IMG/VR virus record: IMGVR_UViG_3300042453_003401
Coordinates: 1-52,621 of that record
Direction: 5' to 3' (one strand)
From: a virus
Length of the DNA: 52,621 bases
This document shows positions 1-52,621 of the stretch, one piece after another. The position numbers and the translations under genes were made by a program. The notes below the pieces were generated by a model. The model saw nothing but the letters and a program-made list of their open reading frames with translations, ran no database searches and was not told the DNA's origin. Each line of letters starts with the position of its first letter. Positions within the stretch are counted from its first letter, which is position 1.

Positions 1-2
1 CT

Positions 3-701
3 CAAATTTTTCTGAGCGACGCGGGGGATGAGCTTTCGCCGTTTCTCCAATATGCCACTGGCACTGTTAAAGCTTCGTTTCCTTCTGCAAATCACACGAT
101 CTACACCAAGGAAACACTGAGGAAATTCATTGCCGACAATTACGACCCTGACGTGCTGTGGGCTTATGACTGTCTGAAGCCCTATTCATACAAGGCTGAT
201 CTTGGACGCTTTTGCTTGCTGAACAAGCTTGGTGGATGGTATTTGGACATTGCCATCAGAGTGGTCAACCCCGTAGAAGTGGGGCCTCGCATCAAATGGT
301 TGGCATTTCGGGACATCCAACGTTTTAGCTTTACTTCCTGGGCATGCGCTACGACCGTGCTGTATTCCCAGCCCGACAATCCTGCGCTAACCACCGCCAT
401 CCAATTGATCGTGAACAATTGTCACGAATGTTTTTATGGCATCACTCCACTGTGCCCCACTGGTCCCACTCTGCTCGGCCAGGCTCTGGCAATGAATGGC
501 CCCAACTCTGATTTTGTCTATGGTGACTATTTAGAGCTGACGCCTACGCATGAGCAAAAGAACAGGGCTTTCGTCTTGCCCGATGGAACTATTATGGCTT
601 GGTCCAAGCCTTCTGGTGGTGGTGATCTTGCTGGTGTTGGCGCTAAAGGCGTAAACAATTACAACGAACTTTGGGCCAAGCGAGATGTCTATGCAAGCTG
701 A
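3..701 (+). CDS. Glycosyltransferase, DXD sugar-binding (OCH1-like) type, 5' partial
   Basis: The frame is open from base 3, so the gene starts upstream of the window. The visible protein begins QIFLSDAG, which resembles the IHQIW entry motif of the Gly_transf_sug (DXD) family. It continues with YKADLGRFCLLNKLGGWYLD, matching the family's ADxxRxxxLxxxGGxYxD core. This family transfers sugars from nucleotide-sugar donors. Here the motif reads YLDIAIR, so the second Asp of DXD seems to be missing, which may alter metal or donor binding. It overlaps the next glycosyltransferase-like gene by 17 bases. In a virion operon it might glycosylate capsid or tail proteins, or change the host surface; that is inference. 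The fold call is fairly secure, the substrate is unknown. Confidence 0.7.
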   Translation, partial: QIFLSDAGDELSPFLQYATGTVKASFPSANHTIYTKETLRKFIADNYDPDVLWAYDCLKPYSYKADLGRFCLLNKLGGWYLDIAIRVVNPVEVGPRIKWLAFRDIQRFSFTSWACATTVLYSQPDNPALTTAIQLIVNNCHECFYGITPLCPTGPTLLGQALAMNGPNSDFVYGDYLELTPTHEQKNRAFVLPDGTIMAWSKPSGGGDLAGVGAKGVNNYNELWAKRDVYAS

Positions 702-1410
702 AAATTGGCACATCTATGTAATGTGTCATGGTGACAATGAGCCGCGCTATTCATCCTCCGCTTCTCTCCATCGCATGAAATTAGGAGCAGAAAGTCTTCC
801 TCTAGAAGAGATGCTGCAACTTTTTCATGCGGGCTGGCACTTGGACAATGTGGGCGGCCATAATATCTCCACTTACAACAAGTGGTGGTCGGAACTGACT
901 GGCATTCATTGGCTCGTCAACAATGCCACGGAAGAATTTATTGGCAATGCTCAGTACAGGCGACAATGGGCAGACGAAGGGCTGGGGCCGTCATCTCCTT
1001 CGGCGCTGTACATTCCCGAGCCGGAGCGCTTTGGCTGCTCCATCGCCAAGCAATATCGCGAGGGGCATGTTGGCATGGACGGCATTGAACAGGCGTTGTT
1101 GGCGGCAGATCGAGGGCAGATGCCCATCACTAGAGAGGAGCTGGAGCTTGCCTTTAATCAAAATATTTTTTTCGGTCACATCATGGCCAGAGGCGCCCAT
1201 GTAAATTATTGCGAAATCATGCAAACGTTGCTTGATTGCATGTGGCCCATTTGGGACAACTGCCAAGAAAAGATTAAACAAATTGAGGGTTACAACTGCC
1301 GTTATATTTCATTCTTGGCAGAGCGCGTCATGACAGCGTTGGTTTTACATCGTGACAAAGTGTGGCCAGGCATTAGCATTGAAACAGCGCCAATCAATTT
1401 CTTCCCGTAA
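685..1410 (+). CDS. DUF4422-like glycosyltransferase
   Basis: A 241-residue protein. The block NKWWSELTGIHWLVNN followed by FIGNAQYRRQW resembles the DUF4422 signature (N..FCELTalYWiWkN...vGlcHYRRyF), a domain found in capsular and cell-surface glycosyltransferases. The usual H of HYRRY is Q here. It starts at ATG 685 inside the end of the preceding glycosyltransferase gene, so the two are probably translationally coupled and may act on the same glycan. The C-terminal third has no motif I recognise. No signal peptide or membrane segment is seen, so it should act in the cytoplasm. The family call is moderate; acceptor and donor are unknown. Confidence 0.6.
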   Translation: MSMQAENWHIYVMCHGDNEPRYSSSASLHRMKLGAESLPLEEMLQLFHAGWHLDNVGGHNISTYNKWWSELTGIHWLVNNATEEFIGNAQYRRQWADEGLGPSSPSALYIPEPERFGCSIAKQYREGHVGMDGIEQALLAADRGQMPITREELELAFNQNIFFGHIMARGAHVNYCEIMQTLLDCMWPIWDNCQEKIKQIEGYNCRYISFLAERVMTALVLHRDKVWPGISIETAPINFFP

Positions 1411-1422
1411 GATGGCCGCAAT

Positions 1423-1938
1423 TTACCATTCACTTAATTCTTTTCGCTGATGGTCTGCATTGCTTAAAACCTCTAAATTTTCCAAGGCATTATTCAAATG
1501 ATTGCCGTCTTTGTGGTGAACGTGCTCCCAGGATTCCAATTGTCGCCCAAGATGCTGTTCCATAATCCATCTGTGCTCGCGGACTTGCTTGCCATCTACA
1601 AGAATAGTTTTATATTTTTTGGCGGTAGATCCTTGAGCTTTTAGCGCTTTTGACCTTCTCATGATTGGTGAACTTGCCCGCGCTTTTTGGCCAATCTCGG
1701 GCTTGTCCAAAGCAGAGCATCTGCGAGAGCAATATTTGGCCGACTTACTTCTGTAAGACGGAACGTAAAAATTTTCCTTGCAATACAAGCATTGACAAGT
1801 GGCTCCTTGCCTAGGTCTTGGAGTGATCTTTCCTAGCGCTCGCAAGTGGTATGTCTGGCAACTGCGAGAGCAGTATACATTTGAGGTCCTTCTGGGATTG
1901 AAAATGTTGCTACAGTTAAGGCAATTACGAGGATCCAT
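1423..1938 (-). CDS. HNH endonuclease with two zinc-binding treble-clef modules
   Basis: ATG at 1938 gives 171 residues. The frame stays open further upstream but that part is low-complexity and overlaps the next gene, so I reject it. Two Cys-rich modules come first: CLNCSNIF...YCSRSC and CQCLYCKENF...YCSRRC. They are followed by an HNH core, EHRWIMEQHLGR...WEHVHHKDGNHLNNALENLEVL, with the ExVHHxDGxxxNNxxxNL pattern of phage HNH homing nucleases. It lies on the strand opposite to the virion operon, as expected of a free-standing homing endonuclease. The zinc modules probably help DNA recognition. The target site is unknown; it may be a lineage of this phage that lacks the gene. Confidence 0.85.
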   Translation of the reverse strand: MDPRNCLNCSNIFNPRRTSNVYCSRSCQTYHLRALGKITPRPRQGATCQCLYCKENFYVPSYRSKSAKYCSRRCSALDKPEIGQKARASSPIMRRSKALKAQGSTAKKYKTILVDGKQVREHRWIMEQHLGRQLESWEHVHHKDGNHLNNALENLEVLSNADHQRKELSEW

Positions 1939-1980
1939 TGCGCAAGTAGTGGCTCCTGTCACTATAGCACTGTCTGAGTC

Positions 1981-2262
1981 ATGACACCCAAGACTAAAAA
2001 GGCCAAGCAGGTCAAAATCGCTCGCGTCATGAAAGAGTTCAAGGCAGGAACTCTCAAAAGCAGTAGCGGTGAAAAGATCACAGATTATCGACGCGCTGTT
2101 GCCATTGCTCTTAGCGAAGCTGGTATGAGCATGAAAAAGAAGGACGCTAGCGAAGAATACATGCGTGCCTTTATTCGTCAAGTGCTTGAAGAAGAAGAAG
2201 CAATGGAAGAAGAGGAGGAAATGGATGACTCTTGCGAAAAAAGCGCTAAGGGGCGACGCTGA
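1981..2262 (+). CDS. DUF6496-like small phage protein
   Basis: A 93-residue protein with the pattern KIARVMKEFKAGTLKSSSGEKITDYRRAVAIALSEAG. This matches the widespread small phage/bacterial family with a VMxEFKxGxLxSGSxKKVxxRxQAIAIALSEAG core (DUF6496 as I remember it). The C-terminus is very acidic (EEEEAMEEEEEMDD). Its function is unknown; the position just before head genes suggests a head-related or packaging-related role. The last 38 bases overlap the next gene in another frame, and the acidic GAA/GAG run also supplies that gene's ribosome binding site. Confidence 0.65.
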   Translation: MTPKTKKAKQVKIARVMKEFKAGTLKSSSGEKITDYRRAVAIALSEAGMSMKKKDASEEYMRAFIRQVLEEEEAMEEEEEMDDSCEKSAKGRR

Positions 2263-2596
2263 ATCGTTTGCCCCTCCATCGCCTGTTCGTTCAGCAGCGC
2301 GTCGCGGCTTGGAGCTGCGCAAGAAGCATGGCAAAGGCGGCCTGGCCACTCAGGAAGCCGGCAAGCAAGGCATTGGTAGTGGCGTTGCTAGAGCGACAAG
2401 CTTGGCCAATGGGGAGAAGGTGAGCTACGAAACGATTAAGCGCATGGCAGCGTTCTTTTCAAGGCATGAAAAGAATAAAGCCGGAGGAGAAGGTGATGCT
2501 GGATTTCACGCATGGCTCTTATGGGGAGGTGACGCTGGTAGGGCGTGGGCCAATCGGATTATTAAGATGGTGGAAAGCCGCAAGGAACAATCGTGA
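2225..2596 (+). CDS. Conserved phage protein with ARRGLELRKKHGKGG motif
   Basis: I chose ATG 2225 because AGGAGG at 2213-2218 lies 6 bases upstream; an earlier start only adds Lys-rich sequence read from the overlapping gene. The 123-residue product has VRSAARRGLELRKKHGKGG, then VSYETIKRMAAFFSRHE and AWLLWGGDAGRAWA. That order is known from a domain near the head genes of many phages, sometimes fused to portal or protease proteins. I know no established biochemical role; a DNA-binding or head-assembly role is guesswork. It is probably coupled to the next gene through the GTGA overlap at 2593-2596. Confidence 0.65.
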   Translation: MTLAKKALRGDAESFAPPSPVRSAARRGLELRKKHGKGGLATQEAGKQGIGSGVARATSLANGEKVSYETIKRMAAFFSRHEKNKAGGEGDAGFHAWLLWGGDAGRAWANRIIKMVESRKEQS

Positions 2597-2904
2597 GCGA
2601 ATACGTCCGCGTCATTGAAGAAGAAGAAGACGGCATTGGCATCATGAAGGCTCTGTGCATTCTTTCCGCGCATGAGCATCGTGACACTTCCAACTGGCGG
2701 CTAGTCGAAGAGCAGCACTTCAAGAATGGGCGTCTTGATGAAACCCACATCTTTGTGCGCAATGCCTATGACAAGCCCCATGAATATTTTGAACCAGTCA
2801 AAATGCTGGTCTTTGAAGCTGAGGCTATTGCAAAAAGTTATGTGATGACGGGCATTGAGCAGCAAATCGAAGGGCTTCAGGACGACGATGACGACGAAGA
2901 TTGA
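2593..2904 (+). CDS. Hypothetical acidic protein
   Basis: A 103-residue protein starting at GTG 2593, whose codon overlaps the stop of the preceding gene (GTGA), a typical coupling arrangement. No family is recognised. It is rich in Glu near the N-terminus (VIEEEEDGIG) and ends in an Asp run (DDDDDED). That tail is antisense to the Ser run at the end of the convergent XRE gene, so the two genes share 28 bases. It may be a head-region accessory protein; no function can be assigned. Confidence 0.6.
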   Translation: MSEYVRVIEEEEDGIGIMKALCILSAHEHRDTSNWRLVEEQHFKNGRLDETHIFVRNAYDKPHEYFEPVKMLVFEAEAIAKSYVMTGIEQQIEGLQDDDDDED

Positions 2905-3179
2905 GCCGCGTTGACAACAAAATTTGGCATGCCCAATAGCCAAAGCACTGACAGCCCATAAAGCCCGCTAAGAGTGGCAATTTGCACTGCGGAGGGTTCG
3001 CTTTCTCCGCGTTCCATGCGGCAATAAGTGGCAGCACCAATGTGCAGTTCGCGAGCCACGTCCCTTTGCGACAAGCCGCTATTGAGACGAGCGTCCTTCA
3101 TTCGCCGTGCCACGACCAACTTGCGTTGCCAGTGCGGCATGCGTAGCGCATTGACAGAACTGTTGAGAAAATGACGCAC
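2877..3179 (-). CDS. XRE/Cro-CI family transcriptional regulator
   Basis: A 100-residue protein from GTG 3179; ATG codons further in (MPHWQRK, MKDARLN) are possible starts. Residues about 28-65, MKDARLNSGLSQRDVARELH followed by IGAATYCRMERGESEP, form a clear HTH_3 helix-turn-helix with the SQRDVA and YxRxERGES recognition pattern. It stands alone against the virion operon, and its 5' side faces the prohead protease gene across an AT-rich 61-base gap that could hold its operator. It could control the late operon or act as a superinfection or lysogeny-like regulator. No integrase is visible, so temperate life is not supported. The Ser-rich tail is the antisense of the neighbour's Asp run. Confidence 0.8.
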   Translation of the reverse strand: MRHFLNSSVNALRMPHWQRKLVVARRMKDARLNSGLSQRDVARELHIGAATYCRMERGESEPSAVQIATLSGLYGLSVLWLLGMPNFVVNAAQSSSSSSS

Positions 3180-3240
3180 CGTGTTTCACCTGTGGAACAA
3201 GAAGCATAGTTTACTACATTTATTTCGTTATTTTTAATAT
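3180..3240. promoter_or_regulatory. AT-rich divergent gap between XRE gene and protease gene
   Basis: This 61-base gap separates the divergent XRE and prohead protease starts. It is distinctly AT-rich (for example TTATTTCGTTATTTTTAATA) compared with its surroundings and contains a short TAGT/ACTA inverted pair near 3208-3217. No strong -35/-10 pair is obvious in either direction. I infer an operator or promoter region from position and composition only. Confidence 0.35.
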
Positions 3241-4434
3241 ATGAGCGAAACTTCTTTCCGCTACGATGTCGCGCCCATTGAAAAGTATGAAGTGACCCCC
3301 GAGGGTTATCTTCGTGCTTGGGCCACTATCGCTCGCACTGGAGTGCAGATGTACTCCGATGCAGACGGCAGTGTTAGGCGCGAATATCGTCCCAAAGAAG
3401 AAGTGGCGTCTCCTGAAAGCCTCGCTTCATTTGCGGGCAAGGCCATCACGCTTGAGCATCCTCCAATCCTCCTTGATAGCGCCAATACAAAGGACTATCA
3501 AATTGGCTTTTCGGGCACTGAAGTGGTTTACGACGACGGATTTGTCCGTGCAGTCATGACAATCACTGATAAAAATGCCATTGAAAAGATCATGAGGGGC
3601 GATGCCAAGGAAGTGAGTGCTGGCTATCGAGTGGAATACGATTCCACTCCTGGTGTGACGAGCGATGGCGAAAACTACGATGGCATTCAACGTGCTATTA
3701 GTGGAAATCACATTGCTGTGGTTCGTCGGGGCAGGGCTGGCCCACAAGTGAAGCTGCATCTGGATCGCCTAGATGCCGCTGACCCACAATTACTCCTTAC
3801 AAAAGAGGAACCATCTATGACTGCTAAGGTCAACTTCGATGGCGCCGAGTTTGAAGTGAGCGAGAGCGTTGCTCTGGCGATCACTAAAGAACGCGACGAC
3901 GCCCGCATGTCCTACGAGGACATGAAGAAGAAATACGATGAAATGATGTCCAACGCTTCCAAAATGAAGGAAGAGATGGATGCCATGAAGAAAGAGATGC
4001 AAGGCAAGTGCGACGCCGCCGAAGGTCGCGCTGATGCCCTCGAGCAAGAGCTGGAAGCCGCTAAGGCCGACCTGACTGTTGCTGGTCAAGTGAATATTGA
4101 TTCGCTTGTTGAAGAGCGCGTTGCCCTCATTGACAAAGCTCGCACCAATCTGGATAGTGAGTTTGATTTTGCCGGCAAGAGCGCCCGTGAGATCATGGAA
4201 GCCTCGATTAAAGCTGTTCGTGGCGACGCTGATCTGTCGGAGCGTTCCGACGATTACGTTCAAGCAATGTTCGACACGCTGGCTGAAGCTGCTCCTCGCA
4301 GTGACTCTGCCTCGACCGACGAACTGCGCAAAGCTGTGGCATCCATTGCCACCCCTGTTTCTGCTCCTGCGTCCTACATGGACAATCTGCAGAACGCTTG
4401 GAAAACCCCCCTCTCCGTTACTAAGGAGCGCTGA
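3241..4434 (+). CDS. DUF2213-type prohead protease with fused scaffold domain
   Basis: A 397-residue protein. Residues 1 to about 185 carry the DUF2213 pattern: ATIARTGVQMY, EYRPKEEVASPESLASFAGK, ITLEHPP, and the signature GNHIAVVRRGRAGPQVKL. Such proteins are taken to be maturation proteases of DUF2184-capsid phages. Residues about 205-290 are a charged coiled coil typical of scaffolds. The fusion means the protease can enter the prohead by sharing its scaffold part. An internal in-frame start (3817) probably makes free scaffold, listed separately. It is followed 2 bases later by the cement gene. Confidence 0.8.
   Translation: MSETSFRYDVAPIEKYEVTPEGYLRAWATIARTGVQMYSDADGSVRREYRPKEEVASPESLASFAGKAITLEHPPILLDSANTKDYQIGFSGTEVVYDDGFVRAVMTITDKNAIEKIMRGDAKEVSAGYRVEYDSTPGVTSDGENYDGIQRAISGNHIAVVRRGRAGPQVKLHLDRLDAADPQLLLTKEEPSMTAKVNFDGAEFEVSESVALAITKERDDARMSYEDMKKKYDEMMSNASKMKEEMDAMKKEMQGKCDAAEGRADALEQELEAAKADLTVAGQVNIDSLVEERVALIDKARTNLDSEFDFAGKSAREIMEASIKAVRGDADLSERSDDYVQAMFDTLAEAAPRSDSASTDELRKAVASIATPVSAPASYMDNLQNAWKTPLSVTKER
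3817..4434 (+). CDS. Nested in-frame scaffold protein (internal start of the protease gene)
   Basis: Inside the protease gene, ATG 3817 is in frame and is preceded by AGAGGAA at 3804-3810 with a 6-base spacer, a good ribosome binding site. It would yield 205 residues: MTAKVNFDGAEFEVSESVAL, then a long coiled coil (DMKKKYDEMMSNASKMKEEM), then a helical C-terminus. The start falls exactly between the protease and scaffold domains, as in lambda C/Nu3 and other phages where one gene makes both proteins. This is an inference from the site and the domain boundary. The alternative is that the Shine-Dalgarno is chance and only the fusion is made. Confidence 0.6.
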   Translation: MTAKVNFDGAEFEVSESVALAITKERDDARMSYEDMKKKYDEMMSNASKMKEEMDAMKKEMQGKCDAAEGRADALEQELEAAKADLTVAGQVNIDSLVEERVALIDKARTNLDSEFDFAGKSAREIMEASIKAVRGDADLSERSDDYVQAMFDTLAEAAPRSDSASTDELRKAVASIATPVSAPASYMDNLQNAWKTPLSVTKER

Positions 4435-4436
4435 TT

Positions 4437-4997
4437 ATGGCCGTCGTTTTTTCTTCGGTGAGTTCCGGGACGGCAGGTGGCGTGCAGCAAAGCTATGCGC
4501 TTGAGCTGACCGCACTGCTGGAAGGTCAACTTTCCGACATCCGTGACAACACTATTGGCACCTACATCAACGAAACCAACGCCGTCCTGGCCTTCGGTAA
4601 TGTTGTGGTGTACAACTCTGGCGGCACTGTCGCCAACTCCGCTAAGACCATTGGCGGCACTGGCGAAACCGTCGTGGGCGTGAACGTGCTCACCTACGTT
4701 GACGAAACTGCTGAAGATTCCAACAGCCGCCCCGGCGTGAAGGACGAGCAAGTGCTCAACGTGGCCAACGAAGGCGCCGTTGCCCTGTATGTTCATGGCA
4801 CTTGCACTCCGGCGACTGCCGTGCGCGTCATCCACACTGCTACTGGCGTCAAGTATGCCGGTCAGCTCACTGGCGATGCCATTGCCGGCAAGAGCGCGAT
4901 TCTGTCGAATGCCCGTTATCTCACCTCCGTCACCGGCTCTGGCCTGGCGATCGTTGAGCTGAACGGTCCTTCGTTCACCCTCACCGCTGACACCTGA
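4437..4997 (+). CDS. Head decoration / structural cement protein
   Basis: A 186-residue protein between the scaffold and the major capsid gene, the usual place for a capsid-stabilising cement (gp24-like or DUF2190-like) protein. It is beta-rich and Gly/Thr-rich, with NETNAVLAFGNVVVYNSGGT and ANEGAVALYVHGTCTPATAVR. Those segments resemble the cement pattern in which a small barrel handles batch-added trimers or monomers on the shell. Codon choice is visibly biased to C-ending codons, like the capsid gene, suggesting high expression. No catalytic motif. The role is inferred from position and composition. Confidence 0.6.
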   Translation: MAVVFSSVSSGTAGGVQQSYALELTALLEGQLSDIRDNTIGTYINETNAVLAFGNVVVYNSGGTVANSAKTIGGTGETVVGVNVLTYVDETAEDSNSRPGVKDEQVLNVANEGAVALYVHGTCTPATAVRVIHTATGVKYAGQLTGDAIAGKSAILSNARYLTSVTGSGLAIVELNGPSFTLTADT

Positions 4998-5011
4998 TAG
5001 GAGGCCCTCCA

Positions 5012-5917
5012 ATGTCTGATTTCCGTATGGATGAAGCGGGTCTGTTTCTCGAGCGTCAGCTTGAGTACATCCGCCCTCAAGTTTTTGAAGTCGCTTATGC
5101 CGACATCAAATACCCCACCATTCTGCCTGTTACCAGCGAAGCTGGTCCTGGCGCTCAAACCTTCACCTATCGCGTGATGGACGCGACTGGCGAATTCAAG
5201 CTCATCGCTGACGCTGCTGACGATCTGCCCCGCGCAGACATCAGCCAAGTCGAGAAGAGCATCAACATTCGCTCGTTTGGTGGTTCTTTCGGCTACACGG
5301 TTCAAGAGCTGCGGGCCGCTCAAATGGCCAACATCGCTCTCGAGCAGCGTCGTGCCACTGCCGTTCGTCGTGCTTACGAAGAGAAGGTGGAAGACGTGGC
5401 CATGTTTGGCGAATCGTCCGTGGGCCTGCAAGGCTTCTTCAATAACGCCACTGTTGACGTTGTTGCTGCTGACAAGTGGTTCACCGATAGCGGCACCACT
5501 GCCCAAGAAATGCTGGACCTGCTGAACTATGGCGTTACTGCCATCATCAACGGTTCCAACATGAAGGAGCAGCCCGATACCATCCTCATGGCTTGGGAAG
5601 ATTACAACACCATCTCCACTCGTCGCAATTCCGATTCTTCGGACGTGACCGTGATGGAATACTTCCTGCGCACCAACCCCTACATCCGCAATATCGAGCC
5701 CATCAACCAGCTCGACGCGGACAAGAGCACCCTGTCGAAGAACCGCATGGTGTTCTACAAGCGCGATCCGCAGAAAGTGCAACTGCACATTCCGCAGCCG
5801 CTTGAGCTGTTTCCGCCTCAGCAGCGTGGTCTGGAATTCATCGTTCCGGCCCATGCTCGCGTGGGTGGCGTGGCCCTCTACTATCCCAAGAGCGTCCTGT
5901 ACTTGCAGGCTCCCTGA
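5012..5917 (+). CDS. Major capsid protein, DUF2184 family (HK97 fold)
   Basis: A 301-residue protein starting at ATG 5012 after a strong AGGAGG. Features of the DUF2184 capsid family are visible: LFLERQLEYIRPQVFEVAYA near the start, then PVTSEAGPGAQTFTYRVMDATGEFKLI, ADDLPRADI, and GYTVQELRAAQMANIALEQRR. Near the end are PQPLELFPPQQRGLEFIVPA and RVGGVALYYPKSVLYL. It assembles the icosahedral shell with the help of the upstream scaffold. Strong codon bias fits a very abundant protein. It lacks an obvious N-terminal delta domain, consistent with the separate scaffold. Confidence 0.88.
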   Translation: MSDFRMDEAGLFLERQLEYIRPQVFEVAYADIKYPTILPVTSEAGPGAQTFTYRVMDATGEFKLIADAADDLPRADISQVEKSINIRSFGGSFGYTVQELRAAQMANIALEQRRATAVRRAYEEKVEDVAMFGESSVGLQGFFNNATVDVVAADKWFTDSGTTAQEMLDLLNYGVTAIINGSNMKEQPDTILMAWEDYNTISTRRNSDSSDVTVMEYFLRTNPYIRNIEPINQLDADKSTLSKNRMVFYKRDPQKVQLHIPQPLELFPPQQRGLEFIVPAHARVGGVALYYPKSVLYLQAP

Positions 5918-5930
5918 GGATAGGTAAGTG

Positions 5931-5975
5931 ATGGGCGTTAAGCTAATGAACAGTTCTTTTGAACACAAATGTTGA
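5931..5975 (+). CDS. Possible 14-codon leader cistron
   Basis: A short frame encoding MGVKLMNSSFEHKC starts at ATG 5931, 5 bases after GAGGATAGG. Its stop overlaps the start of the next gene (ATG 5969 lies inside the last codons). The next gene has no Shine-Dalgarno of its own, so ribosomes may reach it by terminating on this mini-cistron. This is an inference from spacing and overlap; the peptide itself need not have a function. Confidence 0.35.
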   Translation: MGVKLMNSSFEHKC

Positions 5976-6355
5976 TTGCTTATCGCCCTGAACTTGAAAA
6001 TCCGCCGCGTGAGGGAGGGTTTGGCATTATCACTGACGCTGGCATGATTCAGCTCAGTCCTGGCGTTAACACTGATGTTCCTGAAACTAAGTGGGATATT
6101 GCCCGCAAAAATGGCACCGTCAAGCGGCTTATGGCCCTTGGAGCCATTGAGGAAGTGAAGGAACAGGCTACGGTCCAGGAGATTCCCACGAGCATCGACA
6201 CTCTCATCCAACTGCCACTTAACGAAGCGTTCCGTCTGCTTGAAATCATGCATGACGAGGATCAGCTTCTGCAATGGAAAGGGAAAGAGGGTCGCGTGAG
6301 AATCAGAAATGCCATCAATAAGCGTCTGGAAAACATTAAGGCGGGGAAGGTCTGA
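5969..6355 (+). CDS. Hypothetical head-region protein
   Basis: A 128-residue protein. In-frame stop TGA at 5960 fixes the start at or after ATG 5969. I recognise no family. An N-terminal half with PELENPPREGGFGIITDAGM and a PGVNTDVPETKWDIARKNG stretch is followed by a helical C-terminus (FRLLEIMHDEDQLLQWKGKE). The position between the capsid gene and a DUF4054 connector suggests a head-surface, head fibre or connector-associated role. It lacks a ribosome binding site and may depend on the mini-cistron at 5931-5975. Confidence 0.6.
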   Translation: MLIAYRPELENPPREGGFGIITDAGMIQLSPGVNTDVPETKWDIARKNGTVKRLMALGAIEEVKEQATVQEIPTSIDTLIQLPLNEAFRLLEIMHDEDQLLQWKGKEGRVRIRNAINKRLENIKAGKV

Positions 6356-6357
6356 TC

Positions 6358-6672
6358 ATGGCCGTCACCTACGCTACTTTTCTAGATCGCTTCCCTGAGT
6401 TCACTCCCCACCCATCGGGAATTGTGAACGGAGCCCTTGACGAAGCTGCAGCGGATGCCACCAGCGATGTGTTTGGCACTCAAACTGACAGAGCCGTCAA
6501 GCATCTCGCAGCTCACATTATTGCCATTCAACTTGCACAAATGGGCATTCAAATTGGTGCCACAGAAGGCAAAGTGTATGGCAATGGGCTCGAAGCCACG
6601 CAATATGGCCAAGAGTTCAAACGCATGCTTGATACCGTCGCCGGATCTACCACAGTTGGTTTCGTCGTATGA
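6358..6672 (+). CDS. DUF4054-like head-tail connector (adaptor)
   Basis: A 104-residue protein. YATFLDRFPEFTPHPSGIVNGALDEA, then AVKHLAAHIIAIQLAQ and QYGQEFKRMLD, match the small all-helical DUF4054 head completion family. Its N-terminal FkxRFPEF and Tyr-Gly-xxF/Y-xRL C-terminal pattern are recognisable. These proteins add to the portal after packaging and form the first connector ring. It overlaps the following gene by four bases (ATGA). Confidence 0.75.
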   Translation: MAVTYATFLDRFPEFTPHPSGIVNGALDEAAADATSDVFGTQTDRAVKHLAAHIIAIQLAQMGIQIGATEGKVYGNGLEATQYGQEFKRMLDTVAGSTTVGFVV

Positions 6673-7058
6673 GCAATGTCCTGTCGCCACTTGCTAATGC
6701 CACTTTGGTTTGGCAGGTGGCGTCTGGATACGTCACCGACTCAGGCACTGGCAATTACATCGCCATGGCCACTGGCATCACTTACTACGCTTCTCTTAAG
6801 CAAAAGAACAATCCTCGATTTGACTATTTGCTTGGGGCCGATGCCACTGCAGTGTATATGGAGGGCAAGCTAACCGGCCCCCTCACACTTTCTGGAATTA
6901 CACCTGGAAGCTCCGCTGCAGCAACGATCAATGGTAGAGAAGGGCGGTTTGAGCTGTTGCCGAACGAACAAATTGCTGAGCACTATTGGCAATTTCTTGG
7001 CGCACCAATCAGAGGCATTTTTAGACTGGTTGGCAAAGGAAGCGTGCAGAACGTCTGA
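6669..7058 (+). CDS. Probable head closure / stopper protein
   Basis: A 129-residue protein overlapping the adaptor gene by ATGA at 6669. Mostly beta in character, with YVTDSGTGNYIAMATGITYYASLKQ and EGKLTGPLTLSGITPGSSAAATI followed by a short FELLPNEQIAEHYWQFLG. Head closure proteins of this phage type are small beta-barrels directly following the DUF4054 adaptor, and this fits by size and order. No strong sequence signature is visible, so the call rests mainly on synteny. Confidence 0.5.
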   Translation: MSNVLSPLANATLVWQVASGYVTDSGTGNYIAMATGITYYASLKQKNNPRFDYLLGADATAVYMEGKLTGPLTLSGITPGSSAAATINGREGRFELLPNEQIAEHYWQFLGAPIRGIFRLVGKGSVQNV

Positions 7059-7094
7059 CGCTTAACCATCTTCTTTCCCATTGAGGATTTTCTC

Positions 7095-7673
7095 ATGCTC
7101 TACCATCCGACTGAACTGGTTAAGAGCCAAGACGTTATTGTGCGTGTTGGCTCGATTGCAGGCGTTGCCCGCCCTGTGATCACCCAGAGTGGCGCCACCT
7201 TCACTGTTAGCGGCGCTCCCACCCTTTATACGCTGCAGGCCGCTACGACGGCTTCTGTGGCCTTTAACGACGGCAACACGGAATTCTATCTGCTTGGTGG
7301 CGGCGGCTTCTCTGACAGTGTTATCGTCACCTCTCAGGCCACTGCTTCCGTCACTTCCTACTTCCAGAAGGACGTTGACGGCACTGTGTTCCTGCCCAAT
7401 AGCTTTGACGAAGCCTTCCAAGTGATCAGCGCTTCGCGCTACGACAAGAACTCTGAAGTGTACGTTGAAATTAACAAGCAACTGGGCGCTTCCGGCACCA
7501 CTTACTACTACGATCGCGTGGCTTACGTTGGTCGCGTGATGAATTACAACGAGAGCTATCCCGCTGATAACCTCGTTGAAGTTACGTTCGATCTGATCAG
7601 CCGTGGTCGCATCGGCATCCACCAGAATGCTGAGGAGACCGGTAGCATCATCCCGAGCGCTCCTAACTCCTGA
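7095..7673 (+). CDS. Probable major tail tube protein
   Basis: A 192-residue beta-rich protein with codon bias like the capsid gene, suggesting a highly expressed virion protein. SFDEAFQVISASRYDKNSEVYVEIN and YVGRVMNYNESYPADNLVEVTFDLISRGRIGI resemble a tube protein in which the last strand ends in a TxxLISxGxI-like pattern. It lies downstream of the connector genes and is followed directly by an intrinsic terminator (7703-7726), which would isolate its high expression. Two other tube-like genes lie at 18518 and 19007, so which one builds the tube is not certain; this one is the best candidate by expression signs. Confidence 0.5.
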   Translation: MLYHPTELVKSQDVIVRVGSIAGVARPVITQSGATFTVSGAPTLYTLQAATTASVAFNDGNTEFYLLGGGGFSDSVIVTSQATASVTSYFQKDVDGTVFLPNSFDEAFQVISASRYDKNSEVYVEINKQLGASGTTYYYDRVAYVGRVMNYNESYPADNLVEVTFDLISRGRIGIHQNAEETGSIIPSAPNS

Positions 7674-7702
7674 CCATTCTTTTTCCATTGTTTCTTTGCT
7701 AG

Positions 7703-7726
7703 CCTGCCTATACGGCAGGTTTTTTT
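7703..7726 (+). terminator. Intrinsic terminator after the tail tube gene
   Basis: Stem CCTGCC (7703-7708) and GGCAGG (7714-7719) with loop TATAC, followed by seven T. A textbook Rho-independent terminator. It separates the abundant head/tube transcripts from the downstream tail genes, so it probably attenuates expression rather than stopping it fully. Confidence 0.88.
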
Positions 7727-7729
7727 ATT

Positions 7730-8137
7730 GTGAACATTTCACAGTTGCGAGATGTAATTACAACGCTCTTGAGCGCTAGCCCTAATTTAATCGGCTCGTA
7801 TATTTTTCCGAATGGCACCACTGTTCCCGCCGTGTATGTGGTGGGACAAAAAAGCGTGCCTGCAGAATGGAAAGTGACTGGCCTAGAGGTGACAATGCGT
7901 CAATACCCAGAAGTACTGCCTAGGGCTGGAGTGGGCGTAGTGGATGTGTTGCAGCAATGGGAAGTGATCCTCATGCAATACAATCCTGACGGCTCTGAAA
8001 TTGCTGCTGCGATGGACAGAATGAGCAGGCGCTTTCCTGATGCAGTTTTTCGCTACTTGCCTGGAGATGACGTAGCCTATGAGCGTTGTCGCATCATTAT
8101 TCCTGACAGAGAAATCCGCCGCTTAATTACGCAATAG
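7730..8137 (+). CDS. Probable tail completion / terminator protein
   Basis: A 135-residue protein starting at GTG 7730, only 3 bases after the T-tract of the preceding terminator, so it must be translated from readthrough RNA. NISQLRDVITTLLSASPNLIGSYIFPNG and QQWEVILMQYNPDGSEIAAAMDRMSRRFPDA resemble small tail terminator proteins that begin with an LRxxIxxxLxxxxPxLIGxY helix and continue with a sheet. Order (before an HK97 gp10-like gene and the chaperones) supports a tail completion role. Confidence 0.5.
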   Translation: MNISQLRDVITTLLSASPNLIGSYIFPNGTTVPAVYVVGQKSVPAEWKVTGLEVTMRQYPEVLPRAGVGVVDVLQQWEVILMQYNPDGSEIAAAMDRMSRRFPDAVFRYLPGDDVAYERCRIIIPDREIRRLITQ

Positions 8138-8138
8138 T

Positions 8139-8618
8139 ATGGCCATCAAAAACAAGCTTTCCCTGTCAGCATCTTTCAACAACGAAGATGCTATTGTCAA
8201 GGCATTATCAGATGCTTTCACTCAATGGGCAGAAGAAGATATCAACGAAACGCATTGGCGAGAGCAGTTTTTAGAGAGGGAATGGAAATACGATGGGAAA
8301 ACCAAAAGAAAAAATCCGTCCGCTCCGGTGAGGGACGCTGATAATCCTCGAGATATTTATGATTTTGGAAAACTTTACGAAAGTGGAGTGAAAAGTTTTT
8401 TGCTTGCCTCCACGGGCGCTGGCATAAGGGCTTCGTGGCACTGGGATGCTAAAAATTCATCTGGCAGTGAGTATGCTTGGTACGTGCACGAAGGGCGAGG
8501 CACCAACAAAGATGCTCGAAAGTTCACTGATGACATTGCCATCGCTGCCTCCTTCTTCCTTAAAAAGCCTGGAATGGCGCTACAACGCCGAGTTGCTCTT
8601 TCATTGAATGGCCTGTGA
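8139..8618 (+). CDS. HK97 gp10-like tail/neck protein
   Basis: A 159-residue basic protein. FGKLYESGVKSFLLASTGAGIRASWHWDAKNSSGSEYAWYVHEGRG resembles the LxxSI....yA.yvhfGt block of HK97 gp10-type head-tail joining or tail proteins, with a Tyr-Ala-x-x-Val-His-Glu-Gly element. It overlaps the next gene by one base (TGATG). The function in neck or tail assembly is inferred from the motif and order. Confidence 0.5.
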   Translation: MAIKNKLSLSASFNNEDAIVKALSDAFTQWAEEDINETHWREQFLEREWKYDGKTKRKNPSAPVRDADNPRDIYDFGKLYESGVKSFLLASTGAGIRASWHWDAKNSSGSEYAWYVHEGRGTNKDARKFTDDIAIAASFFLKKPGMALQRRVALSLNGL

Positions 8619-8857
8619 TGCAAATTGATTACTTGCGAAGCGATAACAATCAGGTGCATGCAATTAATTGCCATGTGAGAGGGAACGAAATCTCGATAGG
8701 AGTGCTGTGCCTAATGGCCTTCCAAGAAAGCACATGTAGAATATCCAGTGACAATCATTCTTTTGTCGTCGCCATTCCGCTACCTCTTCGTTCCGGGAGC
8801 GAGCGAGTGAAGGCTTTTAACACCACCCTATCGATCACCAGTCATGAGCAAATATAG
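8618..8857 (+). CDS. Hypothetical tail-region protein
   Basis: A 79-residue protein from ATG 8618, overlapping the stop of its upstream neighbour (TGATG). GTG 8615 is an alternative. No family recognised; it has an N-terminal MQIDYLRSDNNQVHAINCHV and ends LSITSHEQI. It overlaps the start of the tail assembly chaperone by 14 bases, implying coupled translation. Confidence 0.5.
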   Translation: MQIDYLRSDNNQVHAINCHVRGNEISIGVLCLMAFQESTCRISSDNHSFVVAIPLPLRSGSERVKAFNTTLSITSHEQI

Positions 8858-9347
8858 CTTTCTTGTTGCAGCCAGTGAGCCAGAGTATTTTGCGGTCAAC
8901 GATTCCTTGAGGCTGGTGAAATACGATGGCTGGCTGGTGGGAGAAAGTATTGAGCATGAAGAAATCACGAAAGCGCAAAGTGCCGTCACTTTGAAGGCAG
9001 TTCAACTGGCTCGTAAAATTGCCAAGGTTAAAAAGATGTCGCTAGAAGACGCATTTGCGTTGCTTCAAGAGGGCAAGGTTGCCACTGAGGACTTGACAGA
9101 CGAATTTGCCGACGAAGTGCTGACCCTCTTGGACGAGACTAAAAGCGCAGACTCTTCTAGCGCAAGGCTCGTGACTGTTTTCATCCGCTCTAGGGGTCAA
9201 GGTTTCATCTCTGGAGAATGGCAGCCATTGGAGGACTGGACAATGGAAGACACCAAAAAGCTTTCCAGACCTTTGGTTCGAAAAGTTCTATCATTTGTAA
9301 ATGACGAGCAAGACAAGGAGGCCTCTAAGCCCGAAAAAAAAGCTTAG
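8844..9347 (+). CDS. Tail assembly chaperone, short (G-like) product
   Basis: A 167-residue acidic protein before the tape measure gene, the position of lambda G. Its C-terminus is charged and flexible (NDEQDKEASKPEKKA) and ends right after an A-run slippery site. In-frame termination gives this product; a -1 slip gives the longer fusion at 8844-9808. Chaperones of this type coat the tape measure before tube polymerisation. Helical segments (TLKAVQLARKIAKVKKMSLEDAF) fit the class. The call rests on position plus the frameshift arrangement, which is very characteristic. Confidence 0.75.
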   Translation: MSKYSFLVAASEPEYFAVNDSLRLVKYDGWLVGESIEHEEITKAQSAVTLKAVQLARKIAKVKKMSLEDAFALLQEGKVATEDLTDEFADEVLTLLDETKSADSSSARLVTVFIRSRGQGFISGEWQPLEDWTMEDTKKLSRPLVRKVLSFVNDEQDKEASKPEKKA

Positions 9348-9808
9348 AAGAAGATAGCCTTAGCCACGTCGAGAAGCTAGAGCGGCGAGCAAGGGTAACA
9401 CTATCTTCTAAATCCCCATGGGATAAAATTTACTTTCGGCTTTCTTCGTCTGCCTTTCGAGATGATCGCTGGAACCATCAAAATTTTGCGCGTCAAAGAG
9501 CTAAAGATGCGCTAGCGGCCCTGAAATGGCTGGAAACGCGAGATATAGCGGAGCACAATGCAAGAAGCATGTCAACTGCAAAGCTTTGCATGGTGGTCAT
9601 GGGAGCAATTTCCGGTAAAAAAGTTAATGCAACCGTTGACGACTTTCTTCCATTTGACACAAGAAAAATCAAAAAAGAAAATGGAATTACGGACGAAACA
9701 TTGCGGGTGGTGCGCAATTTAATGAACAAACAAAAGCTTGACGGCAGGCTTCTCGCTTTGCTAGCTGACGATTTGAAGGCTGCATCTAATCGTGAAGAAA
9801 TAAGCTGA
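8844..9808 (+). CDS. Tail assembly chaperone, -1 frameshift fusion (GT-like)
   Basis: Programmed -1 frameshifting at the A-run 9334-9341 would join 8844-9341 to 9341-9808. The fused product has 321 residues. After the slip the frame reads SLEEDSLSHVEKLERRAR and stays open for 155 codons, ending ASNREEIS at 9808. The downstream frame has no good start for its whole length (the first ATG is near 9569), so expression by frameshift is the natural reading. The T-like part has typical content: SSKSPWDKIYFRLSSSAFRD, WNHQNFARQRAKDALAALKW. It is the long chaperone that recruits the tube protein to the tape measure. Coordinates span both parts of the join. Confidence 0.75.
9334..9341 (+). promoter_or_regulatory. 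Slippery site for -1 frameshift
   Basis: Eight consecutive A (9334-9341) followed by G. In the zero frame the heptamer reads A AAA AAA, the classic slippery form for tandem -1 slippage on lysine codons, four bases before the TAG stop (9345-9347). Long open -1 frame downstream supports use. Confidence 0.75.
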
Positions 9809-9811
9809 AGC

Positions 9812-9817
9812 TATAAT
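9812..9817 (+). promoter_or_regulatory. Candidate late promoter -10 (TATAAT) for tape measure
   Basis: TATAAT preceded by AAGC, ending 27 bases before the tape measure ATG. There is no convincing -35 and no Shine-Dalgarno in the leader. It belongs to a repeated set of such hexamers at similar distance from virion genes in this window. Confidence 0.5.
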
Positions 9818-9844
9818 AATGGCTAAGGGTGCGGAAATTATCAA

Positions 9845-12800
9845 ATGGCGGAAGGTAGTCCCGAGCTAAGACTAGGCATTAGTTTTGATCTGCAAAGCTT
9901 CAAGACTGTTGCGCTGCCGAGTCTTGTTCAGGCTGCGTCAAATTTCGTACTGCCCATTAAGATTCAGTTCGGCAGGGCTTCTATCAATGAAGAAATGCGG
10001 CTCTTGGGCCGTCAGCTAGGGCAACGGAAATATCGCATTGACTTGAATGATGCAAGTATTAAAAGTGCCATTGCAAATGCTGATAAACTTGCAGCAAAAT
10101 TAAGTGGCATTCGTGGCACCACAGAAAAAGCGCGAGCACTTGGAAGTGTTGTTTCCACCTCGCCAGGAGCAGGGGGACCAAGCGCCCCTCAAGTACAGTC
10201 TATTTTTGAGGCGGCAAAAGGACTGAACATTGTTCAAGGCGCTGCAAATCGAGCAAGAACACAGCTTGAGGCAGAGTTAAAAACTGGTTTTGCAACTGCC
10301 GGCGCTGAGGCATTGGACGGTCTTATTCAGGGCATTCTAAAGGGAGAAGGCAAACTCAAAGAAGTATCCACTTCTCTAGGTGAAAAGCTGCTTAAATCAC
10401 TAAAACAAGCTCTTGAAATTCAATCGCCCTCGCGGGCCATGTTCCGCATCGGCCAACAAGCAGGGCAGGGTTTTAACGATGGACTAATCGCAAGTCTTCA
10501 AGAGGCCACTAGGAATGCTGTGGCGATGATGGATGCAAGCCTGCGCAGGCTTGATCGCATTGTCGAGCTTCGCCAAAGAAAAGCTCGTGCTATAGCCCCA
10601 GGCCAGCCCGGCTTCGAAATGGCGCAGCGGCAAGCTGGCGCGGCCATGGGGCAACGAGAGCGCGTGCAAAATCGAGCAGAATCTTTGCAATTGCGCGGTG
10701 CGGCTGAACAGTTTGAAGGCGGCAGCTATCAAGCTTTGAGCAAGTTATTGCAATCGCTGCAAATTGAAGCTTCTGAAATTAAGCCAAATACTCCTGAGTG
10801 GAACAATTTACAAGAAAGAATTGCAAGAGTAAATATTGACCTACAAAAAGCAGGAAGATTGGCCGAAGAGATTCAAATGAGAGAAAACTTGGGGGCTTAC
10901 GACCCTGCAAGTCTTGCGTCTCTTGAAAGCAGGCTCGTCATTCTTAAAAACCGAGCAAGAGAAATTGCTCCTGACACTAGCGAATGGAAGGCTCTTAATC
11001 AAGAAATTCAAAGAGCAGAGCGACTTACTGAAAAGGCTAGTCGCAAGCCTGTTACAAGAGGGCAAAGGCTTGGTGCCGCTGGTGGAGCATTCCTCTACGG
11101 CGGGGGCATGGGGGGAGGCGTTGGCAGTGCCCTTGGAGGCGTTGCTGGTGGTCTAATGGGAGGAGTGCCTGGAGCATTTACTGGCGCGGCCATCGGACAA
11201 GTGACCGATAGCATTTTGGCAAGTGTGTCAGCGATGACAACGCAAGCCTCGGCGCTCATGCAAATGCAAAGGGGCCTGGCAATGGCATCAGTCGACGCCA
11301 AAGACTTTGCTGAAGCTCAAGCGACTGTTGGCAGCATGAGTCAACGACTATTAATGCCTCTCGAACAGACCACCCGCCTTTTCACCCAGTTGCGAGTAAA
11401 TACTAAGCAATATAATTTGTCAGTCCAAGAGACTGCAAGAATTATGGAAGGCACCGCCTTGGCAATTATGGCCACGGGCGGAAGTTCTGAAGACTTGGAA
11501 GGCGCGATGAGGGCCGTTGTGCAAATCATGAGCAAGGGAGGAGTGCAAGCAGAGGAATTGCGCGGACAGTTGGGCGAGCGTTTTCCTGGTGCTGTGGTGA
11601 AATTCGCCCAAGCCAACAAACTCAGTTTTGAGCAATTACAAGAAGGGCTTGAGCAAGGAAAAATTGGCATAAAAGAGTTTGTTGCTTTTGCGGAAAAAAA
11701 TTACACGGACTATGGAGCATTTAGCAAGCAACTTGCCACTGCTCCCGAATTTGCTGGTAGGCGCTTGCAGATTGCGCTGGAAGAATTGTCTCGCGAAGTT
11801 GGAGCTTTATTTGCCCCCATTGGAGCTGAAATACAAGATGCGTTAACTGGTGCCATCAAAGAAGTGGCCAAGTTTATCACGGAAAATCGAGCATATTTGC
11901 GACAGTTTATTTCAGACTGGGCCAGTATTATTGGGCCAATTGTTAAAGTATTAGGACAGTTGCTGGGCGTTGTTGCAAAATTTGCGATTGAAGTGGGAAA
12001 GATTTTTCAAAGCCTTTTCTCCCAAATTCGTCAAGCGGTTGGAATGGCGACCATAGGAGAAGCAAAAGCACGGCTTGACAAGGCAAAAGCGGCGACCAAA
12101 GGAATGACTCGCCCCACGGGCAATGTAAGAGGAGGTGGTGCTTTTCAAGAGCTTGACCAAGCCCAGCAGGCTTTTGCTGCTCTTGGTGGAAATGCGGCAT
12201 GGAAGCAAGCTAATGCCCCTCTCACTCCATCGAATCTCACTTTTGGCGGAGCTGGAGCGGGCATGTCCCTTGACAGGCTTGGAAAGCCTGAAAGAAGAAG
12301 AGGCGCAAGAGCGGGAAAAACAAGAGAAAGTCGCGTTGCTGAGCTGACTGAAGAGCTGAGGCTGGCGAAAGAGTTATTGAGTATTGACCAGCAAATAACC
12401 GTAGCGGATTTGGGCGGAAACCAGCTAGCTGTTATCCGCCTTAACGGAATAAAGGAGCAGCTTCGCATTCAAAGTGAAATTGCAAAGGTTCGCTTGGATC
12501 AAGACGTTCCTGCGGCGGAGAAACAGTTGCAAATCGAAAAATTGCGTCTTGATGCGGAAAAAGAAAGATTAACCACCAATTCAGAAATTCAGAAGCAAAT
12601 TCAAACGGAACTTCAAGGCATTCAAGATGCGATGGTTGGCATTGCTACCACCGCAAAAACTGAACTAGAAGATAGGCAAGAATATTTCCGGCTTGTTAAA
12701 AATGGCCTATCTCCTGCCATTGCTCAAATTACAGTTGAAACACAAAGACAGTTTGCGACCGAGATGGCAAAACTGGCAATGCTTGAAAAACAAACACTGG

Positions 12801-13777
12801 CGGAAATTAGCATTTTAGATGCGAAAAAAAATCAAACAAATAACGATAAAGAACAACTTAAAATTTTACGCGATCGATTGGCTCTCATTCAAGGTGGCAT
12901 AGTCGAAAGTCCAGCGCTTGCTCAAGCGACAATACAAAGTCGCACTCAAAAGCAACTTTTAGAAGATCAGCCTCAAGACGCAACTGGGTTTTTAACTGAA
13001 GCGTCTAGTGAAGCGCAGAAGGAACTTGCCAATCTGACTAATTGGGGATTCCAGGCAGTAGAGGGCGCAAAAGCGATTGGAAGCGCCTTTGGGCAGGCCT
13101 TCAAGGATATCGCTTCTGGTTCGATGAGTGCTCAAGAAGCCCTTGCAAATATGATGCAAAGTATTGCCGACCATTTCTTAGATATGGCTGCGCAAATCAT
13201 TGCCCAGCAAATCACAATGATGATTTATGGGATCATCTTGAAAGCCTTGGGCGTAATGGGGGGTGCTGCGTCTGGACTGTCAGGCGCAGGAGCTTTGACC
13301 CCCGGTGCTGGAGCTACAGCCTCACTTCCAACAAGCTATGCAGGAGTCACAGGTGGCACCGCTGGACTCGGCAGTATTGGAGCTGGTGGTGGATTCGGAT
13401 CTTTCTCCATGTTTGGATTTGCAAATGGTGGCATTGTCACGGGTCCCACTCTCGGTCTTGTGGGCGAAGGCAAATATAACGAAGCAATCGTTCCCTTGCC
13501 TGATGGCCGCTCTATTCCCGTGCAAATGCAGGGCGAAAGCATTCGCGACAAAATGGGCAGCGACATGGCAGGAGCTGGAGCATCGCCAATGCTTTCCATG
13601 AGCTTCCAAACTACTACCATCAATGGCGTGGAATACGTTGACAGGGCTCAGTTGGAAGCCGCCATGGCGGAAACTCGTAGAATATCGGTGAGAGAAGGCG
13701 CCACTCGCGGAGCAACAATTGCTCTTGACAAGCTTGCTAATTCTCCTTCTTCTCGTCGTCGCGTTGGTCTTCGTTAA
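9845..13777 (+). CDS. Tape measure protein
   Basis: A 1310-residue protein, by far the longest gene, after the chaperone pair. Residues about 470-630 match the tape_meas_nterm domain (ALMQMQRGLAMASVDAKDF, then TRLFTQLRVNTKQYNLSVQE, AMRAVVQIMSKGGVQAEELR, GQLGERFPGA). This is flanked by Gly-rich hydrophobic stretches (residues about 405-450) and a second hydrophobic segment near 1120-1150. The C-terminus has FANGGIVTGPTLGLVGEGKY and EAIVPLPDGRSIPVQM, the usual tape measure tail. At about 0.15 nm per residue the tail should be near 200 nm. It acts inside the tail tube and exits at infection. Confidence 0.9.
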   Translation: MAEGSPELRLGISFDLQSFKTVALPSLVQAASNFVLPIKIQFGRASINEEMRLLGRQLGQRKYRIDLNDASIKSAIANADKLAAKLSGIRGTTEKARALGSVVSTSPGAGGPSAPQVQSIFEAAKGLNIVQGAANRARTQLEAELKTGFATAGAEALDGLIQGILKGEGKLKEVSTSLGEKLLKSLKQALEIQSPSRAMFRIGQQAGQGFNDGLIASLQEATRNAVAMMDASLRRLDRIVELRQRKARAIAPGQPGFEMAQRQAGAAMGQRERVQNRAESLQLRGAAEQFEGGSYQALSKLLQSLQIEASEIKPNTPEWNNLQERIARVNIDLQKAGRLAEEIQMRENLGAYDPASLASLESRLVILKNRAREIAPDTSEWKALNQEIQRAERLTEKASRKPVTRGQRLGAAGGAFLYGGGMGGGVGSALGGVAGGLMGGVPGAFTGAAIGQVTDSILASVSAMTTQASALMQMQRGLAMASVDAKDFAEAQATVGSMSQRLLMPLEQTTRLFTQLRVNTKQYNLSVQETARIMEGTALAIMATGGSSEDLEGAMRAVVQIMSKGGVQAEELRGQLGERFPGAVVKFAQANKLSFEQLQEGLEQGKIGIKEFVAFAEKNYTDYGAFSKQLATAPEFAGRRLQIALEELSREVGALFAPIGAEIQDALTGAIKEVAKFITENRAYLRQFISDWASIIGPIVKVLGQLLGVVAKFAIEVGKIFQSLFSQIRQAVGMATIGEAKARLDKAKAATKGMTRPTGNVRGGGAFQELDQAQQAFAALGGNAAWKQANAPLTPSNLTFGGAGAGMSLDRLGKPERRRGARAGKTRESRVAELTEELRLAKELLSIDQQITVADLGGNQLAVIRLNGIKEQLRIQSEIAKVRLDQDVPAAEKQLQIEKLRLDAEKERLTTNSEIQKQIQTELQGIQDAMVGIATTAKTELEDRQEYFRLVKNGLSPAIAQITVETQRQFATEMAKLAMLEKQTLAEISILDAKKNQTNNDKEQLKILRDRLALIQGGIVESPALAQATIQSRTQKQLLEDQPQDATGFLTEASSEAQKELANLTNWGFQAVEGAKAIGSAFGQAFKDIASGSMSAQEALANMMQSIADHFLDMAAQIIAQQITMMIYGIILKALGVMGGAASGLSGAGALTPGAGATASLPTSYAGVTGGTAGLGSIGAGGGFGSFSMFGFANGGIVTGPTLGLVGEGKYNEAIVPLPDGRSIPVQMQGESIRDKMGSDMAGAGASPMLSMSFQTTTINGVEYVDRAQLEAAMAETRRISVREGATRGATIALDKLANSPSSRRRVGLR

Positions 13778-13779
13778 TC

Positions 13780-14163
13780 ATGGCCATTTTCCCATCGCTT
13801 AAGCCAACAAACAGACGCCTGACCATGGGGGAGTATCCCACGAAGATTTACCGTGCATTGTCAGGGAAGACTGTTCGCCGCAGCTTTGGTAATCGCCCCT
13901 TCGGTTTCAGTCTCGAGCTTGATTATGAAAACGTGCCGGAGGCGACTGTGCAGGCAGTAATCAACCATTACAACACGCAACAAGGGCAAACGATTGGCTT
14001 TACTATACCCGATGCAGTGTTCGCAGGTTTAAGTGCAACCACTATCAATCTCATCAAGGCACCGTCTCGAACGCTTTGGTTTTATGCAGAAGCTCCTTCT
14101 ATCGAGGCTGTGTATCGAAGCATTAGCAATGTAGGTGTTAAGCTCATTGCAGACTTGGTGTAG
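13780..14163 (+). CDS. Minor tail protein (distal tail, gpM-like position)
   Basis: A 127-residue protein 2 bases after the tape measure. It contains YRALSGKTVRRSFGNRPFGFSLELDYENVPEATVQAVINHY followed by QGQTIGFTIPDAVF, a small beta-domain pattern seen in cyanophage minor tail proteins that occupy the lambda M position. It should form part of the distal ring under the tape measure. Assignment is from order and general resemblance. Confidence 0.55.
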   Translation: MAIFPSLKPTNRRLTMGEYPTKIYRALSGKTVRRSFGNRPFGFSLELDYENVPEATVQAVINHYNTQQGQTIGFTIPDAVFAGLSATTINLIKAPSRTLWFYAEAPSIEAVYRSISNVGVKLIADLV

Positions 14164-14165
14164 AG

Positions 14166-14702
14166 ATGAGCAATATTCGCATTGTTCAATATTTTGAGCT
14201 TGTAGCATTCACCAATGCTGCCGCTGCCAAAAGCCTTGCAAATTTAAGCACCACTGATACCATTGTCGTTGGTCGCGAACCCGGCTCGATCATCCATCGC
14301 TACCAAAACTATTTTGTCAATGAGCAAGTAAGGTGGAACGGAGAACAATATGCCTTTGCCCCGTTCCGCGCAGAAGGCACCACCTCCAATCTAAACGGAG
14401 ACAACGCACTGGTGCAAGTGCTGTTTCCAAACGTAGAAGTGGCCATTCGTCTTGTCGAACAAGGCAACGGCAATAGACTTAGCCGTCTCACGCTTACAAC
14501 GGCATGGTTAAATGTCAACAATGGCCTCATTAAAAGCTATGCGGAGCGCTTCATTGGCATTGGTGCTGCTTTCTCCGAGACTACGATTGAGCTTAGATTC
14601 AGGAGCGCAATGGACAGTGTAGGAGCCAACTTTCCTGCTCGTTCCTTGTCCCGCAACTTAGTGGGCATTCTTCCCCTTAACGCCGATCTTTTCTTGCAAT
14701 GA
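14166..14702 (+). CDS. Minor tail protein (gpL-like position)
   Basis: A 178-residue protein, ATG 14166. Features: IVQYFELVAFTNAAAAKSLANL, then FVNEQVRWNGEQYAFAPFRAEG and a middle beta region. Lambda L-like proteins combine a barrel with an Fe-S or small C-terminal domain; no Cys cluster is present here. Its place between the gpM-like gene and the NlpC/P60-like gene matches the order M-L-K. It overlaps the next gene by ATGA. Confidence 0.5.
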   Translation: MSNIRIVQYFELVAFTNAAAAKSLANLSTTDTIVVGREPGSIIHRYQNYFVNEQVRWNGEQYAFAPFRAEGTTSNLNGDNALVQVLFPNVEVAIRLVEQGNGNRLSRLTLTTAWLNVNNGLIKSYAERFIGIGAAFSETTIELRFRSAMDSVGANFPARSLSRNLVGILPLNADLFLQ

Positions 14703-15106
14703 CACCCTCTCCATCGTCCTCTTTCAACGATCTTATTGGTCTTCAGCATCAATGGGCAAGAAGGCCAGAAGATGGAAGCGGTTTTACTGACTGTTTTGCG
14801 CTTTGCATGGAAGTGCGAAAACGTTTAGGACTGCACGATTTCATGGAAGAGTTTGGTTGGGTGTACGAGCAGTGCCAGCCCGAAGAAATTAGCAACAAGC
14901 AAATAGTTAAATGGCTATGGAAAAACGCAAGGCAAATCGTAGAGCCACGACCGGGAGCGGTATTTTATCTTCCATCGCCTAATGGCTCTTTGGCTATGGC
15001 CGTAATCACTGACAGCCAAAACTGTCTTCTGCTGGGTCCTGGAAAGAAGGTAATATCCCTGCCTTTCGCTAAAGTGGCAAAAGGCAAATACTACTGGGCA
15101 GATTGA
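14699..15106 (+). CDS. NlpC/P60-like tail tip protein (gpK-like), possibly degenerate
   Basis: A 135-residue protein in the lambda K position. GSGFTDCFALCMEVRKRLGL has the (D)C-[FW]-x-L pattern of an NlpC/P60 nucleophile, and VEPRPGAVFYLPSPNG is the usual PGDxxxF segment. The expected catalytic His after it (normally HVGI) appears as SLAMAVI, so the peptidase may be inactive or use a different residue. K-like proteins help the tail open the peptidoglycan or assemble the tip. The domain call is moderate and the activity doubtful. Confidence 0.55.
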   Translation: MTPSPSSSFNDLIGLQHQWARRPEDGSGFTDCFALCMEVRKRLGLHDFMEEFGWVYEQCQPEEISNKQIVKWLWKNARQIVEPRPGAVFYLPSPNGSLAMAVITDSQNCLLLGPGKKVISLPFAKVAKGKYYWAD

Positions 15107-18100
15107 TGAGCAATAATCTTCGCAAGCTTCTGCCGTATGAACATCAGCTAGTTGAGACGCTTGGCATCACAAAAGAACAATACTTAGAGTTTGTTCTTTT
15201 GCAGCAAGAATACACCGACATCAAGGCGGGCACTGTTTTAGATGTTAGAAATTGGGAAGTCGTCGCAATTGTCTTGGCCGTTGTTGGCATACTAGCTCAA
15301 GTGGCGTCGGCGCTTTTGATGCCGAAGCCGCAAATTCCTTCAATTACACCCCAAGGTCAGCGTCAGCAAACTCGCGATGATATTTTTGCCCCTCGCTTTG
15401 GCTTTAATACCGTCCAGAATTTAGCGAAATACGGAGATCCCGTCAACCTTATTTACACCAATACTGCTGCCAACGCAAACGGTGGCGTGAGGGTGGCCAC
15501 CTCACTGTTGTGGTCTTCAGTTAAAAGCTTTGGCAGTAGTCAGTATGTTCAAATGCTTTTGCTGCTTGGCGCTGGTGGCATTGGGGCCATTGATGCCGAT
15601 CGCACTGCTTTTGGACAAACTCCCATCCGCAATTTAATTGCACAAAACTATTGGTTGTATTTTCGCCCTAACAATACTGGCATTATTCGCGGAAATGATT
15701 TGATATATGGAGGCAATGGCGAAAGTGATCCTGCCGCTGCTGGCGTCGGCAGTCGCAACCTCTACCGTATTTCACCATCGTCATCTACTTCCGCTGGCGA
15801 CGGATTTAGCCATGCTCTTTCGCCTGCCACATCTAATCAATTTGGCCTATATTCTCCCGTGCCAATCAATGCCGATGTAATTATTCGCAATGAGGCTGGT
15901 GCGGAAGAGTCTGTTTCCAGTGGCGTTCAAGCCGCCATTACAAGTCCAAATCGTGCGGCTTTATGGGGGTCCAATCTTCCGTCTAGCACTTTGCGCTCCG
16001 TTCCTGTTGGGTCCATTCTCACTGTTACTCTTAGCGCCACTAACAAGGAGGGATTGTCAACAGTTGAGCTGGAGGCCGCCGACCAAAGACGAGCATTGTC
16101 ATCTGCATTTGACAACGCCGCCATCTTCAAACTTGGTTCGGCTAAATTTAGCGTACTTCGTGCCAACAGGGGATCCACGGAGGAGGGCGATGTAATTGTT
16201 ACATTACGTTGCATCGAACAAGGACTTGCACCAAGCGTGGCTTACAATATTTCCAATGCAAAGCAAGATGCAAAACAAATAGCGGAGAGCGATCCAACAT
16301 ATGTGTCATTAAAAAATACAGCCAATAGCCTTCTCAATGCAGATCAGCGCAGGGACATTTCTACCGCCCAAGCACTCTTAAACGCCGGCAATATTTTCGT
16401 TTATCAGCAATTTAGGACCCTCAGTTATATGCGTGGCGGAGCATTTTACTCTACCGGCACCCGACTTGTATTTCAAAGAAATTTAACTGAGGGCGAAAAG
16501 CAAGCCCTTCGCGACTTTATTACTTACGAAGAAGATATTGCGCTAGGAAATAGATCGGACAATGTTTTCTTTACCAAGGTGCTTTCAAAGGTTGAGAAAG
16601 CAAGTTACGAAACAATTTCTCCTTGTCATATTGTTGACTTGGCGATCAAGGCTAGGTCTTTTAGGCGGATTAGCGGGCGTCAAGAGGTTTATGGTAGTAA
16701 TCGCGTAGCTGGCTATCCGATTAGCGACAATGGTATTAAGCTAAGAACTGCCATGTTTTTGGTTAAGTACAAAAGATCCACCGATGCAGGGTTTTCCTAT
16801 GTCAAGGGCATTTTTGTTGTAAGACGCGCTGCTGACAATGACAATTTTGTTTACTTGCGCTTTAATTCTGGGCAGTCTGGACTTAGCAACTCATTTAATT
16901 GGCACTTTGAAATAGAAGCCGTTCAAGATACAATTGCTGAATTCAAGCAAAGCTTGTTAAATGAAGGCAATGCATATCGTTTTTTCTATGTAGAGAACAG
17001 TGGAAATGCCTCGACTATTTCGCTAGGGCAAGGCCGAACTCTTTCTTTTACGGGAAGCATTGTCAACAGTACCAATTTTTTACCTCCATTGAACAATTCC
17101 CCCATCCAAACAAACGAATGGGACTTATTTAATAATACTGCGGACACTCAGTATCAGTTTTCTTTTGACAATGGGCCAGAATTTACGCTCGGGGCTGTCA
17201 GCGAGCAAATTGTTGAGCAATTTAACAACTTTCCCGGCTTATACCAAGATGCATCGCTTGTTGGCTTTAATTTGTATTCCGGCAAGAATGTGCAGGATTT
17301 GCGTTCCTTGAGCATGTTTGTAACGCAAGGGCGCCGATCAAGACTATTACGAACTTCTGGGACTATCAATGGTGTTTCGTGGGGGCGGCCCAATTTTGAA
17401 TATCTTTCACCTGTCCCCAATGGCTTTGCAAATACCGCTCCCGACATTTTTGTTGACACAGTCCTTGACTACAACGATGGCATCGGGAAATATGCTGGCG
17501 ATTTGTTCTCAGTTGATCTTGAGCAGCTATCCAGAAGTAAGAAATTTTGTGAGGTGAATGGACTGTTCATGGACGGAGTGATTGCTGAGCCGTCTTCATG
17601 GCGAGAGTTTTGGTCGGTGCATTCTACTTTTAGCCTGCTTGAACTTGCCAAGCGCGATGGAAGGGAGACGCTTTTGCCTGCAGTGCCCTACGACGCAAAC
17701 ACTGGCGCCATTTCTAGGCAGGTGCCAATTAGTGCATTGTTCAATCAAGGCAACATTCTTGAGGACAGCTACAAAGAAGAATTTCTTGACTATGGAAGCG
17801 GCACCGAAGATATTGTTGCCACTATTATTTTCAGACAAAATGAAAGAGATGGCGTATTCCCGAAAAACAACAGTGTAGATGTGCATTTGAGCGATACCAA
17901 TGCAGATCTTGCCATTCGTGAAACCATCGACCTTTCATCGTTTGTCACTCGCAGAGAGCAGGCAATCCTCGTGGGCAAGTTTCTTTGCCAGACCAAGCGT
18001 CATTCTCGCCGCGCCCTTGAATTCAAAACGTTTCCCACGGACAGCTTTGTGGCGCCAGGAAGCTACATCTATGTGGAGCTGGCGCAGAACCAGTGGAATG

Positions 18101-18477
18101 GCATCCAGACTGGCAGCATTGGCCCTAGAGGCGCTTTGGACCTGCCCCTAGCTGGATCCATCGCCAATGGCTCGTACCAGTTTCTTCTTTACAATCCCAA
18201 CGCCACCACGTCGGGCACTATTGCATTTAATAGCGTCAGCGTTTCCAACAATACTGCATCTGCGCTTGCCGCTTACGAAGGATATATATTTGTGCTTGGT
18301 ACTAAAATTAAAAATAAGAGAGTGTTCAAGGTGACAGAAGTTGCGATGGATGAGGAAGGCGAGGTGACCGTGCGAGCCGTTGAACACGCCGTGGATGAAA
18401 ACGGACTCTCTCTAATCAGCAAAGGATTGGCGGCAAGAGTGGCTGGACTGTTTACAATTGATGGCCGTCCTGAATAA
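15106..18477 (+). CDS. Tail tip protein, fused gpI/gpJ-like
   Basis: A 1123-residue protein from ATG 15106, overlapping the previous stop (TGATG). The N-terminal about 75 residues resemble lambda I: a helix followed by a hydrophobic segment (residues 52-72, VVAIVLAVVGILAQVASALL) and MPKP. Then comes the J-like part, RFGFNTVQNLAKYGDPVNLIYTN, with beta repeats and, near residue 860-1110, a typical hub end (PSSWREFWSVH, IVATIIFRQNERDGVFPKNN, VFKVTEVAMDEEGEVTVRAV). It forms the central tip and probably contacts the receptor or fibres. The I-J fusion is inferred from the hydrophobic N-terminus. Confidence 0.75.
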   Translation: MSNNLRKLLPYEHQLVETLGITKEQYLEFVLLQQEYTDIKAGTVLDVRNWEVVAIVLAVVGILAQVASALLMPKPQIPSITPQGQRQQTRDDIFAPRFGFNTVQNLAKYGDPVNLIYTNTAANANGGVRVATSLLWSSVKSFGSSQYVQMLLLLGAGGIGAIDADRTAFGQTPIRNLIAQNYWLYFRPNNTGIIRGNDLIYGGNGESDPAAAGVGSRNLYRISPSSSTSAGDGFSHALSPATSNQFGLYSPVPINADVIIRNEAGAEESVSSGVQAAITSPNRAALWGSNLPSSTLRSVPVGSILTVTLSATNKEGLSTVELEAADQRRALSSAFDNAAIFKLGSAKFSVLRANRGSTEEGDVIVTLRCIEQGLAPSVAYNISNAKQDAKQIAESDPTYVSLKNTANSLLNADQRRDISTAQALLNAGNIFVYQQFRTLSYMRGGAFYSTGTRLVFQRNLTEGEKQALRDFITYEEDIALGNRSDNVFFTKVLSKVEKASYETISPCHIVDLAIKARSFRRISGRQEVYGSNRVAGYPISDNGIKLRTAMFLVKYKRSTDAGFSYVKGIFVVRRAADNDNFVYLRFNSGQSGLSNSFNWHFEIEAVQDTIAEFKQSLLNEGNAYRFFYVENSGNASTISLGQGRTLSFTGSIVNSTNFLPPLNNSPIQTNEWDLFNNTADTQYQFSFDNGPEFTLGAVSEQIVEQFNNFPGLYQDASLVGFNLYSGKNVQDLRSLSMFVTQGRRSRLLRTSGTINGVSWGRPNFEYLSPVPNGFANTAPDIFVDTVLDYNDGIGKYAGDLFSVDLEQLSRSKKFCEVNGLFMDGVIAEPSSWREFWSVHSTFSLLELAKRDGRETLLPAVPYDANTGAISRQVPISALFNQGNILEDSYKEEFLDYGSGTEDIVATIIFRQNERDGVFPKNNSVDVHLSDTNADLAIRETIDLSSFVTRREQAILVGKFLCQTKRHSRRALEFKTFPTDSFVAPGSYIYVELAQNQWNGIQTGSIGPRGALDLPLAGSIANGSYQFLLYNPNATTSGTIAFNSVSVSNNTASALAAYEGYIFVLGTKIKNKRVFKVTEVAMDEEGEVTVRAVEHAVDENGLSLISKGLAARVAGLFTIDGRPE

Positions 18478-18485
18478 AATGCTTT

Positions 18486-18491
18486 TAGAAT
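18486..18491 (+). promoter_or_regulatory. Candidate late promoter -10 (TAGAAT)
   Basis: TAGAAT inside GCTTTTAGAATAC, ending 26 bases before the start of the tube-like gene at 18518. No clear -35. Part of the recurring GC-T-rich -10 set. Confidence 0.5.
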
Positions 18492-18517
18492 ACAAGCAAC
18501 AAACTTATTGATTTTCC

Positions 18518-19000
18518 ATGGCTTTCTATACTGGCCGCTCTGGAAGCCTGTCGTTTGGCACCACTGATAGCACGGCGCCTTCTAGTTCATTGTCCGCTCC
18601 CACCAATATTCGTCAAGTGGCGAAAATTCGCGACTGGAGTCTGGACACAACTGTTGAACTTATTTCTACTAACTCTATTGACAGCGGGGTTAATACTTTT
18701 ACGCCCGGCGTAAAGGGAGCCACTGGTAGCGCCACGTTGATCTACTACAGGCTTGAAGGTAGTGAAGTAAATACGCTTTATGGTTTTAATACTTTGCTGG
18801 CTAATAGCCTTGGCAAGACTGGCTTAATCACTGAGGCTGATCGAGTGTTTTTGGAGCTCAATGCCGGAGGAGGAGCAAATGATGACATTAAATTTTGGGC
18901 CTACATCACTTCGATTGGCGTGACTGTATCCACTGGTGAACTTTCCACTGTTCCCATTCAATTTACGATGGATGGAGATTTCGTGGAAGTTCTTACTTGA
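18518..19000 (+). CDS. Tail tube-like structural protein 1
   Basis: A 160-residue protein with the pattern FYTGRSGSLSFGT, VAKIRDWSLDTTVELISTNS and GVNTFTPGVKGATGSATLIYY, a tail-tube-like beta-barrel repeated in many phage tail proteins. The first residues (MAFYTGRSGSLSF) parallel the next gene's MTFFAGHTGTVRL, so the two are probably paralogues. Placement downstream of the tip gene is unusual for a tube and suggests either the true tube of this lineage or a tip/fibre adaptor. It has its own candidate promoter and no Shine-Dalgarno; the start sits in TTTTCCATGG. Confidence 0.6.
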   Translation: MAFYTGRSGSLSFGTTDSTAPSSSLSAPTNIRQVAKIRDWSLDTTVELISTNSIDSGVNTFTPGVKGATGSATLIYYRLEGSEVNTLYGFNTLLANSLGKTGLITEADRVFLELNAGGGANDDIKFWAYITSIGVTVSTGELSTVPIQFTMDGDFVEVLT

Positions 19001-19006
19001 TTTTCA

Positions 19007-19888
19007 ATGACATTCTTCGCGGGGCACACGGGCACGGTTCGATTGCGTCGTAGCACGCAGGCCACGTCTTTTGACACGTCTATCGAGCCCGATGATGTCA
19101 ATACCATTTTGAATCGTTTTAGTTTTGACGGTTCAATGGAGAACGTCTTAACAGGCGATCGATTGGTGGTGAGAACAGAAGACGCTCGCAAGCTTGTATT
19201 TCTATCTCCGTCGACATGGCCGCAAGTGAATGAACGACAGGCAGGCATTGCTCTGTACGCAAATGTGAACGCTGCTGGCGGCATTCGCCTTTTCAGAGAC
19301 TTTGAGGATGCGGTTAACAATGATCGAGCGAATGAGTTGCCGCTCATTGCTTTTACTGGAGAACCACTGCCTGTTACCATTGAAATTCAAGACACCGACT
19401 TCAACACTCTTGGAGGCGTCACTGGCTTTACGCTTCAAACAGAAAGGGAGGCTGTAGAAACAACGGCATTGAGCGATAAATTCAAGCAGCAATATTCAGC
19501 GGGGTTAATCAGTGGCAGCGGATCCATTGATTGTCTATTTGCCTACCAAGGAGCAGCTAGTAGTCGTCAAGAGCTGCCAGTGTTAATGCTGCAAATTATC
19601 CAGCGAATAGAGATTGGTAGCTCTTTTGAGGCACAATTGTTTCTCACGGATGATAGTGTTTACGGCAGTACATTAGATGTGTACTACCAATTTGAAGGGG
19701 TGGTCACCAGAGCCGGAGTAGAAGTTAAAAGCGATGCCATTATTTCCACTTCCATTGATTTTCTGACCACTGGGGAAATCAAGTTGTTAATTGGACAAGC
19801 GCCGGGTTATGTGCTCCAAGAAAATGATGATCGCATTTTGCTTCAAGAACTTGGCGTTGATGCCTTGCTGAAGGAAGTCGATGATTAA
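19007..19888 (+). CDS. Tail tube-like structural protein 2
   Basis: A 293-residue protein, related to the preceding one by its start (FFAGHTGTVRLRR) and by a later half that again reads like the tube pattern: GGVTGFTLQTEREAVETTAL, then YSAGLISGSGSIDCLFAYQG. It could be a two-domain tube-fold protein. Near the end, LQENDDRILLQELGVDALLKE is a Leu/Asp-rich helix. Role in the tail tip or tube is inferred from fold and position. It is followed 18 bases later by another candidate promoter that drives the fibre gene. Confidence 0.5.
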   Translation: MTFFAGHTGTVRLRRSTQATSFDTSIEPDDVNTILNRFSFDGSMENVLTGDRLVVRTEDARKLVFLSPSTWPQVNERQAGIALYANVNAAGGIRLFRDFEDAVNNDRANELPLIAFTGEPLPVTIEIQDTDFNTLGGVTGFTLQTEREAVETTALSDKFKQQYSAGLISGSGSIDCLFAYQGAASSRQELPVLMLQIIQRIEIGSSFEAQLFLTDDSVYGSTLDVYYQFEGVVTRAGVEVKSDAIISTSIDFLTTGEIKLLIGQAPGYVLQENDDRILLQELGVDALLKEVDD

Positions 19889-19906
19889 AGAAAAGAGGAC
19901 AATGGC

Positions 19907-19912
19907 TAGAAT
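19907..19912 (+). promoter_or_regulatory. Candidate late promoter -10 (TAGAAT) for fibre gene
   Basis: TAGAAT in GGCTAGAATC, ending 26 bases before ATG 19939. Leader without Shine-Dalgarno. Same class as the hexamers at 9812, 18486, 22763 and 27397. Confidence 0.5.
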
Positions 19913-19938
19913 CAATGCAATTCTCACGATAGTGTAAG

Positions 19939-22557
19939 ATGGCGGACCAAACAATCTCCCAGCTAAATCAGCTTACTGGGGCTGCGTTGGCTGCCAATGA
20001 TCAACTTCCTATTGTTGACATTAGTGCCAGTGAAACCAAGCGCATCAATGCATCTGACTTAATTCAAAACGGCATTGCGCTTACGGCAAGTGGCAATATT
20101 GACTTAAGCAAGCTCAACCAGGCTAGTACTGTCAAGCTTGGCGCTGCTGCCATTGGCACTGGTGCAATTACGGCCATTAAGCTGGCCGACGATAGTTCTA
20201 TCGCAGAGCAAAGCACTGCTCCCACCGCTGACAATTTTGCTGGACGCGGCTGGTATCGCACAACTGATAGCAATTTTCAAGTTTATTCGGCGGGTGATTA
20301 TCGACAAATTGTAATGCCCACTGCTGGCATTGCAGACAACGCAGTTACCACTATAAAGATAGCTGACGCCGCCATTACAACTGCCAAGATCAGCGCAGGA
20401 GGGCTAGGCACTGCTGCTATGGCTGATGGCAGCATTACGACAGTCAAGATCGCGGACAGCACTGTCACTTCAGCAAAGATTGCTGACGGCACCATCGTTA
20501 ATGGTGATATTGCTGCCTCCACTATTGAAGGATCAAGACTGGCGAATGGAGCCGTAGGCACGCTCGCACTCGCAAACTCAGGCATTACTAGTGCAAAATT
20601 TGCAGCGGGATCGGTTGACAATGCAGCCCTGGCAGATTTAGCAGTTACCAATGCAAAGATTGCCGATACCACGATTGTCTATGCCAAGCTCAACCTGGCC
20701 GATGGGAGCGTGCCAGGGGCAAAAATTGCTGACAGTTCTATCACTTCTGCCAAAATTGTTGACGGCACTATTGCCACGGCAGACTTGGCGGATTCCTCCG
20801 TTACAAGCGCAAAAATAGCTACTAGTGGCGTTACGGCAGGCAAGATTGACGCAGACGCAGTTACAACTAATACCATTGCTTCTGCGGCTGTAACTGCTGC
20901 CAAGCTGGCGAGCGAATCAGTCGGCACTGCTGCCTTGGCAACCTCTGGTATTACCAGCGCCAAATTTGCCGCAGGAGCAGTCGATACCACTGCCCTTGGC
21001 GTTTCGGCGGTAACGAACGACAAAATTGCTAATGGCACCATTGCCTACGCCAAGCTTGGTCTGGCTGATGGCAGCGTGCCTGGCGCAAAGATTACCAGTG
21101 CGACTATCAGCGGGCTGCAGATTTCTACAGGGGGAGTTCTTACGGCAAACATAGCCGACTCTGCAGTGACAAATGTCAAAATTGCAGCCAGTGGTATTGA
21201 AGCCGGAAAATTGGCTGCTGATGCCGTGGTCACAGTCAATGTGGCTGACGATGCAATCACTCAAGCCAAGGTCGCTGATGGAGCCATCGGCACTGATCAG
21301 TTGGTTGACAGTGGTGTAACGGCTGTCAAGCTGGCTGACAATTCCTCTTCCATCGTCGCCGCTAACGCGCCTGTGGGGAATGGCGCGTTTGTCGGGCAAA
21401 AATGGTTTGATGACTCTACCAAGTTTGAATACACATGGGACGGAACAGCTTGGGAGCGGCAGGCCGCCATTAGCACTCTCACTTTCACCGATTCCACTCC
21501 CATTGCGTTCTCAGTTGCCTATCCAGATAATTTTTCGGCCACTATCACGACAACGCTTGACACGCAAGTTGCGAATCGCGTGTTCGCCGGACCTTCTACG
21601 GGCGCAGATGCAGCTCCTACTTTCAGAAGCCTTGCTGCTGCCGATCTACCAGTCGCCACCAGTGGCACTGTCGGCGCCGTTAGTCCGGGGGCTGGTCTAA
21701 GCGTAAGCGCTTTGGGAGTGATGAACCATAGCAACGCAGCAGTTGCTGGCACTTATGCAGGTCCTGTAACCATCGACTCGCAAGGACACATTGTTTCTGC
21801 TCAAGCAACGCTACAGGCAAGTGACATTCCAAGTCTTGACGCGAGCAAGATTACGACCGGCACCTTTGGCAGCACCTTCTTGGCGGAGAATAGCGTTACC
21901 GCCCAACAACTTGCAGACTATGGCATTGCGCAAGTTAGTGAAAGTGCCCCCACTCCTGAATTCGCTGGGCAATGGTGGATCAACCCTAATGACCGATCGG
22001 CTTACATTTGGGTGGGAGAAGTTACTCCAGTGCCTAATGGTTATTGGCTGAACCTTGGCTATGGCAGTCCCACGCAAATCAACTTGCGTTTTGGCGGCAC
22101 TTATAACGCTTCAGGGAATGTTGTTGAAAGTATCAACTCCTATGGCATTGAAGCTGGCTTGACCGTCGGCCAGGCACTATCTAGCCCCAACACAAGCAGT
22201 AACGGCATCTATTTGATCGTCACCGCTAGTGGTGTGGGCACCACTCCTGCTCCCAATGAAAATCTTGCTATTGGTAACTGGGTGCTATCGCAGGGCGTGG
22301 GTGCCACTTGGACGAAAATTAACCTCTCTAGTGCCGTGGCTGGCGTGGGTGACCAAGATGTTTTGGTCGATGGCGCTGCGCTCATTCCAGTGGCATCTGG
22401 CGTGGCAAGTCAAGAGGACTTCAACGAGCTTGTCTGGCCAAGGGTGCAAATTGCCACCAGCGGCGCTACGGGCATTGTTAGAGGATCTTCGGAAGTGGTT
22501 GTGGCATCAGGCACCGGCATTATGACCATTGGCATTGCTGACGATGGCACTTACTAA
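19939..22557 (+). CDS. Long repetitive tail fibre
   Basis: An 872-residue fibre. After an N-terminal attachment-like region (ISQLNQLTGAALAANDQLPI, typical of cyanophage fibres), residues about 105-460 consist of imperfect repeats around ITSAKIADGTI, VTTIKIADAAI, SVPGAKIADSS. Short hydrophobic, Ala/Asp-rich units like these probably form a triple-stranded shaft. Later parts have globular-looking blocks: GAFVGQKWFDDSTKFEYTWD, FAGQWWINPNDRSAYIWVGE. The latter two look like short carbohydrate or chaperone-like modules repeated twice. The C-terminus is Gly/Ala/Val-rich (GATGIVRGSSEVVVASGTGI). It probably recognises the host surface. Confidence 0.8.
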   Translation: MADQTISQLNQLTGAALAANDQLPIVDISASETKRINASDLIQNGIALTASGNIDLSKLNQASTVKLGAAAIGTGAITAIKLADDSSIAEQSTAPTADNFAGRGWYRTTDSNFQVYSAGDYRQIVMPTAGIADNAVTTIKIADAAITTAKISAGGLGTAAMADGSITTVKIADSTVTSAKIADGTIVNGDIAASTIEGSRLANGAVGTLALANSGITSAKFAAGSVDNAALADLAVTNAKIADTTIVYAKLNLADGSVPGAKIADSSITSAKIVDGTIATADLADSSVTSAKIATSGVTAGKIDADAVTTNTIASAAVTAAKLASESVGTAALATSGITSAKFAAGAVDTTALGVSAVTNDKIANGTIAYAKLGLADGSVPGAKITSATISGLQISTGGVLTANIADSAVTNVKIAASGIEAGKLAADAVVTVNVADDAITQAKVADGAIGTDQLVDSGVTAVKLADNSSSIVAANAPVGNGAFVGQKWFDDSTKFEYTWDGTAWERQAAISTLTFTDSTPIAFSVAYPDNFSATITTTLDTQVANRVFAGPSTGADAAPTFRSLAAADLPVATSGTVGAVSPGAGLSVSALGVMNHSNAAVAGTYAGPVTIDSQGHIVSAQATLQASDIPSLDASKITTGTFGSTFLAENSVTAQQLADYGIAQVSESAPTPEFAGQWWINPNDRSAYIWVGEVTPVPNGYWLNLGYGSPTQINLRFGGTYNASGNVVESINSYGIEAGLTVGQALSSPNTSSNGIYLIVTASGVGTTPAPNENLAIGNWVLSQGVGATWTKINLSSAVAGVGDQDVLVDGAALIPVASGVASQEDFNELVWPRVQIATSGATGIVRGSSEVVVASGTGIMTIGIADDGTY
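20330..21345 (+). repeat. Degenerate tandem repeats in fibre shaft
   Basis: About 1 kb of imperfect repeats, each around 30-45 bases, encoding units of the form ITSAKIADGTI or SVPGAKIADSS. A larger duplication is visible: the block with SGITSAKFAAGSVDNAAL and LADGSVPGAKI occurs near 20580-20720 and again, slightly changed, near 20943-21090. Such arrays let a fibre grow or shrink by recombination. Confidence 0.65.
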
Positions 22558-22585
22558 GCCATTGACTCGCCATGGGAGAAAGTAA

Positions 22586-22759
22586 ATGCCTCATCGTCCC
22601 GACAAATTTGTTTACGCAGGCAAGGAAGTGCCTCCCTATGGTACGTTTGGACAAGTGCTAGTAAAAACGGCTAATGCTTTTTATTACACAGCATGGGACG
22701 ATATTGATCATATTATCAACGAAAGCGATAGCGTAATTGACGAAGGAGAATACACTTAG
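22586..22759 (+). CDS. Small conserved-looking fibre-associated protein
   Basis: A 57-residue protein (MPHRPDKFVYAGKEVPPYGT, ending DSVIDEGEYT) from ATG 22586, with GGAGAAAG just upstream as ribosome binding site. It lies between two fibre genes. The segment PPYGTFGQVLVKTANAFYYT resembles the attachment phrase AGQVLVK found in phage fibres, so it may be a short fibre adaptor or a remnant of a fibre N-terminus. I do not recognise a family. Confidence 0.6.
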   Translation: MPHRPDKFVYAGKEVPPYGTFGQVLVKTANAFYYTAWDDIDHIINESDSVIDEGEYT

Positions 22760-22762
22760 CTT

Positions 22763-22768
22763 TAGAAT
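22763..22768 (+). promoter_or_regulatory. Candidate late promoter -10 (TAGAAT)
   Basis: TAGAAT in AGCTTTAGAATAAAAC just after the stop of the 57-residue gene; it ends 44 bases before the ATG at 22813, somewhat further than the others of its class. Confidence 0.45.
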
Positions 22769-22812
22769 AAAACGAAATTAACCGCCGCCTTTTGGGCTCG
22801 GCATCCATCGCT

Positions 22813-25800
22813 ATGGCTTCCACTCTTAAGCATCTTCGTTCGTCCACTGCTGATAAACGCCCTACTGCGTCGGGCCTGGTAGACGGACAACTTGCTATCA
22901 ATACCGCGTCAGGCACTCCTGCTCTGTTTTTCAAGGACAGCAACGGCGGAGTCGTAAAGGTGGGCCCCGCGCATGTGGGAAGCGCAGCCCCTAACGCGGT
23001 GCCCGCTGGTAGTGCCGGTAATTCACTGGGTGAGTTGTGGGTGGATAATAGCTTGACCACTCCTGGGTTAAATTATTACACTGGCAGCGCCTTCGTTAAC
23101 CTCACGCCTTCAGGCACGACTGCAGCAGTTGGCCTTGTTGAACTTGCCACTCCTGCCGAAACGCAAACTGGCACTGATGGCGTTAGGGCTGTCACTCCTT
23201 CTGGCCTGCAAAGCAAAGTAAGCGATAGTACAAGTACCACTAGTTCCACCACCATCGCCTCTTCTACTGCCGTTAAATCGGCTTACGACTTAGCAAATGC
23301 TGCACTGCCGAAAGCAGGCGGCACCGTTACTGGCGAACTGCTAATTGGCACGACTGGCAGCTTGGTTTTCGAGGGAAGCTCAGACGATAGTTTTGAAACG
23401 ACTATTGCCGTGACAAATCCAACGGCAGACCATACCATCACTTTCCCGAACGTGACGGGCGCAGTCGTTACCACTGGCGACTCTGGCACCGTCACCAGCA
23501 CAATGATTGCTAACGACACCATTGTTAACGCTGATATTAACAGCGCTGCTGCGATTGTCGACACCAAACTTGCCACTATCAGCACTGCAGACAAAGTCAG
23601 CGTTTCTGCTTTGAACATTGATGGAGCCACCGACATTGGTGGTGCGCTAGAGAACGGCGACCTTTTTATCGTTGACGACGGCGCTGGCGGCACAAATAGA
23701 AAAGCGCCTGCCTTTCGCATGGCGCAGCTTACCTATAGCGGTGTCACCGGAGATATTACCATTGCGTCTGGCGGCACGTCTGCTATTGGCGCTGGTGTAA
23801 TTGTTGACGCCGATGTCAACGCTTCGGCTGCCATCGCTGGCACCAAGATCAGCCCCGACTTCGGCAGCCAGACCATTACCACCACTGGCGTAGTTAGTGC
23901 CGCCCTTGGCGCTGCGGCCACACCTAGCATTACCTTCACTGGCGACCTGAATACCGGCATCTACAGCCCCGGCGCCGACCAAGTAGCCATCTCAACTAAT
24001 GGGTCGGGGTGGTTGTTTGTTAATGCGAGTGGTGTTGTAGGGATTAACGGAATAAGTACGAGCTCCGCAAGTAATAAGTTACAAGTGCTGACGGGCGGCA
24101 CCGCTTCTGACGGCCTTGGTATTTACGGGACATTTACTTCGCAAGGAGCCGAGCAAGGCGCGATAAATTTTTACGGGGCTACAAACGCAGGAGGTCCTTT
24201 AGCTTCAATTGTAAATGTTGACAATAGGGCAACATCAGGTTCTAGCAGAACAGGCAGTTTGGTTTTCAAAACCGCCGCTGGAGGTGCAAACGATGAACGC
24301 GCCCGCATCACAGCCGAAGGCCGCTTAGGTCTGGGGACTAGTAGCCCTGTTGCTGGTCTTCAAATCGGTGCGTATGGCACGCAGTTGCGGGCTGGTTCTA
24401 ATACTTACATGGTTCCAAGCGGAAACTCTTTCTGCGCTTTCAACGTAGTAGCGGGTCAAGATAACTGGATTGGCAGCAATGCTGGTGGATACAATCAGAC
24501 TTCAGGGTCTTTTAATATCTTATTAGCTGCCGGGCATCGAGACACAAATGAACCGGCCGGCTCATTTATTGGTAGCACAAGAACCGCAGCAGCGACTCAC
24601 GAAACAATCCAGATCGGCCACATGATTGGTGGTGCGACAACGGGGGCAAATTCAACAAAGGTGCCAAGGCTTACGATTGACTCGTCAGGCAACGTAGGGA
24701 TTGGCACTACTGCGCCCCAAGATTCCCTCAGCGTCTACCCAGGCGCTACAGGAGGCATTAGCCTCCTTGATTCTGTCAATAGCGTACGGTCTCGATTCTT
24801 TATTGATAACAATAGTGGCGTTTTTTCAACTGGCATTCGTACTGCTAATTACTGGATTGATTTAGACTCTAGTGGATTAAGCCAGAGTGGAATTCGCTTC
24901 TTTACCGGAACTGGTGGTATTGGCACAGGCACCGAACGCGCTCGCATCGACAGCTCCGGCAGGCTCTTAGTTGGCACGTCTACTAGCTCAACAATTGCCA
25001 GCGCTGACTTTCGCCTGCAAATTGAAGGAACGACTTATAGTAATTCAGGCGCTAGTTTTTGCACAAATAGTACGACTGCATTTCAAGCGCCTTATCTTGC
25101 TTTGGCGCGATCTCGCGGAACAACCGCAGGCAGTAACACCATTGTTCAAAGCGGCGATGCACTGGGGTACGTTGTTTTTTGTGGAGCCGATGGAAACGAC
25201 AAAGCTAGCGAGGCTGCTCGGATTGATTGCCTTGTAGACGGCACCCCCGGCGCTAACGACATGCCGGGCAGGTTAGTGTTCTCCACTACCGCCGACGGAG
25301 AGAGCGGCCCGACGGAGCGGCTGAGGATTACGAGCGCTGGATCTTTTATCTTTAACGACAATGGTATTAGCAATAATACTATAAACGGCGTCTATATTAA
25401 CAACTCGACAAGCACAGGCACTACAGCTCAGCTTATTTGTGTAAATACAGAAGCATCCGACGCAAACCCTCCTTTGTTACTTAATAGGCAAGGAAGTGAT
25501 GGCAGACTGGTTCAATTACGTCAAGCCAATACAACCGAGGGCACGATTTCGGTTTCCGGCACCACTGTCACCTACGGAGGCGGCCACCTGGCCCGCTGGT
25601 CTCAACTGCCAAATGACGAAGACCCATCAAACATATTCAAGGGAACCATCATGTCCAACTTGGACGAGATGTGCGAGTGGGGCGAAGAGGCTAACGAACA
25701 GCTCAACAAAACCAAGGTAAGCGACATTGAAGGCGACCCCAACGTGGCGGGCGTGTTTGTCTCCACTTCATTTGACAAAGATGGTCCACTGGACTTCTTT

Positions 25801-26013
25801 GTCGCAATGACAGGCGACATGATCATCCGCATTGCCGAAGGTGTAACGGTGCAGCGTGGCGACCTTCTGATGTCCGCTGGCGATGGCACCGCCAAACCTC
25901 AGGACGATGACATCATCCGCAGCAAGACCGTCGCCAAGGTAACTTCAACCCACGTCACCTGCACCTACGACGATGGCAGCTACTGCGTGCCCTGCGTGCT
26001 GATGGCTTGCTAG
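22813..26013 (+). CDS. Mosaic tail fibre, receptor-binding type
   Basis: A 1066-residue fibre from ATG 22813 (an upstream TTG is less likely). The N-terminus, STLKHLRSSTADKRPTASGL and VDGQLAINTASGTPALFFKD, is a common fibre attachment domain. The middle has several repeats of the ERARIDSSGRLLVGTSTS / GNVGIGTTAP type, known from fibre shafts before chaperone or head domains. The end, WGEEANEQLNKTKVSDIEGD then AEGVTVQRGDLLMSAGDGTA, DDDIIRSKTVAKVTS and SYCVPCVLMAC, matches a C-terminal domain repeated in many phage and bacterial surface proteins. Base use in the middle (about 24.0-24.9 kb) looks different from the flanks, suggesting module exchange. Confidence 0.8.
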   Translation: MASTLKHLRSSTADKRPTASGLVDGQLAINTASGTPALFFKDSNGGVVKVGPAHVGSAAPNAVPAGSAGNSLGELWVDNSLTTPGLNYYTGSAFVNLTPSGTTAAVGLVELATPAETQTGTDGVRAVTPSGLQSKVSDSTSTTSSTTIASSTAVKSAYDLANAALPKAGGTVTGELLIGTTGSLVFEGSSDDSFETTIAVTNPTADHTITFPNVTGAVVTTGDSGTVTSTMIANDTIVNADINSAAAIVDTKLATISTADKVSVSALNIDGATDIGGALENGDLFIVDDGAGGTNRKAPAFRMAQLTYSGVTGDITIASGGTSAIGAGVIVDADVNASAAIAGTKISPDFGSQTITTTGVVSAALGAAATPSITFTGDLNTGIYSPGADQVAISTNGSGWLFVNASGVVGINGISTSSASNKLQVLTGGTASDGLGIYGTFTSQGAEQGAINFYGATNAGGPLASIVNVDNRATSGSSRTGSLVFKTAAGGANDERARITAEGRLGLGTSSPVAGLQIGAYGTQLRAGSNTYMVPSGNSFCAFNVVAGQDNWIGSNAGGYNQTSGSFNILLAAGHRDTNEPAGSFIGSTRTAAATHETIQIGHMIGGATTGANSTKVPRLTIDSSGNVGIGTTAPQDSLSVYPGATGGISLLDSVNSVRSRFFIDNNSGVFSTGIRTANYWIDLDSSGLSQSGIRFFTGTGGIGTGTERARIDSSGRLLVGTSTSSTIASADFRLQIEGTTYSNSGASFCTNSTTAFQAPYLALARSRGTTAGSNTIVQSGDALGYVVFCGADGNDKASEAARIDCLVDGTPGANDMPGRLVFSTTADGESGPTERLRITSAGSFIFNDNGISNNTINGVYINNSTSTGTTAQLICVNTEASDANPPLLLNRQGSDGRLVQLRQANTTEGTISVSGTTVTYGGGHLARWSQLPNDEDPSNIFKGTIMSNLDEMCEWGEEANEQLNKTKVSDIEGDPNVAGVFVSTSFDKDGPLDFFVAMTGDMIIRIAEGVTVQRGDLLMSAGDGTAKPQDDDIIRSKTVAKVTSTHVTCTYDDGSYCVPCVLMAC

Positions 26014-26231
26014 ACCCAGTAACCCTACTCGCTAACGGCCCTGGCTCAACTATCTGGAATCTCCGGATGGTTGGGCTTGGCATTAAAAAGGGGCAGGATG
26101 TCACCCCTGCCCCCATGCAACGGGATATCACCTCCGTTGCGGTGCCTTGTCAGCCGCAGCACTGTAACACCTTATAGTGGTGGGGCAGCGAGTTTGCGGC
26201 TCCTGCCCCTGGCCACAGTTCCCTAGAAACC
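26014..26231. other. Intergenic region with two hairpins
   Basis: No gene is seen in this 218-base stretch. It holds a strong hairpin at 26090-26113 (listed separately) and a weaker one with arms CAACGG and CCGTTG about 26117-26138. A TATAGT-like hexamer lies near 26174, about 55 bases before the next gene; too weak to call as a promoter. Confidence 0.4.
26090..26113. terminator. Strong hairpin after fibre gene, possible terminator
   Basis: Perfect 8-bp stem GGGGCAGG (26090-26097) and CCTGCCCC (26106-26113). On the + strand there is no T-tract after it. On the - strand it would be followed by TTTTT (A-run 26085-26089), so it is a better terminator for antisense transcription or acts as a 3' RNA stabiliser on the + strand. 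Confidence 0.5.
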
Positions 26232-26486
26232 ATGACAGAAAAACTTTACCCGACTGACTTTCGAGCGCTGTGCGCTGAACTGGTGGATGTTTTCGATAAT
26301 CCTTCACCCCCTCAGTACAAGGCTGATGTGCTGAATCGCGCCCGCGCCGCCCTGGCTCAGCCCGAGCCGCAGGAGCCGACGGATGAAGAGCTGTGGGAGC
26401 TTTACGACGAAATGGGAGGAGACCCAGAGGATTCCGCATGGTGCAGAAATTACGCCCGCGCCGTCCTCGCTCGCTGGGGCTCGTAG
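26232..26486 (+). CDS. Small protein of the ARAVLARWG family, copy 1
   Basis: An 84-residue protein: FRALCAELVDVFDN near the start, RARAALAQPEPQEPTDEELW in the middle and YARAVLARWGS at the end. Two proteins in the - strand cluster (42406-42672 and 43185-43679) share all these blocks. I associate this family with picocyanobacteria and their phages; its function is unknown. Unlike its relatives it lies in the virion arm on the + strand, next to a copy of the SPxAQAVLDA family, so a two-gene unit appears to have been duplicated. Confidence 0.65.
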   Translation: MTEKLYPTDFRALCAELVDVFDNPSPPQYKADVLNRARAALAQPEPQEPTDEELWELYDEMGGDPEDSAWCRNYARAVLARWGS

Positions 26487-26505
26487 TCATTCCCACTAAC
26501 CACTT

Positions 26506-26745
26506 ATGACTCAACTATCCCCACAAGCGCAGGCAGTGTTGGATGCTGTCTGCGAAAACACTGAGCCTGACTGCGACACGCAGCACTTAATCGCCGCCGC
26601 CCTTCGTGCTGCAGCGGATCTGGTAGTGCCGACAGAAATGGATCTGCCGCCCATTGCGCCTGACCTTGGGCACTTTCGACAGCACGAGCGACGGCTAACC
26701 CGCCAACGTCTTCTCGCCATCGCTGAAGAGCTTGAAGCCCAGTAG
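26506..26745 (+). CDS. Small protein of the SPxAQAVLDA family, copy 1
   Basis: A 79-residue protein starting MTQLSPQAQAVLDAVCEN and ending RLLAIAEELEAQ. The gene at 41986-42180 (- strand) has the same frame: LSPTAQAVLNAA ... ALRAA ... ILAIAAELETQ. Both lie next to ARAVLARWG-family members. The function is unknown; it is a short helical protein. It probably forms a unit with the preceding gene, 19 bases upstream. Confidence 0.6.
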   Translation: MTQLSPQAQAVLDAVCENTEPDCDTQHLIAAALRAAADLVVPTEMDLPPIAPDLGHFRQHERRLTRQRLLAIAEELEAQ

Positions 26746-26773
26746 TCACCTTCTCTAGTGTTTTTGAGCAACG

Positions 26774-26816
26774 CAGGTCTGGCAGACGCATTTTTTGCTA
26801 ACCAGACTTGTTTTTT
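26774..26816 (+). terminator. Intrinsic terminator
   Basis: Arms CAGGTCTGG (26774-26782) and CCAGACTTG (26802-26810), nine pairs with one G-T, followed by six T. A longer outer pairing of CTAGTG (26755-26760) with CACTAG (26826-26831) is also possible. It ends the two-gene unit upstream. Confidence 0.65.
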
Positions 26817-26881
26817 GCGCAAGGCCACTAGTCTTTGACTCTTTTATCCCCTAAGCTGACTAAGACTGTTTTTTTCACGTC

Positions 26882-27193
26882 ATGACTGATTTTTCTTGGA
26901 ACATTGCCACGATGGAGCGCACGCTCTCTGATGGCATTGTGTACACTCTTCACTACACCATTGAAGCCTTTGATGGCACCTACCGTTCATCGGCCTATGG
27001 GAGTATTGGTCTTGAGGCCCCCGAGGAGGATTCGGTTGTTCCCTATGCCGATTTGACAAAAGAAACTGTCGTGGGCTGGCTGCTCGACAAGCTTGGCGAC
27101 GAAAAGGTGGCAGAAGTTGAGGCCGCCCTTCAGGCGCAAATTGACGAGCAAAAAACGCCCACAAAGGGCACTGGCACGCCTTGGGCTAGCTAA
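26882..27193 (+). CDS. DUF7936-like phage protein
   Basis: A 103-residue protein with the pattern FSWNIATMERTLSDGIVYTLHY, YGSIGL, VPYADLTKETVVGWLLDKLG and IDEQKTPTKGTGTPW. This matches a conserved family of marine phages (DUF7936 as I remember) whose members start with W.I..MER...G.V and end with Q..P....G.PW. It is often near virion genes but its role is not known to me. The N-terminal half should form a beta-sheet. It lies upstream of a basic 44-residue conserved protein. Confidence 0.65.
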   Translation: MTDFSWNIATMERTLSDGIVYTLHYTIEAFDGTYRSSAYGSIGLEAPEEDSVVPYADLTKETVVGWLLDKLGDEKVAEVEAALQAQIDEQKTPTKGTGTPWAS

Positions 27194-27217
27194 GCTTTTC
27201 CTTTCGCACTGTCCCTC

Positions 27218-27352
27218 GTGGCTGTTAAAAGCAAAGTCGGAGCATCCAGCAGTAAGCGCATCATCGTTTCTCGCCCCAAAACCACGCGACAAGGGCAGGG
27301 AAAAAATAGCAAGCCAAGCCACGGACGAAAACTGTCTCGCGGGCAGGGTTGA
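27218..27352 (+). CDS. Small basic conserved phage protein
   Basis: A 44-residue very basic protein from GTG 27218: VAVKSKVGASSSKRIIVSRP then KTTRQGQGKNSKPSHGRK and LSRGQG. I recall near-identical short proteins with RPKTTRQGQ..... PSHGRK...RGQG in marine cyanophages, usually unassigned. The charge and lack of hydrophobic residues suggest nucleic acid binding or a disordered head protein. The gene ends just before a strong terminator. Confidence 0.7.
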   Translation: MAVKSKVGASSSKRIIVSRPKTTRQGQGKNSKPSHGRKLSRGQG

Positions 27353-27354
27353 TC

Positions 27355-27378
27355 AAGGGGGGTTTCGGCCCCCTTTTT
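27355..27378 (+). terminator. Intrinsic terminator
   Basis: Arms AAGGGGG and CCCCCTT around a GTTTCGG loop, followed by TTTTT. Located directly after the small basic gene and upstream of a TATAAT-type promoter, so it separates transcription units. Confidence 0.88.
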
Positions 27379-27396
27379 AATACATTGCAGCAAGGC

Positions 27397-27402
27397 TATA
27401 AT
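27397..27402 (+). promoter_or_regulatory. Candidate late promoter -10 (TATAAT)
   Basis: TATAAT in AAGGCTATAATGAAAC, 23 bases before ATG 27426 and 18 bases after the terminator T-tract. The placement between a terminator and a gene start makes this one of the best supported members of the promoter set. Confidence 0.6.
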
Positions 27403-27425
27403 GAAACAAACTGTGACGATGGGCG

Positions 27426-27767
27426 ATGATCTATCCCGCCACTTATGACATAGTGGTGCTGCAAAACGCCACTTATCGCATGCAGCTAACTGTCACGCAA
27501 AGTGGTGGCACCCCGATTAATCTTTCTGGATATACCATTGATAGTGATATTTGCGGAAACATTGATGGTTCAATTATTGCCAGCTTCACTCCTACTATTC
27601 TGAATGCAGCTAGTGGCGTGTTTGAGCTTGAATTGGCACCCGCGACAACAAGTGGCATTGAGACTGGTTTGTACAAATATGATGTGAGCGCAACTGCTGG
27701 CAGTGGCGATCGTTACTATTGGCTCAAGGGAGCCTGCACCGTTTCCGGCACTTGTTCTAGGAACTGA
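27426..27767 (+). CDS. BppU/baseplate-upper-like fibre attachment protein
   Basis: A 113-residue protein: DIVVLQNATYRMQLTVTQSG, PINLSGYTIDSDI, then GLYKYDVSATAGSGDRYYWL and KGACTVSG. This follows the pattern of small phage proteins with an N-terminal IYQGATF...G.P.dLtGy motif and a G.Y.YDl......G....l..G..tV C-terminus, similar to the BppU N-terminal domain that links fibres to the tail. A broken relative lies at 30233. It is followed 2 bases later by a fibre gene, supporting an adaptor role. Confidence 0.65.
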   Translation: MIYPATYDIVVLQNATYRMQLTVTQSGGTPINLSGYTIDSDICGNIDGSIIASFTPTILNAASGVFELELAPATTSGIETGLYKYDVSATAGSGDRYYWLKGACTVSGTCSRN

Positions 27768-27769
27768 TC

Positions 27770-28672
27770 ATGAGCGACATCAACATTACTATTGTTAGCG
27801 GCGAAACCACGGAGCTGGAGCTTTCTATTCCTGGCGTGCAGGGACCAATTGGTGGCGATACGATGCCATCTGGAGGCACTGCTGGCCAAATCCTTGTTAA
27901 GCAAAGCGTTGTTGATTATGACGCCGCTTGGACTTCCCAGGCTTCCGGCTTAATTCTTAATGCCACCACTCTTTCTGGCGTTACTGTTCAGGGAACAATC
28001 TCTGGCGGCACTTACACATCGTCAACTATTAACAGTGCAGCAATTAACACGCCGGCAATTGTTAGCGGCACAATTGATTACACGGCCATTTCTGATGCAG
28101 TAATTGACCAATGCACGATTGACAATTCGACCTTTGAAGATGGCACAATCTTTAATATTACGCTTTCTGGCACTATTAGCAACGTTGCCACGGTAACAAG
28201 CGGCACTTACGACCTCGCTGTTGTTACATCGCCCACGTTGACTGCCGGTACTATTTCAGGCACCACGATCAATGCATCGACCATTCAAGGCGGCATTGTT
28301 TCTGGAGCCACCCTTCATGCCAGCGGAGCGACTATTGAAGGCTCCACGATCACGGGAGGCACTGTTTCAGGCATTACGCTTTATGCCAGCGGGGCCACGC
28401 TAGATGCCGCGACCATCAATGAAGGCACTAGTTCTGGTACCACTTTTTCCGCTTCCATTGTTCTTTCTCCCACTGTCTCCGGCACTGTTTCCGCTGGCTC
28501 TGGCCTAGTAATCGGCGATGCCTTGGATGTTTTGGGGTTCTACGGGGCCAGCGCAGTGGTGCAGCCTTCTGGCATTGTCATTCCAAGTGGTGGGTCCACT
28601 GTTGACGAAGTGCTTGTGGCGCTGAGCGGCGTGATCGTTGCGCTTACTGACTTGGGGCTCATTGGGCCTTGA
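27770..28672 (+). CDS. Beta-helical tail fibre
   Basis: A 300-residue fibre. N-terminal SIPGVQGPIGGDTMPSGGTA and GQILVKQSVVDYDAAW is the usual collagen-like/attachment start. Residues about 60-245 are Ser/Thr/Gly/Ile-rich repeats (VQGTISGGTYTSSTINSAAI; SGATIEGSTITGGTVSGITL) predicted to form a beta-helix shaft. The end, VIPSGGSTVDEVLVALSGVI, is a common short tip. No receptor-binding domain is evident, so it may be a whisker-like fibre or need a partner. Confidence 0.75.
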   Translation: MSDINITIVSGETTELELSIPGVQGPIGGDTMPSGGTAGQILVKQSVVDYDAAWTSQASGLILNATTLSGVTVQGTISGGTYTSSTINSAAINTPAIVSGTIDYTAISDAVIDQCTIDNSTFEDGTIFNITLSGTISNVATVTSGTYDLAVVTSPTLTAGTISGTTINASTIQGGIVSGATLHASGATIEGSTITGGTVSGITLYASGATLDAATINEGTSSGTTFSASIVLSPTVSGTVSAGSGLVIGDALDVLGFYGASAVVQPSGIVIPSGGSTVDEVLVALSGVIVALTDLGLIGP

Positions 28673-28720
28673 CGAAAGGGTTACTGGCCACTAGGCTTTG
28701 CTTGGTGCCTCTACTTTTCC

Positions 28721-28969
28721 ATGGCCTTCGTCAACTCAATTTCCTTTTCCCATCGTTTTTCTGACGATGGCGTGATGCACGACACTTGCTCGTACCAAGA
28801 AATCAATCACACTTACAGCGCCGACACCGCCACTGCACTGGCTAGAGCATACTTTCAGTTTATGGTGGCATGCGGCTATGCCCCGCAAAGTGTTATTGAA
28901 GGCATGTTGTGCATTGGCACTGAATACGAACAGGCTTATTGTTACGATGGAGAGAAAGCTAAGGATTAG
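28721..28969 (+). CDS. Hypothetical protein between fibre genes
   Basis: An 82-residue protein, MAFVNSISFSHRFSDDGVMH, with YSADTATALARAYFQFMVACGY and ending EYEQAYCYDGEKAKD. No family recognised by name. The start lies in CTTTTCCATGG without Shine-Dalgarno, as for the 18518 gene. It ends 2 bases before the next virion gene and is probably cotranscribed. Confidence 0.55.
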   Translation: MAFVNSISFSHRFSDDGVMHDTCSYQEINHTYSADTATALARAYFQFMVACGYAPQSVIEGMLCIGTEYEQAYCYDGEKAKD

Positions 28970-28971
28970 TC

Positions 28972-30204
28972 ATGGGGCAAATTGTGCGCGGTGGTGAGCA
29001 GTTTGAAACTCACATTGAGGCTGATCATCGCGGGCAAATACTCGCCAAGGGCCCCGACAGTGGCGCTCTTGATGCTTTTGGTAGACAACGCTTTAGCGAG
29101 CCGTTCACTTTGTTTGATTCGGCATTGCAATACAGTAAGCGCACCGATCTGTGGGACGAACAAGCTGTAGGTACCGGAAGCACTCTTTATCTGCCAAATG
29201 AAAGCTCCTTGGAGTTAAATACCACCACTGCGTCTGGAGATACAGTGTTGCGGCGCTCCAAGCGGAGCCTGCCTTATCAGCCGGGCAAAAGCTTGATGGT
29301 GCTGGCTAGTTTTGTTGGCAATGCTCCCACGGATGGCCTGGTGCAGGAGATTGGCTTTTTTAACGACAACAATGGTGTAATGTTGAGAGCAAGTGGCACG
29401 ACCATTTCGTTCGTTGTTCGCAGTAAAGCAACAGGAACAGTGGTAGAGAACATTGTCCCTCAGTCGTCGTGGAATATTGACACTTTTTCTGCCTTAAATT
29501 TTTCAAAAGCTAATATCTTCACTGCCGACTTGGAATGGCTGGGGGTGGGGCGCGTAAGGTGTGGATTCGTTGTTGACGGAGAAATTAAATATTGTCACGA
29601 ATTTAACCATGCCAACACGATTGATAGTGTTTATATGACATCGGCAACATTGCCAGTGTCTTATCGAATTCACAATTCTTCTTCCATCGCGGCTAATGCA
29701 TCGTTAAGGCAGATTTGCACTGCTGTTGTCAGCGAGGGTGGTTATCAGCCAACGGGGCCCATCTATATAGCTGGTCGAGGAGTGGGAACATTTACTGCTA
29801 TCACTGCGGAAACGCTTGTAGCAGCTATTCGCATTGCTAGCGGTCGCACCGATAACGTGATAATTCCCGCTCAAATTGATGCCAGTATAGGCGGAAATCC
29901 AGCTTCTAATGTTGTCGCGCAATGGCGACTACGGCTTAATCCAACCATCAGTGGCGCATGGACTGCTGCTAGTAATGGCAGGGGAAATGTGGAAGTTATG
30001 AGCAGCGGCACTTTTTCTGGTGGCACTGTTATTGGAGGAGGTTTGGTCGCATCGCGCAGTAGTATTGAATTTGACCCCGAAAGCGGACTCGCCTTAGCCC
30101 TTGGCAGCACCATTGACGGTACTAGCGACGTTATAGCTTTGACTATTCAATGCAGCGCCAGCGAGCAGGCTACAGGGCTGCTGGGGTGGAGAGAAGTTGT
30201 CTGA
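28972..30204 (+). CDS. Cyanophage-type virion structural protein
   Basis: A 410-residue protein with the striking order DAFGRQRFSEPFTLFDSALQ, RRSKRSLPYQPGKSLMVLAS, GFFNDNNGVMLRASGT, NIFTADLEWLGVGRVRCGFV and KYCHEFNHANTIDSVYMTSA. I know this arrangement from large cyanophage structural proteins, where it is followed by receptor-like regions. The middle has a jelly-roll or lectin-like feel. The end varies between phages. It is likely part of the tail fibre or tip complex. Function beyond structural is unknown. Confidence 0.65.
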   Translation: MGQIVRGGEQFETHIEADHRGQILAKGPDSGALDAFGRQRFSEPFTLFDSALQYSKRTDLWDEQAVGTGSTLYLPNESSLELNTTTASGDTVLRRSKRSLPYQPGKSLMVLASFVGNAPTDGLVQEIGFFNDNNGVMLRASGTTISFVVRSKATGTVVENIVPQSSWNIDTFSALNFSKANIFTADLEWLGVGRVRCGFVVDGEIKYCHEFNHANTIDSVYMTSATLPVSYRIHNSSSIAANASLRQICTAVVSEGGYQPTGPIYIAGRGVGTFTAITAETLVAAIRIASGRTDNVIIPAQIDASIGGNPASNVVAQWRLRLNPTISGAWTAASNGRGNVEVMSSGTFSGGTVIGGGLVASRSSIEFDPESGLALALGSTIDGTSDVIALTIQCSASEQATGLLGWREVV

Positions 30205-30232
30205 AATATTTTACAGGCGCCAAGGATCCGCC

Positions 30233-30360
30233 ATGATCACTCCAGGCAAGCACGATATTGCCATTTATCAAGGAGCCAACTTTGAACTGCAAGTGTAGCA
30301 TAAGGATTCTTCTGGCACACCTGCAAACATAAGTGGCTAAACGATGTAACTATTGATTGC
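30233..30360 (+). pseudogene. Broken copy of the BppU-like adaptor gene
   Basis: From ATG 30233 the frame reads MITPGKHDIAIYQGANFELQV, stop (TAG), HKDSSGTPANISG, stop (TAA), TM, stop. The residues before and after each stop continue the adaptor pattern (IYQGA.FELQ...D.SGTP.NlSGyT) of the intact gene at 27426. The first stop replaces a residue in the strand and the second replaces the usual Tyr of SGYT. Similarity fades near 30350. It is a decayed, truncated copy. Recoding is unlikely because both TAG and TAA occur and the later part is missing. Confidence 0.75.
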
Positions 30361-30380
30361 GGAGAGTTTTAGGAGTAAAC

Positions 30381-30758
30381 TTGAGCGGCAAACAGAAACT
30401 GATGGAGGATTCTTTGGTGGATTGGTTGAACACTCCTGAAATCAAAGCCTTTCGTGGAGCTTGGCAAGCAGAAGAGACAAGAATGCAAGCAGAGGATCAA
30501 GCTTGGTGGGACAGCCTCAACATAGAGGAAAGAGCAAGATGCTTCAGGCAAATGATGAAGCTCATGCACAAGGCGGAGATCAAAGACAGGGGCTCCTATC
30601 GCTATGCCATGTACGATGTTTTTGGCGTGGACTATTGCGACGGACTAGCTCACTACATGGAGCTACACAATGCTATTTATCGTGGCCTGGAAGCGGACAG
30701 AAGGGCCTATAGGACGGATGATGAGGATGTACTAGGCGAAGATACAATTGGCCCGTGA
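30381..30758 (+). CDS. Hypothetical protein
   Basis: Start chosen at TTG 30381 because AGGAG (30371-30375) lies 5 bases before it; ATG 30402 is an alternative. The 125-residue product is helical and charged (SGKQKLMEDSLVDWLNTPEI; EERARCFRQMMKLMHKAEIK; YRYAMYDVFGVDYCDGLAHY). No family recognised. It is the last gene of the rightward virion arm, running towards the leftward lysis cassette. Confidence 0.55.
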   Translation: MSGKQKLMEDSLVDWLNTPEIKAFRGAWQAEETRMQAEDQAWWDSLNIEERARCFRQMMKLMHKAEIKDRGSYRYAMYDVFGVDYCDGLAHYMELHNAIYRGLEADRRAYRTDDEDVLGEDTIGP

Positions 30759-30812
30759 GAGCCGCTCCTGCGGACAGCAGCATTAAGCCTACGATTACTT
30801 CCATCGTCTGTC

Positions 30813-31220
30813 CTATTCTCCTTCCATTTTACTGGGAAGCTGCCAAGTGATACGGAGTTCCCCTCCCAGAGCCTTAATGTCGTCGCTAGCGTCTGGAGGT
30901 GCTTCACGCACGATCATCACAGAAGGGATAATGGCATCGCGCAAGGGCGTAACAGTGGCTTCAGGAAATAGCTCTCGAGCCTTGTCGGCAAGCTGATTCG
31001 CCTTGGTTTCCCTTTCGTCTTTTTCCCATTGCTTCACCAAAGCAGCAGCTTGCTTGTCCACTGCTTCCATTACCACTTTTGTTTTCCACTCTGTCCACTC
31101 GGGCCTGCAATAGGCCATGAGCATCTTGAACCAAGGATTTCCCGCTAGCGAAGGCCACTGTCCTGCGGCCCAAAGGCCAGCTTCATAGCACAGTGCATTT
31201 AGCCAAGACTGCCGGTTCAT
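30813..31220 (-). CDS. Hypothetical protein downstream of endolysin
   Basis: A 135-residue protein, ATG 31220 with AGAAGG just upstream. Trp-rich N-terminus (RQSWLNALCYEAGLWAAGQW; PEWTEWKTKVVMEAVDKQAA), charged coiled-coil middle and a beta C-terminus (LGGELRITWQLPSKMEGE). No family recognised. It is last in the leftward lysis transcription unit, 46 bases after the endolysin gene. Confidence 0.6.
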   Translation of the reverse strand: MNRQSWLNALCYEAGLWAAGQWPSLAGNPWFKMLMAYCRPEWTEWKTKVVMEAVDKQAAALVKQWEKDERETKANQLADKARELFPEATVTPLRDAIIPSVMIVREAPPDASDDIKALGGELRITWQLPSKMEGE

Positions 31221-31266
31221 CCTTCTCTTTTTTCCATAAAATAAAAGAGCAATGGAAGCACGTTGC

Positions 31267-32208
31267 TTAACCTTCCTGGAAAACTGACAGAAATACTGTG
31301 CCCGCCTTGGTTAGCGGCAATACTTTATCGCGAAGATCAATGTTAAAGATTCTGCAACAACCATGAGTTGGCACTAGCGGCTGCTTGGGTGCCCACGCGC
31401 CCGGCCAGCCATTTGCGGACCCACCCCCGTGGAGGCAAATTCCAGAGCGTCCGTACTTGGCCTCTTGATTTTCTAACTCAACCATGTCAAAGGTGTACCA
31501 GCCATACGCCATTAGAGTGCGGTCGTAAGCAGGGTTGCTCCCGACTCGTTCATAGTCTCTGTAAATAGCTCCCAATTTGTATAGGCCGGGAGGACAGTCA
31601 GAATTTTTAATCTTCCATTCAAAGTCGCTGTATTGTCCACGAGCCAAGCAGGGAATCTCCCATAGTAGTTTTCCTTCAAAAGAAAAAGCCTTCATTGTCT
31701 CCACTAGATCATTGACGATCAAATGGGAGTCGCCTCTCTTGAAGCCAAAATCTTGCGGGCGTTTCTTTGGACCGATCATGGTAGAAGTGGTGGATTCGGG
31801 AGCGTATTGTTTCATGAGCCGCGAAAGTTTCGCGGGATATTCTGGGTCAGTGGCGTATTTCTGCTCCTTAAGCATGCGAGCAGCGGCGTAACGATTAGGA
31901 GCATTGTTAATGCCCTTAAACTGCCTATAGTCTTTATACCAGCGAGTGATGAGATATTCGATGCAGGCAGATAAGCTTGGAAAATCAATGAAGCCCGCCT
32001 TGATTGTCACCCACTTCCCATCGTAAAACTCTTGTGTAGATACCACACTACCCCCACCTTTTAGACCGAGGTAGTTGTGCTTGCCAGAAGTATGTTGGCC
32101 AAAGCCGCTCTCTAAACAGCACTGAGCCGCCACAAGCTCCGGAAATCGCGCCCCGTGCTTGCGGGCAAGCTGAAAACACTCATCCCAGAACTCTTTGCTT
32201 GTGGCCAC
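31267..32208 (-). CDS. Endolysin: glucosaminidase-like domain + YkuD (L,D-transpeptidase-fold) domain
   Basis: A 313-residue protein from GTG 32208. Residues 1 to about 140 resemble FlgJ-type glucosaminidase (GH73): AAQCCLESGFGQHTSGKHNY with Glu33 as likely catalytic acid, then NYLGLKGGG and AARMLKEQKYATDPEYPAKL. From about 150 on comes a YkuD-like domain: HLIVNDLVETMKAFSFEGKL, PPGLYKLGAI, ICLHGGG (His260) and PTHGCCRI, the [ST]HGC motif with Cys284. Such domains cut or make L,D cross-links in peptidoglycan. Joining both activities would let one enzyme cut glycan and peptide. It follows the holin-like gene by 5 bases. Confidence 0.8.
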   Translation of the reverse strand: MATSKEFWDECFQLARKHGARFPELVAAQCCLESGFGQHTSGKHNYLGLKGGGSVVSTQEFYDGKWVTIKAGFIDFPSLSACIEYLITRWYKDYRQFKGINNAPNRYAAARMLKEQKYATDPEYPAKLSRLMKQYAPESTTSTMIGPKKRPQDFGFKRGDSHLIVNDLVETMKAFSFEGKLLWEIPCLARGQYSDFEWKIKNSDCPPGLYKLGAIYRDYERVGSNPAYDRTLMAYGWYTFDMVELENQEAKYGRSGICLHGGGSANGWPGAWAPKQPLVPTHGCCRIFNIDLRDKVLPLTKAGTVFLSVFQEG

Positions 32209-32213
32209 TGGCT

Positions 32214-32357
32214 TCAGCCCTTCACGCGGAAGATAGCCTTAAGACCAGTGAGGAGCAATTGAATGAGGTTGTTCTCCTTCCAAGGAGTGTGTTGAATCAC
32301 CTGATCGAGAGCAGCAATGACAATGCCGCCAACAACGAACCACTCGACGCCAGTCAT
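32214..32357 (-). CDS. Small holin-like membrane protein
   Basis: A 47-residue protein: MTGVEWFVVGGIVIAALDQV then IQHTPWKENNLIQLLLTGLK and AIFRVKG. One hydrophobic segment (residues 6-21), an amphipathic middle and a second short hydrophobic stretch before a basic end. I recall similar short proteins next to cyanophage endolysins. Position 5 bases before the endolysin start supports a holin or pinholin role; that is inference. Confidence 0.65.
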   Translation of the reverse strand: MTGVEWFVVGGIVIAALDQVIQHTPWKENNLIQLLLTGLKAIFRVKG

Positions 32358-32382
32358 GATCGTAAAGAAAGTTTCTTAAAGC

Positions 32383-32592
32383 CTAGCGTCCAATTTCAAG
32401 CGAACGCACCCTTGTTTCCAAGCCCTTAATATTTTCTGTGAGTTGATCAAGCTTCTCTGCAATGTTCTCCACTTGCGTGGTGATCTTCACTTGCTGCTGG
32501 CCAATGCTCATCATCATGCCACCAGTGGCGAGCAGCATGCCAGCAGTAATGCTCACGGCCAAATGCGCTAGTTGTTCCTGCCAGGCATTCAT
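32383..32592 (-). CDS. XhlA-like membrane/coiled-coil protein of the lysis cassette
   Basis: A 69-residue protein from ATG 32592 (the in-frame TTG upstream is less likely). A hydrophobic segment HLAVSITAGMLLATGGMMMS is followed by a heptad coiled coil (VENIAEKLDQLTENIKGLET). XhlA-type hemolysin/holin partners have a coiled coil and a single membrane segment, though usually in the reverse order. It is first in the lysis unit and has its own TAGAAT-type promoter 20 bases upstream. A spanin-like role is an alternative. Confidence 0.55.
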   Translation of the reverse strand: MNAWQEQLAHLAVSITAGMLLATGGMMMSIGQQQVKITTQVENIAEKLDQLTENIKGLETRVRSLEIGR

Positions 32593-32612
32593 TGCGTGCA
32601 AGCTTTTTGTCC

Positions 32613-32618
32613 ATTCTA
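32613..32618 (-). promoter_or_regulatory. Candidate late promoter -10 (TAGAAT) for lysis cassette
   Basis: On the - strand GTTTAGAATGG, ending 20 bases before the XhlA-like ATG. Same hexamer class as the virion promoters but on the opposite strand, which supports a genuine late signal used for both virion and lysis genes. Confidence 0.55.
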
Positions 32619-32677
32619 AACAATTCCCACGCCGTTGTTTTTCTGGGTAGGCTTAAGGCAAGACAACTTATTTCGCC

Positions 32678-33163
32678 ATGGGGAAAGGAAATGAGGCCGA
32701 CTTTCTTCTTTATTCCCTTTGTGAATTACGCCCTGGAGAAGCTAAGCGTCGTTTCCGAAAAAGCATTTTTGAAGACTATTTCCTGCGAGGCCCATTTGGT
32801 CACTGTGCCTGTGCCTATTGCGGCAAGTGGACGGAAAATCTGACCATCGACCACATTGTTCCCAAGAGCAAAGGCGGTCCGCATTTTTCAAAATGGAACA
32901 GCGCTCCTGCTTGCCTGTCCTGCAATGCGAGCAAGGGGAGCCTGCCAGTGTTTGAATGGTGGCGACCACAGAAGTTTTGGACGCCAGAGCGGGAAGAAAA
33001 ACTTCTTGCGTGGGTGCATGCTCATAGCTTCATCAGTGCTCATACAGACATTGGAGAGTGGGAGCAATGGATGGAGCAAACGCAGCGAATCGTGCCAGTG
33101 CATGATGAAAAGCAAAAGGCGGCTTTGTGGCCGCCTTTGTCGCAATTAAAGCTTGCTAGTTAA
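32678..33163 (+). CDS. HNH endonuclease
   Basis: A 161-residue protein. CAYCGKWTENLTIDHIVPKS, then SKWNSAPACLSCNASKG, is a canonical HNH nuclease with two CxxC zinc knuckles, the DH pair and an N in the second helix. The N-terminus (ADFLLYSLCELRPGEAKRRF) and a Trp-rich C-terminus (FEWWRPQKFWTPEREEKLLA) match phage HNH proteins often seen between gene blocks. It stands alone on the + strand between two leftward units, the typical position of a free-standing homing endonuclease. A packaging role is less likely as no terminase is adjacent. Confidence 0.85.
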   Translation: MGKGNEADFLLYSLCELRPGEAKRRFRKSIFEDYFLRGPFGHCACAYCGKWTENLTIDHIVPKSKGGPHFSKWNSAPACLSCNASKGSLPVFEWWRPQKFWTPEREEKLLAWVHAHSFISAHTDIGEWEQWMEQTQRIVPVHDEKQKAALWPPLSQLKLAS

Positions 33164-33515
33164 TTGGCTCGAACAGTTCTGAAGGACCTTGTCTGACGGA
33201 GGGCATGGGACAAAAGCCATCTGTGCATTCTTCTTCCAAGCCCAAACTTTCTCGCATGATGGCTAGCACTTTCGTCGCCGTGTCATTGGCTTTCACTTCT
33301 TCTGTCTCGACCATAGCAATTAAGCGATCCAGGTACCACTGAGCCTTTTTGAGGTCTTGAGCGCCATTTTTCATTTCATAGCGCCAAATGTATTTCAGAA
33401 TGTTGCCCTTGAGCATGCCCTTAAATGCTTCTCCGCTCATGGAAGCCTCGATAGCTTCGATGGCTTCGATGGCGCCGCTGGCATAGTGCGACGGACTGTT
33501 CACGGGATCGTGCAT
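33156..33515 (-). CDS. DUF3310 protein
   Basis: A 119-residue protein from ATG 33515, 2 bases after the thyX stop. VNSPSHYASGAIEAIEAIEA, then GNILKYIWRYEMKNGAQDLK and KAQWYLDRLI, is the clear DUF3310 pattern (N.P.HY..G.iE.i......F..GN.iKYi.Ry..Kng.eDL.KA..Yl). Some members are annotated as nucleotide kinases, but the fold is too small for a standard kinase and the role is unproven. A small triplication (IEAIEAIEAS) sits in the N-terminal helix. Pairing with thyX suggests nucleotide metabolism. Confidence 0.8.
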   Translation of the reverse strand: MHDPVNSPSHYASGAIEAIEAIEASMSGEAFKGMLKGNILKYIWRYEMKNGAQDLKKAQWYLDRLIAMVETEEVKANDTATKVLAIMRESLGLEEECTDGFCPMPSVRQGPSELFEPIN

Positions 33516-33517
33516 GA

Positions 33518-34231
33518 TCAAAATTGGTAATTGTTGGTTTCAAAAGCCGCAAAGGCTTCAGGAGCGATGGGGCGAGCAAGCTCTAACAAAGCCTCGGCAT
33601 AGGCCACGATTTCATACTGAGCGCCCTTGCCAATGCGAAGGCTGATGAAATGCAGCAAAGCCTGCAGCGAGCATGTCCAGACAAAACTGGTGTACATGGC
33701 AGGAGGCAGAATAGCTCGAGCCTGCTCCTTGCTCACTCCCATTGCAATCAGCTCCTCATAGGCCGCCTTGGCCGTCGCTACGCCTTGCACATAGAAGAGC
33801 CTGGCCCTTGACTGTGCGCTGGTGCTAACGGGGCCTGCAGACGCTTGACGGTTGCTCTCCGATTGTCCTAGGAACTGGTCAGGCATGTAAAACTGAGCAT
33901 CTTCCGCTGAGCAATAGCGGAAGCTCTTTTCGTTCCAGCCAAGTTGATCGTCAACGTAAGTAGAAGCGACAGTGTGCTTCCACCATTGACGAGCAACAAA
34001 CAAAGGCGCCTTCACCTGCCACTTGAACACCACGCCACGAAATGGGCTTGTGTGGTGCTCACGAGCAAGATAGTTGAGAAGCTTTTCGTCCTTCTCATCC
34101 CATTGCTCTTTTCTGTTGTCAAAGCTTTGACGAGCATCGTTTACCACGGACAAACTATTGCCCATGGAGTCGATGAGAGCCACGAGGCTCTTGCCGTCTT
34201 TAAGGGGATCAATGGAAGGGAAATTAGTCAT
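33518..34231 (-). CDS. thyX: FAD-dependent thymidylate synthase
   Basis: A 237-residue ThyX, which makes dTMP from dUMP using folate, FAD and NADPH. Seen: HHTSPFRGVVFKWQVKAPLF, ARQWWKHTVAS, then GWNEKSFRYCSAE, and a C-terminus with ARAILPPAMYTSFVWTCSLQ and LLHFISLRIGKGAQYEIVAYAEALL. The usual RHRxxSxNExSxRY is changed: R81-QWW-K85-H86-T87 replaces RHR, and an insert (STYVDDQLG) precedes NEKSFRY. Similar KHT variants occur in other phage ThyX proteins as far as I recall. It overlaps the upstream small membrane gene by 8 bases. Role: boosts thymidine supply for phage DNA. Confidence 0.88.
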   Translation of the reverse strand: MTNFPSIDPLKDGKSLVALIDSMGNSLSVVNDARQSFDNRKEQWDEKDEKLLNYLAREHHTSPFRGVVFKWQVKAPLFVARQWWKHTVASTYVDDQLGWNEKSFRYCSAEDAQFYMPDQFLGQSESNRQASAGPVSTSAQSRARLFYVQGVATAKAAYEELIAMGVSKEQARAILPPAMYTSFVWTCSLQALLHFISLRIGKGAQYEIVAYAEALLELARPIAPEAFAAFETNNYQF

Positions 34232-34433
34232 TGGAGGTGCGATCAGTACCAGTCATCAGGCGGAAGGTAAAAGCAAGGAGCCACCACTGCCAAAAGCCGA
34301 GCGCAAAGGTCGGGAAAAGAATGGCGGCGCAAAGGCTGAGCATCCATGCACGCAGGCAAGTGATCAAAAATGCGCTGATGCTTAAGCCAACAAGGCGTCC
34401 AAGCTTTGTGGCCGTGTCGTCAGAGACAGTCAT
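34224..34433 (-). CDS. Small membrane protein upstream of thyX
   Basis: A 69-residue protein. Two hydrophobic segments: LVGLSISAFLITCLRAWMLS and LCAAILFPTFALGFWQWWLLAFTF, followed by RLMTGTDRTSND. Small proteins with such a segment pair and a FWQ/W turn are frequent in phages but unnamed. ATG 34433 overlaps the stop of the upstream gene (ATGA), and its end overlaps thyX, so three genes are coupled. Confidence 0.6.
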   Translation of the reverse strand: MTVSDDTATKLGRLVGLSISAFLITCLRAWMLSLCAAILFPTFALGFWQWWLLAFTFRLMTGTDRTSND

Positions 34434-34648
34434 TGAGGAACGAAGGCGATGGGGCGGATGCGTTGAATTGCCACTGTACTAGAGACGAGAGTATCCTTTC
34501 GCTCCCAGGCGACCACTGCCGCTTTTCTTCCATTGCTTTTAACAAAACCTTGGAAGATGCCGAAGAGGCTTGTCGGCACCATACCAGCCCCTGTGAGGGT
34601 GACCAGTACCACTCGCTCTCCAATGGTCCATGCATAATTCTTGGGCAA
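34430..34648 (-). CDS. Small KOW/SH3-like protein, start uncertain
   Basis: The frame ends at 34430 in an ATGA overlap with the next gene, good evidence for a real gene. The region PKNYAWTIGERVVLVTLTGA ... GIFQGFVKSNGRKAAVVAWE ... STVAIQRIRPI looks like a small beta-barrel (G.rV.lv....G..vGfv...gR.avV.w). The frame stays open to 34804, but that would run into the divergent gene. I therefore favour TTG 34648 (72 residues), though no Shine-Dalgarno supports it. The role is unknown. Confidence 0.5.
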   Translation of the reverse strand: MPKNYAWTIGERVVLVTLTGAGMVPTSLFGIFQGFVKSNGRKAAVVAWERKDTLVSSTVAIQRIRPIAFVPQ

Positions 34649-34802
34649 CTGCGGCAGTCTATGTTTTCTGCTCAGTGGGCGCAAGACTTTCTGGCAGTCC
34701 GAACCTTCTTTTTCGGCATTCCTACCATCATCCACTGCTTTGACAAAACTCTTGCGACCATCATGCTGCTTTAGCCTAAAGACAACAAAGGAGGGCGAAT
34801 GC

Positions 34803-35162
34803 ATGAGCTTTTGTATTCCAGTGGAGATGGTCTACAATGGTCAGATCAAGCGGGGCATTATGGGACCGTTCGAGCATTCAGCAGAGCGTCAGTTTGCTTT
34901 GACAGTAAACAAACGAGCCATTGACGAATGCTCAAGCTTGGATCAGTTGAAGCCAGTAGCAAAGAATTTGCTTGAAGGCTGGTCCACTATGAACACAGCC
35001 CTGCAGAGCATGATGCTGGAAAACATTCAGCTTCGTCAGGCGCTAGCCAAGAAAGAGCTTGATTTACGGGCGGCAGATGAGCTTATGAGCGAGGCCGCTG
35101 AGATTGTGCAACAATATGCGAAGCAATCAAAGAAAGCCAGGCCGAGTCTTTGGCCATGGTAG
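34803..35162 (+). CDS. Hypothetical helical protein
   Basis: A 119-residue protein from ATG 34803 with AAGGAGG (34788-34794 region) 8 bases upstream. It reads CIPVEMVYNGQIKRGIMGPF, then long helices (LLEGWSTMNTALQSMMLENI; LRQALAKKELDLRAADELMS). No family recognised. It is the only rightward gene in a leftward block, and its last 80 bases overlap the convergent nuclease gene. Confidence 0.6.
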   Translation: MSFCIPVEMVYNGQIKRGIMGPFEHSAERQFALTVNKRAIDECSSLDQLKPVAKNLLEGWSTMNTALQSMMLENIQLRQALAKKELDLRAADELMSEAAEIVQQYAKQSKKARPSLWPW

Positions 35163-35463
35163 AAGTTAGGAGGAAGATTGTCCAGCCGCTTGTATACGCG
35201 AGATTATATTTTTTGCAATCGCGCTCATAACCAGAGCCAGTGACGTGGCGGCCACGACTGTAAACGCCACCTTGGATTTCGACGCCAGTGCGAGAGAGGG
35301 GGTGAGCAAAGTCAAGGCGATACCGTTTCGATCGTTTGCTGCGAGAATAGCGCTCTTGAAAATCTTTTTCCCACGCATCAATATCAGAAAATTCTCTTTC
35401 AAGAATTAACTTTGGGAAATGCGCTTGCCAAAGGCTGAGAAACTGATCTTCAAGAGCGCTCAA
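35083..35463 (-). CDS. PD-(D/E)XK nuclease-like protein (DUF559/VSR-like)
   Basis: A 126-residue protein. YRLDFAHPLSRTGVEIQGGV and YSRGRHVTGSGYERDCKKYN, then GWTIFLLTSTMAKDSAWLSL, form the pattern D-FAHP...vEIqGG....GRH..g.gyerD..K.N......W.v..lt known from small phage nucleases related to DUF559/VSR. Probable active residues are the Asp in LDFAHP and E-x-Q in EIQGG. It may act in recombination or junction trimming. Its 3' end overlaps the convergent gene by 80 bases. Confidence 0.7.
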   Translation of the reverse strand: MSALEDQFLSLWQAHFPKLILEREFSDIDAWEKDFQERYSRSKRSKRYRLDFAHPLSRTGVEIQGGVYSRGRHVTGSGYERDCKKYNLAYTSGWTIFLLTSTMAKDSAWLSLIASHIVAQSQRPRS

Positions 35464-35466
35464 TGC

Positions 35467-36060
35467 CTACACGGCAGCTAGCTGTACTTTAGCCCCTTGG
35501 TTCTGGTAGTGGCCGGAATAAGCCTCTTCCACAGCACCATCGAGCTGGTAAAGCATCACCTGTACAATTCCTTCGTTCGCATAGATGCGAGCGGGAAATG
35601 CCGTGGGATTGGCAATGTGCATGGTGAGATGGCCGGCCCAGCCAGGTTCAACGGGCGTCACGTTGATGATGATGCCACAGCGAGCGTAGGTGGACTTTCC
35701 ATCGCATAGCCCCATGATGGACGGAGGCATAGAAATCAATTCCAGGCTTACGCCAAGGCCAAAGCTATGGGGAGGCAGGACGAACCAACTTCCATGGGGA
35801 CCATGATTCAGACAAGCTTCATAGCCAGTGATTGGCATGAGCTTAGGGTCAAGCGTTGGCTTGCTTTTCCCTTTGTAGTCTTTCCCATCGAAAATCAAAA
35901 ACTGGTCAGGCGACAGGCGAATGTCATAACCTGCCTGGGAAAGGCCATACGAGATGGCCTTGGTTCCACAGTCAAGCGATCGTCGCTTTTCGCCTACGAA
36001 AGGAAGGAAGATGTCCAGCTCTGCGAGCTTGGCAATTTCCTTGTCGTAGAGCAGGCTCAT
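35467..36060 (-). CDS. dCTP deaminase / dUTPase superfamily protein
   Basis: A 197-residue trimeric dUTPase-fold protein. Residues GYDIRLS (44-50), LPPHSFGLGVSLELISMPPS, MGLCDGKSTYARCGIIINVT and VEPGWAGHLTMHIANP, ARIYANEGIVQVMLYQLDG follow the dCTP deaminase order. Ser123 and Arg127 of GKSTYAR correspond to the deaminase pair. The position of the catalytic Glu of E. coli Dcd (LEFYN) is His148 here (TMHIAN). So it may not deaminate in the usual way and could be a dUTPase or a binding protein. It lies in the nucleotide-metabolism block with thyX. Confidence 0.75.
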   Translation of the reverse strand: MSLLYDKEIAKLAELDIFLPFVGEKRRSLDCGTKAISYGLSQAGYDIRLSPDQFLIFDGKDYKGKSKPTLDPKLMPITGYEACLNHGPHGSWFVLPPHSFGLGVSLELISMPPSIMGLCDGKSTYARCGIIINVTPVEPGWAGHLTMHIANPTAFPARIYANEGIVQVMLYQLDGAVEEAYSGHYQNQGAKVQLAAV

Positions 36061-36063
36061 GGC

Positions 36064-36315
36064 TCAGAAAAGGTCGTCAGAGCCGCCTTCACGATTGTCC
36101 CAAAGACTGGCATAGCCTTTGGCGCCTTCCTTCTGGCCTTTCACCTTGACAGAGCCAGTGAAGCCAGGAGCACGGTCGGAAGTCTTGCGCTCGTTCGGCC
36201 AGACAGCCATGTCGAGAGAATAGTTGCCGCGCTCGTTGGGGCCTGCTTCCTTAAGGGCCTTCAGAACGTCAACCGTGAGGTCGATAGCAGCAGTGATTGG
36301 AGGCTTTCCAGCCAT
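36064..36315 (-). CDS. Hypothetical protein, possible DNA-binding accessory
   Basis: An 83-residue protein; ATG 36315 is chosen for its AGGAGAAACACC leader, while the frame is open further upstream. It has ITAAIDLTVDVLKALKEAGP followed by NYSLDMAVWPNERKTSDRAP and SVKVKGQKEGAKGYASLWDN. Related short proteins with NERKTSDrAPdF.G..kV.g motifs are common in phages near recombination genes. Role unknown; a single-strand binding or modulator function is a guess based on position next to exonuclease and annealing genes. Confidence 0.6.
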   Translation of the reverse strand: MAGKPPITAAIDLTVDVLKALKEAGPNERGNYSLDMAVWPNERKTSDRAPGFTGSVKVKGQKEGAKGYASLWDNREGGSDDLF

Positions 36316-36362
36316 GGTGTTTCTCCTGAGGAGTGATGGAGCCCTTTGTGGGCCTGCCAATC

Positions 36363-37160
36363 TTACCCCCTATCCATGGTGAGCGCAAATGCCTTGCCTC
36401 CTGGGTAGTGGTCTTTGAAATATCTCTTAACAGTGTCTGCCGTGATGCGCTGCTGGTTGATCAGTTCAAAGCCATCAAGGTGGACGAGCTGCAACGACGA
36501 CTCGCTTTCTTCGTTTTCGGGGTCGTAGCAGGCAATAACGCACCATGCCTCATCAATGGGTTGCTGGTACATTTGTTCTACTGCCATGGAATAGGCACCT
36601 AGCTGCCGCTTGTAGTCGGCCAGTTGGTAGTCAGGTTTCTCCTTGTAGCTGGTCTTCCAATCGACCAGAGCAATGGCGCCGCCGGTCATTTGCGCCACCA
36701 TATCGAGCGTGCCTGAATAGCCAATGCCAAGGCCGGCGTCATACCAGGCCACGGCACTTTCCACCAGTAGCGGCTCTTGAATGCCCTCCAAAAATGGCTC
36801 TACTGCTTCAAAGTAGGGGCGCCAGTCAGGAGCTTTGTCAAGGTGGTGCTCAATATCTTCCCCGTCGAAATGATCTTCCAGTACACCATGCATCCAGGTG
36901 CCACGGTTGGCTGCAAGGCGGGTGCGGCGATTGGCTTCATCAGCTCCCACACGCTTGCGCCAGTTAATCAGGGCCATCACCTTTGCTACGGGAGCCATGG
37001 CCGAAAGGAAGGTAGTGACGGAAGGCAGGACGATGCCCTCCGGCACATTGGGAAACCCTTCGTTGATGTAGTGGCGTTTGCCGTTGAGGCTGATGCGCTT
37101 CGGCTCAAACTGCTCAAACGAAGGCACGGTGGCTGCCAAACAAAGGTCTAGACAAGCCAC
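36363..37160 (-). CDS. PD-(D/E)XK exonuclease (RecB/Cas4-like)
   Basis: Start GTG 37160 gives 265 residues and just clears the preceding small gene; the frame remains open to a TTG at 37211. Nuclease motifs: RGTWMHGVLEDHFDGE (His), GYSGTLDMVAQMTGGAIALV (GxxD), DWKTSYKEKPDYQ (D-x-K) and LADYKRQLGAYSMAVEQ (QxxxY). The set defines RecB/Cas4-like exonucleases that resect double-strand ends. With the DUF1071 annealing protein at 37623-38591 it forms a Red-like recombination pair. A SVTTFLSAMAPVAKVMALIN block upstream of the motifs fits this phage family. Confidence 0.8.
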   Translation of the reverse strand: MACLDLCLAATVPSFEQFEPKRISLNGKRHYINEGFPNVPEGIVLPSVTTFLSAMAPVAKVMALINWRKRVGADEANRRTRLAANRGTWMHGVLEDHFDGEDIEHHLDKAPDWRPYFEAVEPFLEGIQEPLLVESAVAWYDAGLGIGYSGTLDMVAQMTGGAIALVDWKTSYKEKPDYQLADYKRQLGAYSMAVEQMYQQPIDEAWCVIACYDPENEESESSLQLVHLDGFELINQQRITADTVKRYFKDHYPGGKAFALTMDRG

Positions 37161-37167
37161 TGTACCG

Positions 37168-37299
37168 TCAACGACTGGGAATGCAATAGCCGCCAGAGCT
37201 GTAGTAGCCAAGCGGGCAGGAGCCGTTTTTGATGATGGGCTGGTTGCAAGCTGCAGCAGTGATGGGCAAAAAGCAGAAGAAAATGAGAACGATTTTCAT
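37168..37299 (-). CDS. Small secreted Cys-containing protein
   Basis: A 43-residue protein: MKIVLIFFCFLPITAAACNQ, then PIIKNGSCPLGYYSSGGYCIPSR. A short signal peptide (cleavage likely after AAA, or lipidation at Cys18) precedes a C-x-x-GYYSSGxYC motif that I remember from small secreted bacterial proteins. It overlaps the upstream gene by ATGA at 37296-37299. Its place inside a recombination operon is odd; it may modify the envelope of the infected cell. Function unknown. Confidence 0.6.
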   Translation of the reverse strand: MKIVLIFFCFLPITAAACNQPIIKNGSCPLGYYSSGGYCIPSR

Positions 37300-37565
37300 G
37301 GTCGAGGAAACGAAAGGCTTACTTTGGGATGGTCAATGATCGCGCCAGTGCCACGGTCCCAAGTGGTGCCGCAGTCTGGGCATTGATAGGCAAAGCCACG
37401 GTCTGTCTCCCACGACGACAAGAGAATCACGCGACTGAACCATTTGGAGCCGCCAAATAAATGGCGGCTTTCTTCTGGAATGGGCGTGTCGTGCCAGAGA
37501 CTGCCGCATTCGGAGCAATGCTTGATCTCATAAAAACGCATAATGTTCATCGAGAGGGTTGCCAT
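37296..37565 (-). CDS. Zinc-ribbon-like small protein
   Basis: An 89-residue protein; possible starts are ATG 37565, 37550 or 37541. CSECGSLWHD and YQCPDCGTTWDRGTG are two CxxC knuckles that should bind one zinc. Between them lies a Trp/Ser-rich segment (SKWFSRVILLSSWETDRGFA). Similar zinc ribbons are frequent in replication or transcription accessory proteins; no specific function can be read. It ends in an ATGA overlap with the small secreted protein gene. Confidence 0.6.
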   Translation of the reverse strand: MATLSMNIMRFYEIKHCSECGSLWHDTPIPEESRHLFGGSKWFSRVILLSSWETDRGFAYQCPDCGTTWDRGTGAIIDHPKVSLSFPRP

Positions 37566-37568
37566 TTT

Positions 37569-37605
37569 CGTCGCAGGCAATCAGGCCCGCAAAGCTTCTT
37601 GCGAG
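37569..37605 (-). other. Hairpin between annealing protein gene and zinc-ribbon gene
   Basis: On the - strand arms CAGGCTCGCAA and TTTGCGGGCCTG pair with few mismatches around a GAAGC loop, just after the DUF1071 stop. No T-tract follows, so it is more likely an RNA-processing or stability element than a terminator. Confidence 0.4.
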
Positions 37606-37622
37606 CCTGGCTGCTGCTCTAT

Positions 37623-38591
37623 CTACTTTTTTCCCTCCACATATGCCTTGACCCATTCAATGGCAGCATCAGCTCCATCAAGACAAGCGGCACGCAGGCA
37701 ATCAATTTCTTTTGCCATTGCCACCTTTGTAATCTTGATGCCTTCTTCCTTTGTCCATGAAGTGACCATGGTGCTGATGACATTGGCAAACATTTCAGCA
37801 TCCTGAATGTCTTCGCCTTTCGCCAAGCCAAGGGCCTGCAGCGCATTCTTGCCTAGCATCAGGCTTGCACGCTCATCAGCTTTGCCGAGAGGATTGGCTT
37901 TGCAGAAGCCAAGAAGCGCTCCTTTGCCATCGAACTCACTGGCTCCATTAGAGGCAGAAGTCCCATCGCCTCCAGACGCTGCAGCAGGCTCTGCAGCCTT
38001 TTGTTCCTTTGCGACAGTCCGCGCTTCAGGCTTCGGGCTTTCCTGTTGGAGCGGGAGCCTGGACGTTGTTTCTTCATCGGCTTTAGGAATGTCTTCACCT
38101 GCATAAAGCTTGAGGCCAAGGCCGGTGAAGGTGGCAATGCACTTAACGCTGGCACGTTGGATGTTGTCGCTCACTTGACGAGCATCCAGCTCCTTCACTG
38201 CGTTGTGTTTGTTGTCCATCACGGGGAACACCAACGCAGGAGTGCGTCTAATGCCGTCCGTCAAATAAGGACGCAGCAGCCAGCAGCCCTCTCGGCCAAA
38301 CACTGGCCAGCCAGCTTCCTTTTCTTCAAAGGCCACGAACACGCCAGGAAATTGTTCGTTAAGGTAGCGGAAGGCAAAAGGCCAAGACAGATAGGAGAGC
38401 CCTTTGTAGTTCTTCTCAACGTGATCGCCAATGGGAAGCTCGTAAGCTTTCTTAAAGGCTTCAGGAGAAATGTCAAGGGGCGAAAAATGGCCAAGCATGC
38501 GCTCAGTGAGCATGGCTTCGTTCACGGCAGTCACGGGAAGAGTCATGGAAGCAAAACTAGCAGGGTCGTAGGTGAGCAAGGAGTGGTTCAT
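37623..38591 (-). CDS. Single-strand annealing protein, DUF1071 (Sak-like)
   Basis: A 322-residue protein. Residues about 55-165 contain the DUF1071 core: YKGLSYLSWPFAFRYLNEQF, LTDGIRRTPALVFPVMDNKH, NAVKELDARQVSDNIQRASV and KCIATFTGLGLKLYAGEDIP. This is a recombinase family that anneals ssDNA. A Pro/Ala/Glu-rich linker (about 170-215) leads to a helical C-terminal domain (LGKADERASLMLGKNALQAL) that may bind partners such as SSB. It works with the RecB-like exonuclease of the same operon for recombination-dependent replication. Start ATG 38591 overlaps the upstream stop (ATGA). Confidence 0.8.
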   Translation of the reverse strand: MNHSLLTYDPASFASMTLPVTAVNEAMLTERMLGHFSPLDISPEAFKKAYELPIGDHVEKNYKGLSYLSWPFAFRYLNEQFPGVFVAFEEKEAGWPVFGREGCWLLRPYLTDGIRRTPALVFPVMDNKHNAVKELDARQVSDNIQRASVKCIATFTGLGLKLYAGEDIPKADEETTSRLPLQQESPKPEARTVAKEQKAAEPAAASGGDGTSASNGASEFDGKGALLGFCKANPLGKADERASLMLGKNALQALGLAKGEDIQDAEMFANVISTMVTSWTKEEGIKITKVAMAKEIDCLRAACLDGADAAIEWVKAYVEGKK

Positions 38592-38851
38592 TTGACAATG
38601 GACGAGTCGAGCTTGTAATGATTGTCATAGAAAATGACAAGCTTCTTGGGCTTTTCGCCTTCATAAGTGGTCAGGCTCGTACCAGGAAGAGGCCAATCTT
38701 CTACAATTCGCACATCGCTAATGCCTTCAGTGGAAGCCTCTTCGTAACCCTCATCAATAGCCGTTTCTTCAAAGCAGAGAAGAATGGGCATGTCGGGGCC
38801 ATGCTGGGCTTCAGCCTTGGCAAGGATTTCGCGCAGTTCGGAAACATTCAT
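38588..38851 (-). CDS. Small protein, tandem paralogue A
   Basis: An 87-residue protein: SELREILAKAEAQHGPDMPI at the start, LPGTSLTTYEGEKPKKLVIF and YDN near the end. The next gene upstream (38848-39114) has the same order (SEMILLLEQCVAEFGDMPVG, LPGIDL, KFLTIFYND), so the two appear to be a tandem duplication. This resembles short phage proteins with a SELi..L.......e.pV pattern. Function unknown. Confidence 0.6.
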   Translation of the reverse strand: MNVSELREILAKAEAQHGPDMPILLCFEETAIDEGYEEASTEGISDVRIVEDWPLPGTSLTTYEGEKPKKLVIFYDNHYKLDSSIVK

Positions 38852-39114
38852 TTGTCGTTGTAAAAGATGGTAAGGAATTTGTCGTCGAGGGTGGAGGATC
38901 GATCGCTTGAGAGGTCGATTCCAGGCAGGTTCTCCGCTGATGAACCTGCGTAAGAACTCATCACTCGCAAAGACACGCTCATGAGGTGTTCAGCTCTGCC
39001 CAGTTCGTAACAGTATTCAGCAGAATACGCCCCAACAGGCATGTCGCCAAATTCTGCAACGCATTGCTCGAGCAGGAGAATCATCTCCGAAACAAAGAGA
39101 GTTTTAGTTTCCAT
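38848..39114 (-). CDS. Small protein, tandem paralogue B
   Basis: An 88-residue protein from ATG 39114 (preceded by GGAGA); the frame is open further but overlaps the upstream gene. METKTLFVSEMILLLEQCVA, EFGDMPVGAYSAEYCYELGR and KFLTIFYNDK parallel the neighbouring 87-residue protein. The middle has diverged. The stop overlaps the next start by ATGA-like four bases, so translation is coupled. Confidence 0.6.
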   Translation of the reverse strand: METKTLFVSEMILLLEQCVAEFGDMPVGAYSAEYCYELGRAEHLMSVSLRVMSSYAGSSAENLPGIDLSSDRSSTLDDKFLTIFYNDK

Positions 39115-39391
39115 GGTCTCCGGGAATGGAATGGTCGATGATGCTGGGCCACACTTCGTCTTTAAGGATGTCCGCCTCGTAGAAGCTGAAGCCCCGAAGA
39201 ATCCGCTCCACGGCCTCGGACTTGCTAAGTTGGGCGGCGCTTGAAATGGCCGAAAGGTGGGCATAGGCTTGGTCAGAGAGGGTAAGGTGGCGGCGGCGCT
39301 TGCCGCCTTCATAAAGGCTGATGGGCATGGTTTTGTCGAGGGCTTCCCGAGCATAGGCCCACAAAGCCCTCCTGCAAGCCCTTTCAACCAT
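39104..39391 (-). CDS. Ribbon-helix-helix-like small regulator
   Basis: A 95-residue protein, ATG 39391 or possibly 39328 (MPISLYEGGKRRRHLTLS). GGKRRRHLTLSDQAYAHLSA followed by SSAAQLSKSEAVERILRGFS fits a ribbon-helix-helix: a basic strand, a helix starting D-x-A, and S-K-S-E-x-V-E at the second helix. Such proteins regulate their own operon. It is the first gene of this leftward unit, close to the divergent primase start, which suits a repressor of the divergent promoter region. That role is inferred. Confidence 0.6.
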   Translation of the reverse strand: MVERACRRALWAYAREALDKTMPISLYEGGKRRRHLTLSDQAYAHLSAISSAAQLSKSEAVERILRGFSFYEADILKDEVWPSIIDHSIPGDHGN

Positions 39392-39467
39392 TAGCTTTTC
39401 TTATGGCCCACAAGCCTTGCGGCAGCAGGCTCGTGATGGCATGATGGTCTGATTCCTCCCATGCTGC

Positions 39468-41450
39468 ATGGCCTTTAACATCCTCGACTTCCTCGAGCAA
39501 CTCCAGCCCAGCAACGAGAAGGGCAAGTTCGTCTGCCCCGCATGCGGCGGCAACGACTTCACGGTGAACAAGACCACAGGCGGCTACAACTGCTGGCACG
39601 ACCCCAGCTCCGCTCACAGGGCCGACATCCGCAATGTGCTGGCTCCAATGGTGCGATGGGAAAAGCCCTACAGGGAGACTGGCTCGCATCACTTCCCCTA
39701 CTACAACAAACAGCGCGAAGAAATCGTTCGGGTGCATCGAGACGATTCGAGCGGCTCAAAACGCATCTGGCAAGAATTTCCCACCATCCCATCGGACGCC
39801 ACCAATCAGAAGGCGCTCTTGCAGGAGATGAAAGCCGGCATTTTGCCGTACAAATATTCGGAAGCCGTTGAGGAGAGTCAGAAGACTGGCCTGCCCATCG
39901 TCGTCGTTGAAGGTGAACTCACCTGCGAAGCCTGCTGGGCTATTGGCCTGCCTGCTGTCACCTTCCTTGGCGGATCGAAGCAATATCGCACCAACGGCGA
40001 CTACAGCCAGCTTTTCAAGGGACAGAAGATTGTCCTGGCTCCCGACAGGGATGAACAAGGCGTGGCCTTCATGGCAGAAATCGCCAATGACAATCCTGGA
40101 GCATCGTGGCTGTATGCCGATCCGCGTTCGTGGGAATGGGACAATCTCCCGCCCGGAAATGGCTATGACTTAGCTGATTACATTGAAGAAGGCGCCACAA
40201 AAGATGAACTGCTTTCTTCCATTGTCACCAAGAGCCGCCACAAGAATCAAGACGGCAAGCCCTCTTACGAGGAGATTATCTCCACAGTAGAAAATTTTGT
40301 TGGCCTCTACGCCAATGATGCTCGCATTGCTTACGAAACCAGCTCATGGTTGGAGCAGCGTGCAGTGAAGATGAATCAGCAAAACATTGATAAGATCATT
40401 GAAGAAGCGAAAGGACGCATATATGGCAGGGAAGAAATTGAAACCATTGATGCCCTGACCATTGCCAACTCTGACAAAGCTCGCGACTGGCTGATTGCTG
40501 GCATCATGCCGCTTGGCACTGTGATGCTGCTAGCAGCTTCTGGCGGCACCGGCAAGAGTACTGTTGCCTACAACTGGGCGCTGCACATTGCCCTTGGTAC
40601 GCCATGGTCTGGACGGCGCTGCATGAAAGGCAAGAGCCTTATCATTCAAAGCGACGAGCCTTTGGTGGATACCAGCGAAAAGCTTGGCGTGATTGGCTAT
40701 GAAGATGCTGGCTTAGATCCTGGCACCATTGCATTCTGGGAGACTTGGCGCTTTGCTCACATGCGACAGTTGGAAGATTACGTTCGCAAGCATCGCCCAT
40801 TGTTTATTACCATTGACTCCCTCACCGCGTGCCTTGCGGGCATGGACGTAGATCTAATTAAAAGTAATGCTGGCGATGTTATTTATGGTCTGCGTGATAT
40901 TGCCAACACTTACAAATGTTCCATTCTCATTCTTCACCATTTGAACAAAAGTGGAGGACTTCGCGACTCAACAAGCTTTGTTGATAATGTTAGCGAAGTG
41001 GTGAAACTTACCAAGCCTGAAAATAATTTCGACGGCAGTCAGTTTCATCTTGAATGGCTTAAGAGCAGAAGCGGTCTCACTGGCAAGCACATGCTTCGCC
41101 GCGATGCATTGAACTATGGCTGGGAATATGCTGGCCCTCTGGGCGGAAGCTTGGAAGAGCTGGATCGCGTGGTGAACACTATCAACATGCGCAAGCACGA
41201 GCGCTTCACCAAACAACAAGCGGCAGCAATGGCTGGAGCATTTGACATTGCTGGCACGAGCAAAATGCTGGAAGTGGCTAGAAGGCAAGGCTTGATCACC
41301 AGCAGCTTTGAGAATGGTCCCAATGGAGAAAAGCAGAGAGTGTACCATTCCTGGGAGTACCAAGAGCCCGACCTTGATTTCGAGAGCAATCACTCTCCCG
41401 CTGCTCCAGCAAAAGAAAGCGACAGCTCCCTTGATGACGAATTCTTTTAA
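39468..41450 (+). CDS. TOPRIM primase-helicase (RepA/DnaB-like)
   Basis: A 660-residue replication protein. CPACGG (C23, C26) with NCWHD (C42, H44) is a zinc-binding primase head. TOPRIM motifs are VVVEGELT (Glu148) and LAPDRDEQG (Asp193, Asp195). From about 340 the AAA/RecA-like helicase starts: Walker A AASGGTGKST (357-365), Walker B PLFITIDSLTA (about 440) and SILILHHLNKSGGLRDST. This is a RepA-like (AAA_25) ring helicase. It primes and unwinds at the phage origin. No polymerase is visible, so host polymerase may be used or the gene lies outside. Confidence 0.88.
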   Translation: MAFNILDFLEQLQPSNEKGKFVCPACGGNDFTVNKTTGGYNCWHDPSSAHRADIRNVLAPMVRWEKPYRETGSHHFPYYNKQREEIVRVHRDDSSGSKRIWQEFPTIPSDATNQKALLQEMKAGILPYKYSEAVEESQKTGLPIVVVEGELTCEACWAIGLPAVTFLGGSKQYRTNGDYSQLFKGQKIVLAPDRDEQGVAFMAEIANDNPGASWLYADPRSWEWDNLPPGNGYDLADYIEEGATKDELLSSIVTKSRHKNQDGKPSYEEIISTVENFVGLYANDARIAYETSSWLEQRAVKMNQQNIDKIIEEAKGRIYGREEIETIDALTIANSDKARDWLIAGIMPLGTVMLLAASGGTGKSTVAYNWALHIALGTPWSGRRCMKGKSLIIQSDEPLVDTSEKLGVIGYEDAGLDPGTIAFWETWRFAHMRQLEDYVRKHRPLFITIDSLTACLAGMDVDLIKSNAGDVIYGLRDIANTYKCSILILHHLNKSGGLRDSTSFVDNVSEVVKLTKPENNFDGSQFHLEWLKSRSGLTGKHMLRRDALNYGWEYAGPLGGSLEELDRVVNTINMRKHERFTKQQAAAMAGAFDIAGTSKMLEVARRQGLITSSFENGPNGEKQRVYHSWEYQEPDLDFESNHSPAAPAKESDSSLDDEFF

Positions 41451-41467
41451 GGAGGTTATGACTGGCT

Positions 41468-41473
41468 TATAAT
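41468..41473 (+). promoter_or_regulatory. Candidate -10 (TATAAT)
   Basis: TATAAT in GGCTTATAATTATGG, ending 25 bases before ATG 41499. Same spacing and GC context as the virion set, though this gene is not obviously a late one. Confidence 0.45.
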
Positions 41474-41498
41474 TATGGCTAGTGCATAATTGTCAATA

Positions 41499-41681
41499 AT
41501 GAAGATCATCTGGGCCGATCACGATCCTTCTTGGGGAGTTTCTAATCCTTCCTGGGACGAGCCTTCTAGGGAAGAAACAGGGGCTGAAGCGCTAAAGGCT
41601 AAAGAATCTTCCCCATCGGGAATTACGGAAGAAGCTGCCCAAGAAAAAAGCTCCTGGAAGGAGCAAAAAAGGTTCGGTTGA
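41499..41681 (+). CDS. Hypothetical small acidic protein
   Basis: A 60-residue protein: MKIIWADHDPSWGVSNPSWD then EPSREETGAEALKAKESSPS and KSSWKEQKRFG. Two similar DPSWG/NPSWD units follow each other. No family recognised. It has a TATAAT-type hexamer 25 bases before the ATG and no clear ribosome binding site. It is the last rightward gene before a leftward cluster. Confidence 0.5.
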   Translation: MKIIWADHDPSWGVSNPSWDEPSREETGAEALKAKESSPSGITEEAAQEKSSWKEQKRFG

Positions 41682-41692
41682 TTGCCTGTTGC

Positions 41693-41800
41693 CTACGGGT
41701 AGCAATAGCCTGTGTGGCCAAAAAGAGCCTGATAGAGGCAGAACGCTAGAAACAGCACAGATGCCACCTTTTTGGCGATGTCAACAAAATGGTTTTTCAT
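41693..41800 (-). CDS. Tiny membrane protein
   Basis: A 35-residue protein, MKNHFVDIAKKVASVLFLAF then CLYQALFGHTGYCYP. One membrane segment (about residues 12-27) after a short basic N-terminus. It is last in the leftward string of tiny genes. It is too short for family assignment; support comes from its composition and close packing after the 52-residue gene. Confidence 0.5.
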   Translation of the reverse strand: MKNHFVDIAKKVASVLFLAFCLYQALFGHTGYCYP

Positions 41801-41812
41801 AAGTTGATCGGA

Positions 41813-41971
41813 CTACTTGCCCCAGCGGGCAATACAAGCTTCAGCAAACGCAGTCATGCTTCCGCTTTCGATTACATCAGTGACTGTACGCTTGTCATTG
41901 TCTGAGCCCCACCACCAAAGGCAGAACTCATCAAGTTCGTCAACTGTAAAGATCCGTGGTTGAGCAGACAT
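41813..41971 (-). CDS. Small acidic protein ending in ARWG
   Basis: A 52-residue protein: MSAQPRIFTVDELDEFCLWW then WGSDNDKRTVTDVIES and MTAFAEACIARWGK. The C-terminal A-x-x-ARWG echoes the ARAVLARWG families of the same cluster, although the rest differs. It might be a truncated or modular relative. Function unknown. Confidence 0.55.
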   Translation of the reverse strand: MSAQPRIFTVDELDEFCLWWWGSDNDKRTVTDVIESGSMTAFAEACIARWGK

Positions 41972-41985
41972 AGAAGGGATGTTGG

Positions 41986-42180
41986 TTACTGGGTTTCAAG
42001 CTCGGCGGCGATGGCTAGAATGTTTTTCTCAGTGATACCAAAATACTTAAGTTCTTGTACAGCAGCTCGCAGGGCGGAGGCAAGCGTTGCCTCTACCTCG
42101 TTGTGGGGGTTGTCGTCCATGCGTTTGTAGGCGGCATTCAGAACCGCCTGCGCGGTAGGTGATAGGGTGCGGTTAGTCAT
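41986..42180 (-). CDS. SPxAQAVLDA family protein, copy 2
   Basis: A 64-residue protein from ATG 42180: TNRTLSPTAQAVLNAAYKRM, ASALRAAVQELKYFGITEKN and ILAIAAELETQ. Related to the 79-residue protein at 26506-26745 over its whole length, apart from a shorter middle. The start overlaps the stop of the upstream gene. Function unknown. Confidence 0.6.
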   Translation of the reverse strand: MTNRTLSPTAQAVLNAAYKRMDDNPHNEVEATLASALRAAVQELKYFGITEKNILAIAAELETQ

Positions 42181-42409
42181 TGTCGGGAGTCTCTTCACTT
42201 GTTGGTTCAGGTAGCACAGAAAAGTAGCCTCTTGCTTCTAAAAGCATGTAAGCAAAAAGTTCGGCCTTGGAAAAGGTATCCAGACCGGCATTTACTATAA
42301 AGGCTTTCTGCTGAATCTCTTGCTCGACTTCCCGCAAGAAATGAACATAGACATAGGTGTTATCTACTTTGACCACCTTAGGTGGTTTTTCCGTAAGGAG
42401 CTCAGTCAT
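42173..42409 (-). CDS. Hypothetical protein of the small-gene cluster
   Basis: A 78-residue protein, ATG 42409 overlapping the stop of the upstream gene (ATGA). MTELLTEKPPKVVKVDNTYV then YVHFLREVEQEIQQKAFIVN and FSKAELFAYMLLEARGYFSV. Helical middle, acidic end. No family recognised. Confidence 0.55.
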   Translation of the reverse strand: MTELLTEKPPKVVKVDNTYVYVHFLREVEQEIQQKAFIVNAGLDTFSKAELFAYMLLEARGYFSVLPEPTSEETPDND

Positions 42410-42672
42410 TGGCGGTCCCAGCGGGCGAGGACGGCGCGGGTGATACGCGGTACCCACCACAACGGATCACTGATCACCGTGCCAGCCGGCATTTCGCGAG
42501 CCAGCCACGCGGCAAAGTCGGCGAACCACTTTTCATCCGTCGGCCCCTGCGACTCGGGCTGGGACAAGGCGCCGCGAGCGTGGTCAATCAAGTCGCGGTC
42601 CCTAGGGGGTTGCACCGGATACTGTTCCAGGCTGCACAGCAGCTCAGTGCACAGCGCTCGAAAGTCAGTCAT
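42406..42672 (-). CDS. ARAVLARWG family protein, copy 2
   Basis: An 88-residue protein: MTDFRALCTELLCSLEQ, DHARGALSQPESQGPTDEKW and the end TRAVLARWDRQ. Shares the beginning, the ALxQPExQxPTDE block and the end with copy 1 at 26232 and copy 3 at 43185; the segment between block and end (FADFAAWLAREMPAGTVISD) is different, so the middle seems exchangeable. It overlaps both neighbours by four bases. Function unknown. Confidence 0.6.
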   Translation of the reverse strand: MTDFRALCTELLCSLEQYPVQPPRDRDLIDHARGALSQPESQGPTDEKWFADFAAWLAREMPAGTVISDPLWWVPRITRAVLARWDRQ

Positions 42673-43007
42673 TCGGGCAGTTGCTCCAGTGCGCGGCGGA
42701 CGATTGAAAAGTCGTTAATGTCCCAACTTGGGTCTTCTGCTTTATTTAGCAGAGCTAGCGCTTGCTCTTTCAAGCTCGGCGGCTTCGGTCGGCGGGCGGC
42801 GCGGAGTTCTAGCGCAAGACTTTCGCGGAGATCGCGGGCAAAGTAATGGCAGCACGCCTCCAGTTCCTGGTCTGCACCAGCTTGGAAACCATTCCTCCAG
42901 GCACAGTCCAGCACATAATCAACGTTTTCTCGTTCGTTGAGAATGTCGTCCTCCCACTGCTTAAATTCCTCTTGCGGCGGGCTAATCGGGTGTTGCTGGT
43001 CAGTCAC
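42669..43007 (-). CDS. HPISPP...RRPKPPSLKEQAL family protein, copy 1
   Basis: A 112-residue protein from GTG 43007: MTDQQHPISPPQEEFKQWED, then GADQELEACCHYF and RRPKPPSLKEQALALLNKAE, ending IVRRALEQLPE. The 43761-44120 gene has the same order (HPITPPPELVQQWWEEADQY, GADKELLACGNYL, RRPKPPSLKEQALKEL, IRLALEQLDG). Probably a helical, soluble protein of a lineage-specific family. Function unknown. Confidence 0.65.
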   Translation of the reverse strand: MTDQQHPISPPQEEFKQWEDDILNERENVDYVLDCAWRNGFQAGADQELEACCHYFARDLRESLALELRAARRPKPPSLKEQALALLNKAEDPSWDINDFSIVRRALEQLPE

Positions 43008-43188
43008 TGGTTTGGTTCAGATAGTCGGTTTGCGAAATTGTTGGTAGTGGATCACCAAGTGCTTCAAGGGCACAGATCATGCACCAGTACCCTTCGTGGC
43101 CTTTGATGGTGCTTGCGATGGTGTGCGGGTGTGTCCCATGCTTGGGGCAGATCACGCCAAAGCCGGCCCATGTGTAGAAATCAGTCAC
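43000..43188 (-). CDS. Small Cys/His-containing protein
   Basis: A 62-residue protein from GTG 43188, overlapping the stop of its upstream neighbour. VTDFYTWAGFGVICPKHGTH, PHTIASTIKGHEGYWCMICA. The C-x2-H and C-x2-C pairs (CPKH, CMIC) would allow zinc binding. No family recognised. It overlaps the downstream gene by 8 bases. Confidence 0.55.
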   Translation of the reverse strand: MTDFYTWAGFGVICPKHGTHPHTIASTIKGHEGYWCMICALEALGDPLPTISQTDYLNQTSD

Positions 43189-43679
43189 TGGCACCCCCAG
43201 CGAGCAAGGATGGCGCGGGCGTATTCCAGCGCTGAGTGGTTTAAGCAGACACGAAAGATGCCGGGCTTGACCTGACCACCAGTTGCATCGCTGCAAACCT
43301 TGGCTGAGTAAGAGAACTCATCCCGCATAGTTTTGGGCATCAGTTCCAGCAGTTCCTCATCTGTTGGCATCTGCGGCTCGGGCTGGTCGAGATAGGCGCG
43401 AGCTTCGGCCAGCAAATCAAGTTCATCCTTTTCGTACCAGCACTCCCATTGCATGAGCATTTCCAGCGCATCAATGAATCGCCGGATCAAATCTCTGGGC
43501 TTGACATCACATCGGCTTGTTGCGGTGTTTTGCTTGAGAAATTCCACCATTAAGCGATGGGCTTCACCAGCGTCAGCAATAAACTGGCCCCGGTAGTGGA
43601 AGCCTTCTTTGTCGAGGCGCAGTACTTCTTCCGTTGGCGGAGAACAGAACTTGATGCAGTTGGCGGGTTGTTCAGTCAT
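43185..43679 (-). CDS. ARAVLARWG family protein, copy 3 (long form)
   Basis: A 164-residue protein. An extra N-terminal part (EEVLRLDKEGFHYRGQFIAD, AGEAHRLMVEFL) is followed by the family region: DLIRRFIDALEMLMQWE, ARAYLDQPEPQMPTDEELLE, then RDEFSYSAKVCSDATGGQVK and the end YARAILARWGCQ. The long form shows the full family, of which copies 1 and 2 are shorter versions. I recall proteins of this type from picocyanobacterial phages, unannotated. Role unknown. Confidence 0.65.
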   Translation of the reverse strand: MTEQPANCIKFCSPPTEEVLRLDKEGFHYRGQFIADAGEAHRLMVEFLKQNTATSRCDVKPRDLIRRFIDALEMLMQWECWYEKDELDLLAEARAYLDQPEPQMPTDEELLELMPKTMRDEFSYSAKVCSDATGGQVKPGIFRVCLNHSALEYARAILARWGCQ

Positions 43680-43768
43680 CGGATGCTACCTACAAATAAA
43701 CCAACAATGAAACCAAAGAAAAAGATCAGGCATAGCAAGGAATCAACCTTGTCTTGTATCTCAGCCAT
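43676..43768 (-). CDS. Tiny membrane protein (30 residues)
   Basis: MAEIQDKVDSLLCLIFFFGF then IVGLFVGSIR: one hydrophobic segment. Both ends overlap neighbours: the ATG overlaps the upstream stop (8 bases), and the TGA shares four bases with the downstream start (ATGA). Such precise packing supports real translation despite the small size. Function unknown. Confidence 0.6.
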   Translation of the reverse strand: MAEIQDKVDSLLCLIFFFGFIVGLFVGSIR

Positions 43769-44120
43769 CGAGTTGCTCTAGGGCGAGGCGGATTGTGTGA
43801 ATAGCGTTGCAGTGGTTGTGCAGCGGCATGTCGAGATGCTTGTGAACCCATGCCAGTTCTTTCAGCGCCTGCTCTTTCAAGCTCGGCGGCTTGGGGCGGC
43901 GATAATTATAAAACTCAATTACATCTTCTTCCTCCCACGCAGCGCACTGCTTAAGGTAATTTCCACAAGCTAGTAACTCTTTATCGGCGCCCCATTGGGC
44001 GGCTTCGGTGGCAACGTAGTCGAAGTAAGTCTTCGGATCGTCTTGGTACTGGTCAGCTTCTTCCCACCACTGCTGCACCAGCTCTGGCGGTGGGGTGATG
44101 GGGTGTTGTTGGTTAGTCAT
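43761..44120 (-). CDS. HPISPP...RRPKPPSLKEQAL family protein, copy 2
   Basis: A 119-residue protein: TNQQHPITPPPELVQQWWEE, GADKELLACGNYLKQCAAWE, RRPKPPSLKEQALKELAWVH, ending LALEQLDG. Clearly related to the 112-residue protein at 42669-43007, with the middle and the part after KEQAL most variable. Function unknown; helical and acidic. Confidence 0.65.
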   Translation of the reverse strand: MTNQQHPITPPPELVQQWWEEADQYQDDPKTYFDYVATEAAQWGADKELLACGNYLKQCAAWEEEDVIEFYNYRRPKPPSLKEQALKELAWVHKHLDMPLHNHCNAIHTIRLALEQLDG

Positions 44121-44132
44121 TAGTTGTTTTCT

Positions 44133-44204
44133 CTAAGTAGTGGCGATGATATAGGTGATGCAGATGAAAAGGACAATGATGACCAAGGCTTCCCATGGTC
44201 CCAT
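44133..44204 (-). CDS. Tiny membrane peptide (23 residues)
   Basis: MGPWEALVIIVLFICITYII then ATT: a single hydrophobic helix. Its ATG (44204) shares a base with the stop of the upstream gene (TGATG) and follows the strong GGAGGGCAAG ribosome binding site in that gene's end. The strong site and junction support translation. Function unknown; a membrane modulator is possible. Confidence 0.6.
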   Translation of the reverse strand: MGPWEALVIIVLFICITYIIATT

Positions 44205-44338
44205 CACTTGCCCTCCTTCCACTTGGCAGCATCACGCTCAGCTTGACAGTTCTTGTCTTTGCCATAGAGCCATGCGGCAGTGCCCTGGCCGGGCTTCGGG
44301 CCGTTACGAGGAAGCTTGATCAAACGAAATTCAGGCAT
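44204..44338 (-). CDS. Small basic protein, first of the leftward cluster
   Basis: A 44-residue protein: MPEFRLIKLPRNGPKPGQGT then AAWLYGKDKNCQAERDAAKW and KEGK. Basic, no membrane segment. It opens the leftward cluster of tiny genes and has a TACAAT hexamer 21 bases before the ATG. Family not recognised. Confidence 0.6.
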   Translation of the reverse strand: MPEFRLIKLPRNGPKPGQGTAAWLYGKDKNCQAERDAAKWKEGK

Positions 44339-44359
44339 GGTTGGTTGAGAGGCTCGCTC

Positions 44360-44365
44360 ATTGTA
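44360..44365 (-). promoter_or_regulatory. Candidate -10 (TACAAT) for leftward tiny-gene cluster
   Basis: On the - strand GGTGTACAATGAG, 21 bases before the first gene of the cluster. No -35 at normal distance. Spacing agrees with the late promoter set, but the hexamer differs in one base. Confidence 0.4.
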
Positions 44366-44443
44366 CACCCGCGTCAACATCCTCTCGAACGCTGTGCCAA
44401 TTAAACGACTGTCACAAGCCTGCTTGACTTAAGTATTACAATC

Positions 44444-44482
44444 GTCCCCTGGCTGCTCTCCGGCATCTACGCGCCTGGGGAC
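44444..44482. repeat. Inverted repeat H1
   Basis: Arms GTCCCCTGG (44444-44452) and CCTGGGGAC (44474-44482), eight of nine pairs, with a 21-base loop. First of four hairpins in the divergent region. Confidence 0.5.
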
Positions 44483-44549
44483 ACCAGCCCATTTCAGTCC
44501 CTGCGGCGCTTCTGGCCAAGGAGATCAATGGGAGGAAAATTTAGTTGGA

Positions 44550-44576
44550 TTCTTAATAACCGTCTGTTATTGAGAA
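44550..44576. repeat. AT-rich inverted repeat H2
   Basis: Arms TTCTTAATAAC (44550-44560) and GTTATTGAGAA (44566-44576) pair over 11 positions with a single T-G, loop CGTCT. Could be an operator for a dimeric repressor, an origin element or an RNA hairpin (the T-G pair is allowed only in the + strand RNA). Confidence 0.55.
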
Positions 44577-44592
44577 TGCAAGTATCCTTCGC

Positions 44593-44640
44593 AAGCGCCA
44601 TCGCGCAGGAGGCCCCAGGCCGACCTTGTTCATGGCGCTT
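44593..44640. repeat. Stem-loop A of a tandem covarying pair
   Basis: Nine-pair outer helix AAGCGCCAT (44593-44601) with ATGGCGCTT (44632-44640). The 30-base core starts CGCGCAGG and ends CTTGTTC, and contains an inner GGCC-CCA-GGCC hairpin. Core ends match those of stem-loop B while the outer helix sequence differs. Confidence 0.6.
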
Positions 44641-44686
44641 TAATTTCCTTTCCATTGACTTCTTCTGAAAAATGACTATTGTGGGA

Positions 44687-44732
44687 AGGCCGCTCGCGCA
44701 GGCGAGCCCTAGCGAGCTTGTTCAAGCGGCCT
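44687..44732. repeat. Stem-loop B of a tandem covarying pair
   Basis: Eight-pair outer helix AGGCCGCT (44687-44694) with AGCGGCCT (44725-44732), core of 30 bases starting CGCGCAGG and ending CTTGTTCA. An inner GCTCGC-GCAG-GCGAGC hairpin is a competing fold. It ends 20 bases before the start of the next gene (44753). Confidence 0.6.
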
Positions 44733-44752
44733 GTAGTTAATCTTCTTGATCA

Positions 44753-44995
44753 ATGCCCACAGCTCCTCTCGCTCCAGACAGACTCCCTCTGCTCGAGCAC
44801 AATGGAACAACGATCGAGGTGTACCAGCACCATGGTTATTCCAGGCCCGACAGAGGCCCCCTGCCTCCCAGCAGAATCCTTTACGCTGCTCGTGATCAAA
44901 ATAACGAGCGCCATTGGAGAGGAAGCCTTGATGAAATCGAAAGCTTGATTGACCGAGGCTTTGTCGTGGCAACGATTAGCGGAGGCAGTCTGTGA
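44753..44995 (+). CDS. Hypothetical protein, first gene of the right arm
   Basis: An 80-residue protein: MPTAPLAPDRLPLLEHNGTT then IEVYQHHGYSRPDRGPLPPS and LDEIESLIDRGFVVATISGG. Small beta-plus-helix layout. No family recognised. It lies just after stem-loop B and overlaps the next gene by one base (TGATG). Confidence 0.55.
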   Translation: MPTAPLAPDRLPLLEHNGTTIEVYQHHGYSRPDRGPLPPSRILYAARDQNNERHWRGSLDEIESLIDRGFVVATISGGSL

Positions 44996-45312
44996 TGGAC
45001 AATGAAGAGCTGATTAGCCTCCTAAAGGAAATGGAAGCTATCAAAGCAAATCAACGCGCATTGTCCGAAAAGGAACAGCAATGCCGCGAAGATATTTTTG
45101 CTCTCATGCAAGACCTTGGCATTGACCAAGAGAAAAGCAACTATGGCAACATTCGCTTGCAGCGCAGAGCAGAAAAAGACTATGGCGAAGCCATTAAAAT
45201 GCTAGAGCGCCAATTGAAAGAAGCCAAAAAACTGGCTGATGACATGGGCGACTATCAAATTAAAGGCTACAAAGAAAGCCTTGTTTACACTCCTCCAGTT
45301 GAGCTGTTTTGA
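44995..45312 (+). CDS. Gp157-like coiled-coil protein
   Basis: A 105-residue protein from ATG 44995 with GGAGGC 8 bases upstream. LLKEMEAIKANQRALSEKEQ, EDIFALMQDLGIDQEKSNYG and NIRLQRRAEKDYGEAIKMLE resemble the siphovirus Gp157 family: a long helix, an LxxxMxxxGI..... strand pair with a Thr/Arg-rich segment, then a second helix. Such proteins are linked to early functions, sometimes near ssDNA-binding or host-takeover genes. The match is partial. Confidence 0.45.
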   Translation: MDNEELISLLKEMEAIKANQRALSEKEQQCREDIFALMQDLGIDQEKSNYGNIRLQRRAEKDYGEAIKMLERQLKEAKKLADDMGDYQIKGYKESLVYTPPVELF

Positions 45313-45470
45313 CCGCACCATTAACCAAAGCGGAAGTCACTGCTCTTATTGATCAAAAGATAAGAGAGCATGAAATTCGCATTGGCGTGATTAGCGGCCT
45401 TGCGGGAGTCTTGTTTATCGCAGGACTCTCTTATTTTCTTTCCATTGTTTACCTTGCTACCATCAGATGA
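45309..45470 (+). CDS. Small membrane protein
   Basis: A 53-residue protein from TTG 45309 (overlap TTGA with the upstream stop): TAPLTKAEVTALIDQKIREH then EIRIGVISGLAGVLFIAGLS and YFLSIVYLATIR. A soluble helix precedes one membrane segment. The stop overlaps the next start (ATGA). The unusual TTG start is supported only by the overlap pattern. Confidence 0.5.
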   Translation: MTAPLTKAEVTALIDQKIREHEIRIGVISGLAGVLFIAGLSYFLSIVYLATIR

Positions 45471-45643
45471 GCGCCCCATTTATTCCTTTACCATTGCTCT
45501 CTGACAGAGAGTGGAAAGAGCTAAATGTGTTGCGCAAAGCCATTAGCGACAGCCCTTCAGCGGTGGTGCCAGAGCAGCAAGAGCGTTTTGCTGCATTGTT
45601 CGCTAGAAGCTTGCTTGGTAAAGGCGACAAGCCTTTAAAATGA
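45467..45643 (+). CDS. Hypothetical small protein
   Basis: A 58-residue protein: MSAPFIPLPLLSDREWKELN then VLRKAISDSPSAVVPEQQER and FAALFARSLLGKGDKPLK. Helical and soluble. ATGA overlap with the membrane protein gene. The candidate promoter TAAAAT for the terminase-like gene lies in its last codons. Confidence 0.55.
   Translation: MSAPFIPLPLLSDREWKELNVLRKAISDSPSAVVPEQQERFAALFARSLLGKGDKPLK
45636..45641 (+). promoter_or_regulatory. Candidate -10 (TAAAAT) for the terminase-like gene
   Basis: TAAAAT in GCCTTTAAAATG, 20 bases before ATG 45662. Same GC-T-rich context as the virion promoters; the weakest hexamer of the set. Confidence 0.4.
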
Positions 45644-45661
45644 TTTTACTGCCCATTGACC

Positions 45662-46411
45662 ATGCCCCTTCCTGAAATTGACTTCCCGGACAAGGAGCAG
45701 CAATTGAAATATGGCGTGAAGGTGCTTCTGGAAGCTGGAATGACGCCTCAGCAAATTGAGCACATTCGCGACAGAGTGGGAGCAGGTCCGGGCAAGATTC
45801 CCTACACCAAAGAACTCACTGGATTGCGCCGGTATATGGTGCAGGAGCTTTTAGCGGCAAGTTTAAGCAACAGGCAAATTGCCGACATCTTGAAGCTAAG
45901 CAAAGAAACTGTTAGCGCCGATCGTCATCACAATCGCAACTTATGGACTGCTGAAATCCTTAAGAGCCAAGACACTTGGCGGGCACGGCTAATCAAAGAA
46001 CAAGGCGAACTCAAAGACAAAGCCCTCGAAAGCTTTGAACACAGCAAGCGCAAGAAAGTCACCACTTACAAGGAAGGGCCTGACGGCCCTGGCGAAACCA
46101 TTGTGCGTATGGAAGAAAGTGCTGGCGAAAGCGGCTTCCTTGGCATTGCCCGTAGCTGTCTGGAGCAGCAGGCAAAGCTAATTGGCCTGTTTGATGTGAA
46201 GCCACAAACGGAAGAGAAGAGCGGCTACAAAGCATTCCTTGATAATTTAAGCAAGGAAGTTCGCAAAATAAAAGAAGCTGAAAGCAATAGTGAAGTTAGA
46301 GCCACTGCCATTGATGCTGAGGCTTATTTCGACGAACAAGGAGAGCCCACTGGTCCCAGCAAGCCTTTGCTATTCGCGAATAGCGAACAGGACGATGGAG
46401 AGGAAAGTTAA
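45662..46411 (+). CDS. Probable terminase small subunit
   Basis: A 249-residue protein. LLAASLSNRQIADILKLSKE with TVSADRHHNRNLW is a clear helix-turn-helix (residues about 65-90). It is followed by a long helix (QDTWRARLIKEQGELKDKAL), a short insert and ARSCLEQQAKLIGLFDVKPQ. The end of that segment (E.qAkLiGL) is typical of small terminases whose oligomer part ends with a LxGL...P motif. The small terminase binds the packaging site; hairpins 0.9 kb upstream could be relevant. The large subunit is not in the window. A transcription regulator is the alternative. Confidence 0.5.
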   Translation: MPLPEIDFPDKEQQLKYGVKVLLEAGMTPQQIEHIRDRVGAGPGKIPYTKELTGLRRYMVQELLAASLSNRQIADILKLSKETVSADRHHNRNLWTAEILKSQDTWRARLIKEQGELKDKALESFEHSKRKKVTTYKEGPDGPGETIVRMEESAGESGFLGIARSCLEQQAKLIGLFDVKPQTEEKSGYKAFLDNLSKEVRKIKEAESNSEVRATAIDAEAYFDEQGEPTGPSKPLLFANSEQDDGEES

Positions 46412-46474
46412 TTATTTCTTAGCTTGACAGGCCCTCCCGCGCATCGCTACGCTTGATGGGACTGCTTTGTCTTG

Positions 46475-46948
46475 ATGAATTTTTCGTTTGATTCTGTGGG
46501 CAACTTCCTTCGTAAAGCAAAGGAAGCAAAAGCCAGCAAGCGAGCAGCAATTGACGAAGGGCTTTTTCCATTGCTCACCGACCCTTCCACCTTCGCCATT
46601 GCTCCTGACGCTGCTGACCTGCTCGAGAAAAGCCTAGAACGCTATGGGGACGAAGCTCTCAAGGCAATGGCCATTGTGGCCCTTGGCAAGTGGGTGGAGC
46701 TGCATGGCACTTGGCTCGAGCAGCACATGCTCAACGGCGCCATCCAAGAAGCCGTATTGACTGCCTGCGACATGAACAAACTCACGCAAGCCGTCAGGCT
46801 CATGGAGGACGTGGGAAGCTTTGGAGGGGACGACGACTACAGGGCAGCCATGCGTCAGCAAATCAATCAGGCCGTGCTGGAAGGGCTTGAGGAAGCTGGT
46901 AAAGAGCCTTCTGACATCTTCGACCCTTACACCGACCCGTTGCTTTGA
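46475..46948 (+). CDS. Hypothetical helical protein
   Basis: A 157-residue protein from ATG 46475: NFSFDSVGNFLRKAKEAKAS, LFPLLTDPSTFAIAPDAADL and LKAMAIVALGKWVELHGTWL. Entirely helical with an acidic end (DIFDPYTDPLL). No family recognised. It follows the terminase-like gene by 63 bases and is probably cotranscribed with it. Confidence 0.55.
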   Translation: MNFSFDSVGNFLRKAKEAKASKRAAIDEGLFPLLTDPSTFAIAPDAADLLEKSLERYGDEALKAMAIVALGKWVELHGTWLEQHMLNGAIQEAVLTACDMNKLTQAVRLMEDVGSFGGDDDYRAAMRQQINQAVLEGLEEAGKEPSDIFDPYTDPLL

Positions 46949-46950
46949 TC

Positions 46951-47313
46951 ATGGACTCCCTCCCGCCCATGGTCACCATTTGCATTCCGCCAGTGCTGCG
47001 GAAGGAAGCAGAAGATTTAGTGGCCGAAAACCCTCCCGTGCATCCTGCTTGGCAGAAAGTGGCACAGCGTGGCCGTCATTATTCTCTTCGCACCTCCTCC
47101 ATTGAAGACCTTGAAGAACTAGCCGACTGGGCCTATAGCTGGTTGATGGAGCCTGGTATGCCCTTGGACAAGACCAAGCGACAAGCTTTTCAAAGCATCA
47201 TCGCCAGAGCAGGCCGTCACGTTTTTCTGAAGCCCATTGGCAAGGGGCATTTCCTTGCAACTGGCTGGAAGCCGCCAAAGACTATAAGCAAGACTAATAA
47301 CTCTGCCCCTTGA
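46951..47313 (+). CDS. Hypothetical protein
   Basis: A 120-residue protein from ATG 46951, 2 bases after the previous stop: MDSLPPMVTICIPPVLRKEA, HPAWQKVAQRGRHYSLRTSS, SIEDLEELADWAYSWLMEPG. A helical centre and a basic end (GKGHFLATGWKPPKTISKTN). No family recognised. Confidence 0.55.
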   Translation: MDSLPPMVTICIPPVLRKEAEDLVAENPPVHPAWQKVAQRGRHYSLRTSSIEDLEELADWAYSWLMEPGMPLDKTKRQAFQSIIARAGRHVFLKPIGKGHFLATGWKPPKTISKTNNSAP

Positions 47314-47334
47314 CTCTGCCCCACTCTGCCCTTG

Positions 47335-47706
47335 ATGATGGGCAAGTTCCTTCTCATTCCCTCCATGTCTTCCCGCATTAAAACCGAATCGTCTGGCGAA
47401 ACCACTGCCTTCACTACTGACGGCAAGCTCGTCATGAACTTTGGCAACCCTCACGTTGCATGGGGATTCTCCGTGAAAAGCCTTGAAGAATGGCTCATCA
47501 CGCTTGAAGAGGCCATGTCAGTGATGCCTGCTTGCCATAGTCGCTCCATTGAAACGCTCTATTTTTCCCTCAAGGCAGCACACAAACGCCACCTGCAGGA
47601 GCATGAAGCAGTGATCAGCGAAGCCCCTACTAACGACGACCTCATGGCCTATCTCACTTCTTATGCTGCCGCAATGACTTGCGAAGCAATGGAAGGGAGG
47701 AAATGA
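47335..47706 (+). CDS. Hypothetical protein
   Basis: A 123-residue protein; ATG 47335 or 47338. It reads MSSRIKTESSGETTAFTTDG, GKLVMNFGNPHVAWGFSVKS and EEWLITLEEAMSVMPACHSR: a short sheet then helices. It overlaps the next gene by ATGA. Nothing suggests a specific function. Confidence 0.55.
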   Translation: MMGKFLLIPSMSSRIKTESSGETTAFTTDGKLVMNFGNPHVAWGFSVKSLEEWLITLEEAMSVMPACHSRSIETLYFSLKAAHKRHLQEHEAVISEAPTNDDLMAYLTSYAAAMTCEAMEGRK

Positions 47707-47879
47707 TTTCCCTGCCTGTTTGCATGCCCTGGGAAGTGACGATCAAAAACGATGGCAATGTGAATATATTGTCCATCCTCGCTCCCACTAGGGAAAAAGC
47801 TCGCATCATTGCAGAAGAGCTTTACCCTCATAGTCACTACGACATCCAGCTTCAGCCCGACTGGGACGACGCATCGTGA
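47703..47879 (+). CDS. Hypothetical small protein
   Basis: A 58-residue protein: MISLPVCMPWEVTIKNDGNV then NILSILAPTREKARIIAEEL and DIQLQPDWDDAS. A beta-helix-beta layout, with TREKARIIAEELYP typical of small phage proteins handling composite signals. It is followed by a strong terminator, so it ends a transcription unit. Confidence 0.6.
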   Translation: MISLPVCMPWEVTIKNDGNVNILSILAPTREKARIIAEELYPHSHYDIQLQPDWDDAS

Positions 47880-48022
47880 TCACTGGCTCCTTCGGGAGCC
47901 TTTTTCTTTGCCCATGAATGATCACCAGGGATGGGCTCTGTGGCATAGGTCCAGTCGTCATATTCTGGATCATTCCTCAGCCATCGTGCCAAACGCTCAC
48001 GCTCGCGTTCTTGTTCAGTCAT
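47852..48022 (-). CDS. Possible small leftward gene downstream of the structured RNA
   Basis: A 56-residue frame from ATG 48022: MTEQERERERLARWLRNDPE then YDDWTYATEPIPGDHSWAKK. It lies 50 bases beyond the terminator of the structured RNA on the same strand, and overlaps the end of the previous + gene by 28 bases. The first half looks protein-like and includes ARW, recalling the small-gene cluster. The second half runs through the + strand terminator hairpin, which makes it less convincing. Confidence 0.4.
   Translation of the reverse strand: MTEQERERERLARWLRNDPEYDDWTYATEPIPGDHSWAKKKAPEGASDHDASSQSG
47885..47909 (+). terminator. Intrinsic terminator
   Basis: GGCTCC (47885-47890), loop TTCG, GGAGCC (47895-47900), then TTTTTCTTT. 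A textbook Rho-independent terminator at the end of the terminase-like operon. Confidence 0.9.
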
Positions 48023-48071
48023 TGGAAACTGGACAGCTTTCTATTGCGAGTCTAGCTGGCTTCCTATAGGC

Positions 48072-48265
48072 AAAAAAAGAAGGGCCTTGCGGCCCTTCTT
48101 CCTTTGCTTGAGCTTCCGATGCCACAGCCTCCCTCCCAAAGGGGAGCACTCCTCTCACTAGCCCATGCAATGCTAGGGACAGTCCTCGCGGAAAGTCCAG
48201 AGTGCTCAGCAGCGTCCACCCTTGCGGCGTCAGCGACGGGCCTTTCGGCCAGGACCAACTCAAGC
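48072..48265 (-). ncRNA. Putative structured RNA of about 194 nt, class unknown
   Basis: On the - strand a closed RNA can be drawn. GCUUGAG (48265-48259) at the 5' end pairs with CUCAAGC (48112-48106). Inside are GGCC-GAAA-GGCC (48250-48239) and a long arm GAGCACUC/GAGUGCUC (48207-48200 with 48151-48144). That arm carries two hairpins: GGAC-UU-UCC-GCGA-GGA-CU-GUCC (48198-48177) and CUAGC/GCUAG (48176-48172 with 48162-48158). A 10-pair terminator with GCAA loop and seven U follows (48100-48072). Three loops are GNRA on this strand only. A candidate promoter starts transcription exactly at the terminal helix. Frames overlapping the region are probably shadows, since the best one runs through the terminator. 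I recognise no known class. Confidence 0.6.
48077..48100 (-). terminator. Intrinsic terminator of the structured RNA
   Basis: AAGAAGGGCC (48100-48091 read leftward) pairs with GGCCCTTCTT (48086-48077), loop GCAA, followed by T to 48072. The + strand also has an A-run/T-rich context (TTCCTTT), so weak rightward termination is possible. Confidence 0.85.
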
Positions 48266-48271
48266 TTGCAA

Positions 48272-48302
48272 ATCATAGCACCACTACCAGCCACGGCAGC
48301 AA
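48272..48302 (-). promoter_or_regulatory. Candidate promoter of the structured RNA
   Basis: On the - strand TGCTATGAT forms an extended -10 (TATGAT at 48277-48272), with TTGCTG (48302-48297) 19 bases upstream as a possible -35. Seven bases downstream lies the first G of the RNA's terminal helix. Confidence 0.45.
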
Positions 48303-48377
48303 GCCTCACAATTGTGATACGGTAAACCTTGGCAGGGGCGACCCTCCGTAGTCTCACTTCTTCTTTTTCCTTTTCTG

Positions 48378-48734
48378 ATGCTTTTTCGTTTTCTTCTTTC
48401 AGCTTCCGTTGTTTTGGGCGCTCTGGTGCCTGTTGCAGCGGAGGCAAAATCGTCGTGCGGCTTGGCCAGTTGGTACGGCCCGGGCTTTCACGGCAATCTC
48501 ACTGCCAGTGGCGAACGCTTTAACTCTCGTGCCCTTACTGCCGCCCACAAGAGCTTGCCATTCGGAAGCCGCGTGCGAGTGGTCAATCAAGCCACGGGTC
48601 GCTCTGTGACGATCAAAATTAACGATGACGGGCCTCACGTTCCCGGTCGGATCATCGACCTTTCAGAAAGCGCATTCCGGCAAATTGCCAGCTTGGGGCA
48701 GGGTGTTGCCAAGGTTTGCATCAGTCGCGTATGA
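48378..48734 (+). CDS. Secreted RlpA-like double-psi beta-barrel protein
   Basis: A 118-residue protein. Signal peptide MLFRFLLSASVVLGALVPVA with cleavage near AEA-K. Then the RlpA domain: CGLASWYGPGFHGNLTASGE, RFNSRALTAAHKSLPFGSRV, VTIKINDDGPHVPGRIIDLS, ESAFRQIA. RlpA proteins cut denuded glycan at the septum; the Glu in SGERFN and Asp in INDDGP correspond to the catalytic region. The usual INDRGP has Asp instead of Arg here. It lacks a SPOR domain. A phage copy might loosen peptidoglycan at lysis or during growth. It lies far from the lysis cassette, followed by its own terminator. Confidence 0.85.
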   Translation: MLFRFLLSASVVLGALVPVAAEAKSSCGLASWYGPGFHGNLTASGERFNSRALTAAHKSLPFGSRVRVVNQATGRSVTIKINDDGPHVPGRIIDLSESAFRQIASLGQGVAKVCISRV

Positions 48735-48759
48735 TCGTTGACGTGGAAGTTGGATCTCG

Positions 48760-48781
48760 GGGCACTTCGGTGCCCTTTTTT
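48760..48781 (+). terminator. Intrinsic terminator after the RlpA-like gene
   Basis: GGGCAC (48760-48765), loop TTCG, GTGCCC (48770-48775), followed by six T. Clear Rho-independent terminator. Confidence 0.9.
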
Positions 48782-48836
48782 GTTGTTAGTATTTACAAGT
48801 CGCCTTCAATGGTGCGCCCTATCAAGGGAAGAGTTG

Positions 48837-49049
48837 ATGTTCAATCCGAAAGCTCGTTTAGCCAGTCAATGGCAATGCAGCGTTTTAATGCTGCAGCAGC
48901 GTGGTCTATGTGCTTCTTGTACACAGCCATTGCAAGACAAGTTTGAGGCTCATCATCAGCGGCACTATTCAGAAGGCGGCGCTACATCCCTTCGGAATTT
49001 GGAGCTACTATGCCCAGCCTGCCATCGAGCAAAGCACAGCAAACACTGA
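48837..49049 (+). CDS. Minimal HNH endonuclease
   Basis: A 70-residue protein from ATG 48837 with AAGGGAAGAG upstream. LQQRGLCASCTQPLQDKFEA, HHQRHYSEGGATSLRNLELL and CPACHRAKH make a complete HNH motif with two CxxC zinc knuckles. It overlaps the following helicase gene by 40 bases in another frame. Minimal HNH proteins next to helicases occur in homing contexts and in nuclease-helicase modules; either is possible here. Confidence 0.8.
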   Translation: MFNPKARLASQWQCSVLMLQQRGLCASCTQPLQDKFEAHHQRHYSEGGATSLRNLELLCPACHRAKHSKH

Positions 49050-50917
49050 TTGCTAAAGTGCTGCCCCAGCATCAACCCTACAGCCCTCGCGAGGGCCAGC
49101 TTGCGCTTGTCAAAAAACTTGCCGCTGATCCCACCATTCAAACTATCAAGGCCGTTTTCCCCACGGGATACGGCAAGACTGATGCCATTGAGCTTTCTTA
49201 TAAGCTTGCAAAGCTTCAAGGGCGCGTTGACGCGCTCATGATCATCGTTCCTTCAAAGGAGCAGCTTTCAAGCTACTTGAACGGTATTGAAGGTGATTTC
49301 CGCCGCAAATGGGGAGATGAAATTGTTGCCTATCGTATCAGCTCCAATCTGTTGAAGATCGTTGCTCGTGACGTGGTGCAGAATAAGTGCGAAGTGATTG
49401 TCGTCACTTGCCAAGCACTGATGTCGCCCAACAATCTTGACTTGGCTAAACGACTGCTTAAAGAATCTGGTCGCCGCTGGATGGTGGCACTTGACGAGTT
49501 GCATCGCTATGGAGAGGAGACGACTTGGGGTACCGTGGTAGGTAGCCTGCTTGAGGCTGGTCCCGAGTTGGTTCTTGGCCTTACCGCAGCAGAGCAGCGC
49601 ACTGATGGAATGCCAGTAGCGATGGCAAATCCTGACGAAACCATCGTAGTCTCTAGCACACAAGCCATCAAAGAAAAAGCAATCAGGCCATTTCGCGCCC
49701 ATGTACATGATTATTCTGTCACCGTTGAGCTTGAAGGAGAGTTTTATGATGTAACGACCAAAGAGCTGAGCGAACTCCAAGGTGAATACATTGAAAAGCG
49801 CAAGGCAGCGGGAGTGCCTGCCCATAAAGCGAAAGCAGAAGCTCGTGATTTTCTTGCTTACAAAGATAAATACATCAGTCCACTGGTGCAAAATGCTGTT
49901 GATTGCTTGAGAGATAAAAGGCAAAAGCTAGATCGCAATCACTTGCTGTCAACGAAGCATCACCGTTTGTTGGTTTTTGCTCGCGACCAGAAACATGCCG
50001 AACATTTGCAAAATTACTTTATTAAATACAACGATCTTGCTGCAGATTGGATTGGAGAAAAGCGTCCAGATGAGCTTAACGAGCGAGTGCTCAAAGATTT
50101 CATTGATGGTGAGTTGGATGTAATGATTAACGTCAATAAAGCATCAGAAGGTTTTAATTGCGTACAATGCAGCGTCATGTTATTTCTTAATGACGTAAAA
50201 CCAAGCGTGATGATTCTTCAGCAACTTGGGCGGGGCCTGCGTCGCAATTATGACATGGAATGGGAAACAGATATTTGCAATGTTTTCCTTAGTGAAGATC
50301 ATCCAGCCAAAGCTTATTTTCTTGATCAAGAAGCGCTACAGCCGCGTCAATTTATCAAAGATGGGCCGACTGATGGTCCAAGCACTTCTCCTATCTACGA
50401 CATTCCTCCTGTAATGTTTGGCGATGTAAGGCTCCAGGCCGTAAGGATTGTCGATGGAATGATGCAGAAACAAGACGCCGAGCCTATGCTTGTCGCCGTT
50501 AAGTCTCTTGTCGCCAGCCAAGGCAACCAGGAGCAGGCTGATTTAATGACACTGGAGCTAATGAAAGAGGCGCTGGTGCAGCTTAATTGGAATCAAGCAG
50601 AGCAAATTGTCCAAAGCACATCTGGTAGCACTGATCGACTGGAACAGGCTCGGCGTGCAAATGCTGAAGCAGTTAAAACGTTAGCCGGCAACATTGTTCG
50701 CGCATTGTCACTGGGCAACTTTAATAAATCAAGACTGCCTGATACCAACAAAGCAATCAATGTATTGCTTAAAAAGAAGTTTGGTTCTGGCACGGATTCA
50801 ATGGGGGAAAGCGAATTGATTGAGCGGCAAAATTACATCCGCGAAATCAATACAAAGCTTAAGGAGTCTCCCCATGAAGACTTTGCCAAATCATTCCCAA
50901 CCCTGTGCATTGCCTGA
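49010..50917 (+). CDS. DExH superfamily II helicase
   Basis: A 635-residue helicase. Walker A AVFPTGYGKTDAI (Lys56), motif II MVALDELHRYG (DELH, 162-165), motif III GLTAAEQRTDG, motif V NVNKASEGFNCVQCSV and motif VI LQQLGRGLRRNY. This is a RecQ/UvsW/res-subunit-like DNA translocase. The C-terminal 200 residues have no motif (helical, with ELMKEALVQLNWNQAEQIVQ). It may act in recombination-linked replication or in defence or counter-defence. The overlap with a minimal HNH gene suggests coupled expression. ATG 49010 has no strong Shine-Dalgarno. Confidence 0.85.
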   Translation: MPSLPSSKAQQTLIAKVLPQHQPYSPREGQLALVKKLAADPTIQTIKAVFPTGYGKTDAIELSYKLAKLQGRVDALMIIVPSKEQLSSYLNGIEGDFRRKWGDEIVAYRISSNLLKIVARDVVQNKCEVIVVTCQALMSPNNLDLAKRLLKESGRRWMVALDELHRYGEETTWGTVVGSLLEAGPELVLGLTAAEQRTDGMPVAMANPDETIVVSSTQAIKEKAIRPFRAHVHDYSVTVELEGEFYDVTTKELSELQGEYIEKRKAAGVPAHKAKAEARDFLAYKDKYISPLVQNAVDCLRDKRQKLDRNHLLSTKHHRLLVFARDQKHAEHLQNYFIKYNDLAADWIGEKRPDELNERVLKDFIDGELDVMINVNKASEGFNCVQCSVMLFLNDVKPSVMILQQLGRGLRRNYDMEWETDICNVFLSEDHPAKAYFLDQEALQPRQFIKDGPTDGPSTSPIYDIPPVMFGDVRLQAVRIVDGMMQKQDAEPMLVAVKSLVASQGNQEQADLMTLELMKEALVQLNWNQAEQIVQSTSGSTDRLEQARRANAEAVKTLAGNIVRALSLGNFNKSRLPDTNKAINVLLKKKFGSGTDSMGESELIERQNYIREINTKLKESPHEDFAKSFPTLCIA

Positions 50918-51555
50918 TGAAACGCCCTGATCTCCCCGCTGATCATTGCGCAAATCAGCCGCCAGAAATGGCACGGAAAATGTTCGTGCAAAGCATTGCT
51001 CCACGCTTAAAGGGTGGCAGCATGGATGCCAGAAGCGCTATCTCGGAACTAGAAGGGTGGCGCGAATACCATCCCGAAGTGTTTGCCGACTGGGAAGGTC
51101 TTTGCTGGAAATACCTCCAGCAGCCTCCTGAGTGGGTAAACTGGCTGATCCAAGGCGTCAGGGTCACTTCCGGTAAAGTGACCAAGGCCGATGATTTAGT
51201 GGCGGCGGCGCAAGCTGCTGCCGATAAACCCCTAGCCAAGAACGGGGGTGATCGAATCTCCAAGATCGGCCTACGGGACCAGGGTAATAATGTAACCCTG
51301 GTCAGGGGGGATAGTGCCGACTATCTCCTTCGTCGTATCGCCAGGGACAGACCCGACTTAATGCCAGACATTGGCAAAAACAAGCGCTTTAAAAGCGCTC
51401 GTGCAGCAGCAATAGAAGCAGGCATCATCACCCCCTTCCCATCGCTCCAGCTCAAAGAGCCGCTGCCAACGGCTCAGAAGCTGCTGGCCAAGAAAGGCAA
51501 GGAATGGTGCCTGCAGCTCCTCGACGAGCTGTCGGCACTGGTCTTTGAGGACTAG
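50917..51555 (+). CDS. Cyanobacterial-type hypothetical protein (LVRGDSADYLLRRIARDRPD)
   Basis: A 212-residue protein from ATG 50917, overlapping the helicase stop. EWREYHPEVFADW-like Trp-rich start (GWREYHPEVFADWEGLCWKY; PPEWVNWLIQGVRVTSGKVT) is followed by KPLAKNGGDR, DQGNNVTLVRGDSADYLLRR, IARDRPDLMPDIG and KSARAAAIEAGII. I recall chromosomal proteins in cyanobacteria with the same order (GGDR...QG.NVTL.RGNS..YL..RI.RDRPDI......SVRAAAlEAGI). It is probably a DNA-binding or regulatory protein shared by host and phage. Role unknown. Confidence 0.6.
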   Translation: MKRPDLPADHCANQPPEMARKMFVQSIAPRLKGGSMDARSAISELEGWREYHPEVFADWEGLCWKYLQQPPEWVNWLIQGVRVTSGKVTKADDLVAAAQAAADKPLAKNGGDRISKIGLRDQGNNVTLVRGDSADYLLRRIARDRPDLMPDIGKNKRFKSARAAAIEAGIITPFPSLQLKEPLPTAQKLLAKKGKEWCLQLLDELSALVFED

Positions 51556-51578
51556 CCAGTCTTGGAAAGAAAGGCAAC

Positions 51579-51606
51579 GAGCCGGGCTCAGGGTCCGGCT
51601 CTTCCA
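51579..51606 (+). terminator. Probable weak intrinsic terminator
   Basis: GAGCCGG (51579-51585) pairs with CCGGCTC (51595-51601), followed by TTCCATTATTATTCC. Seven pairs, T-rich but interrupted tail. Ends the helicase operon. Confidence 0.55.
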
Positions 51607-51636
51607 TTATTATTCCTTTTCCATCGTCCTTCCACC

Positions 51637-51807
51637 ATGCAGAACTTTCTAGCCCTTGCAGCGCTCTCGAGCATGCTCACGACACTGGCCTGGTCCTATG
51701 TGACGCAGCCGCTGCCGCCCGACAATCCGCGAGCCTATCACGAATGCAAGCAGCTCCACCCACAAAAATTCTGCGCTAGTAACTACATGCCCAACGCACA
51801 ACCATAA
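51637..51807 (+). CDS. Small secreted or membrane-anchored protein
   Basis: A 56-residue protein from ATG 51637: MQNFLALAALSSMLTTLAWS then YVTQPLPPDNPRAYHECKQL and CASNYMPNAQP. Hydrophobic N-terminus (anchor or signal peptide) and a short exported part with two Cys. The start is in the TTTTCCATCGTCCTTCCACC leader without Shine-Dalgarno. No family recognised. Confidence 0.5.
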   Translation: MQNFLALAALSSMLTTLAWSYVTQPLPPDNPRAYHECKQLHPQKFCASNYMPNAQP

Positions 51808-51900
51808 GCAACGCTAATAGGCAAAGGGCTTCCCAAAAGGCTCTCGATGGGCAATCATGGTTTCAACGGGGCGCGAGCCTCACCATTCATCTTCCCTCCC

Positions 51901-52179
51901 ATGGACAAAACCGCTTCCGTTAAAGCTTTTATCCGCGATGCAGGCGCAGCAATCGTCTCCGTGCAGTTCGTTAAGGCTGATGGCACCCTGCGCAAACTGC
52001 AGTTCAATCCTCTCGACTCCTGCGAAATCAAGGGTACTGGCCATGCCCTCAAGAAGCCCGGCATCGTTCGCTGCCGCGACTTCACCATTGCCCGCAACAA
52101 AGGCCAAGGCGCTTGGCGCTCGTTTGATTGCGAGCGTGTGGTGAGCATCAAAAGCAATGGCAAAGAGCTGGTGTTCTGA
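51901..52179 (+). CDS. DUF2693-like SH3-barrel protein
   Basis: A 92-residue protein from ATG 51901: FIRDAGAAIVSVQFVKADGT, LRKLQFNPLDSCEIKGTG, then WRSFDCERVVSIKSNGKELV. This follows the DUF2693 layout of cyanophages and other phages (vSVtFvKkDGtlR.l..........kG........yRsi...rv..I...gk). A small beta-barrel; role unknown, possibly nucleic acid binding. Followed 2 bases later by another small gene. Confidence 0.65.
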   Translation: MDKTASVKAFIRDAGAAIVSVQFVKADGTLRKLQFNPLDSCEIKGTGHALKKPGIVRCRDFTIARNKGQGAWRSFDCERVVSIKSNGKELVF

Positions 52180-52181
52180 CC

Positions 52182-52364
52182 ATGGCAGTTCTTGAGCGCG
52201 ACAACTGCTGGAGCCTGTGGGCCTTGACTGACGGCCGTTGGAACATTCTTGATTCCGGCGCCGATCGTAATGCCCTCGAGCGCCAAGCCCGAAGTCTGCA
52301 GGCCGTGTTTGCCACCAAGACCTTCATGGTGGTGCAGGGCACACAGAGCCCAGGGCGTTTGTAA
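52182..52364 (+). CDS. Hypothetical small protein
   Basis: A 60-residue protein from ATG 52182: MAVLERDNCWSLWALTDGRW then NILDSGADRNALERQARSLQ and FATKTFMVVQGTQSPGRL. A sheet-helix-sheet layout like small phage proteins processing a per-base record (W.LW.L.dGrW.il......e...r..q). No family recognised. Confidence 0.5.
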   Translation: MAVLERDNCWSLWALTDGRWNILDSGADRNALERQARSLQAVFATKTFMVVQGTQSPGRL

Positions 52365-52375
52365 ACAATTGTTGC

Positions 52376-52398
52376 GGAGGGGCTGACCAGGCCCCTCC
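52376..52398 (+). terminator. Hairpin, possible terminator
   Basis: GGAGGGGC (52376-52383) and GCCCCTCC (52391-52398), eight perfect pairs, loop TGACCAG. No T-tract follows, so it may be a Rho-dependent site or an RNA-stability hairpin. Confidence 0.45.
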
Positions 52399-52449
52399 TG
52401 CCTGTACATTACTTGCAACGGGCCGCGAGGTCCACCATTCCTCAGGATC

Positions 52450-52621
52450 ATGAAGCATTATCCCTCTTACGAAGCTCGCCTGGAAGCCGACCGGCAAGCC
52501 CAGCACTCTGGCTATGGCATCAGGAAGTTTCATTGCGCTGATGGCACTGTCAAATGGGAAGCCTATGGCTGGGAGCGCCTGACTGAGCTGACTACGCACA
52601 CCACTTCCTACGGTCTGTTCG
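52450..52621 (+). CDS. Hypothetical protein, 3' partial
   Basis: From ATG 52450 the frame is open to the window end: MKHYPSYEARLEADRQAQHS, then IRKFHCADGTVKWEAYGWER and LTELTTHTTSYGLF. AGGATC lies 3 bases before the start, a poor site. No family can be named from the visible part. Confidence 0.45.
   Translation, partial: MKHYPSYEARLEADRQAQHSGYGIRKFHCADGTVKWEAYGWERLTELTTHTTSYGLF

Follow-up and report, generated by a model that had tools for sequence, protein, structure and literature searches.

A probable bicatalytic cyanophage endolysin pairing a GH73-like with a YkuD-fold domain

Described relatives and domain architecture

Most YkuD enzymes known so far build walls. The bond that they attack is the L,D one linking meso-DAP3 to D-Ala4, and ordinary 4-3 links contain it too, in the donor stem. 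Known members can work as L,D-carboxypeptidases or endopeptidases as well (PMC12729407), and the YkuD enzyme Tlde1a acts as a wall-damaging effector (PMC9638812). Phage lytic proteins bearing YkuD domains have already been catalogued, namely ten entries in PhaLP (PMC8310338) and a gut phage endolysin in which YkuD is joined to a GH25 glycosidase (PMC13284279); these involve other partner and host groups than the protein described here and are uncharacterised in both sources. The closest described system is gp063 of the Synechococcus siphovirus S-CBS4 (YP_005098362.1), which belongs to phrog_3513, a family already listed as endolysin in PHROGs. It contains the same two domains behind the same upstream genes (gp064/gp065) as our locus and differs in sequence only, while its annotation as lysozyme/N-acetylmuramidase does not mention the YkuD half. 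In Synechococcus phage B23, gp319 carries a YkuD domain of the same subfamily (about 71% identity) but differs by its C-terminal GH19-like domain, and in S-CRM01 (g113/g112, about 57% identity) a GH24 lysozyme precedes the YkuD part, the two lying in adjacent frames. Cyanophage PSS2 gp098 has the same type of GH73 domain and also a second catalytic-type domain, there a C39/C70-like peptidase.

The gene studied here lies in a viral DNA stretch of 52,621 nucleotides (IMG/VR record IMGVR_UViG_3300042453_003401), hereafter the window. Its features are as follows.

31267..32208, minus strand: predicted bicatalytic endolysin gene, 313 aa, GTG start; phrog_3513 endolysin (8.5e-59), 81.7% identical to the S-CBS4 endolysin
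31804..32172, minus strand: GH73/FlgJ-like glucosaminidase domain, residues 13-135; PF01832 (3.4e-17) and structure matches
32110..32112, minus strand: Glu33, predicted GH73 catalytic acid; the same in 45/45 full-length proteins
31270..31755, minus strand: YkuD L,D-transpeptidase-fold domain, residues 152-313; structure matches, PF03734 above cut-off in relatives
31429..31431, minus strand: His260, predicted catalytic base; invariant, 131/131
31357..31359, minus strand: Cys284, predicted nucleophile; invariant, 131/131
31351..31353, minus strand: Arg286 (Cys+2); invariant, 131/131, the Arg type of L,D-transpeptidases according to PMC8263019

The identity to S-CBS4 gp063 extends over 99% of the window protein, and GH73-YkuD proteins are also encoded by dozens of non-identical IMG/VR contigs. 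A private fusion or an assembly artefact was thus ruled out by the isolate and the many independent contigs, and the pairing, which the original prediction did not recognise as a standard endolysin architecture, turns out not to be unique, being present in PHROGs and in an annotated phage. A megablast search of window positions 20001-45000 against phage records returned short pieces only, mostly from tail-fibre genes.

Pfam assigned residues 13-135 to Glucosaminidase (PF01832; E 3.4e-17, 63.7 bits against a cut-off of 30.2), whereas the YkuD family (PF03734) matched residues 204-292 at E 1e-3 and 20.1 bits, under the cut-off of 23.4. This latter score is weak yet not noise, because the homologous domains of S-CBS4, B23 and S-CRM01 exceed the cut-off with 28, 35 and 38 bits, respectively. 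An AlphaFold2 model built from 82 aligned sequences reached a mean pLDDT of 85 for the full protein and about 90 or more across most of the YkuD part; with a pTM of 0.56, the two domains are reliable, while their relative placement is not. Residues 1-138 of the model match the GH73 structures of Auto, FlgJ, AtlA and the Thermotoga maritima glucosaminidase (Z 11-13; 3fi7 13.1, 5dn4 11.8, 7qfu 11.5, 4qdn 11.4). These glucosaminidases (FlgJ, Auto, AtlA, TM0633) share the N-terminal fold and the catalytic Glu with our protein, and their solved catalytic domains come without a YkuD partner. For residues 152-313, B. subtilis YkuD (4a1i) aligned with Z 13.4 and an rmsd of 2.6 over 114 residues, followed by Csd6 (4xzz, Z 13.4), Pgp2 (6xj7, Z 13.3) and Tlde1a (7uo3, Z 11.6); Bd1075 and mycobacterial Ldts match as well, and all YkuD-fold matches fall at Z of about 10-13. 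Fold and catalytic Cys/His are common to the window protein and to B. subtilis YkuD, Csd6, Pgp2, Bd1075, LdtMt1/2 and Tlde1a, which are only 12-21% identical to it and have no GH73 partner. Querying PDB sequences with a profile of the YkuD part returned no match, so that the evidence for this fold comes from Pfam and structure comparison. The above-cut-off homologues, the model and the conservation described below rule out a chance YkuD match.

Both halves of the architecture proposed in the original prediction thus stand: the GH73-like N-terminus, with Glu33 in CLESGFG and the NYLGLKG motif, agrees with the Pfam assignment and the fold, and the C-terminal half, with His260 in LHGGG and Cys284 in PTHGCCRI, was predicted to adopt the YkuD fold and not another one. 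The two Pfam families that had been named were both recovered, PF01832 above its cut-off and PF03734 below it here and above it in relatives.

The conservation of the YkuD domain was assessed in 131 unique domains, the window protein included. Cys284, His260, Gly283, Arg286 and Asn289 do not vary, and residue 281 is Thr with a single Ser. The published motif, (S/T)XGC-hydrophobic-R (PMC12729407) with an upstream catalytic His, is represented by THGCCR and His260. The His of HGC is variable: residue 282 is His in 87 sequences, the window protein among them, and otherwise Leu (39), Tyr (3) or Met (2), with Leu in all 25 host-genome sequences. Since the published motif leaves this position free, such variants still fall within the YkuD definition. 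The distance from His260 to Thr281 is 20 residues, longer than the usually quoted X14-17. HX(14-17)[S/T]HGC is one published form of the motif, the published forms differing among themselves in spacing (PMC9638812, PMC12729407), and the Pfam family does not require it. The 20-residue gap, with an invariant GW..AW stretch, is a difference from the YkuD enzymes compared above. Median pairwise dN/dS is 0.073 in the GH73 half and 0.077 in the YkuD half. Strong purifying selection thus acts on each, indicating that both are maintained.

A lysis-type cassette

Three small genes adjoin the endolysin gene.

32214..32357, minus strand: 47-aa single-TM protein, candidate holin or antiholin, directly upstream of the endolysin; homologue of S-CBS4 gp064
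32383..32592, minus strand: 69-aa protein with TM and coiled-coil-like parts, putative second membrane protein of the lysis cassette; homologue of S-CBS4 gp065
30813..31220, minus strand: small protein after the endolysin, phrog_6464/22672; similar proteins lie behind YkuD elsewhere

The endolysin starts with its GTG codon 5 bases behind the stop codon of the small gene before it. In 60/61 non-redundant loci, the endolysin is preceded by homologues of both membrane genes, whose distance to it hardly varies. We read this arrangement as the layout of a holin/endolysin cassette, in which hydrophobicity and position are what points to a holin role; a family search gave no convincing match for the 47-aa protein. 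The lysis-type position, the purifying selection on both halves and the repeated pairing of YkuD with a glycan-cutting domain all speak for the endolysin identity assumed at the outset. Besides, proteins similar to the 30813-31220 product come after YkuD in another locus (L271) and, via a C-terminal ALGGE motif, in S-CRM01 (g111). An HNH endonuclease (plus strand), a ThyX-type thymidylate synthase and a dCTP deaminase (both minus strand) occupy window positions 32678-36060, in an order resembling that of S-CBS4.

Proposed action of the YkuD half

We consider the window protein to be, more probably than not, a cytoplasmically made bicatalytic cyanophage endolysin, whose GH73 half cuts glycan and whose YkuD half attacks an L,D bond, so that cross-links are severed or blocked. 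An N-terminal signal sequence is not apparent in the 313-aa translation, and the small membrane proteins encoded just upstream would let the endolysin reach the wall. There, the GH73 half would hydrolyse the glycan as a predicted beta-N-acetylglucosaminidase via Glu33, while Cys284 and His260 of the YkuD half would act on the L,D bond that joins meso-DAP3 to D-Ala4, leaving an acyl-enzyme on meso-DAP3; alternatively, the meso-DAP-meso-DAP bond of 3-3 links may be the target. The acyl group might then be handed to water or a small amine, which would open 4-3 or 3-3 links because the attacked L,D bond is part of the 4-3 donor stem. With its peptide cross-links severed or blocked, the sacculus would be opened in both dimensions by one protein. 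We infer the activity and the bond that it targets, that hydrolysis prevails over net cross-linking, and that the upstream genes act as holins.

Arg286 counts against the favoured explanation, as an Arg of this type marks transpeptidases and not the known dedicated carboxypeptidases (PMC8263019). Also against it are the relatives in which the YkuD gene has no lysin within the stretch examined, and a literature search that returned no report of L,D cross-links in picocyanobacteria. Csd6 and Pgp2 are close in fold but do not have the Arg that the window family keeps (PMC8263019), and membership among such dedicated L,D-carboxypeptidases was not adopted. DpaA, which frees lipoprotein, likewise has no Arg two residues past the catalytic Cys (PMC8263019). 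As Arg286 separates the family from both, room is left for an exchange-type mechanism, and the idea of an attack on outer-layer proteins deserves little weight.

Conceivable, though rather unlikely, is a YkuD half that works like Tlde1 as a genuine transpeptidase or exchange enzyme: free D-amino acids or glycine would take the place of D-Ala4 or of cross-link partners, and the wall would be weakened through the consumption of donor stems and not through simple hydrolysis. The retained Arg286 is as in transpeptidases, and Tlde1a is a structural match (Z 11.6). Moreover, its H129A variant, in which the His of HGC is replaced, retains D-amino acid exchange and loses most cross-linking (PMC9638812), and 44/131 sequences have Leu, Tyr or Met in place of the corresponding His282. 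Lysis, however, leaves little time for exchange, and the window protein still has His282. Since binding domains at this position are common in endolysins and the His of HGC varies, a catalytically silent domain serving only in wall binding might also be envisaged; this appears improbable, given that the five invariant residues are kept in all 131 domains, including stand-alone copies without a lysin to target. Even less credible is a DpaA-like amidase that frees outer-membrane proteins from peptidoglycan, as cyanobacteria are not known to anchor any outer-membrane protein covalently. DpaA shares the fold superfamily and was among the Foldseek matches of the model (8ikr, E 6.4e-3), but at Cys+2 Ala or Asn prevails among DpaA-like proteins (PMC8263019), whereas Arg is found there in 131/131 domains of the window family. 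The original suggestion that the enzyme detaches outer-layer proteins was therefore not borne out. Finally, a YkuD half that strengthens the wall with 3-3 links for reasons of timing or superinfection, not aiding lysis, would suit the transpeptidase-type Arg and the precedent of Bdellovibrio and its prey cited in PMC11390936, but it is very improbable, as most relatives have a wall-cutting domain in the same polypeptide and the cassette is of lysis type.

A lysin family with the YkuD fold as its second catalytic unit, as in the bicatalytic endolysin that we favour, would represent a natural L,D-bond-attacking lysin. Such a lysin could help to find out if L,D cross-links occur in the walls of cyanobacteria; our literature search found no direct report of them for cyanobacterial, including picocyanobacterial, peptidoglycan. 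It would also test the proposal that the cross-link type shields bacteria from some endolysins, L,D cross-links blunting lytic-transglycosylase endolysins but not lysozymes (PMC11390936).

Domain pairings in phages and hosts

In one scan, relatives of the YkuD domain were encoded by 461 IMG/VR stretches. The 225 GH73-YkuD loci among our records are a redundant set in which the same contigs recur; the non-redundant counts are 61 loci and 131 sequences. GH73-YkuD is the architecture of the great majority of the sorted loci (Pfam checks on some), YkuD-GH19 occurs in B23 and eight other loci, and GH24-YkuD is found in Synechococcus/Cyanobium genomes. In large cyanophages the YkuD gene overlaps a GH24 gene behind it, and in S-CRM01 the GH24-YkuD endolysin (L003:2216-3525) is apparently split into g113 and g112 by a one-base frameshift (one missing base). 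A small N-terminal module precedes YkuD in Synechococcus WH 5701 and its kin. YkuD also stands alone; a check of one such locus showed a GH24 lysozyme 0.7 kb downstream, and for some relatives no lysin was found within the stretch examined. The start of one stand-alone YkuD gene is overlapped by a gene for a coil-plus-TM protein of XhlA-like layout (L176:2738-3004). A quick tree requires 11 changes of partner label, and three for GH73-YkuD taken by itself; as its deep branches are weakly supported, it leaves the count of fusion events uncertain.

We found no description in the literature searched of one YkuD subfamily recurrently paired with three glycan-cutting families in cyanophages, nor of the YkuD subfamily of cyanophage lysins in host chromosomes, nor any reported activity for it. 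We tentatively speculate that picocyanobacterial phages and their hosts might share a YkuD subfamily specialised in wall breaking, traded as a second blade among GH73, GH24 and GH19 lysins, several lineages of which dropped the HGC His that Tlde1a cross-linking needs; such a subfamily could owe its existence to L,D or heavily cross-linked peptides in host walls, which glycan cutting by itself would open too slowly. In the Synechococcus/Cyanobium genomes sampled, we counted 1-4 YkuD proteins per genome, endolysin-like ones included; canonical members are present in most, which makes L,D chemistry in the host walls plausible.

In 12 Synechococcus/Cyanobium genomes (L285-L294, L308 and L309), the GH24-YkuD gene sits amid shared flanking genes and is possibly a domesticated endolysin. 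Its product always carries TLGC and has no apparent signal peptide, and a SulP-type transporter gene lies nearby in L288. A second host group (L295-L307 except L298), including Synechococcus WH 5701, carries the fusion of the small N-terminal module with YkuD without a glycosidase, the module being common to the start of S-CRM01 g113.

Follow-up and report, generated by a model that had tools for sequence, protein, structure and literature searches.

Several structured RNAs of cyanophages are named in the accessible text of earlier reports, namely wcaG, manA, PhotoRC-II, glnA, abiF and CfrI (PMC12197685, PMC2864571, PMC9964418). The RNAs wcaG (RF01761), manA (RF01745), PhotoRC-II (RF01717) and glnA (RF01739) came from comparative genomics and are described, in the available parts of the sources, as cis-regulatory elements lying ahead of genes (PMC2864571, PMC9964418). 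CfrI, according to the accessible part of its source, is a non-coding RNA of ~225 nt from Synechococcus phage S-PM2 that is antisense to psbA (PMC12197685). GOLLD and ROOL are presented, in the accessible portion of one report, as large ornate RNAs that are independent and highly structured and whose function is unclear (PMC12286853).

The stretch of DNA analysed here (the window) is a 52,621-base virus record of IMG/VR with the gene content of a tailed phage, including genes for a major capsid protein, a tape measure protein, a tail fibre J-like protein, an endolysin, a thymidylate synthase and a primase-helicase. A feature on its minus strand, located between a divergent rlpA-like gene and a 56-codon open reading frame (ORF), is predicted to be a non-coding RNA gene with a transcript of ~194 nt (48072-48265, from the first base of helix P1 to the end of the U run). 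It resembles wcaG, manA, PhotoRC-II and glnA as a structured cyanophage RNA, but differs from them in having a terminator behind it, no fixed sense gene and no Rfam match. It shares with CfrI the property of being a non-coding RNA of a Synechococcus phage; no psbA-type protein (PF00124, Photo_RC) to which it could be antisense was found in the window record, and the S-PM2 record, that of a spontaneous deletion mutant, gave no covariance-model match to the present RNA. None of the six cyanophage RNAs listed above fits it. Like GOLLD and ROOL, which are partly phage-associated and much larger, the RNA is independent and highly structured; unlike them, it has no Rfam match. The pRNA of phi29 is another small multi-branched phage RNA gene, from which the present RNA is likewise set apart by having no match in Rfam. 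6S RNA has a similar length, a closed terminal helix and its own transcription unit, but takes the form of a long rod with a bubble at its centre, whereas covariation gives the present RNA a multi-branched junction, and no Rfam model reaches its cut-off.

No family of Rfam 15 matched at its gathering score in the window and 16 loci, in agreement with the earlier note on this DNA, which had recognised no riboswitch, ribozyme, tmRNA, 6S or RNase P signature. Permissive Rfam scans of three members gave sub-threshold matches only, and the strongest of those overlapping the RNA (25.1 bits against a cut-off of 50) lies on the terminator. A tRNA and tmRNA search of the window found none. An rRNA-like or E. 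coli-like sequence was rejected after the homologous RNA of Synechococcus phage S-CBS4 gave no match to E. coli genomes. No report of the RNA family was found in the open-access literature, including the accessible parts of PMC12197685, PMC2864571, PMC9964418 and PMC6370689. Structured non-coding RNAs of phages are an already known kind of molecule, of which this is a new family outside Rfam.

Homologous loci were first fetched through scans for rlpA and for the small ORF, and their intergenic gaps were aligned to the window RNA by blastn, with identities from 99% down to about 60%. Reading the relatives side by side revealed the shared core GGUCC...CCGYRAGGGUGGAC...AUCGGA and hairpins whose two sides both vary. 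A two-block pattern built from the first two core blocks, which is independent of the neighbouring genes, matched 60 viral stretches in IMG/VR, and the covariance model R1 recognised all 60, 59 of them at 90 bits or more and one, clipped by a contig end, at 47 bits. The same strict pattern, the only one used for the search of prokaryotes, matched 11 places in 84,980 bacterial and archaeal genomes (one per species), with a best model score of 23 bits. A hand tally of the pattern scans and an rlpA profile scan, checked with the covariance model, counts 95 IMG/VR contigs with the RNA, one of which (L167) is presumably S-CBS4 itself; L293, L204 and L207, matched by DNA patterns and not by the model, were excluded. 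The RNA occurs in a single copy in the window and in S-CBS4. Pairwise identity within the family has a median of 50% and falls to 33%, and lengths range from 161 to 223 nt with all residues modulo 3. The family is outside Rfam and recurs across a divergent cyanophage lineage.

The isolate S-CBS4 (two records) carries the RNA at 64501-64742. It was found by BLAST with one divergent member, and the covariance model gives a single match of 143.5 bits. The record has no feature there, which illustrates how annotation of cyanophage genomes by Rfam only can miss a gene-sized RNA. Because S-CBS4 was isolated on a culturable host, Synechococcus CB0101, the function of the RNA is directly testable. The covariance model had no match in 10 other rlpA-bearing cyanophage records, and BLAST against phages with L111, L019 and the window RNA as queries, or against plasmids with L111, yielded nothing beyond terminator-type matches.

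The covariance model has a full-length match in the window at 48104-48266 (-), with 114.5 bits. The 5' strand of P1 (48257-48265) pairs with its 3' strand (48106-48114); the terminal helix of GCUUGAG (48265-48259) and CUCAAGC (48112-48106) is extended by U-G and U-A pairs to 48257/48114. P2 (48255-48252, GUCC, with 48217-48214, GGAC) encloses P3, P4 and P5 in a four-way junction (48214-48255). P3 and P4 are the hairpins GGCC-GAAA-GGCC and CGUC-GCU-GACG, respectively, and P5 belongs to the CCGYRAGG box (48220-48227, CCGCAAGG in the window), whose C, C, G, A, G and G are invariant in 63/63 sequences. The 5' strand of P10 (48209-48213) pairs with its 3' strand (48121-48125). The P6 arm (48144-48207, P6 itself being 48207-48199 with 48152-48144) bears P7 with a GCGA loop (48198-48177) and P8 (about 48176-48159), and in the P8 loop GCAUGG (48163-48168) the C, A and U are each conserved in 95% of 63 sequences. 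The AUCGGA strand between P10 and P1 (48115-48120) is invariant in 63/63, a count in which the initial 38-sequence set was chosen partly by this motif and the additions by covariance model were not. The gene ends in an intrinsic terminator (48072-48100), read directly as AAGAAGGGCC-GCAA-GGCCCUUCUU plus a U run with seven U at 48078-48072, and an extended -10 element, TGCTATGAT, lies at 48272-48280. All of these elements are on the minus strand.

Direct reading found the helices, hairpins, terminator with seven U and -10 element of the earlier note at the coordinates it had given; P2, P10, AUCGGA (48120-48115) and the CC-GYRA-GG loop are elements beyond it. Its remark that all capped loops are GNRA holds for the window RNA and fails as a family trait, since the loops vary (P3 often has UUAAUU and P7 a GUAU-like loop). 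The invariant loop of GNRA type is CC-GYRA-GG (48227-48220). The P8 hairpin is absent altogether from L301, the most different well-flanked member. The longest member, L142 (230-452, -; 223 nt), has an enlarged P9 region.

The structure was evaluated on several alignments. The 89 rows collected comprised 54 distinct sequences, which were reduced to 38 representatives at 93% similarity after rows without ATCGGA or cut by a contig end had been dropped. From a plain MAFFT alignment of these 38 (A1), from which the structure was written by hand, RNAalifold derived 25 pairs, and one or more double changes occurred in 21 of these. The 55-pair structure on A1 had 91.5% standard cells, compared with 74.6% after shuffling and 42.2-46.5% when slid, and its covariation score was 0.490 compared with 0.194 and 0.109-0.138, respectively. 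In the model-aligned set of 63 distinct sequences (A3), which like A4 was fitted to the model structure and is biased in its favour, 95.6% of base-pair cells were standard (74.3% shuffled, 41-49% slid), the covariation score was 0.599 and double changes were present in 48 of the 55 pairs. Fourteen sequences outside model building, eight of which are also among the 63, had 94.4% paired cells (69.3% shuffled, 38-48% slid) and a score of 0.645. In an unguided covariation ranking the top 22 column pairs all fell inside the structure; covarying pairs below these, searched for a pseudoknot, were mixed and mostly non-complementary.

Individual helices differ in their support, which sequence comparison makes firm for P1, P2, P6 and P10, good for P3, P4 and P8, and weaker for P7 and P9. 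The terminal helix claimed by the earlier note is real beyond chance: all six modelled pairs of P1 (48262-48257) show double changes, with 100% of cells paired in A1 (n = 38) and 99.7% in A3. The eight-pair internal arm that it had also listed (48207-48200/48151-48144) shows double changes in seven of eight pairs, the first varying on one side only (n = 38), and P6 as modelled in A3 has them in 9/9 pairs with 99.1% of cells paired. P10 has double changes in 5/5 pairs (96.2-97.7% of cells paired), and P2 in three of four, the fourth being invariant (100% of cells paired). P3 and P4 covary in A3, in which P8 and P7 have 97.0% and 84.9% of cells paired, respectively. The two pairs of P5 are invariant and hence show no covariation. 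Residues conserved in at least 95% of the 63 sequences fill 13 columns out of the 62 that are unpaired and 12 out of the 99 that are paired; apart from the C-A-U of the P8 loop, these are mostly GG, CCG..AGG, the closing residues of P2 and AUCGGA, all at one junction. The CCGYRAGG box and AUCGGA, both invariant, could make contact through CCG and CGG.

Fold energy distinguishes the window RNA from shuffled sequence when the terminator is included (z = -2.61, with 1/200 shuffles as good) and hardly does so when it is left out (z = -0.88, 36/200). The earlier note had proposed this comparison, but the weak fold energy was overridden as a test because covariation is decisive comparative evidence. 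The bodies of S-CBS4 and L118 gave z values of -1.27 and -2.15, respectively. Compared with the covariation structure, the fold of lowest energy for the window RNA has its 5' half in the wrong place. The corresponding folds of L118 and S-CBS4 pair the UCC of GGUCC with the GGA of AUCGGA; this pairing was rejected in favour of P2 because L095-type sequences and L008 combine an altered UCC with an unaltered AUCGGA, and a double change preserves P2 in them.

The strand was determined from the wobble pairs. Read on the minus strand, the alignment contains 421 G-U cells against 25 A-C cells, the latter being the would-be G-U pairs of the other strand, and the minus strand is therefore the RNA strand. 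Covariation, these counts and the lack of an Rfam family at cut-off together strongly support, at the level of sequence, the earlier proposal that the minus strand encodes a new structured RNA, that is, a new family of structured phage RNA.

The earlier note had also assigned to the RNA its own promoter and terminator. The pattern TGYTATGMT has a single match in the window, where 1.95 are expected by chance, and this match alone carries no weight. The element TGNTANNNT is found at the same place in 59/62 relatives, with a distance of 11-15 bases to the start of the model, and at eight control offsets it occurs in none of 61-62; in the remaining L095, L098 and L203, TG stands directly against TATAGT. 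A consensus scan of the window detected no -35/-10 pair near the RNA, and the promoter part of the claim is accordingly retained as a conserved extended -10 element with no -35 element found. The terminator part holds throughout, with a hairpin of at least eight pairs and a T-rich tail behind the RNA in 62/62 and in 0-4 of 58-62 at seven control places; the same test applied to the opposite strand behind the RNA was positive in 22/62, and relaxing the stem to 5 pairs raises the control counts to 5-34. A window scan listed the terminator hairpin on the plus strand only, a stem-counting artefact, since direct reading places the U run on the minus strand. The RNA of S-CBS4 has a predicted start about 6-7 nt behind TGCTACTAT and would end at the terminator. 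The arrangement suggests that the RNA is its own transcription unit, transcribed from the extended -10 promoter.

A protein frame conserved in homologues in place of base pairing, which the earlier note had considered, is not the case. The three frames of the RNA strand are open across the RNA in 4, 4 and 3 of 62 sequences and those of the other strand in 19, 7 and 15 of 62, so that no reading frame is conserved and an overlapping protein was rejected.

The locus is probably best understood as an autonomous gene of the phage, encoding a structured non-coding RNA of ~190-250 nt that acts in trans and presents invariant junction residues to a protein or ribonucleoprotein (RNP), a reading held with moderate confidence. 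Transcription of the RNA would begin at an extended -10 promoter of its own, located in the intergenic region shared with the divergent rlpA-like gene; the RNA would fold so that P1 encloses the P2-P3-P4-P5 junction, the P10-P6-P7-P8-P9 arm and the invariant AUCGGA strand, and transcription would end at the terminator of the RNA itself. The trans-acting RNA would then offer GGUCC, CCGYRAGGGUGGAC and AUCGGA to a host or phage protein or ribonucleoprotein, working as a binding or sequestering RNA and not by antisense pairing. Invariant junction residues within a scaffold that compensatory change maintains are typical of RNAs that bind a partner or ligand, and less so of antisense RNAs. Docking to a protein or RNP is favoured over antisense action because the conserved residues cluster at the junction within such a scaffold and because complementarity to the rlpA start region, in a rough test, did not exceed that of controls. 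RNAs this constrained have usually proved to do something specific, and the present one probably does an as-yet-undescribed job during infection. More tentatively, and as something that we would not expect to hold in full, it might represent a new viral RNA class, core to one cyanophage lineage and kept despite loss and inversion of neighbours, that serves as an RNA machine or decoy by a mechanism unlike those known for other phage RNAs, its target being machinery of the host or phage such as RNA polymerase, the ribosome, an RNase or a defence complex.

A base-pairing regulatory sRNA, in which the body stabilises the molecule and the P8 loop GCAUGG or AUCGGA is the seed for phage or host mRNAs, is a less probable reading, though one to be taken seriously. 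Its size, promoter and terminator fit, the P8 loop is unpaired with its C-A-U 95% conserved, and known phage sRNAs often pair with mRNAs, according to the accessible part of one report (PMC12197685). Against it, the most conserved residues lie at the junction and not in one open stretch, and L301 has no P8. Duplexes between the RNA and the rlpA start region had an energy of -49.3, no better than the -48.4 obtained with the targets of other loci (p 0.21) or the -50.8 of shuffles, in a test that covered 55 of the 62 loci, took the rlpA start region as its sole target and assigned start codons by a rough rule.

A cis-acting leader, attenuator or riboswitch of the downstream small ORF, with the terminator as the regulated step, was the other function offered by the earlier note, as control of the 56-codon frame at 48022, and is considered quite unlikely. 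The two neighbours lie outside the RNA. They are an rlpA-like lytic transglycosylase gene (DPBB_1; PF03330, 95.3 bits) at 48378-48734 (+) and the small ORF (...EPIPGDHSW...) at 47852-48022 (-), which had no match in Pfam or PHROGs. The small ORF is downstream of the RNA in 84/89 rows, and in the window and most of the rows having it, it is on the same strand ~50-150 nt behind the RNA, as a leader would have it; the terminator directly after P1 is also reminiscent of many attenuators. However, 16 contigs (7 and 9 from two tallies) have the small ORF in the opposite orientation, no small ORF was found in 5/89 rows, and rlpA is divergent. The small ORF also occurs with no RNA in eight of nine loci tested (L102-L110 without L106). 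L301 retains the RNA (68.5 bits; 8021-8199, -) with 5.6 kb upstream and a gene order shared with the window and S-CBS4, and tblastn with rlpA and with the small ORF gave zero matches in it; the ORF adjoining the RNA there is a different one, resembling the frame directly after rlpA in S-CBS4. The leader reading is not supported, because the terminator is present in 62/62, the small ORF is inverted in 16 contigs and L301 keeps the RNA with neither neighbour found by tblastn.

The same loci bear on rlpA. The divergent gene is 97-246 nt upstream of the RNA in 87/89 rows, and the two rows with no adjacent rlpA are limited to 153 and 19 nt of upstream sequence; about 31 of the 89 rows were fetched with rlpA or small-ORF queries, which makes them unfit for testing linkage to that gene, and the loci are redundant, many coming from the same contigs via different queries. 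This near-universal linkage could reflect a shared function of rlpA and the RNA. Absolute dependence of the RNA on rlpA was rejected on account of L301. L302 (57.2 bits) likewise had no rlpA or small-ORF tblastn match, but was not counted, having only 219 nt on the rlpA side. Conversely, rlpA occurs without the RNA, with a clear model match only in 12/79 and 15/80 rlpA loci, some of the others being cut short. Because L301 retains the RNA, the small ORF inverts and both neighbours also occur without the RNA, the comparison identifies the RNA as the constant element and its neighbours as the variable ones, consistent with the autonomous trans-acting gene favoured here.

A role in virion structure or packaging, comparable to that of phi29 pRNA, an RNA ring in the DNA motor, has little to recommend it as an explanation. 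The RNA is compact and multi-branched and is present once each in the window and S-CBS4, and the palindrome CAUG in GCAUGG could give loop-loop contacts, but CAUG is lost in several members (L023, L089 and L142), P8 is absent in L301 and the gene is situated among small accessory genes. A catalytic RNA of a new class is very improbable; invariant residues are indeed concentrated in a multi-helix junction, but there is no sign of cleavage, the 5' end set by the promoter falling on P1 and the 3' end set by the terminator coming after P1, and no Rfam ribozyme matches. A DNA element or chance hairpins, to which the body fold energy hardly beyond shuffles would be congenial, can be practically dismissed, because covariation and the 421 to 25 imbalance of G-U over A-C imply selection on the base pairs of one strand as RNA.

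The small ORF belongs to a family with the consensus DPRNEEDYDTxxYGTEPIPGDxxW, which also turns up elsewhere in viral contigs, at loci that lack the RNA (L102-L110 apart from L106). A plus-strand terminator, GGCTCC-TTCG-GGAGCC-TTTTT, at 47885-47900 of the window faces the minus-strand unit of RNA and small ORF, which is therefore placed between two plus-strand units like an inserted cassette. A paired element was seen by eye in the interval that separates the small ORF from the terminator of the RNA (48023-48070, -) and at the same place in most relatives, with a pattern of roughly C(T/C)ATACnnnGCYRGCTAGnCTC followed by ATACnnnnnnRGCCGR; it may be a promoter or operator of the small ORF. In S-CBS4 (L182, 3939-4193), gp094 is annotated on the reverse strand of a frame that relatives conserve right behind rlpA (tblastn, L182 4178-4005), and its annotation may, judging from this conservation, be on the wrong strand.
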